From a virus: 23,964 bases of DNA. The translations under genes were made by a program, and so were the position numbers. How positions within the stretch are numbered: the first letter of the stretch is position 1; each line of letters opens with the position of its first letter. Location of the stretch: IMG/VR virus record IMGVR_UViG_3300021959_000382, positions 1 to 23,964 of that record. The stretch is one strand, 5' to 3'. Below, one piece after another: positions 1-23,964 of the stretch. The notes beneath the pieces were generated by a model, which was not told where the DNA came from, made no database searches, and was given only the letters and a program-made list of their open reading frames with translations.

Positions 1-7
1 CAGCCAT
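1..7 (-). CDS. Start of a further leftward gene (partial, 5' end only)
   Basis: An ATG at 7-5 followed by GCTG is preceded, eight bases upstream on the minus strand, by a clean AGGAG (16-20). It follows the stop of the 26-502 gene at the spacing seen elsewhere in this operon. Only Met-Ala is inside the window, so nothing can be said about the product. I infer that the leftward operon continues past the window edge. Confidence 0.55.
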
Positions 8-25
8 ATTTAATTCTCCTATAAG

Positions 26-502
26 TTATGCTGCTTCTTCTATAACGGTAACATCTTCGCTAATACGCCAAGAGTTACGCCATTCTCTAGTTGCAGGAAG
101 TTGATTCTTCCTACAGATAACCATCCTTGGACGATTACCTTTATCCCAATTCATCCAGACCTGTTCTGGCACGTCTTTCTGAATAAGGTATTCTATTGCC
201 TGTTCTTCAGTCATAGCTTCCATTGGTTCTGTATTATGTAACAGATATCCACGAGTATGTTTCTTGAAGTCAGGTTGTGCTTCATCTTTCTTTAGTTCCC
301 AATATACCCACACTGGTGGTAATATACCGCCTTGCAATGCACAAGCCATCCAGTTTGGGTCAGGCACAAGTATCTTTGCACATTCTTCTATGCTGTCTTC
401 ATATACTACACGGTAGTCCGATTGCACTCCGTCTAGGTTTTCTTTAGCCCAGCACAGTCTATCAAATAAATGTGTGCCTTTGAATTGTGGTGTTGTTGTC
501 AT
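26..502 (-). CDS. Conserved 158-aa protein downstream of the receptor-binding cassette
   Basis: Function unknown. The protein is soluble, with no membrane segment, and rich in Trp, Glu and Pro. Visible landmarks are THLFDRLCWAKENLDG near residue 10, YEDSIEECAKILV near 34, and a C-terminal RNSWRI segment. From memory, similar proteins follow fibre genes in uncultured marine phages. The RNxWRI ending recalls small proteins beside tail-fibre genes, some called assembly chaperones, but that is only an analogy. The ATG overlaps the TAA of the preceding fibre-family gene by one base (TAATG), and its Shine-Dalgarno GGAGA sits inside the last codons of that gene. Translational coupling to the fibre cassette is therefore likely, which fits a role in fibre maturation or attachment, but this is inference. 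Confidence 0.85.
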   Translation of the reverse strand: MTTTPQFKGTHLFDRLCWAKENLDGVQSDYRVVYEDSIEECAKILVPDPNWMACALQGGILPPVWVYWELKKDEAQPDFKKHTRGYLLHNTEPMEAMTEEQAIEYLIQKDVPEQVWMNWDKGNRPRMVICRKNQLPATREWRNSWRISEDVTVIEEAA

Positions 503-915
503 TATGCTAAGTCTCCAAATACTTGATTATGTCCAAGTGCTGAATCATTTAGTGTGGCTGCCCCTGCTTCACTAGCTAAAGTAATAAAACTAGAAGCTGT
601 TATTGTATGCATAAGAATTACCTGTCTATTATCAGCATCATTGGTTGAATTATCATCATGTTTTCCTAAAGCACTACCAGACCAGTTAACGCTTGACATA
701 CTGTTTGTAAAAGTAAAAGTGTATGTACCTGTGCCACCATCTACTATTGAAGTATAATTAAAAGAATCACCTACTCCTACTAAGTCAGCATCACTTGTTA
801 AACTAGTGCCATCATATCTACTCCAAGCCTTCGCACTGCCATTCACAACGAAATCAGTAGTAACAGACCCTGCGGTTGAATGGGTCAGTGTATCCGCTAC
901 AATTGTACCAGCCAT
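502..915 (-). CDS. Tail-fibre / receptor-binding family protein, paralogue 3 of 3
   Basis: Short 137-aa fibre-type protein rich in Thr, Ser, Gly, Asn and Asp with almost no basic residues, as in beta-structured receptor-binding proteins. The N-terminus (MAGTIVADTLTHSTAG) has the same layout as its two upstream neighbours. A central block, DSFNYTSIVDGGTGTYTF at about 50-67 followed by FTNSM, aligns with the neighbour's DSFNISGIVDEGTGFYTN then FTNSM. It ends in FGDLA like the other two. The start overlaps the preceding TAA (TAATG), with GGAGA as Shine-Dalgarno. The family resemblance to marine phage fibre proteins is from memory. The receptor is unknown. Confidence 0.85.
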   Translation of the reverse strand: MAGTIVADTLTHSTAGSVTTDFVVNGSAKAWSRYDGTSLTSDADLVGVGDSFNYTSIVDGGTGTYTFTFTNSMSSVNWSGSALGKHDDNSTNDADNRQVILMHTITASSFITLASEAGAATLNDSALGHNQVFGDLA

Positions 916-1343
916 TATGCTAAGTCTCCCATAAACATACGATTAACAAAAGTAATATCAGAACCTGTTTGACCATCTGTTGAATTATCACTGACGGCAA
1001 GTACACCTGAAAAAGAACTAGCTAAATACGAAGTAGCACTACTTCCATCTTTTAAAAAAGTACCTCTTGTTGTACCTCCTGATACACTACCATCTGCTAA
1101 ACAATAGTTTGTATTGCCCATAGAATTTGTAAAATTATTTGTATAGAAACCTGTACCTTCATCAACAATACCAGAAATATTAAAACTATCTCTTACGGCT
1201 ATAGTTCCAGTACCGTTAAAATTAATCCAACTTTTTACCAACCCCTGTTGCAGTTGCATTGTAACCGCACCGCCCTCAGAGGTAACGTCCACATCACCAG
1301 CAGAAGTCTTACCAGTGAGTTTGTCTGTAATAATTTCACTCAT
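915..1343 (-). CDS. Tail-fibre / receptor-binding family protein, paralogue 2 of 3
   Basis: 142 aa, with low-charge, beta-type composition. An N-terminal segment (about 1-35, with GGAVTMQL) probably attaches it to the tail or to another fibre subunit. A central block, RDSFNISGIVDEGTG at 51-65 followed by FTNSMGNTNYC, is recognisable from marine phage fibre proteins. The C-terminal half (NRMFMGDLA ending) is divergent from both neighbours, as expected of a receptor-facing region. The start ATG lies in an ATGA overlap with the preceding gene. The Shine-Dalgarno GGAGA is in that gene's FGDLA codons. The tandem position with two relatives suggests a duplicated or exchangeable specificity cassette. 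Confidence 0.85.
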   Translation of the reverse strand: MSEIITDKLTGKTSAGDVDVTSEGGAVTMQLQQGLVKSWINFNGTGTIAVRDSFNISGIVDEGTGFYTNNFTNSMGNTNYCLADGSVSGGTTRGTFLKDGSSATSYLASSFSGVLAVSDNSTDGQTGSDITFVNRMFMGDLA

Positions 1344-1741
1344 GCTAAGTCTCCAAATACTAAAGTAAAACCATAACTATTTATGTCCCCACTTGAATCT
1401 GCGTCATGTTGTTGTGTAGCTAACAAAGCAGTAGTTGTGACACCTATATCTACATTTTGTGTATTGTTTGCTGCTATATGACCATCGGGATATATATTTT
1501 CTAACCCTGCCATGTTGGTAGTATAGTTTCCTCTAGCCAATCCGTTTCCTGCATCTGTGCCACTTGCTATGTTTAACGTATTGCTAGGTAGTTGATTAGT
1601 GGTTAATCCAACATATGTAGTTCCAGATAAATTCATTCCAAATACTGCTTTTGGTGCTACTTGTTTAGCCAACGTAACTGCACCACCAGCAGATGTTTGT
1701 AGGGTTGTTGCGTTTACTGTTGTTGCTGTTATTGTACTCAT
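1340..1741 (-). CDS. Tail-fibre / receptor-binding family protein, paralogue 1 of 3
   Basis: 133 aa; first and most divergent member of the trio. The N-terminus (MSTITATTVNATTLQTSAGG then AVTL) is a common opening of marine phage fibre-family proteins (from memory). The central region, NTLNIASGTDAGNGLARGNY at about 54-73, is in the same position as the DSFN block of its neighbours but poorly conserved. It ends in LVFGDLA. The start overlaps the preceding stop by four bases (ATGA). A virion role in host recognition is inferred from family and location. The exact oligomer and partner are unknown. Confidence 0.82.
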   Translation of the reverse strand: MSTITATTVNATTLQTSAGGAVTLAKQVAPKAVFGMNLSGTTYVGLTTNQLPSNTLNIASGTDAGNGLARGNYTTNMAGLENIYPDGHIAANNTQNVDIGVTTTALLATQQHDADSSGDINSYGFTLVFGDLA

Positions 1742-2184
1742 ATTATCACCAACGTACCGCCTGATTCTACATCAAGCGTTATCCCCGAACCTACAGTTAT
1801 AGGACCAGTAGCACTAGCATTCTCTGCACCACCTACTGTAACATCCGTACCTACTGTCTTATCATTTACACGAAACATACCACCACCTATGAAGTCAGAC
1901 TTGTTAGCAGTTGGGGGTGTTACAGTAGCTATGCTAAGACCCAGAAAGTTTACAAAAACATTACCAGTGCCTGTTGAAGGTGCAGTAGTAAAGCTAAGTG
2001 TCGTACCACTCACACTATATTTATTTGTATCTTGAATAACACCATCTACTGACACAATTAATTCTTGGTCATTACCTACTGTACGAGACATGGTAAATGA
2101 TGTAGTAGAACCATCACCATTAAATCTTTCTACTACAGGTATGTCTGTAAAGTTTGCTGTGGGTATACCACCAATATAAGCCAT
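1738..2184 (-). CDS. Tail-fibre domain protein
   Basis: 148 aa with two recognisable pieces. The N-terminal ERFNGDGSTTSFTMSRTVGN block (about 19-38) followed by QELIVSVDGVIQD is a beta-strand repeat widespread in phage fibre and appendage proteins. The C-terminal part has MFRVNDKTVGTDVTVGG (near 103) and closes with TLDVESGGTLVII, which resembles the C-terminal beta-solenoid segment of other marine phage appendage proteins. AAGGA sits eight bases before the ATG. It lies between a small beta protein and the three GDLA fibre paralogues, so it is probably part of the same adsorption apparatus. It could be the base onto which the small paralogues dock; this is inferred only. Confidence 0.85.
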   Translation of the reverse strand: MAYIGGIPTANFTDIPVVERFNGDGSTTSFTMSRTVGNDQELIVSVDGVIQDTNKYSVSGTTLSFTTAPSTGTGNVFVNFLGLSIATVTPPTANKSDFIGGGMFRVNDKTVGTDVTVGGAENASATGPITVGSGITLDVESGGTLVII

Positions 2185-2195
2185 ACTATTTATCC

Positions 2196-2540
2196 TTATG
2201 TAATGTCAAGATGACTAAGAACAACGTCAGCAGATGAAGCTGTATTGGATGTCACTTTAACTGTGTCACCCGGTTCTAATACAACTTTCTGGTCGCCACC
2301 GATTACAACCAACGAACCACCAACAGGAATAGGTGCATCCTTTACAAGATACACACTGTCTTCTGAACCACTAGTTCTATTTGATGCATCTAATTGTACA
2401 TCAACAAGTATCTGTGATGTTACAATGTTAGCAACACTTAAACCAATAATAGTTGTTTCAGTGGATGATGGGCATGTAAAAACAGTGGCAGGTGATGTGC
2501 CTATACCAGTATCCGTTTCTGATAAGAAAGCGTTTGCCAT
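2196..2540 (-). CDS. Small beta-rich virion-type protein, first gene behind the 2.57-kb promoter
   Basis: 114 aa, acidic, with strand-rich alternation and no helix-forming or membrane segment. The pattern TVFTCPSSTETTIIGLSVAN (about 19-38), then a middle strand block, then VLEPGDTVKVTSN near the C-terminus matches in order the layout of the 113-aa protein at 20087-20428 (IYTVP, NIYINNAS, FKGDKL). I therefore regard the two as distant paralogues. The start is fixed by AGGAG about eight bases upstream. The consensus promoter ends roughly 20 bases before the ATG, so this gene has a very short leader and is probably strongly expressed. A capsid, tail or fibre accessory role is inferred. Confidence 0.82.
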   Translation of the reverse strand: MANAFLSETDTGIGTSPATVFTCPSSTETTIIGLSVANIVTSQILVDVQLDASNRTSGSEDSVYLVKDAPIPVGGSLVVIGGDQKVVLEPGDTVKVTSNTASSADVVLSHLDIT

Positions 2541-2564
2541 TATTTATACTCCTAATTATATATA

Positions 2565-2593
2565 ATTATACCACAAATTAATTGTTTTGTCAA
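2565..2593 (-). promoter_or_regulatory. Consensus sigma70-type promoter for the receptor-binding cassette
   Basis: On the minus strand TTGACA (2593-2588), a 17-base spacer and TATAAT (2570-2565) match the bacterial consensus exactly. The spacer ends in TGG, giving an extended -10 (TGnTATAAT). It lies in the 60-base gap between the fibre gene (stop at 2601) and the 114-aa gene (start 2540), one of the few gaps in this operon. The predicted transcription start near 2558 would leave a leader of under 20 bases containing AGGAG. Confidence 0.85.
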
Positions 2594-2600
2594 GCGATAT

Positions 2601-3938
2601 TTAACCTAATGCTATAGCAAATGCTAAAGCAGCAGGGTCTGTTTCTGTTACGGTATAAGTAACACGCCTGTTAGCGGCATCAAATGAAACACTAGCAGAA
2701 CCACCAGCCGCAAACTGTAGTCCTGTAGAATTGGTTGCAGTAAACTGTGCTACATTACTTGAGTTTTCAATTGGCAAGGATGTACTAGAAGATGTAATAA
2801 ATCCTGCATCATTGTTAAATCCTGACAAGTTAATGTTAGCTTTAGTCAGCTTACGTTGATTATTAGATGTATCAACAACTACAAAGTAGTCACCATCACC
2901 ATCTGTTGTAGATGTAGTCAACTCAGATAAGTCAACATTAATTGTTGCAGTACCTGAAGTTGTAATTGGATTAGTGCCTGATATATCAATCAAGTTACCT
3001 GCACCAAATGTAACACTTGTTACTGTACCTGATGTAGTTGTAAATCCACTATCGTTGTTAAATATTGATAAGCCTATTTCACTAGCGGCTTTACGTCTAT
3101 CTGCACCATTATCTAGTACAATAAACTCATCTGTACCAACCATAGTTGCTGTCATATCAGTAAGTTCAGATAAGTCTACAGCCAGTGTTACAGCACCAGA
3201 TGCTCCACCACCTGATAAACCAGTTCCTGCTGTTACACCAGTAATGTCACCTGTATTTGTTGTATAACCAAATGATTCTATTCTGTCATTAATAGCGGCA
3301 CTTGTCATCAATGTAGTGTCATTGTCTGCAAAAGATTCCGCACTAGTTGTGACTGCACTACCTGCAAGTTGGCTAACTGTAATACTACCTAATGTACCAC
3401 CAAGAGTTAGATTACCACTGCTTGTAACTGTGCCTGTAAGAGTAATACCATTTACTGTACCAGTAGTTCCAACAGACGTTACAGTACCTGATGTAGTAGT
3501 AAAGCCACTGTCATTGTTGAAACCAGAGATAGCAATGTTACCTTTGGTAAGTTTCTTTTGATTGCCTAGAGTATCTACTACAGCAAAGAAATCACCATCA
3601 CCATCTGATGTTGAAGTTGTCAGTTCATTTAAATCAATAGACAGTGTGTGTGCAATACCTTCGCCTGTAGTTGCACCTGTTGAATCAACACCAACACCAC
3701 CCACAATAGTTGCTACATAGTTTCCTGTAGTCTTTGTACCTAACGCAACAGCATCGTTAGCAATACCTGCTGAACCTATCTGAGGTCCTTCTCCTGTTGT
3801 ACCATCGTGACTGTGACCTGTGCTTGCATTAAAGGCAGCAACAATTGCGTCAAACTCACCATCTAAGTCTGATGCATTAATTACGTTACCGTCAGCAATG
3901 TTATTGCCAGTATCATTACGAGTATAACCTGTACCCAT
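2601..3938 (-). CDS. Tail fibre with three internal repeats
   Basis: 445 aa, rich in Thr, Ser, Gly and Asn. The N-terminus (RNDTGNNIADGNVINASDLD, then FDAIVAAFNASTGHSHDG, about 7-46) is the typical virion-attachment segment of marine podovirus-like fibres. The shaft contains three copies of a roughly 50-aa unit at about 99-156, 252-309 and 334-385: a DLxELT strand, DGDGDxFxVVDT, NQxKLTKxNI, then FNNDxGF. The middle copy is the most diverged. Between the first two copies lies a TSSGNLTLGG Gly/Thr block. The C-terminus (AANRRVTYTVTETDPAAL) is short, with no obvious enzyme or chaperone domain. AGGAG precedes the ATG. It comes directly after the nozzle-like gene, as expected for a fibre. Confidence 0.9.
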   Translation of the reverse strand: MGTGYTRNDTGNNIADGNVINASDLDGEFDAIVAAFNASTGHSHDGTTGEGPQIGSAGIANDAVALGTKTTGNYVATIVGGVGVDSTGATTGEGIAHTLSIDLNELTTSTSDGDGDFFAVVDTLGNQKKLTKGNIAISGFNNDSGFTTTSGTVTSVGTTGTVNGITLTGTVTSSGNLTLGGTLGSITVSQLAGSAVTTSAESFADNDTTLMTSAAINDRIESFGYTTNTGDITGVTAGTGLSGGGASGAVTLAVDLSELTDMTATMVGTDEFIVLDNGADRRKAASEIGLSIFNNDSGFTTTSGTVTSVTFGAGNLIDISGTNPITTSGTATINVDLSELTTSTTDGDGDYFVVVDTSNNQRKLTKANINLSGFNNDAGFITSSSTSLPIENSSNVAQFTATNSTGLQFAAGGSASVSFDAANRRVTYTVTETDPAALAFAIALG

Positions 3939-3940
3939 AT

Positions 3941-5503
3941 TTATCTCCTATCGTTTACTGCATACTCTAATGTTGCGGAATCTATTGAAAATACTGCGTC
4001 TGTTCCAGCACCTGTTGTTTCGTACAAAATAGATACTGTAAAACCTGAACCTATTGTTTGTACTTCATATATAGCTTTCTGCTTATTACCAAACAAAGAT
4101 GTGCCATATATACCTTCACCATATGTTACTGAAGCGGCAGAATCAGTTGTCAGTACAGAATCTGGTTGTATTGTTGTTGGCTGGTCAAAGTCAAACTTTA
4201 GTGAATATTCTAAATCAAATGAACCATTAACATCTAAGTATGTAGTGCCTTTATAAAATGTCTTACGTACCTCTGGGTCAGATATAGGTGTAAATGGTGT
4301 AGCAAATGTAGCGGAAATATGTGCGCCATCTTGTGTGTTACCTTGTTCCATCTGATATACATAGCCTGTAGCATTACCAAAGTATATTACTTCTGAAGCA
4401 CCTGTAGCACCGAAGTCATACTCACTGTATACTACATATGCATTGAAGCCACGTAAGTCATTCCACTGTATACCTTCTTGTAGTTGTGTACCTGCCACAC
4501 CTTTTGCGGCACTATTCTGGTATGTAGAATTATAACCAAATATTCTATATTGACTTTTTTCTCTGATAACTGTACTAGCAAAACCACCGGGGCTAGATGA
4601 TGTTAAGTCTAGCATTTCTGTCTGAATAGGTTTAGATATTACAGCAAGTCCAAAGTCACCAATTTTATCCGTAGCATTAAATAGTCTCAATCCGTCAGGA
4701 CCTAAGAATATAATGTCGCCACCTATTTCCTGTATGGTATCTTCAGAAACACACCCAAGATTTCTTGATACAGGTTGTAGTACAAAGTCAGATACACTGT
4801 TACCTGTTAAAATATTTATTGTACTTCTGCTAAATATAACTAACTGCTCACGGAATACTACAAGACCAGTAATCGGGTCAGCTATATTTATTACACCACC
4901 ACCATTAGCAATACTAAAGTCGTCATCTTCATATGGTGCTGAGTAAACTAATTTATTTCCTACACCTAAAAATATATGGTTTTTAAAATTAATAATCTGA
5001 GTAGCACCAGATGTATCTGCAGGTAGTGATGTTAATTGCTCAAATGTAGTACCGTCAAATCTAAATGGCTTACCTGTACCATCAACAACCATTAACTTTT
5101 CTGTGCCATCAAAGTCATACTTTAAAAATCTGACCTTGCCTGAACCACCTATTGTAACACCTGAACTGCTGTATGTAGCATTATCTGTAGCTTGTGTCCA
5201 TGAACTTGTAGCGGCTAATCCATCACAGAAAAATAAATCATCTCCTCTACATGCGTAGATGTTAGCACCATATTTAAATACACCACGAATTAAACCTGTG
5301 TTTGGAACAACAGGTATGTTAGTACTTGTACCACCTAACTTTTCAAAACCTTCTACTCTACGATATCCACCAAACACAGAAGGTTCAAAGTTACGTAAGA
5401 TACGAGCAGACCCCGGTGCTTGTATACCGTGTTGATAAGGTGATAGGTTAGTAATCAACCCACCCTTGTATTCAACAGAATAGGTTTGCCATCTATCTGC
5501 CAT
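3941..5503 (-). CDS. Tail nozzle / tail tubular protein B-like
   Basis: 520 aa with strand-rich repeated elements throughout: LIRGVFKYGANIYACRGDDL (about 71-90), KNHIFLGVGNKLVYSAP (about 174-190) and FREQLVIFSRSTINILTG (about 217-234). Such repeats fit the beta-propeller of short-tail nozzle proteins (T7 gp12, P22 gp10 and related families). The opening YKGGLITNLSPYQHGIQAPG followed by ARILRNFEPS is characteristic of this marine phage family as I remember it. It is coupled by TAATG to the adaptor gene upstream and followed three bases later by the fibre gene. The order adaptor, nozzle, fibre is the usual podovirus order. There is no membrane segment. Assignment to nozzle is by composition, size and context rather than by alignment. 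Confidence 0.85.
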   Translation of the reverse strand: MADRWQTYSVEYKGGLITNLSPYQHGIQAPGSARILRNFEPSVFGGYRRVEGFEKLGGTSTNIPVVPNTGLIRGVFKYGANIYACRGDDLFFCDGLAATSSWTQATDNATYSSSGVTIGGSGKVRFLKYDFDGTEKLMVVDGTGKPFRFDGTTFEQLTSLPADTSGATQIINFKNHIFLGVGNKLVYSAPYEDDDFSIANGGGVINIADPITGLVVFREQLVIFSRSTINILTGNSVSDFVLQPVSRNLGCVSEDTIQEIGGDIIFLGPDGLRLFNATDKIGDFGLAVISKPIQTEMLDLTSSSPGGFASTVIREKSQYRIFGYNSTYQNSAAKGVAGTQLQEGIQWNDLRGFNAYVVYSEYDFGATGASEVIYFGNATGYVYQMEQGNTQDGAHISATFATPFTPISDPEVRKTFYKGTTYLDVNGSFDLEYSLKFDFDQPTTIQPDSVLTTDSAASVTYGEGIYGTSLFGNKQKAIYEVQTIGSGFTVSILYETTGAGTDAVFSIDSATLEYAVNDRR

Positions 5504-6231
5504 TAATTTGCAAGCCTTGAAACTACGTTATTAGATGTACCGCTTCGCACAATCATACCTGACCTTACATAATGGTAACGGTTAATAAGCATAGAACGCA
5601 TATTCTTAATGCCTTCTTCAAATCTTTCTTTCATTACAAGTGAATCTTGTGTATTACCTCTAAACAAATATGCATAGTGCATAGCACCATCTACAATAAT
5701 ATGTTTAAATCTTTCTGGTATAATTGGTACATCATCGTATAAGTCTAGGTCTACAGGAATGCGATAATATTCATACACAAGAGTATATGCTTTATCTGGT
5801 GTAGGACTTACTATATATTCAAGAGATGGTGCATGTGTTACATATAAAGGAACACCACGCAATGCAGAATCGGTGGTGTATTCTTGTTCTATATATTTAT
5901 CAAGATATTCTTCGTAAGCTAATGTACCAAGTCTTTGTGTACTGTTGCCTAATGTAGAACTTTCTTTTATTCGGAAACTATTAAAGTCTATTACTTTTGA
6001 ATCATGAGGAAAAGCATATCTGCTTACGGCTGATGAAAGAACATCTTCCTGCTCTACGTGATTAAAAGGCCAACTATATTCTGACTGATTAATATATCTG
6101 ATTGCGGCATTGACAGCATCCTTACTGTGTGCATAAAAACCTGTAGCACTAGCAAAGTTACTTGAAGTCAACTCAACTTCGTTTACACGCCTGTTGATTT
6201 CATTTACAAGTTCAAGAAATTCATATGCCAT
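5503..6231 (-). CDS. Head-to-tail adaptor (tail tubular protein A-like)
   Basis: 242 aa, mainly helical, close to the size of podovirus adaptor proteins that bind under the portal ring. Seen: an N-terminal helix (FLELVNEINRRVNEVELTSS, 5-24), DAVNAAIRYINQSEYSWPFN (about 38-57), a Tyr-rich middle with VYEYYRIPVDL, and a C-terminal IPERFKHIIVDGAMHYAYLF helix (about 171-190) followed by INRYHYVRSG. This set is what I recall from SU10-type adaptor families in marine phages. It overlaps the nozzle gene by TAATG and is preceded by a small structural gene with the same overlap. Function is known for the family; membership here is my judgement. Confidence 0.85.
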   Translation of the reverse strand: MAYEFLELVNEINRRVNEVELTSSNFASATGFYAHSKDAVNAAIRYINQSEYSWPFNHVEQEDVLSSAVSRYAFPHDSKVIDFNSFRIKESSTLGNSTQRLGTLAYEEYLDKYIEQEYTTDSALRGVPLYVTHAPSLEYIVSPTPDKAYTLVYEYYRIPVDLDLYDDVPIIPERFKHIIVDGAMHYAYLFRGNTQDSLVMKERFEEGIKNMRSMLINRYHYVRSGMIVRSGTSNNVVSRLAN

Positions 6232-6575
6232 TATTTTTCTCTTATTACAAGTTTAACGGTACGTTCTGCAACACTAGCTGTATTATCTGTCATTGTACAA
6301 GTAAAGATGTATTCTCTATTCAATACACCACCACCTACATTTATTGTAGCAACAGTGGTTGTATTAGTTTGAGATACATTTTGTATATCGTCTGTAACAG
6401 CACTACCCGAAGCAGTAGTCAAGGTTTGACCTGATGCTAATGTAGTTTTACCTATTTCAGATGTTTGTACAGACCAGACAATAGTATCAATTGTATTGCT
6501 TCCAAGAAACCTTGACCAATCTATACTATAATCTAATGTTTCATCTGGGTCTTTAACAGGCCAACGAAATGACAT
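6231..6575 (-). CDS. Small tail/connector structural protein (fibre-adaptor-like)
   Basis: 114 aa. It begins MSFRWPVKDPDETLDYSIDW followed by SRFLGSNTIDTIVWSV and ends ASVAERTVKLVIREK. This KDPDExLDYxIDW...DTI...W opening and ERT-x-x-L-x-V-x-E closing are typical of a small immunoglobulin-like protein found beside adaptor genes in podo- and siphoviruses, sometimes called a fibre-tail adaptor. It is preceded by AGGAG and overlaps the adaptor start by TAATG. There is no signal or membrane segment. A virion role is likely; the exact position in the tail is not known from the sequence. Confidence 0.78.
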   Translation of the reverse strand: MSFRWPVKDPDETLDYSIDWSRFLGSNTIDTIVWSVQTSEIGKTTLASGQTLTTASGSAVTDDIQNVSQTNTTTVATINVGGGVLNREYIFTCTMTDNTASVAERTVKLVIREK

Positions 6576-6584
6576 CCATATCTC

Positions 6585-8279
6585 CTATGCCGCTTTTGAG
6601 GCTCTTGCTCTTCGTTCTGCTGATGTAGATACTCGCTCTACATAAACTTTTCTTATTTCTCTTTGTACGTACACAGTTCTTTCTGAGGATGCCTGTGTGA
6701 AACCTTCAACATAAACTGTTCTGCTTCTGTCATATAATTCTTTTACAGCTTCAAAGTCAAATGCTACGCCTGTTGCTGTAACTATGCCTTCATCAATAGT
6801 AGCTGAAACACTATCAAGTATTTTCTTAACATTAACTTGTAGTGTGCCTATAGCACCTGTAGCATCAACACTTGCTATTACTTTATCAAAACTTAAAGCT
6901 AGTGTGCCTACACCACCAGTAGCCTCTACACCTTCTAAACCAGCAGAAGTAGTAGTTGTTACAGAACCAACAGAAATTGTAGCAGATACAGATTCTAATG
7001 CTTCTAGTGTTCTTGCTTCAATTATGCCTACATTTGATGTAGCACTTACACCTACAATTGTTGGTGTTACACCTACGCCTACGCTACCTGCTGAACCTGT
7101 TATTACCTGAGTAGGTAGGTTTTCTATTATGTTTTCTTGTGTAGTTCCTACTGAAGCTGTGGCACTTACACCAGCAGGTTTAGCTGTTAAATTTTCTTGT
7201 ATAGTTCCTAGCGCACTTGTAGCTGATACTCCAGTAGTTATTATTTCTGTAATATCAACTTCAAAACCACCAACAGTTACAGGTTCAATTGCACCTGTAG
7301 CACTTACGCCATCTACTATTTGTGTTACACCAAATCTAATATTTACACTATTAGTAGATGCTGTACCACTTACGCCTGTAAGTATTTCTGTTATATTTGG
7401 TTGTAGTGACGGAGTATTAGTTGTACCTAAAGCACCATCTAGTTCTACGGTATTTGATATTGCTACTGTACCAATACTACCTGTAGCTGATACACTATCT
7501 AATATCTCAGTAGGTTTATCTTCTACTGTACCAACTTCACCTGTTGCCGTAACACCAGTTAAAGTGACACTATTTCCTATATTAACAGTATTTGTAGAAC
7601 CAGTAGCAAATACGCCAGATATTATTTCTGTAATGTTAACAGTGAGTGTTCCGATAGTGCCTGTAGCACTTACACTACCTATTAACTTACGTATACCACT
7701 AGTAACATCTATTGTGCCTAGTATAGCGTTAGCATCTACACCTGTTGCTATAATCTCTGTTACATTAGGTTGAACAGCAGGTGTATTTGTTGTACCTACA
7801 ATTCCATCAGGACCTACTGTATTAGCTATTGTAAATGTACCGATACCACCAGTAGCACTTACGCCTGTTAATATTTCAGTTGGTTTGTCTTCTACAGTAC
7901 CAACAGCACCTGTAGCTGATACACCTGAAGGACTAACAGTGTTAGCAATTGTAAATGTGCCAACTGCTCCTGTAGATGTTACACCCGTTAACGTGGTTGT
8001 AGCTTTACCTGTAGCAGTTACAGTGTTTACTGCACTAGTAGCACTCACACCTGTTAATGTTGTTGTAGCTTTACCTGTTGCTGTAACAGTACCTACAGCA
8101 CCAGTAGCACTTACGCTGTTTAATGCCTCTGATATATCAACTTCAAATCCACCAATACTGACAGATTCTACAGCACCCGTTGCTGATACACCGTTATTTA
8201 TGGTAACAAAGAATAAACCATATTTAGCCGTACCGTAAACCGCACTACCATAGTTAGCTTGATTTATAGTAACGGACAT
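6585..8279 (-). CDS. Virion protein built of about 20 GVSATGAVGT repeats
   Basis: 564 aa. Residues 10-21 carry a YGSAVYGTAKYG motif. From about 29 to 500 the protein is about 20 tandem units of 18-25 aa (two units carry longer insertions), each starting [TSD]GVSATGAVGT and ending in a variable strand such as VEDKPTEIL. There are almost no Lys or Arg residues there and only a few acidic ones. This spacing suggests a beta-solenoid or chain of small beta domains. Higher-order duplication is visible: the VEDKPTEIL...GTTNTP...QPN[VI]TEI block occurs at 129-177 and 252-300, and GGFEVDI[ST]E at 43-51 and 337-345. The C-terminal 60 aa switch to a charged tail with three [RK][TK]VYV copies. It lies between a head structural gene and connector genes, so it is probably a head or tail appendage. 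AAGGAG precedes the start. Confidence 0.85.
   Translation of the reverse strand: MSVTINQANYGSAVYGTAKYGLFFVTINNGVSATGAVESVSIGGFEVDISEALNSVSATGAVGTVTATGKATTTLTGVSATSAVNTVTATGKATTTLTGVTSTGAVGTFTIANTVSPSGVSATGAVGTVEDKPTEILTGVSATGGIGTFTIANTVGPDGIVGTTNTPAVQPNVTEIIATGVDANAILGTIDVTSGIRKLIGSVSATGTIGTLTVNITEIISGVFATGSTNTVNIGNSVTLTGVTATGEVGTVEDKPTEILDSVSATGSIGTVAISNTVELDGALGTTNTPSLQPNITEILTGVSGTASTNSVNIRFGVTQIVDGVSATGAIEPVTVGGFEVDITEIITTGVSATSALGTIQENLTAKPAGVSATASVGTTQENIIENLPTQVITGSAGSVGVGVTPTIVGVSATSNVGIIEARTLEALESVSATISVGSVTTTTSAGLEGVEATGGVGTLALSFDKVIASVDATGAIGTLQVNVKKILDSVSATIDEGIVTATGVAFDFEAVKELYDRSRTVYVEGFTQASSERTVYVQREIRKVYVERVSTSAERRARASKAA
7981..8112 (-). repeat. Two adjacent 66-base tandem repeat units inside the solenoid gene
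   Basis: Bases 7981-8046 and 8047-8112 are near-identical 66-base units that share GTTGTAGCTTTACCTGT on the plus strand and differ mainly at third positions. They encode two consecutive copies of the TATGKATTTLTGV unit. Retained identity at the DNA level means this pair is a recent duplication or is being homogenised, unlike most other units in the gene, which are similar only as protein. Confidence 0.85.
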
Positions 8280-8292
8280 ACCGTATTACTCC

Positions 8293-8730
8293 TTATGCTA
8301 TACGAATAATAGCAGTAGAAGCACCAGCGGCAGGAAATTCAATAGTTAAGTCACCAGCAGTAGCACTAACTGTTCCACCAAAATCTATAACAGCAATAGC
8401 TGAATTTGAGTTGGCAGTGTTATAAATAATACAACCATCAGCAGATACTGTTACATCTGAAAATACTTCATCAGCAAAGTCAACAATAGCAGTTGAGCCT
8501 GACAGTGAAATTGTTGCACTACCTAATGCTTGACCACCAGCACTATATCCTGTACCTGATGCCTCGTCTGAGTTACCAGTTACATCTGAATAGTTAGTTG
8601 TTGAAGCATCATATGTACCACTTGGGGATTCTTTAATAAGCGCAAGTTTAATTGAATCGGTATCTAAATCGTGTAAACCGCCAAGTAACTCTTGCTTAAA
8701 ACTATTGCACATTGCAGTTGTAATAGCCAT
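8293..8730 (-). CDS. Phage structural protein, head/neck region
   Basis: 145 aa. The opening AMCNSFKQELLGGLHDLDTD (5-24) followed by SIKLALIKESPSGTYDAS, the central GTGYSAGGQAL, and the ending LTIEFPAAGASTAIIRIA form a pattern I recognise as a conserved, uncharacterised virion protein of marine phages and some prophages. The composition is beta-rich and the charge low. The start follows GGAGAAAATAA. A hairpin (8761-8785) separates it from the decoration-like gene upstream. Its place between the capsid genes and the connector genes suggests a head or neck component. No catalytic motif is visible. Confidence 0.8.
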   Translation of the reverse strand: MAITTAMCNSFKQELLGGLHDLDTDSIKLALIKESPSGTYDASTTNYSDVTGNSDEASGTGYSAGGQALGSATISLSGSTAIVDFADEVFSDVTVSADGCIIYNTANSNSAIAVIDFGGTVSATAGDLTIEFPAAGASTAIIRIA

Positions 8731-8760
8731 TTATTTTCTCCATATAAAATGTTAAGTGTA

Positions 8761-8785
8761 AAGGGGCAAGTCACCCTGCCCCCTT
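8761..8785 (-). terminator. GC-rich hairpin, possible attenuator/terminator
   Basis: On the minus strand AAGGGGGCA and TGCCCCTT pair (one bulged G) around an eight-base loop, a markedly GC-rich stem in AT-rich DNA. It sits eight bases past the stop of the 164-aa decoration-like gene. The following bases, TACACTTAACATTTTA, hold no clean U-tract, so termination is probably partial. It could also be a 3' stabiliser for capsid mRNA. Confidence 0.5.
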
Positions 8786-8792
8786 ATGTTAA

Positions 8793-9287
8793 TTAAGCAA
8801 GTGTGTCTCTGTCTACTTCAGTAGCTTTATCTAAACTACCGACAGGCATGACTACTGCAAATATACGTAGCACACCTGCGCTAATCGTACCAGCAGTACC
8901 TGCAAAAGTAAGTTTCAACGGTGCAGCTGCATCCACTACTTGTGGATTTGCAGTTGCTACAAGTACAGTTGCGTATGTACCTGCAGAAGCACCATCAATG
9001 TCAAAACCATCTACCCAACCATTTTCATCACCACCAGAGATACCTAAATCTACAGTAGCGTCTGAAGCAGTATTAGTTAGAGCAGTTACAACTTCAATAC
9101 CAGCAAACAAACAAACGCAGTTTGCAGGAATATCAACACATTCAATGGTACTACCATTAGCATCAATATTTTGGTTTGAGAAGTCAATAGTCTGCTCTAC
9201 TAGGTAAGACTTTACACGTGAATTTACGCCATAAGTAGGACCATGATTTGTATTGGTTGTTGCCAACGCTGTTGTTGTTGCAGCCAT
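8793..9287 (-). CDS. Probable head decoration / capsid-associated protein
   Basis: 164 aa, low in Lys and Arg, with an Ala/Thr/Val-rich strand pattern (TYATVLVATANPQVVDA, AGTISAGVLRIFAVVMPV near the C-terminus). It follows the major capsid gene by 13 bases, with a very strong Shine-Dalgarno (AAGGAGG). It is thus likely co-expressed with capsid at high level, which is the usual situation of decoration or cement proteins. The GWVDGFDIDG segment (about 91-100) is acidic. I do not recognise a named decoration family, so the assignment rests on position, size and composition. A neck protein is the alternative. Confidence 0.78.
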   Translation of the reverse strand: MAATTTALATTNTNHGPTYGVNSRVKSYLVEQTIDFSNQNIDANGSTIECVDIPANCVCLFAGIEVVTALTNTASDATVDLGISGGDENGWVDGFDIDGASAGTYATVLVATANPQVVDAAAPLKLTFAGTAGTISAGVLRIFAVVMPVGSLDKATEVDRDTLA

Positions 9288-9300
9288 TTTCTAACCCTCC

Positions 9301-10362
9301 TTATGCCAAGTTGTAAATTGCGTTTACAAGACCTTCAGGACGAAGAATCTTGCGACCATACAAGTGCATACCACGTACAATGTCAGCAAAGCTGTCAGGG
9401 TCACGATATGTTTCAGTCTTGTTGATTTGCTCTGCAGTAGCAACAGCGGAATCATGTCCAGCAACAATCACACCGTAGTTAGATGCATTCATACCACCTG
9501 TTGTGGATGAACCTGTTCCAACTGATGGAAGGTTGTTAGATTGATAAATGCGGAAACCATGCAAGTTATTTAAAACAAGACCGTTCTGCAATCCAGAACC
9601 ACCGAAGTCTGCATTTAGAAGACGTGAATCTTCGTCCTTTAGAACTTCAATAAATACTGGGTCAACGACCATCCAACGACCTGTTGTGTCAACATTCTGT
9701 TGGTCTAGCAAACGTGACATACGTGCAATAACCTGTAATGGGTTTGCTTCACCATCACCTGTAGGTACAGCACCAGCACCAGTACGTGGAAGGATAGAGA
9801 TACTCTGTCCAGCTACGCCTGTTCCTGCAAAGTCTGTAGCGTCTAGCTTCATAGTTGCAAGTAGTTCGTCAGAACCAGCAGTTGTTACAGCTTTTGAACC
9901 GTTTACAACGTCATTGGCTGTGTCAGCATTTGCATGTAAAGCAGACTGCTTGAAACCTGACAAGTAGCCAAGAACGTCTTGGTCAAACTGGTCAGCCAAA
10001 CGGTATGCCGCACGGTCAGATGCTAGTGATTGGAAGTTCACATGTGAATGTGCTTCTTCAATGTCATCAACCTTAAATGCAAAGTAGTTAGCTTTGTCAA
10101 TTGTTAGGCTGAAGTCTTCATCGTCTAGGTCTTGTGCAGTGATTTGTGTGCCACGTGCATAAGCCTGAACTGAGATTTCGGGTTCTTTGATAATCTTAAC
10201 GGAATCACCCATGTTAGCAATCTCACCGAAGTAATCGGAGTTTGAAATTGCTTCAGCAACGGCAGACTTGCGGAAAGCAAGTTGTACCTGTTTGCTGTAA
10301 ATAACTGGGCTAAAATTACCGTTAGGAAGATTACCATACCCGGCTGCGGATGTAAATGCCAT
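9301..10362 (-). CDS. Major capsid protein
   Basis: 353 aa, a usual size for an HK97-fold coat protein. Seen: N-terminal NLPNGNFSPVIYSKQVQLAF (11-30), a helix-rich DYFGEIANMGDSVKI segment (about 43-57), IDKANYFAFKVDDIEEAHSH (about 88-107), then the ADQFDQDVLGYL helix, the TGRWMVVDPVFIEVLKDE strand-helix unit (about 226-243) and a C-terminal YRDPDSFADIVRGMHLYGRK. These features (spine helix, then VVDP near the A domain, then a C-terminal strand returning) fit the coat proteins of short-tailed marine phages. It lies directly after the scaffold gene and behind its own promoter and a 195-base leader; AGGAG precedes the start. I see no N-terminal prohead protease domain. Confidence 0.93.
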   Translation of the reverse strand: MAFTSAAGYGNLPNGNFSPVIYSKQVQLAFRKSAVAEAISNSDYFGEIANMGDSVKIIKEPEISVQAYARGTQITAQDLDDEDFSLTIDKANYFAFKVDDIEEAHSHVNFQSLASDRAAYRLADQFDQDVLGYLSGFKQSALHANADTANDVVNGSKAVTTAGSDELLATMKLDATDFAGTGVAGQSISILPRTGAGAVPTGDGEANPLQVIARMSRLLDQQNVDTTGRWMVVDPVFIEVLKDEDSRLLNADFGGSGLQNGLVLNNLHGFRIYQSNNLPSVGTGSSTTGGMNASNYGVIVAGHDSAVATAEQINKTETYRDPDSFADIVRGMHLYGRKILRPEGLVNAIYNLA

Positions 10363-10523
10363 GATATGTTCTCCTAAGTTATTAGCATTGTTACAGATAC
10401 AAACTCACAAGACTATTAGAGGCTAACTTCATTGGGTGTGCATTCAGTAAAGGTGGCCGCCTAAACTTTCAACAGGCCAAATTCATCAGGTAATCCGAAG
10501 ACTTTGTTCGTTTGCTGGAATTT

Positions 10524-10552
10524 GTGTAGACAGATAGCTATTCCATCTACAC
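10524..10552 (-). promoter_or_regulatory. Leader hairpin at the 5' end of the capsid transcript
   Basis: GTGTAGA (10552-10546 on the minus strand) and TCTACAC (10530-10524) form a perfect seven-pair stem. The 15-base loop itself contains the palindrome ATAGCTAT. It starts about six bases after the predicted transcription start near 10558, so it would sit at the extreme 5' end of the capsid mRNA, where such stems can protect transcripts from decay. The rest of the leader down to 10363 holds no reading frame of note. Confidence 0.6.
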
Positions 10553-10564
10553 GTGTTGACTATA

Positions 10565-10592
10565 GTTATACTTATAAATATATCTTTGTCAA
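10565..10592 (-). promoter_or_regulatory. Capsid promoter (sigma70 type), flanked by an inverted repeat
   Basis: Minus strand: TTGACA (10592-10587), a 16-base spacer and TATAAC (10570-10565), five of six matching in the -10. It lies in the 237-base gap between scaffold (stop 10600) and capsid (start 10362). A perfect inverted repeat TGTTGAC/GTCAACA (10594-10588 and 10560-10554) brackets the promoter, one arm over the -35 and the other at the predicted start. This is a plausible operator, or a coincidence with the -35 consensus. Confidence 0.75.
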
Positions 10593-10599
10593 CAGTTTT

Positions 10600-11475
10600 T
10601 TATCTAGCTGAACCAGATAAATCATATATGAATTTGCCAGACCTTATGGCTTCCATAATCTCGTCTGACTGTTTCTCATATTCTTGTGCCGACATCTTTT
10701 GGACATCAGATTCTCTTAGATAGGTAGAAGCCTCATTCTCTTGTGGCTTAGACCTCGTATTTTTCGTGCTAATCGCTTCAGCAGCACCTTTAGCATTCTT
10801 GCTTGGTTTTGCTTTGCTAATATTTCTATCTGACTTGTATAAGTCAATTGCTCGTGCGGCAGATTTTGCATCGTTGTCATTCTCGTATAGTGCCTCCTGC
10901 ACCCATTTAGGTTGTTCTTCTGCCCACTCGTGAAAGTCATCACTGTCTCTGATGTCACCAAAGTCAGGATGTATTCTCATCAATTCGGCTTCTGCTTTCT
11001 CCTTCGTAGCCGAAAGTTGCATCTCATCAATTGCTTTCAATCTTTCTTCTAAGTCACTAGATTGTTCTCTAGCTTTCTTCATAGCAATTGTTTCTACTAT
11101 TGCTGCTACGTCAGGATATTCTGCTGCCCATTTTTCAATGTCCTCATCGGACTTAGGCAACTTCATTTCTTTTTTAGTAGCTTCAGATAACTGGCGTTTT
11201 AAACTTTCCAGTTCTGTTTTAAATTCTTCAGCTTGTTTTTGCTGATGCCTACGTAAGTCAGAGTATCTTTTCTTAAAAGTTTTTTCTTCTGCGTTAGTAG
11301 GTTCTGCTTCTTCAGGCTCACTAGCTTCTTGTTCTACTTCACCCTTCTGTTCTTTAAGCAATTGCTCTAATTCTTCCTCATCACGCTTTATCTTTTCTTC
11401 TTGCGAATAAGGCTTAGATACAAATGCTGCTTTCTTTTGTGGCTGCATTTCTTCAGCCATGATTGTGTCAGACAT
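10600..11475 (-). CDS. Capsid scaffolding protein
   Basis: 291 aa, very rich in Glu, Lys, Gln and Ala, with long predicted coiled coil (about 63-115 and 130-170), the usual character of scaffolding proteins that fill the procapsid and leave before packaging. Segments include KKRYSDLRRHQQKQAEEFK, KLPKSDEDIEKWAAEYPDVA, IHPDFGDIRDSDDFHEWAEE and QPKWVQEALYENDNDAKSAA, all of which I associate with marine phage scaffolds. It is immediately upstream of the major capsid gene. The start has AGGAG nine bases upstream; an internal Met at residue 6 is possible but has no better Shine-Dalgarno. No protease motif is seen. Confidence 0.9.
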   Translation of the reverse strand: MSDTIMAEEMQPQKKAAFVSKPYSQEEKIKRDEEELEQLLKEQKGEVEQEASEPEEAEPTNAEEKTFKKRYSDLRRHQQKQAEEFKTELESLKRQLSEATKKEMKLPKSDEDIEKWAAEYPDVAAIVETIAMKKAREQSSDLEERLKAIDEMQLSATKEKAEAELMRIHPDFGDIRDSDDFHEWAEEQPKWVQEALYENDNDAKSAARAIDLYKSDRNISKAKPSKNAKGAAEAISTKNTRSKPQENEASTYLRESDVQKMSAQEYEKQSDEIMEAIRSGKFIYDLSGSAR

Positions 11476-11546
11476 ATACTGTCTCCTGTGCTGGGGCTAA
11501 CCGTAGCCACTGTCGGGTGGGGAGTTAGGTAGCCAGTTAATGTGGA

Positions 11547-13079
11547 TTATTTTTTAGAGGCTAATCCACCTGACCTCATCTGTTTAGGCTTTGGTTCAGG
11601 CTTTGATGCTAAACCGCCTGAGTTGTATTCTCTTTCTTTATCACGCATTATACTTGCTGTAGCCCTTTGCGCTCTCTCTATAGCTTTTTGAGTGTCTTCT
11701 CTTTCAGAAGCAGATTTTTTACTTTGCGCTTTTTCAGTTGCTTTACGTAATTTAGCTGTATCTGATTTTTTCTTTTCCTTAGTTTTTTTACTTTGTGCCG
11801 TTTTTTGGGCTTGTCTTACCGCACTTAATGAAGCCGTATCTTTTAGTTGTGCTTTTTTATCACCTTCAACTTCTTTGAATGCTCTTTTTCTAGCATATTC
11901 TTCTGGGTTTAGTAGTCTTTCTTCTCTTTGACGTTTTAATGCTTCTTCTCTTCCTTCGTCAAACATACTCGTGTATACGTTATAAAATTTCTGATTTATT
12001 CCACCTTCTTTAGATAAATCTAAATCAGGCGTGTCTTCTGGATTTAACGCATATTTTCTAGCATCAGAACCAAAAAATGCTAAACCCCCTGTAAGTGGGT
12101 CTAAATATTCTCCGTTGTCACCTATAATATATCCTGTTGCTGTTCTAGTTCCCGGTTCTAATTTTCCTAATGCTGTTGAAAAAGAAAATGGATTTGCAGG
12201 AGTAGTAAATTCATTATATAAAGATGCAGCTGCGTCTACTCTACGTTTATCTTTTCTCATTTTTAATTTTTCGTCATCTGTTTGACCACCATCATCATCC
12301 CTTACACTTGCCTGACCAAGAGTAGGTGTTACAGATGTTGCTTGTGCATCAGGTGCAGTGTATTCACTGGCTAATATAAAACCTTCAGGTAACTGTGTTA
12401 CACCGGGAATGTACGTTATACTTCTACGTTCTCCTGTATCTGGATTAACTATCTCAACTAATTGTGGTGCTGATTCTGGTGTCTGTACTACACCCGGATA
12501 TGATACATCTTGCATCTGTTCAGGAGTAAATGTAGGTACTGCCTGTTGTGTAGCTGGGGTATAAGTTGGAGCAATAGGTGTTGTTGCTTGCGTAGGCTGT
12601 TGTTGCACTGTAGTTGTAACAGGTGCTTGTGGCTGTTGAACAAAAGATGTAGCAGGTACTTGTGAAGGTACAAACCCTGCAATACCAGTAGCAGGTCCTG
12701 TCAATCCACCTGTTGCCATTTCTACTGTGTCATTATTATACTCTATTTCATCATCCATGTCAAGGTCTGATAATTCAAATGGTATGTCATCTGGTACAAC
12801 AGCTTCTTCGCTATTACCCATCTGACCCATCTTATCCATCATAGTCAAACCCATCTTAGCTTCTTGTCGCATCTGCATAAGTTTTTCAAGACCAATGTAT
12901 CGTACTACGTCAGCAGGAAATACAAACTCACCCTCGCTTAATTGTGCAGGTATGTCATCTCTTACTTCTTCTTGCGTAGAACCTGCTGGTACATCATTGC
13001 CTGATATAGGGTCTATTGTTCCACCTTCGTCCATAAGACCACCATCTTCAAACATTTCCATTTGTTTTTCAAGTGCCAT
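11547..13079 (-). CDS. 510-aa low-complexity protein between portal and scaffold
   Basis: Unknown function. An N-terminal conserved core (about 1-105) contains VRDDIPAQLSEGEFVFPADV followed by VRYIGLEKLMQMRQEAKMGL, which I recognise from many marine phages. Residues about 130-200 are a Gln/Pro/Thr/Val-rich, probably disordered linker. Residues about 270-500 are strongly charged and helical with Lys/Arg/Gln/Ala runs (AQSKKTKEKKKS, KAQSKKSASERED). Short GGL motifs recur: EDGGLMDEGG, ATGGLTGP, NSGGLASKPEP and the C-terminal RSGGLASKK. There is no membrane segment or enzyme motif. It overlaps the previous gene by 11 bases, with GGAATGAAGTAA before its ATG. A head-internal or DNA-binding virion protein is possible, given the basic C-terminal half next to portal and scaffold. 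Confidence 0.85.
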   Translation of the reverse strand: MALEKQMEMFEDGGLMDEGGTIDPISGNDVPAGSTQEEVRDDIPAQLSEGEFVFPADVVRYIGLEKLMQMRQEAKMGLTMMDKMGQMGNSEEAVVPDDIPFELSDLDMDDEIEYNNDTVEMATGGLTGPATGIAGFVPSQVPATSFVQQPQAPVTTTVQQQPTQATTPIAPTYTPATQQAVPTFTPEQMQDVSYPGVVQTPESAPQLVEIVNPDTGERRSITYIPGVTQLPEGFILASEYTAPDAQATSVTPTLGQASVRDDDGGQTDDEKLKMRKDKRRVDAAASLYNEFTTPANPFSFSTALGKLEPGTRTATGYIIGDNGEYLDPLTGGLAFFGSDARKYALNPEDTPDLDLSKEGGINQKFYNVYTSMFDEGREEALKRQREERLLNPEEYARKRAFKEVEGDKKAQLKDTASLSAVRQAQKTAQSKKTKEKKKSDTAKLRKATEKAQSKKSASEREDTQKAIERAQRATASIMRDKEREYNSGGLASKPEPKPKQMRSGGLASKK

Positions 13080-13281
13080 TTACTTCATTCCTTAGATATT
13101 TAAGTTTTCGTAGTACGGCTATCGCACCTTGTTGTCTGTGTACTAAAACTGCATCATCTGTTTGCTCTAGCACTTTTTGGTGTTGTTCTATTATAGAATC
13201 AACGTAATCACTGAACGCTTCCCACTGGCGGTTGTTGTTCACTAGGGGCTTGAGTTTGCTGAGTATTTGCTGTCTGTCCAT
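13069..13281 (-). CDS. Small helical protein following the portal
   Basis: 70 aa from the ATG at 13281 (MDRQQILSKLKPLVNNNRQW), two or three helices with coiled-coil potential (DYVDSIIEQHQKVLEQTDDA, then LVHRQQGAIAVLRKLKYLRN). This pattern recurs after portal genes in marine podovirus-like genomes as I recall. It overlaps the portal 3' end by 74 bases in another frame. A longer GTG start at 13302 is possible, but AAGGA lies ten bases before the ATG chosen here. The role is unknown; a portal or head assembly cofactor is a fair guess from position. Confidence 0.82.
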   Translation of the reverse strand: MDRQQILSKLKPLVNNNRQWEAFSDYVDSIIEQHQKVLEQTDDAVLVHRQQGAIAVLRKLKYLRNEVNGT

Positions 13282-15337
13282 TTGCACTAAATCCTTGTTC
13301 ACCCGGAACTGGTACTTGACCTGTTCCTATGTTACCCCCACCTGCACCAGTTGGGTCTAGCGGATTAGCTTGAGCCTCTGGCGGTTGTGGTTGTTCTTGT
13401 TGGAAGCCTTTCATCAGTTCTGCTTGAATAGCGGCTTCATCCATATTGTTGGTAACTTTGTCGGGGTCTAACTCCATAGACTTTGCAATCTCACGGATAA
13501 TGTATTGGAACTTAGCAAACGGTGCAAGTGCTGGATTACTTGCAACTTGTAAGAACTGCATCAGTCTCTGACTACGTACTTCATTAGCCATAAGACTTTC
13601 AGTACCTCTTGCTCTTACTTCTAAGTCACCTTTTATTTGTGGGTCAAAATCAAACTGCATATTAAATCTAAACAGCCCTTCTCCTAGAGGACGTAATAGA
13701 TAATCATCTACATTCTTAATAACAGTTTTTGTACCACCTGCTGCGGCATTCATTAACATGGATATACCAGAAGCTGTTCTACCTACTCCTGATACACCTG
13801 TCTGTCCATGTGCAAAGGATGGGAAGCCTGTGCTTTCATCCGCAAGTACACGAGCCTTGTCAAACAGCATCATGTTCTCACTAGATACATTCGGGAACTT
13901 TGTACCAAATATAGCCTGACCCGGTGCGCCACCTTGTCTGCGGAACACCTTGCCCGGATATAGTGACAAGTCTTGACCCGGCACTAGGTTTGTCTCATCT
14001 ACCTCTACAATTAGATTGCCAGATAATACAGCATTATCAACAGCCATACGCATAAAGCCATTCATCAATGTCTGTGTATCGTCCATGTTTTCAGCAATAC
14101 CAACACCAAAGAATGAGTATGGGTTTAACTCATATGGTGCGGCATGGTATGGTATCTTAGCAGGTTTGAATGGATTAAGTACCATACGTAGTAATTTACC
14201 ATTACAAATCCACACATTTGCTTGTAACTCGTCTAACTCCATTAGTTCTTTTGGTATCTCAACACCAGCTTCTTCTAATGTGTCTGTATCTACCATGCCC
14301 CAATATTCTAGGACATCAAATCTTTCTACGCCATGTTCTGGTGCGTAGTCAGCTAAGTCATCTTCCCAATATTCTTTAACATAATTCTCACCCATCTGGA
14401 TGACTTCATCAATTACGTTTCCTCTGAACATCGGCCTCTTTTTGAGATTCCGAAGTTGCGACCTTGACATCTTGTGTCTTTCAATAACATACTGTGCTTC
14501 ATCCATGTTATTAGCGTCAGGGTCAGGGTAAAAATTCCACACGGACACATGGGATACTTGTGGCATTGTTTTAAACATCGGGTCATATTCGCCATCCTCA
14601 TTCCAGTTGGGGTACTCTTTATCTACAGCAAAAGGACCTTTCATTACGCCAGTACCAAATAATGCCATCTCAAATGCTGTGCTACGTAAATGTTTACTTG
14701 CACTAGATTCTTCTAGTTGGTCATGTATCTTCTTCTGCATCTTCTTTGCAGCCACCATAGCAGGGCTAAAGGTAACAGAGGTAGGTGTCATACCCGGACC
14801 TTCTTTAAGCCCCTCTATCTCCCCTAATTTGTCCGTTAAAGGACCAAGCATTTCTTCTAGTGTCTTTGCTGTAGCACCCGGTGGTAAATCTCTTCCGTCA
14901 CCAGCAAAGCCATATGGACTACTTAGTGAAGTATCACCACGCAACTGCTCTGGTTCTTTTGGGTCAAAGTGTACGTCTGCGACAACTCCTTCTGGTAATT
15001 CAGTAGGCTCAACAGATACAGGAAACCGATTATTAGCAAACAGTACATCAACAATCTGACCGTAAGCTGCAAGAGTTTTTGTTTTTGTAACTTTAATAAA
15101 GACACGTGACTTCTCCGATTCAGTAAACTGTACATCAGGTCCGTATAAACCACGGTAATTACGATAAGCCTTTAGCCATCTTTGCTCGTCTTGCTCACGA
15201 TAGTCTTCTGCTCGTTTATATCTTTCACGAATAAATGGAATGATGGAAGATACGTCAGCATCTTCTGTTGTGCTATCCTTTACGTCTTCTAAAGAAATAG
15301 CCTCATCTTCAATCATTACAATATCATCTTCTGCCAT
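13208..15337 (-). CDS. Portal protein
   Basis: 709 aa, forming the dodecameric ring through which DNA enters the head. Size and character fit the large portals of short-tailed phages. Seen: an acidic N-terminus, IIPFIRERYKRAEDYREQDE (about 32-51) followed by RWLKAYRNYRG, then VFIKVTKTKTLAAYGQIVDV (clip/wing entry), VSVWNFYPDPDANNMDEAQY in the middle, and the FPSFAHGQTGVSGVGRTASG followed by ISMLMNAAAGG region near 510-540 that forms the tunnel helix. The last 65 residues are Gln/Pro/Gly-rich and likely disordered. The ATG at 15337 is chosen over a TTG at 15358 because AAGGA lies seven bases before it. It begins 11 bases after the large terminase stop. Confidence 0.93.
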   Translation of the reverse strand: MAEDDIVMIEDEAISLEDVKDSTTEDADVSSIIPFIRERYKRAEDYREQDEQRWLKAYRNYRGLYGPDVQFTESEKSRVFIKVTKTKTLAAYGQIVDVLFANNRFPVSVEPTELPEGVVADVHFDPKEPEQLRGDTSLSSPYGFAGDGRDLPPGATAKTLEEMLGPLTDKLGEIEGLKEGPGMTPTSVTFSPAMVAAKKMQKKIHDQLEESSASKHLRSTAFEMALFGTGVMKGPFAVDKEYPNWNEDGEYDPMFKTMPQVSHVSVWNFYPDPDANNMDEAQYVIERHKMSRSQLRNLKKRPMFRGNVIDEVIQMGENYVKEYWEDDLADYAPEHGVERFDVLEYWGMVDTDTLEEAGVEIPKELMELDELQANVWICNGKLLRMVLNPFKPAKIPYHAAPYELNPYSFFGVGIAENMDDTQTLMNGFMRMAVDNAVLSGNLIVEVDETNLVPGQDLSLYPGKVFRRQGGAPGQAIFGTKFPNVSSENMMLFDKARVLADESTGFPSFAHGQTGVSGVGRTASGISMLMNAAAGGTKTVIKNVDDYLLRPLGEGLFRFNMQFDFDPQIKGDLEVRARGTESLMANEVRSQRLMQFLQVASNPALAPFAKFQYIIREIAKSMELDPDKVTNNMDEAAIQAELMKGFQQEQPQPPEAQANPLDPTGAGGGNIGTGQVPVPGEQGFSANGQTANTQQTQAPSEQQPPVGSVQ

Positions 15338-15347
15338 ATTATTATCC

Positions 15348-16907
15348 TTAATATCCAAATGTTGAATCTGCTACTGGCATACCTGTTGATGGTCTTCCGT
15401 GTGGGTCATAATCAAATATACTAAAGCGTGGTCTTGACATTATACCATATCTTAACGCATCGTACAAGTGGTCTTCCGAAGTCGTGTCAATATCTTCTGG
15501 ATTCCTCTTGTCAATGGGCAAGGCAGGTAACTGTGAGATAATGTTTGTACAACTGCTAAAGAAAACAAGTCTAGCCTCTTCTGTATATTCATCTACCTGT
15601 AATCGTCTGTGTATTTCGTTTTTACCAGCAACACGACTACCTTTACTTCTGTCTGATGGTCGCCATCTACAACCTCTGTTAATCATCTGCTCTGCAAGGC
15701 TAGGACCAGTATCACCACGCTTATGCCAAAGAGAACTGTCAAGAACACCATACTTAATATTGCCATCACCTGCCTCTAAGTCTAGCACCATATCTGCTAA
15801 ATCAGTGGCAAGTACTTTGGAAGTATATAGTTCTCTATAGACAATGAGTTGCTCACTTGGGCTAACGGCAAACCAAACCACGCCACTGTATGAACCATAA
15901 CCATAGTCACATGCTCTGAACTTAACCCAGTTGTTAGGTATATCAAAAGGCTCAACAACATGGATATCCCGATTAAATTCGGTAAACGCTGCCCCTTCTT
16001 TAATATCCCAATCACCTTCAAGCAACTGTCTACGTTGTTGTTCAGGAAGCGAAAGAAGCATAGCTTCGTAGTCACCTGTGTCTGATAGGTATGGGTTATC
16101 AGATAATCGTGCCGGGATAAACCTTCGCTTAAATAAAGATTTACCTGCTTTGCTGTGTCCTGCTGGGTATTTAAGAACTTCACCTGTTTCAATATCTGTA
16201 GCATCAAACGCTTTACCATAAGAAGATGGGTCAATAAACATTTTCTTTACCCAGTGATGACCTCTTCCACCGGGGTTAGTTGTAGCCCTCATATAGATAG
16301 GCAAGTCAGGGGCAGTGGACCTTAGACGAGAACGCATGTAATTCCATGCATACGGTGACTGCCACTGTGTTAACTCGTCAAAGCCTATCCAGCTAAACGC
16401 TAGACCCTGATAGCGAAGAACGTCATCATCTCTATCAAGATAAGACATCCACAGTCTCGCACCAGAAGGGGCAGTCCACTGCATCTTTCTTTCTGACCAC
16501 TTTATGCCGGGCCATATTTTTGGGTACAACTCTTGTGACTTAAAGATAAGTTCACGAAGTTCTTCTGTTGTATGTCGTAACAGCAATCCGCTAAATGCTG
16601 GATGCCCCATATAACGTAGTGGGTCTGCTAACATAGCGTAGGATTTACCGCCACCTGCTGAACCACCATATAGTACTTCACGTTCCCCTGCCGCCAGAAA
16701 GTCTGTCTGCGGTCCGGGGTTTGGTTTAAATAAAACATTGGCATGTTCTTCTTCTTGAAACTCTTCAAGGTCAATGTCTTTTATTTCAACCGTTGGCTTT
16801 TGCGCCTGTTCTTTCTTCCTCAAGGGCTTTCGCTTTGGCGATTGCCTTTTCCGCATATTCTGCCCACTTGCGGATGCTTGCAACTTGGTTCTTACGCTGT
16901 CGCTCAT
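15348..16907 (-). CDS. terL: Terminase large subunit (ATPase and nuclease)
   Basis: Motor that pumps DNA through the portal and cuts the concatemer. Seen, numbered from the Met at 16907: Walker A GGSAGGGKSY at 81-90 (Lys88), Walker B FSWIGFDE at 171-178 (Asp177, Glu178), coupling motif ATTNPGG at 208-214, and an RNase H-like nuclease with acidic residues at Asp334 (RACDYGYG), Asp390 (YGVLDSSLW) and Asp483 (HLYDALRYG). 519 aa is within the family range. The first 45 residues are basic and lie over the end of the previous gene (122-base overlap) with no strong Shine-Dalgarno, so the true start may be internal (Met at 16856 or a TTG near residue 29). The C-terminus runs up to the portal leader. 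Confidence 0.95.
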   Translation of the reverse strand: MSDSVRTKLQASASGQNMRKRQSPKRKPLRKKEQAQKPTVEIKDIDLEEFQEEEHANVLFKPNPGPQTDFLAAGEREVLYGGSAGGGKSYAMLADPLRYMGHPAFSGLLLRHTTEELRELIFKSQELYPKIWPGIKWSERKMQWTAPSGARLWMSYLDRDDDVLRYQGLAFSWIGFDELTQWQSPYAWNYMRSRLRSTAPDLPIYMRATTNPGGRGHHWVKKMFIDPSSYGKAFDATDIETGEVLKYPAGHSKAGKSLFKRRFIPARLSDNPYLSDTGDYEAMLLSLPEQQRRQLLEGDWDIKEGAAFTEFNRDIHVVEPFDIPNNWVKFRACDYGYGSYSGVVWFAVSPSEQLIVYRELYTSKVLATDLADMVLDLEAGDGNIKYGVLDSSLWHKRGDTGPSLAEQMINRGCRWRPSDRSKGSRVAGKNEIHRRLQVDEYTEEARLVFFSSCTNIISQLPALPIDKRNPEDIDTTSEDHLYDALRYGIMSRPRFSIFDYDPHGRPSTGMPVADSTFGY

Positions 16908-17187
16908 TCTGTAACCGTTTCCTTAATCCTACGTGAGATATGTATCTGCCAGAGTTTGTACTTAACCAGTTGGCTACCTCACGATAGCTGTATTGATTTA
17001 CGTGTTGTCTAGCCTTTTCTAATAAATCTAATTCCGTTGGTATTGGGTCAAGAATGTCAGGGTCTTCTTCATTAAACTTATATCCGAATGGTACAGTCCT
17101 TGCTATGCGTGGTATCTGTACCCACTCGTTCTGTTCTTTTATATCTGTTGGTTGCGGAAGTTTCCATCTACCTATACTACGTGTCAT
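16786..17187 (-). CDS. HTH-type protein upstream of the large terminase
   Basis: 133 aa. Residues 61-92 (QHVNQYSYREVANWLSTNSG plus RYISHVGLRKRL) read as a helix-turn-helix of the resolvase type. A basic and Glu-rich helical tail follows. No catalytic recombinase domain is present. It starts in an ATGA overlap with the preceding Lys/Pro-rich gene and its 3' end overlaps the annotated large terminase start by 122 bases. Between the small and large terminase genes, a DNA-binding helper for packaging-site recognition is plausible. A transcription regulator is the alternative. I do not know a named family. Confidence 0.8.
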   Translation of the reverse strand: MTRSIGRWKLPQPTDIKEQNEWVQIPRIARTVPFGYKFNEEDPDILDPIPTELDLLEKARQHVNQYSYREVANWLSTNSGRYISHVGLRKRLQNERQRKNQVASIRKWAEYAEKAIAKAKALEEERTGAKANG

Positions 17188-17657
17188 TTTTTATTTTTAG
17201 AACCTTTTACAAATTTAAAGCTAACACCGGGTTCAGATGTAGATGTTACCATAGTGTTGTTAGTTTTTTTAGCAGGTTTCTTTTTAGCAGGTACTGGTGG
17301 TTTTTTAGTTGGTGACTTTGTATTAGAAACTGTCTTCGTACCTTTACCGGGTCTATAATTCTTACTGCCACTTGGTTTCTTAGGTGGTTTAGCTGTAGCA
17401 TCTGCTGCAGTTTTAATACCCAGCAATTCATTAATGATTGCTCCAGCAGTAATAGTACCTGTAGCTTTAGCACCACCTTTAATCTGGTTTATTTTGTTTT
17501 CAATTTTTACTCTATCTTTACCGACAACAATTCCAGCATTTTTACTAGAACGACCCGGTAAATCTTTTGTTGAAAGACCTAATGCTTTAAATGCTTTTTC
17601 TTGCATGGGTTTTGAAAGTTTGAATACTGCATTTAATACTGAAGTTACATTAGCCAT
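17184..17657 (-). CDS. Lys/Pro-rich hypothetical protein between terminase genes
   Basis: 157 aa. The N-terminal half is helical (SVLNAVFKLSKPMQEKAFKA, then GGAKATGTITAGAIINELLG). Residues about 90-133 are a run of Lys, Pro, Ser and Thr ending PVPAKKKPAKKTNN, like the tail of histone H1-type proteins. The last 20 residues are a separate short strand plus a basic end. AGAGGATTAAAT precedes the ATG. It lies directly after the small terminase. The composition suggests nucleic-acid contact, perhaps in packaging or as a virion DNA-binding protein. Function is unknown and the N-terminal half matches nothing I know. Confidence 0.78.
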   Translation of the reverse strand: MANVTSVLNAVFKLSKPMQEKAFKALGLSTKDLPGRSSKNAGIVVGKDRVKIENKINQIKGGAKATGTITAGAIINELLGIKTAADATAKPPKKPSGSKNYRPGKGTKTVSNTKSPTKKPPVPAKKKPAKKTNNTMVTSTSEPGVSFKFVKGSKNKK

Positions 17658-17659
17658 AT

Positions 17660-18031
17660 TTAATCCTCTTCACTTGTTGCTTTAGGTGGCATAAGCATAA
17701 CACCGCCCGATGCTTCTACTTGCATTTTTTCTGTCTTCACCAAACCTGAACGGTCTAGTAATTCTTTTGCAGCCGCCATCTTATCACGTATGCCTAGTTC
17801 TGTTGGGTCATACAAAGCACCTGTCATAGCCATTGCCGCCTTTGGTGCATTACGTGCCATGTACATGGATGTAGCTTCTAGTATCTCGTCCTTCAATCCT
17901 TTGACAATAGCAGTAGTAGGAGTGTTCTCTGCGTAACCAGCAATCTTCTTTGCCTGTACTACATCCCCATTTGCTTCTTCAAAAAGAACTGCAAGAAACT
18001 TTTGCTGCCTTTCGTTTAACTGACGTGTCAT
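17660..18031 (-). CDS. terS: Terminase small subunit
   Basis: 123 aa. The N-terminal RQLNERQQKFLAVLFEEANG followed by DVVQAKKIAGYAENTPTTAI looks like the helix-turn-helix DNA-binding domain of small terminases (about 3-46). A central helix (LKDEILEATSMYMARNAPKA) would oligomerise, and the C-terminal tail (LVKTEKMQVEASGGVMLMPP) resembles other marine phage small subunits that I recall. The start at 18031 is chosen over a longer frame (18097) because it makes an ATGA overlap with the endolysin stop and has GGAGA eight bases upstream. It acts with the large subunit by recognising the packaging site. Two genes separate it from terL. Confidence 0.88.
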   Translation of the reverse strand: MTRQLNERQQKFLAVLFEEANGDVVQAKKIAGYAENTPTTAIVKGLKDEILEATSMYMARNAPKAAMAMTGALYDPTELGIRDKMAAAKELLDRSGLVKTEKMQVEASGGVMLMPPKATSEED

Positions 18032-18516
18032 GCTATTTCTCCAGTGTGCATAGCGTGGGCTAAACGTGTTGCTCTTGATTTTACCTGATTTGCCCACCTG
18101 CTGTCAAGCATTTCTTTTGCTGCAGTAGGAAAATCTTTTTCATGGATAGCAGCCCACATGTTTTTAAACTTCTTTAATCTTGGTACACCCATATTAAATG
18201 CCATGTCCATTACTATAAGTTGACGTACAGCGTCTAAGCTATCCACGCAAGGGTGCGCTTGGCATAGTTCTGTTTCAACAATCTGCACGTCATTCGTTGC
18301 TAAATAAACCGCATCATCTTTAGTAATACCATGTTCATATATAACATCCATATTTGGAATATCCATATGGTCAAGTTCTGCTTTACTAATGCCACGGTCT
18401 TTTAGGTTTCTTCCGATGCCAATTGTATCAATGCCTAGTGTATCTTGGTACACTGTAAGCACAAGACCTTCTCCATCAATCAGCTTCTTTATAAAGGTTT
18501 CTCTGTCGTATTTCAT
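18028..18516 (-). CDS. Endolysin, T4 lysozyme type (GH24 muramidase)
   Basis: 162 aa, the size of T4 lysozyme. The catalytic triad spacing is exact: Glu16 (DGEGLVLTVYQD), Asp25 and Thr31 (IDTIGIGRNL), as for Glu11, Asp20 and Thr26 in T4 lysozyme. The C-terminal half has the family landmarks VRQLIVMDMAFNMGVPRLKK and RWANQVKSRATRLAHAM. It hydrolyses peptidoglycan at the end of infection. No signal peptide or SAR segment is visible, so it needs a holin; two candidates lie immediately upstream. It overlaps the holin gene by ATGA. The N-terminal extension relative to T4 is about five residues. Confidence 0.95.
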   Translation of the reverse strand: MKYDRETFIKKLIDGEGLVLTVYQDTLGIDTIGIGRNLKDRGISKAELDHMDIPNMDVIYEHGITKDDAVYLATNDVQIVETELCQAHPCVDSLDAVRQLIVMDMAFNMGVPRLKKFKNMWAAIHEKDFPTAAKEMLDSRWANQVKSRATRLAHAMHTGEIA

Positions 18517-18710
18517 TTTTTCTCACTGCCTAACCAAACTGCAAATGCACCTGTCATTGCACCACTAACTACAGATATCATTGCACTCTGTTGTGTACTG
18601 ATATCGTCTAATGAAATACCCCACTCAATTACTCGTATGTACATTATCGTCATTACAAGCATCATTAAGCGTGGTAGAATCTTGTACTCTAATATCGTCT
18701 TTGCAGCCAT
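18513..18710 (-). CDS. Small two-TM holin candidate
   Basis: 65 aa with two hydrophobic segments (about 12-30 and 42-60) joined by a short acidic loop (WGISLDDISTQQSA) and ending in a charged GSEKK tail, the design of small class II-type holins. It overlaps the endolysin start by ATGA, so the two are probably translated together. It would make membrane pores to release the cytoplasmic endolysin. No similarity to a named holin family is recognised beyond topology and context. Confidence 0.8.
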   Translation of the reverse strand: MAAKTILEYKILPRLMMLVMTIMYIRVIEWGISLDDISTQQSAMISVVSGAMTGAFAVWLGSEKK

Positions 18711-18712
18711 TG

Positions 18713-19087
18713 TTATTTCTTTCCGAAGAATTTAGTTGCGCTACGTACTCCAAAAGAAGCAGCCACAATAATGCCAAGACTATACTGATACCACTGAGGC
18801 ATTGCTTCCAACTGGGCAAAACCATTTGCTACTACCTCTTCCATTCCCGGTATGAATGCTAGTATAAGTGGAATACTAAATAGGATGGTAAGCCACTCAT
18901 CTTTCCATGAAGACTGACTACCTTTAGCCATCTCCAAATCCCAGTCTATCTCACCTGTAGCTTTCTTCTGCATTACTACAGCTTCAGCTTGTGCCTTGGC
19001 TACCTTGGTAGCTGACTGTGCTTTCTTCTCTTCTACCTTACCTTCAAGCCATGTACCAGCTAAATCTGCTACAGGTCCTATTAGCAT
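18713..19087 (-). CDS. GTA-type holin-like membrane protein
   Basis: 124 aa. Residues 1-50 are a soluble, Lys/Glu/Ala-rich amphipathic helix (LAGTWLEGKVEEKKAQSATK), then GSQSSWKDEW (56-65), then two membrane segments (about 65-83 and 100-116) and a basic C-terminus. The layout, including the SWKDEW box before the first TM, resembles the holin family of gene transfer agents (PF11351, recalled from memory). The start at 19087 is chosen because GAGGTG lies eight bases upstream; a longer frame (19126) lacks that. It sits two bases before the small holin gene. It may be the true holin, with the 65-aa protein as antiholin, or the reverse. Confidence 0.82.
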   Translation of the reverse strand: MLIGPVADLAGTWLEGKVEEKKAQSATKVAKAQAEAVVMQKKATGEIDWDLEMAKGSQSSWKDEWLTILFSIPLILAFIPGMEEVVANGFAQLEAMPQWYQYSLGIIVAASFGVRSATKFFGKK

Positions 19088-19088
19088 A

Positions 19089-19337
19089 TTAAGCACCTCG
19101 TCTAAACCTCGCTGTTTTCTTTGCAATTGCTTTCGGTTGCTTCACAAACTGTTTGCCCTTTTTTGTTCCTTGGCGTTTCGCTCGTGATGTTGCCGCATAC
19201 TCCGCAGATGACAGGCTCTGTATCGCTGAAGTAGGTAGGTATCTTTCGCCAGTTTCTGCTGACGGTTTTCCAGATTTGGTTCTCCACTTTTGCTTTGTCC
19301 ATGACTTTAAACTCTTCTGTGATTTTGCTAGTGCCAT
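19089..19337 (-). CDS. Conserved small basic protein (SWTKQKWRTKSGK family)
   Basis: 82 aa. It has the very distinctive sequence LKSWTKQKWRTKSGKPSAET (about 10-29) followed by GERYLPTSAIQSLSSAEYAA and a Lys-rich C-terminus (QFVKQPKAIAKKTARFRRGA). This short protein is common in phage and bacterial genomes from marine metagenomes; a DUF5872 assignment is a recollection I cannot verify. Function unknown, strongly basic. The start at 19337 forms TAATG with the preceding gene. It sits inside the lysis cluster. Confidence 0.85.
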   Translation of the reverse strand: MALAKSQKSLKSWTKQKWRTKSGKPSAETGERYLPTSAIQSLSSAEYAATSRAKRQGTKKGKQFVKQPKAIAKKTARFRRGA

Positions 19338-19795
19338 TATAAACCTTTCAAGAAAATAGCAAACCAAACTACTAAAGCTAAACCACCTAATCCTACAATA
19401 ATAAGTACGGTAAGAAGTATACCTTCTATTATTTGTTTACGTTTTTTACGTGCCTTATCTTCTGCTTCACGTCTTTTCTTTCTCATCTCGCCTTGGAATC
19501 TTTGCCAATCATCCCATAAGTGATGTCTGCCATACAACTGCATTAGTTGTTTCAGTTCGGCTTCTTGTTCTTTTATTTTCTCAAGTGCCATAAACTCATC
19601 TAAATCATTTGCACCTTTACCTTTAAACGATGCCCAGAATGAGTTTTTCTTTTTGTGTCCTTCTTTTTCTAGCTTCTCTTTGATTCCAATATATTCACCA
19701 ATACTGTGTGCAGCACTAGCTAAATCTTTTCCGTTCATTACGGTTTGTTTTATAACACCGAATGCCGCATTTGCTGCCGCTAACTCTGCTAACAT
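19337..19795 (-). CDS. Tail-anchored membrane protein in the lysis cluster
   Basis: 152 aa. Residues 1-100 are soluble and helical (LAELAAANAAFGVIKQTVMN, then ALEKIKEQEAELKQLMQLYG), 104-120 are a Lys/Arg stretch, and 122-150 form one strong membrane segment (IIEGILLTVLIIVGLGGLAL), giving a C-tail anchor with the bulk inside by the positive-inside rule. This is opposite to the N-terminal anchor of i-spanins, so spanin is unlikely. GGGGAGA precedes the ATG. Neighbouring holin and endolysin genes suggest a lysis or membrane role. A virion or adsorption-site membrane role is also possible. Confidence 0.8.
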   Translation of the reverse strand: MLAELAAANAAFGVIKQTVMNGKDLASAAHSIGEYIGIKEKLEKEGHKKKNSFWASFKGKGANDLDEFMALEKIKEQEAELKQLMQLYGRHHLWDDWQRFQGEMRKKRREAEDKARKKRKQIIEGILLTVLIIVGLGGLALVVWFAIFLKGL

Positions 19796-19821
19796 GTGTC
19801 TCCCCTTTCACGTGTAGCAGT

Positions 19822-20082
19822 TTACTTGTACCCACCACCTTTTGCTTTATATTGTTTAGCTAACATTTGGGCTTTTCTTGCCGACCACTGACCAGCACCT
19901 CCACCAGCAGTACCAGATTTTATTCTGTTAAATAGGTTTTTTCTCATTGTGGGCTTAGTATAGTTACCAGCTTCGTTAACTCTTGACTTGCTCTGTGTCG
20001 TACCGCCTTGCGAAAGGCTAACCTTTCTAGTCGGTTTCTTTTTCTTTGTAACTTGTGAGGTTTTCTTTGAGACACGTGCCAT
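19822..20082 (-). CDS. Small basic protein ending QWSARKAQMLAKQYKAKGGG
   Basis: 86 aa with two parts: a disordered Lys/Thr/Ser-rich N-terminus (KKTSQVTKKKKPTRKVSLSQ) and a conserved C-terminal domain RKNLFNRIKSGTAGGGAGQW followed by SARKAQMLAKQYKAKGGGYK. The second part is a motif I recall from many phage and bacterial small proteins of unknown function. It is positively charged throughout. A GGAG eight bases before the ATG overlaps the end of the upstream gene. It could bind nucleic acid; that is inference from charge only. Confidence 0.82.
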   Translation of the reverse strand: MARVSKKTSQVTKKKKPTRKVSLSQGGTTQSKSRVNEAGNYTKPTMRKNLFNRIKSGTAGGGAGQWSARKAQMLAKQYKAKGGGYK

Positions 20083-20086
20083 CTCC

Positions 20087-20428
20087 TTAACTCCGTTGTG
20101 GTAAATAAGTTTCTTTTACTTTTACAGTGATTGTCACTGCACTATTCGCACTAGCAAGTCCTCTGAGTTTATCTCCTTTAAAAAGCCATAGTGGGTCATC
20201 GTTTATCTGCAATAAACTGTTTGGTAGTAATTCTATTGTTTCAGCTAATGTGTAGAATGTAGTGTTCTGTGCATCGTACCAATCTAAACTAAATGTCACA
20301 CTACTTGTTGAAGCATTGTTGATGTAGATATTATCTATCTCTGCTTCATAATTAGCAGGTACAGTGTATATATCTTGATTAACAGTTGTAAGCTGTAACC
20401 CTACTGTACGGTTCTTTGTCTCTGCCAT
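20087..20428 (-). CDS. Small beta-rich virion-type protein, paralogue of the 2196-2540 gene
   Basis: 113 aa. The strand pattern (DIYTVPANYEAEIDNIYINN, then SSVTFSLDWYDAQN, then LFKGDKLRGLASANSAVTIT) has the same order and spacing as the 114-aa protein at 2196-2540. Both have a xxTVP or TCP opening strand, a middle long strand, a G-D turn before the last strands and about the same length. The Asn, Ser and Thr content fits a virion surface protein. It starts one base after the stop of the 249-aa gene. No enzyme motif. A cement or tail accessory role is inferred. Confidence 0.8.
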   Translation of the reverse strand: MAETKNRTVGLQLTTVNQDIYTVPANYEAEIDNIYINNASTSSVTFSLDWYDAQNTTFYTLAETIELLPNSLLQINDDPLWLFKGDKLRGLASANSAVTITVKVKETYLPQRS

Positions 20429-20429
20429 A

Positions 20430-21179
20430 TTAGTTCTCTATATAAATAATATCAAATGTAGCTGCAACTCGTAAGTCAGCATTTGAACTGTCAGCTATAG
20501 CACGAAACTCAATATCTGTTTTCTCAGGTATCGGTTGTGGGCAAGTAATGTCTTGATGATATGAACCTTCAAATAAATCAAATTTATTCTGTGTGCGGAA
20601 TACGCCGTTAAGTTCACGGGTAAGCATACGTATTGTAGCAACCTTATTGTTCTGTATCGTAAATGCTGTGGTATCTATTTGAAACAGATATGCTGTATAA
20701 CCAGCAGGTACAGTCCATAGTGCCATCAAGGTTTGTTGGTCGGCAGATGAAAGATATGCATATGTTGTACCACCGTTAGCAATCGTAATGTTACCAGCCG
20801 ATGCTGTATCACCAGATACAAAGGCACGATAGACACGTAGAAAGCTACCTGTCGTTGTAGCAGTACCTGATGCGTCTAAGGTTACTGTTTCAGATAACTC
20901 ATTATAGCTTGCATCCACACCTTGAATGGTTACTTCTACATCTTCGTCTGTAGCACCCGAACTACTGGTAGCTGTCATTGTTACAGCACTAGCAGGATAG
21001 GCGTACAAACCACCTACATCCCAAATGGTTTCTTCCGAATCATCAATGTCACCGTTATATCCAAACTTGAATACACGCTTGTGTCCGTCTATTAATCCAC
21101 GTGACACTTGCAGGAAATATGGATAATATCCTACTCCACCGCCCATGCCTATTAATTGTGGATAGCTAGTAATACTCAT
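20430..21179 (-). CDS. 249-aa beta-rich putative structural protein
   Basis: Starts MSITSYPQLIGMGGGVGYYP. Residues 26-62 (SRGLIDGHKRVFKFGYNGDI, DSEETIWDVGGLYAYP) form a conserved opening that I recall from many uncultured marine phages. The remainder is Thr/Ser/Ala-rich strand structure (SAVTMTATSSSGATDEDVEV, a GTATTTGSFLRVYRAF turn) ending in VAATFDIIYIEN. It is low in Cys and in basic residues. It is coupled by TAATG to the 48-aa gene upstream and separated by one base from the next small beta protein. Virion localisation is likely. It lies far from the head and tail genes, so it may be an early-loaded or accessory capsid component. Confidence 0.82.
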   Translation of the reverse strand: MSITSYPQLIGMGGGVGYYPYFLQVSRGLIDGHKRVFKFGYNGDIDDSEETIWDVGGLYAYPASAVTMTATSSSGATDEDVEVTIQGVDASYNELSETVTLDASGTATTTGSFLRVYRAFVSGDTASAGNITIANGGTTYAYLSSADQQTLMALWTVPAGYTAYLFQIDTTAFTIQNNKVATIRMLTRELNGVFRTQNKFDLFEGSYHQDITCPQPIPEKTDIEFRAIADSSNADLRVAATFDIIYIEN

Positions 21180-21325
21180 TACTTAATACGAACCTTGTCA
21201 ATACAGATGACTGACCACTTGTGTAGTTTTACATTCCACTTGCCAAGCAGTCTAGCCGTCTTCAGAAATAGATGACTTAAAAATGTCCAATAAGCATCTA
21301 CTATGATATTCTTTAAATCTGTCAT
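21179..21325 (-). CDS. 48-aa small gene
   Basis: Forty-eight codons: MTDLKNIIVDAYWTFLSHLF, LKTARLLGKWNVKLHKWSVI, then CIDKVRIK and stop. The ATG overlaps the TAA of the 45-aa gene (TAATG), and its own TAA overlaps the ATG of the 249-aa gene (TAATG). Such double coupling is unlikely for a chance frame. The peptide is an amphipathic, basic helix with several Trp and aromatic residues, possibly membrane-peripheral. Function unknown. Confidence 0.72.
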   Translation of the reverse strand: MTDLKNIIVDAYWTFLSHLFLKTARLLGKWNVKLHKWSVICIDKVRIK

Positions 21326-21462
21326 TACTTCTTCTTAGCTACGCCACCACGCATCATTTTCTTCTTAGCCATCTTAGCCATGCCACCACCACGCATTTTC
21401 TTTTGTGCAACACCGCCACGCATCATCTTCTTCTTAGCTACTTTTGTCTTACCCATTGCCAT
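21325..21462 (-). CDS. 45-aa KKMMRGG repeat protein
   Basis: The start is at the MAMGKTK Met (21462), fixed by a strong AAGGAG nine bases before it; a longer upstream frame lacks this. The whole protein is three copies of AKKKMMRGGVA-type units with 14 Lys, 3 Arg, 9 Met and no acidic residues. It overlaps the previous gene by 14 bases and ends in TAATG with the 48-aa gene. Nearby copies of the codon string for KKMMRGG form short DNA direct repeats. Function unknown; the charge suggests nucleic acid or membrane binding. The GGVAKKK ending recurs in other proteins of this window. Confidence 0.8.
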   Translation of the reverse strand: MAMGKTKVAKKKMMRGGVAQKKMRGGGMAKMAKKKMMRGGVAKKK

Positions 21463-21979
21463 TACGTAATCTCCTTCTATCAAGAACCAAGGCTTCATAT
21501 ATATCATCAGGAAAATGTTTATAGTATCCTGACTTCTCTAAACTCAGTGCAGCATCATCTAACACTGACAAACGCTGCACGAAAACCATGCAGTATTCTA
21601 AATCACTACTAGTTATACCATCTTCTTCTAAAAAGTCAAGACCTGCATCACTAGCATCAAACTCTGGATGAAACACCATCAAGTGTAAATCTATACCTGC
21701 TAGGCTTAGTGCTTCATTCATGCCATCACATAAACCATCTAGGTATTCCATGCTAGGCATGTTTTCATCAGCCCATACAACTATGTCATAATCATGGCTA
21801 TCAAATATCTGTATCTCTGCACGTAGACCTTCAAGACCTGTATTAACACTAAAGACTACCTTATTATCTGCCCATGCTTTAGCGGCATAGGGGCAGGGTG
21901 GTAGTCCGTTTAGTTTTACATTTGGTATCTCAAGAAAGTTATGTGACCAGTTACGTATGTCTTGTTCTACTCTATGCAC
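21449..21979 (-). CDS. 176-aa conserved phage protein of unknown function
   Basis: I place the start at a GTG (21979) giving VHRVEQDIRNWSHNFLEIPN, because the longer frame (22036) runs through the HNH-like gene with an unlike, Leu-rich sequence. Conserved-looking pieces are LNGLPPCPYAAKAWADNKV (about 23-41), YDIVVWADENMPSMEYLDGL (about 64-83) and YCMVFVQRLSVLDDAALSLE (about 119-138). Similar proteins occur in cyanophages and other marine phages as I recall, without known function. It has no membrane segment and no known catalytic motif, though D/E-rich loops are present. It overlaps the HNH-like gene by eight bases. Confidence 0.75.
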   Translation of the reverse strand: MHRVEQDIRNWSHNFLEIPNVKLNGLPPCPYAAKAWADNKVVFSVNTGLEGLRAEIQIFDSHDYDIVVWADENMPSMEYLDGLCDGMNEALSLAGIDLHLMVFHPEFDASDAGLDFLEEDGITSSDLEYCMVFVQRLSVLDDAALSLEKSGYYKHFPDDIYEALVLDRRRLRNGNG

Positions 21980-22220
21980 GTTTATTCTTTTTACCTGCTG
22001 TAGTTGTTCTAGCAAAAGAACGATTACGTGATGCACGTTGTGTTGTTAGGTTACTACGTCTGTTATCAGTAGGATTACCATTCTTGTGTGCTACATCCTT
22101 ACCTGCTACATTTACACCGCCCTTTGCTAGTGTTGCACGTGCAGCATTACGAGATGCCCTGCGCTTCTTCTGTGCAGGTTTAGCGTGGTAGTTAGCATAT
22201 TCTTTTTTATAATTACGCAT
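21972..22220 (-). CDS. Small basic HNH-like protein, probably degenerate
   Basis: 82 aa, very basic. Residues 41-69 (KDVAHKNGNPTDNRRSNLTT, then QRASRNRSF) match the shape of a short HNH endonuclease motif: the His45-Lys-Asn-Gly-Asn turn, the DNRRSNL segment and the closing Asn-Arg-Ser. The residue before the first His is Ala where Asp or His is usual, and no zinc-binding cysteines are present, so activity is doubtful. The arrangement is typical of small marine phage HNH relatives. Coupled by TAATG to the upstream gene. It may be a DNA-binding remnant. Confidence 0.78.
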   Translation of the reverse strand: MRNYKKEYANYHAKPAQKKRRASRNAARATLAKGGVNVAGKDVAHKNGNPTDNRRSNLTTQRASRNRSFARTTTAGKKNKRA

Positions 22221-22612
22221 TAACCTGTAATCTTTTTAAAGGCTTCAGGGCTTTTAGCTTTCAATGCTTTCAGACCGGGGTTCATAGTAACTGAACCACC
22301 TGCTGCGTACATGTGCTTCTTGCCATATGCCATGCCACCATCTTTCATAGCAGATTTTTTATCTGACATACCTTTCGGTACGGCTCTTGCTTTCTTCTTT
22401 ACTACAGGATTATAATCAGGAGAAGGTGCAGGAGCATTTACTTCATTTGAAGCTACTCTTCGTGCAGCCCGATACACATCTGCTCCATACTTTTCTTTTA
22501 GACGTTTCTGTACACCTTTAGCGTACTCCGTAGTTTTATCACTACCGTCATTAAGCATGGCAACTGCTTCAGTTAAAGCAGCTTGGTCTGTTGTTGTCAT
22601 ATTACCAGCCAT
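22220..22612 (-). CDS. 130-aa Lys-rich protein with GG motifs
   Basis: The start is set at MAGNM (22612) because AGGAG and GGAGA lie eight to ten bases upstream; a longer frame starting at 22630 would place this Shine-Dalgarno inside the gene. Residues 10-50 are helical (TEAVAMLNDGSDKTTEYAKG, then RLKEKYGADVYRAARRV). The region 55-90 is Pro/Lys-rich and probably disordered. The C-terminal 40 hold GGMAYGKKHMYAAGGSVTMN and a helix (LKALKAKSPEAFKKITG). No known family. Small, basic virion or DNA-binding protein by composition. Eleven bases after the previous stop. Confidence 0.78.
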   Translation of the reverse strand: MAGNMTTTDQAALTEAVAMLNDGSDKTTEYAKGVQKRLKEKYGADVYRAARRVASNEVNAPAPSPDYNPVVKKKARAVPKGMSDKKSAMKDGGMAYGKKHMYAAGGSVTMNPGLKALKAKSPEAFKKITG

Positions 22613-22623
22613 TATTTCTTCTC

Positions 22624-22917
22624 CTACCATTTTACTTTATGTGACCAATACTTAGCTGATAGCTTGCTGGTCGGTTTACCTTGTGCATCATGCCTTGCAT
22701 AATACGACTTCTTACGTGCTTTATCCTTTGCAGTCTTAGGATTCTTACCTGCACCTGATACGCCTTGCTGTCCAAAGCGAATAAATTTATATGTGTCACC
22801 TTCCTTCGCCATCACACAGTGAGACTTAGTTGGGTGTTTAGGGGTACGTTTTGGCTTATTAACGCCAGTAAGCCCCTCTTCTTTCATTTTGTTTTTGACA
22901 CGCTCTGGTATAGCCAT
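22624..22917 (-). CDS. Conserved small basic phage protein (FIRFGQQG family)
   Basis: 97 aa. Characteristic blocks: MAIPERVKNKMKEEGLTGVN (1-20), PKHPTKSHCVMAKEGDTYKF (26-45), IRFGQQG, and a C-terminal AKDKARKKSYYARHDAQGKP, SAKYWSHKVKW. From memory this family is common in marine phages (possibly DUF6321, not verified). Function is unknown. The highly basic, His/Lys-rich C-terminus suggests nucleic-acid binding. AGGGG is seven bases before the ATG, and TAATG couples it to the upstream gene. Confidence 0.85.
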   Translation of the reverse strand: MAIPERVKNKMKEEGLTGVNKPKRTPKHPTKSHCVMAKEGDTYKFIRFGQQGVSGAGKNPKTAKDKARKKSYYARHDAQGKPTSKLSAKYWSHKVKW

Positions 22918-23108
22918 TAAACGCCCCTATCAAACTTACATTTAAACGAAAACGAGTGTGGTGAACCCAATACTTCTGCTACATCTGTGACTATTACTGC
23001 AGCACGTTCCTCACACTGTACTTCCTGTACGTATGGTCCATATATATCTTCAACAATGATACATTGACCTGTCAACATTGAACAAGCCATTACAAATGTA
23101 GTAAACAT
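22917..23108 (-). CDS. Small four-cysteine, probably exported peptide
   Basis: 63 aa. The N-terminus (MFTTFVMACSMLTGQC) is short and hydrophobic, like a signal or anchor segment. The remainder contains DIYGPYVQEVQCEERAAVIV and ends PHSFSFKCKFDRGV. Cysteines at 9, 16, 32 and 57 could make disulfides in the periplasm. There is no clear lipobox. It starts directly after the TAA of the upstream gene and overlaps the next by TAATG. Similar GPY...C..R small proteins exist in marine phages as I recall. Function unknown. Confidence 0.72.
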   Translation of the reverse strand: MFTTFVMACSMLTGQCIIVEDIYGPYVQEVQCEERAAVIVTDVAEVLGSPHSFSFKCKFDRGV

Positions 23109-23321
23109 TTAATCTGTCCAGCCTTCTAACCGCATATAATCTTCTGTTTCTTTTAGTGTGAACTTACGTGGGGAGAACTTAGTCTCCAATGCAGTACGTA
23201 CGTAGAACACATCGCTATGTGGTATGTGAAGACGGTCAAGTGTATTGGTACGGATGGCAGCATAGAAAGCTGTAAGTACATCGTCTGTGTATAGTTTTAC
23301 TGATTTTGCCACGAATGTCAA
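23109..23321 (-). CDS. 70-aa hypothetical protein, first gene of the operon
   Basis: Helical, charged protein: SVKLYTDDVLTAFYAAIRTN (7-26), then DVFYVRTALETKFSPRKFTL and ETEDYMRLEGWTD at the end. I do not know a family. The start is uncertain: TTG at 23321 gives the longest frame, but GTG at 23312 (VAKSVKL) is equally possible, and neither has a clear Shine-Dalgarno. It is the first gene after the leftward promoter at about 23.5 kb, so its leader carries the operator-like repeats. Possibly a regulator or an early-late switch protein, but only by position. Confidence 0.7.
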   Translation of the reverse strand: MTFVAKSVKLYTDDVLTAFYAAIRTNTLDRLHIPHSDVFYVRTALETKFSPRKFTLKETEDYMRLEGWTD

Positions 23322-23371
23322 GCACTTTCTTGAAAATAGTACAGATATTTATATAATGGGGGAGTATTTAG

Positions 23372-23486
23372 AGTGTTTTCACTTATAGTGAGCATTTAAA
23401 GTGAATTAACAAAGAAAATATAATAACATTATTAGTGTATTTATATTATTAGTGTATATACACTGTTAGTGTTTTCACTTTAAGTG
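23372..23486. promoter_or_regulatory. Operator-like array of AGTG/CACT half-sites
   Basis: AGTGTTTTCACTT occurs at 23372-23384 and 23468-23480, each followed two bases later by AGTG (23387-23390 and 23483-23486). Each copy is an inverted pair AGTG-TTTT-CACT. Between them are a direct repeat ATTATTAGTGTAT (23428-23440 and 23445-23457) and the perfect 14-base palindrome AGTGTATATACACT (23451-23464). At least seven half-sites fall in 115 bases, beginning just past the promoter start point. This looks like repressor or activator binding sites, or replication iterons. Confidence 0.6.
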
Positions 23487-23499
23487 TTATAATAGTATA

Positions 23500-23528
23500 A
23501 TTATACCATGGTTTTAGATATCAGTCAA
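23500..23528 (-). promoter_or_regulatory. Late-operon promoter (sigma70 type, extended -10)
   Basis: Minus strand TTGACT (23528-23523), 17-base spacer, TATAAT (23505-23500), with TGG before the -10 giving an extended element, the same design as the promoter at 2565-2593. It reads toward 23321 and is the only good promoter ahead of the first gene. The transcript would begin near 23493 and carry the half-site array in a leader of about 170 bases. Confidence 0.8.
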
Positions 23529-23662
23529 CCCATAAAATACAATAGGGGTAAATTATTTCTATATTAAGCATATTTTAGAATATATTTCTATTAATAGGTA
23601 TACATAAATGTTTTATTGTCGCTGTGGTTAACACTTAAAATACCTAATCTGTGTATTTCTGT

Positions 23663-23674
23663 GTATACGTATAC
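23663..23674. repeat. Perfect 12-base palindrome GTATACGTATAC
   Basis: The sequence is its own reverse complement, and the upstream TGTGTAT occurs again ten bases to the left. It lies in the non-coding control region between the two operator-like clusters. It might be a dimer binding site. It could be chance in AT-rich DNA. Confidence 0.4.
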
Positions 23675-23880
23675 TAGGGTACGGGGGGTGGCTCATGCAC
23701 CCTATGTCGTTGAAAAATGATAGAATTTAGCCTAGTTTTTAAAAAAAAGTTATTAGTCGTTGCCAAAAAAGCAAAATATGCATCATATTATCCAATAAAA
23801 ACAATATGTTAGCATCTTATAGCTTATCAATCGGCAACAGATATAAGATTTATTAACGATTAAACCAAATAGCTTAACTT

Positions 23881-23956
23881 GTCAGATATTTGACATTGTC
23901 AAAAACATGACGGGCGATGCATGGTATTTATACCCTACCCCGTCAAACTATTGACA
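23881..23956. promoter_or_regulatory. TGACA/TGTCA palindrome cluster at the right edge
   Basis: Within 76 bases: TGTCA then TTTGACATTGTCAAA (23889-23903, seven-base arms around one central base), GGTATTTATACC (palindromic), then GTCAA-ACTA-TTGAC ending in TTGACA at 23951-23956. The last could be the -35 of a rightward promoter whose -10 falls past the window. The combination of -35-like boxes inside inverted repeats suggests a repressor-controlled divergent region. Confidence 0.5.
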
Positions 23957-23964
23957 CCTATGAT

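Follow-up and report, generated by a model that had tools for sequence, protein, structure and literature searches.

The phages closest to the one described here are of the HMO-2011 type, which PMC9038755 describes as dominant phages with a broad ocean distribution and with a DNA polymerase carrying a partial DnaJ domain as one of their features; no such polymerase showed among the scanned proteins of the DNA analysed here, which cover part of its ORFs. In the literature we found no account of an adhesion protein of these phages. In bacteriophage SU10, the long tail fibres gp12 and gp13 hang on a dodecameric adaptor (PMC9509320). In the case of phiCbK, gp76, which has a lectin domain and tandem duplications, was proposed as the head filament protein; this role is only a proposal and gp76 was not detected in the virions by MS (PMC3556154).

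The DNA analysed here, referred to as the window, is 23,964 bases long and makes up an entire IMG/VR virus record. Leaving out small ORFs, the genes on its minus strand follow in the order terminase large subunit, portal, a 510-aa protein, a 291-aa protein, major capsid protein, a 164-aa protein, phrog_644 protein, the repeat ORF that is the subject of this work, a Gp77-family gene, an SU10-type adaptor, a probable tail hub and tail-fibre-like genes. The adaptor is 60.5% identical to that of Roseobacter phage CRP-345 and 47.1% to that of HMO-2011 and, by annotation, the order of the capsid, adaptor, hub and fibre genes is alike in the window and in HMO-2011-type phages. These identities and this gene order indicate that the window is the genome of an HMO-2011-like podophage and, judging by its cultured relatives, its host is probably a marine alphaproteobacterium. 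The repeat ORF and its neighbours are:

9301..10362, minus strand: major capsid protein (phrog_267, major head protein, E 2.4e-67)
8793..9287, minus strand: 164-aa protein after the major capsid gene (by position)
8293..8730, minus strand: phrog_644 protein, 145 aa, directly upstream of the repeat ORF (PHROGs, E 1.7e-22)
6585..8279, minus strand: repeat protein, putative rod, 564 aa (ORF list, periodicity and family searches)
6231..6575, minus strand: Gp77-family fibre-tail adaptor, 114 aa, directly downstream (Pfam PF23148, E 4.6e-14)
5503..6231, minus strand: portal-to-tail adaptor, SU10 type (Pfam PF24175, E 6.3e-17)
3941..5503, minus strand: probable tail hub or nozzle protein (phrog_5107, named amidase, E 3e-54; phrog_578, head closure, E 6.5e-9)

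The Gp77 gene scored 53.1 bits against PF23148 (podophage GP4 fiber-tail adaptor), for which the curated cut-off is 27, and its profile A5 matched chain 8jou_D, entitled 'Virion-associated phage protein', over 30 residues (E 7e-4); no structure paper on GP4 turned up among the articles listed, and the role given to the gene is therefore based on the Pfam name and on this chain title. Gene order points to 3941..5503 as the probable hub or nozzle gene. The 164-aa protein, with no family match in Pfam, PHROGs or NCBIfam, is possibly a head decoration. A weak Phage_T7_tail match of 22.5 bits, under the cut-off of 25.2, was seen in another ORF (1738-2184), and this attachment domain was not found in the repeat ORF (Pfam, E <= 0.1).

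The repeat gene is a single ORF from its ATG start codon through to the stop, and its product gave nothing against Pfam and PHROG at E <= 0.1 or against NCBIfam at E <= 0.01. Its parts are as follows:

8196..8279, minus strand: conserved N end, aa 1-28, with the tandem YG motif ANYGSAVYGTAKYG (alignments)
6765..8189, minus strand: repeat core, aa 31-505, 23 units of modal length 20 aa (regex and autocorrelation)
7983..8114, minus strand: adjacent pair of 22-aa (66-base) units, aa 56-99 (Tandem Repeats Finder row 7981-8111)
7371..7928, minus strand: two copies of a block of about 63 aa, aa 118-180 and aa 241-303, at a lag of 123 aa (autocorrelation; dS 0.99)
6585..6764, minus strand: C-terminal conserved part, aa 506-564, with the motif FDFEAVKE.YDR.RTVYV and additional VYV copies behind it (alignments)

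A preliminary description made from the letters alone had proposed about 20 units of GVSATGAVGT. The periodicity is indeed strong: in autocorrelation of the protein the mean BLOSUM62 score was 0.60 at a lag of 20 aa (z 9.7) and 0.53 at 40 aa (z 9.0), and since the maximum at any lag in 1000 shuffles was 0.13, the repeats are far beyond chance. However, the unit is a stretch of about 20 aa that contains GVSATGAVGT and not one of 10 aa. We counted 23 units between aa 31 and aa 510, starting at aa 31, 56, 78 and so on to 491; 20 of the starts were set by the motif regex and three degenerate ones (aa 160, 283 and 391) were placed by spacing. Unit length is exactly 20 aa in 16 of them, the end of the last being arbitrary, and 21-26 aa in the other seven. 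Higher-order duplications nested in the array, which had also been described, were recovered at a lag of 123 aa (mean BLOSUM62 0.39, z 6.6), at which aa 118-180 resemble aa 241-303. Both the YG motif at the N end and three VYV copies are present, the number of extra VYV copies after the C-end motif differing among relatives. By contrast, the composition had been called nearly neutral and is not: the core, rich in T, V, G, A and S, has 38 acidic (24 E and 14 D) and 12 basic residues (9 K and 3 R) in 472 aa, with a net charge of about -26.

Searches of IMG/VR gave 46 loci with the window protein, 145 and 185 confirmed loci with alignments and, with a protein of phage DSL-LC04, a second clan of 115 loci. 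From each scan 80 loci were taken (80 of 145, 80 of 185 and 80 of 115); these include repeat fetches of one contig as well as near-identical phages, so that the counts given below are not independent. The window protein thus belongs to an extensive family, as yet without a name, found in aquatic phages. A scan of bacterial genomes (genome_contigs) with one pattern gave 31 pattern matches and no confirmed relative; prophage copies beyond the reach of this pattern may exist. Members range from 178 aa (L039) to 855 aa (L009); those of the first clan, to which the window protein belongs, share the YG N end and the C end FDFEAVKE.Y.R.RTV and vary in the middle. Residues F507, F509, Y516 and R520 are invariant in the 27 sequences of alignment A4. 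The best period was 20 or 40 aa in 92 of 104 complete and distinct proteins of this clan. The second clan, which includes protein WJZ48131.1 of DSL-LC04, has the same type of repeat, with an hhalign probability of 99.5%, a kind of score that repeats inflate. It differs from the window protein in its 22-aa period (best period 22 or 44 aa in all 73 proteins tested, from 80 loci), in N ends with WG..WG or other sequences and in a C end with W..DDSQ..W.

Neighbouring genes were counted in 186 loci, which remained from 227 after leaving out 9 without a called member, 18 incomplete at the 5' end and all that had fewer than 500 upstream bases; the loci had been found through the repeat protein and not through phrog_644 or Gp77. 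In the first clan, a Gp77 gene lies less than 300 bases downstream in 114 of 115 loci and phrog_644 less than 150 bases upstream in 113. In the second clan Gp77 is downstream in none of 71 loci, and phrog_644 is directly upstream in 45, as it is in DSL-LC04 and in the window. Within this clan the presence of a YG/WG N end goes together with an adjacent phrog_644 gene (both in 43 loci, neither in 19, motif only in 7, phrog_644 only in 2; Fisher 1e-9), and the association persisted when loci were counted by distinct N end (24, 14, 5 and 2, respectively; p 6e-6). Members lacking both the YG/WG N end and an adjacent phrog_644 numbered 2 of 115 in the first clan and 19 of 71 in the second. L010, of the first clan, was scored as motif-less because a domain precedes; its YG motif is further in. 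In nine loci (L024, L028, L052, L080, L103, L127, L131, L141 and L146) a tail-fibre ORF behind the hub gene was set aside as not being the family member, which was assigned to another ORF in eight of them. The two ends, which had been pointed out as the likely attachment parts, are thus conserved and co-vary with particular neighbours. This suggests that they would be fitted to two partners, Gp77 for the C end and phrog_644 for the YG/WG N end, and the same co-variation could reflect shared descent rather than contact.

Some relatives carry additional domains within the repeats. The insert of L037 matched the lectin-type family Laminin_G_3 (Pfam, E 2.1e-16), as well as PHROG baseplate-wedge and virion structural families, and that of L064 matched the tail-fibre family phrog_30742 (E 6e-12). 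L037 and L109 have neighbours that are 99.2% identical and only one of them has the insert; their rods are identical at only 183 of 254 positions outside it, so this was no simple insertion. L008 and L009 share most of the C-terminal rod and differ in their N-proximal domains, which have no family match. L017 also bears an insert without family match, resembling by eye that of L008. An excess of even unit lengths, as insertion of residues in pairs would give, was not clean with a loose anchor: lengths other than 20 aa were even in 307 cases and odd in 259, and no conclusion is drawn from them. The anchor regex of one search for inserts was loose as well.

The same group of genes was looked for in cultured phages. 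Among 27 phage records with a matching adaptor, the listed rows and organism tallies gave phrog_644 and Gp77-type matches only in CRP-345, CRP-207 and CRP-603. The repeat gene was recognised in the first two by sequence and in CRP-603 by its position and C-end motif; a tblastn search of 50,697 phage records with the window protein (E <= 1e-3) reached two Roseobacter phages only, CRP-345 and CRP-207. As in the window, the repeat protein of these three phages (CRP-345 gp55, CRP-207 gp50 and CRP-603 gp57, all annotated as hypothetical) has the C-end motif, and a Gp77-type gene and then the adaptor gene lie close behind its gene. The three proteins are shorter than the 564 aa of the window protein, with 268, 287 and 223 aa, respectively. 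CRP-345 differs from the window in a 37-aa ORF ahead of Gp77, while in CRP-207 and CRP-603 the N end is different and extra genes separate phrog_644 from the rod gene. In CRP-603 a protein of 879 aa annotated as tail fibre occupies this place. In CRP-207 there are four genes, one with matches to Collar (Pfam, E 2.2e-18) and Collagen (2.8e-5, under the Pfam cut-off) and another with a match to Gly_rich_2. The presence of such fibre-like genes between phrog_644 and the rod gene indicates that the slot is a fibre locus. By tblastn the three cassette genes were not detected in HMO-2011, CRP-1 or HTVC033P, whose annotated regions show no cassette either, so the cassette is dispensable in this type of phage.

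The location of the gene in the block of head and tail genes, the flanking phrog_644 and Gp77 genes and the lectin-type and tail-fibre domains inserted in relatives make a virion appendage, as first proposed, the best reading of the window protein. More precisely, we regard it as fairly likely that in this short-tailed marine phage the protein makes up the rod of an accessory adhesion fibre, placed on neck or tail. Its conserved C end would dock on the Gp77 adaptor and thereby on the adaptor ring, and its YG N end, probably the more distal one, would act together with the phrog_644 protein. Reach would be set by the rod, and the lectin-type domains present in some relatives may bind glycans of the host surface. 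The SU10 adaptor belongs to the same Pfam family as the window's (5503-6231), and the comparison of a fibre on an adaptor is one of arrangement only, what was seen in the window being the adjacency of genes; membership of the window protein in the SU10 fibre family is not claimed. In SU10 the fibres are trimers with a coiled coil that dock by their N ends, whereas the dock proposed for the window rod is its C end. A literature search that included exact motif strings (GVSATG and variants) found no account pointing to the window protein, and GVSATG does not occur in the main text of PMC2447325. Likewise, no account of virion proteomics or imaging of any member of the family was found, and the terms 'mass spectrometry' and 'proteom' are absent from the main text of the paper describing CRP-345.

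The position of phrog_644 bears on where on the virion such an appendage would sit. This family is listed in PHROGs with function unknown, its profile A6 had a best E value of 0.89 against the PDB, and the 145-aa protein of the window matches 191 phage records. One of the matches is phiCbK_243 (30.1% identity, E 2e-6), which lies 74 nt upstream of phiCbK_242; the 8400 nt of the latter encode 2799 aa, the length of gp76, and we therefore equate it with the gene of the candidate head filament. The protein gp76 is long and tandemly expanded, bears a lectin domain as do some relatives of the window protein, and is encoded directly behind a phrog_644 gene. It differs in being glycine-rich and in its size, and tblastn over the 50,697 phage records gave no similarity between it and the window protein, although with the low-complexity filter on a weak relation is possible. 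A head or neck filament as proposed for phiCbK, with the phrog_644 protein joining it to the capsid instead of the tail, would fit this arrangement and also the window, where phrog_644 comes two genes behind that of the major capsid protein. We nevertheless consider it unlikely, because the Gp77 and SU10-type adaptor genes directly follow the rod gene, phrog_644 precedes a putative tail fibre gene in CRP-901 and follows minor tail genes in mycobacteriophages MooMoo and Bruin, and the phiCbK assignment is itself the proposal mentioned above. Taken together, the contexts in phiCbK, CRP-901, MooMoo and Bruin make phrog_644 look like a general fibre partner, in tail or head position.

The preliminary description had also considered the protein solenoid-like. 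The AlphaFold model of the full chain (27 sequences) is all-beta, with regularly spaced strands, at a pLDDT of 51.6 and a pTM of 0.35; for L020, a relative of 254 aa (17 sequences), the pLDDT was 43.3. Alignment of the low-confidence full-chain model with VIA-align gave mainly beta-solenoid, S-layer, leucine-rich-repeat and left-handed-helix proteins. Thus the all-beta model and the mostly solenoid-type structures aligned to it agree with that description, weakly given the confidence of the model. Curli of the CsgA type are built of beta repeats of about 20 residues. CsgA (8c50) was the best geometric match to the model of pLDDT 51.6 (Z 19.3, 322 residues, rmsd 9.3 A), with 9% identity to the window protein, in which the curlin repeat family was not detected (Pfam, E <= 0.1). 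Foldseek of the model against the PDB gave nothing at E <= 0.001 and no reliable match of the window protein to any solved structure was found. Four BFVD matches at E <= 0.001 had TM-scores of 0.10-0.34 at rmsd above 18 A, and nothing was drawn from them; the name of the top one, a receptor protein-tyrosine kinase of Caulobacter phage Ccr34, is absent among the 22 features shown around the phrog_644 gene of Ccr34, so that this match was not linked to the filament gene. A profile match to IgA1 protease (7uvk, E 3.6e-9) aligned repeat against repeat with low accuracy and was not taken as homology. Each unit would probably be one turn of a beta-solenoid, the 20-aa units stacking to form the rod; a repeat of a fibrous, trimeric beta fibre is a possible alternative to the solenoid.

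The low confidence of both models, the net acidic core rich in T, V, G, A and S and the existence of HMO-2011-type phages without the cassette would also agree with a neck or tail linker or an assembly factor made of flexible or disordered acidic repeats, devoid of a binding role. However, the fixed period of 20 or 22 aa in both clans and the strand-rich models favour ordered beta repeats, and the lectin-type and tail-fibre inserts favour display on the surface, so that a linker or assembly factor seems quite improbable to us beside the rod of an adhesion fibre.

The preliminary description had supposed changes in length by slippage or recombination together with homogenisation at the DNA level. 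Among close relatives the length of the rod does vary, in many cases by whole units. Among 142 non-redundant pairs with neighbour proteins more than 95% identical, 58 were of equal length. Length differences above 8 aa were found in 72, of which 49 fell no more than 2 aa from a multiple of 20 (an even distribution would give 18; the pairs overlap and are not independent) and 23 did not fit the 20-aa step. L110 and L113 are exactly 60 aa apart, with flanks identical at 144 of 156 and 588 of 606 bases. The extra 60-aa block of L111 and L113 is only about 78-79% identical to the nearest copy within its own gene and therefore is not a fresh duplication; this points to recombination or an old duplication. 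In the window's own lineage the length is stable, with 564 aa kept exactly in L002, L003 (95% identity) and L004 (84% identity).

The adjacent 66-base units had been described as nearly identical in DNA. They are 76% identical in one register and 83% in Tandem Repeats Finder, the best 60-base window between units has 49 identical bases, with 2, 1 and 8 mismatches at codon positions 1, 2 and 3, and the longest exact repeat in the gene is 18 nt; this description was therefore not sustained. The 22-aa units at aa 56-99 have a dS of 0.71 and a dN of 0.07 from each other. As neighbouring units differ mostly at synonymous sites, it is the protein and not the DNA that is kept similar. In addition, the same-position unit was the best match in 23 of 23 units against L003 and in 20 of 23 against L004, which together with the best 60-base pair argues against DNA-level homogenisation; the three exceptions in L004 suggest, from the unit comparisons, a local turnover of units. 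The dN/dS ratios were 0.06 for the N end against L004 (4 synonymous differences and one other), 0.27 and 0.48 for aa 29-505 against L004 and L003, respectively, and 0.05 for the C end against both, values which indicate that the window protein is under purifying selection, in the core (0.27) and in the C end (0.05 against L004).

Recombination, on the other hand, left a probable trace in the window, with limits known to about 60 bases:

6380..6739, minus strand: probable recombination tract, C end of the rod and start of the Gp77 gene (60-base windows)

Over phrog_644 and the length of the rod the window is almost the same as L003, mostly with 0-6 mismatches per 60 bases. In this tract of about 360 bases the two differ by 14, 13, 6, 3, 7 and 14 mismatches in six 60-base windows, whereas L003 and L004 differ there by 1, 1, 0, 1, 5 and 0, against as many as 24 mismatches per window in the rod. 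This pattern points to one recombination event in which the C end and part of Gp77 were transferred jointly, and the tract explains why dS between the window and L003 is 1.26 in the C end and 0.05 in the core. Of the earlier proposal, the variation in length and recombination are supported, and fast slippage in the window lineage is not. A surface protein with a unit number varying by fast slippage and DNA homogenisation is very improbable, since the unit-step differences despite near-identical neighbours (L110 and L113) and the three window units closer to another unit than to their L004 orthologue are outweighed by the unchanged 564 aa of L003 and L004, the best matches among orthologous units, the mainly synonymous differences between adjacent copies and the lack of a recent duplicate of its own gene in the inserted block of L113. 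In the adhesion fibre proposed here, length and payload would change mainly by recombination between related arrays.

A wider proposal, which we put forward as doubtful, is that phrog_644 and the GVSATG-type repeat protein constitute a portable adhesive-filament module of aquatic phages. This would be a curli-like, self-folding beta-solenoid of exactly 20 or 22 residues per turn, whose N end suits phrog_644 and whose C end is exchanged to suit the attachment site (Gp77 on podophage tails and something else elsewhere), its reach being set by unit-step recombination, with lectin-type domains placed between turns; in phiCbK, the head filament would dock on phrog_644 in the same way. The fixed period, the two modular ends with two partner genes and the interchangeable lectin-type domains lead to testable predictions on the adhesion fibre, covering how its reach and specificity would evolve in HMO-2011-type phages. 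The rod family also offers a lead on phrog_644 and a possible tie to the unsolved head filament of phiCbK.

The C end of the rod, the repeat protein of 564 residues, and the start of the adjoining gene for Gp77 (fibre-tail adaptor family) are both spanned by one tract, within which the close relatives L003 and L004 agree with each other and not with the window:

6380-6739, probable recombination tract

In the C-terminal tail of rod relatives, R.VYV copies form a separate variable array (C-terminal parts of L023 and L085), and this tail is 20 residues longer in locus L085 than in L067. The rod-family member of locus L062 (1112-2650) carries a second YG N-end motif mid-protein and looks as if two rods had been fused.

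Three consecutive genes occupy the tail-fibre region:

502-915, match to phrog_11355 (tail fiber)
915-1343, match to phrog_11355 (tail fiber)
1340-1741, no PHROG match at E <= 0.01

The phrog_11355 matches of the first two and the similar end (FGDLA) of the third suggest that they arose by gene duplication.

Elsewhere, phrog_1276 (unknown function) was matched by two genes far apart (2196-2540 and 20087-20428), and lysine-rich stretches and MRGG-, AAGG- or GGLASK-like motifs were found close to the C ends of the proteins of 21325-21507, 22220-22630 and 11547-13079. One small ORF was also identified:

21975-22220, HNH_3 endonuclease-like (Pfam, 25.9 bits versus a cut-off of 24.8)

Genes of phrog_644 were located as follows:

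8293-8730, minus strand, window
5989-6405, locus L155

A phrog_644 gene stands immediately ahead of the candidate head filament gene of Caulobacter phage phiCbK and, likewise, ahead of tail-fibre genes in other phages. This family may be a general fibre partner.
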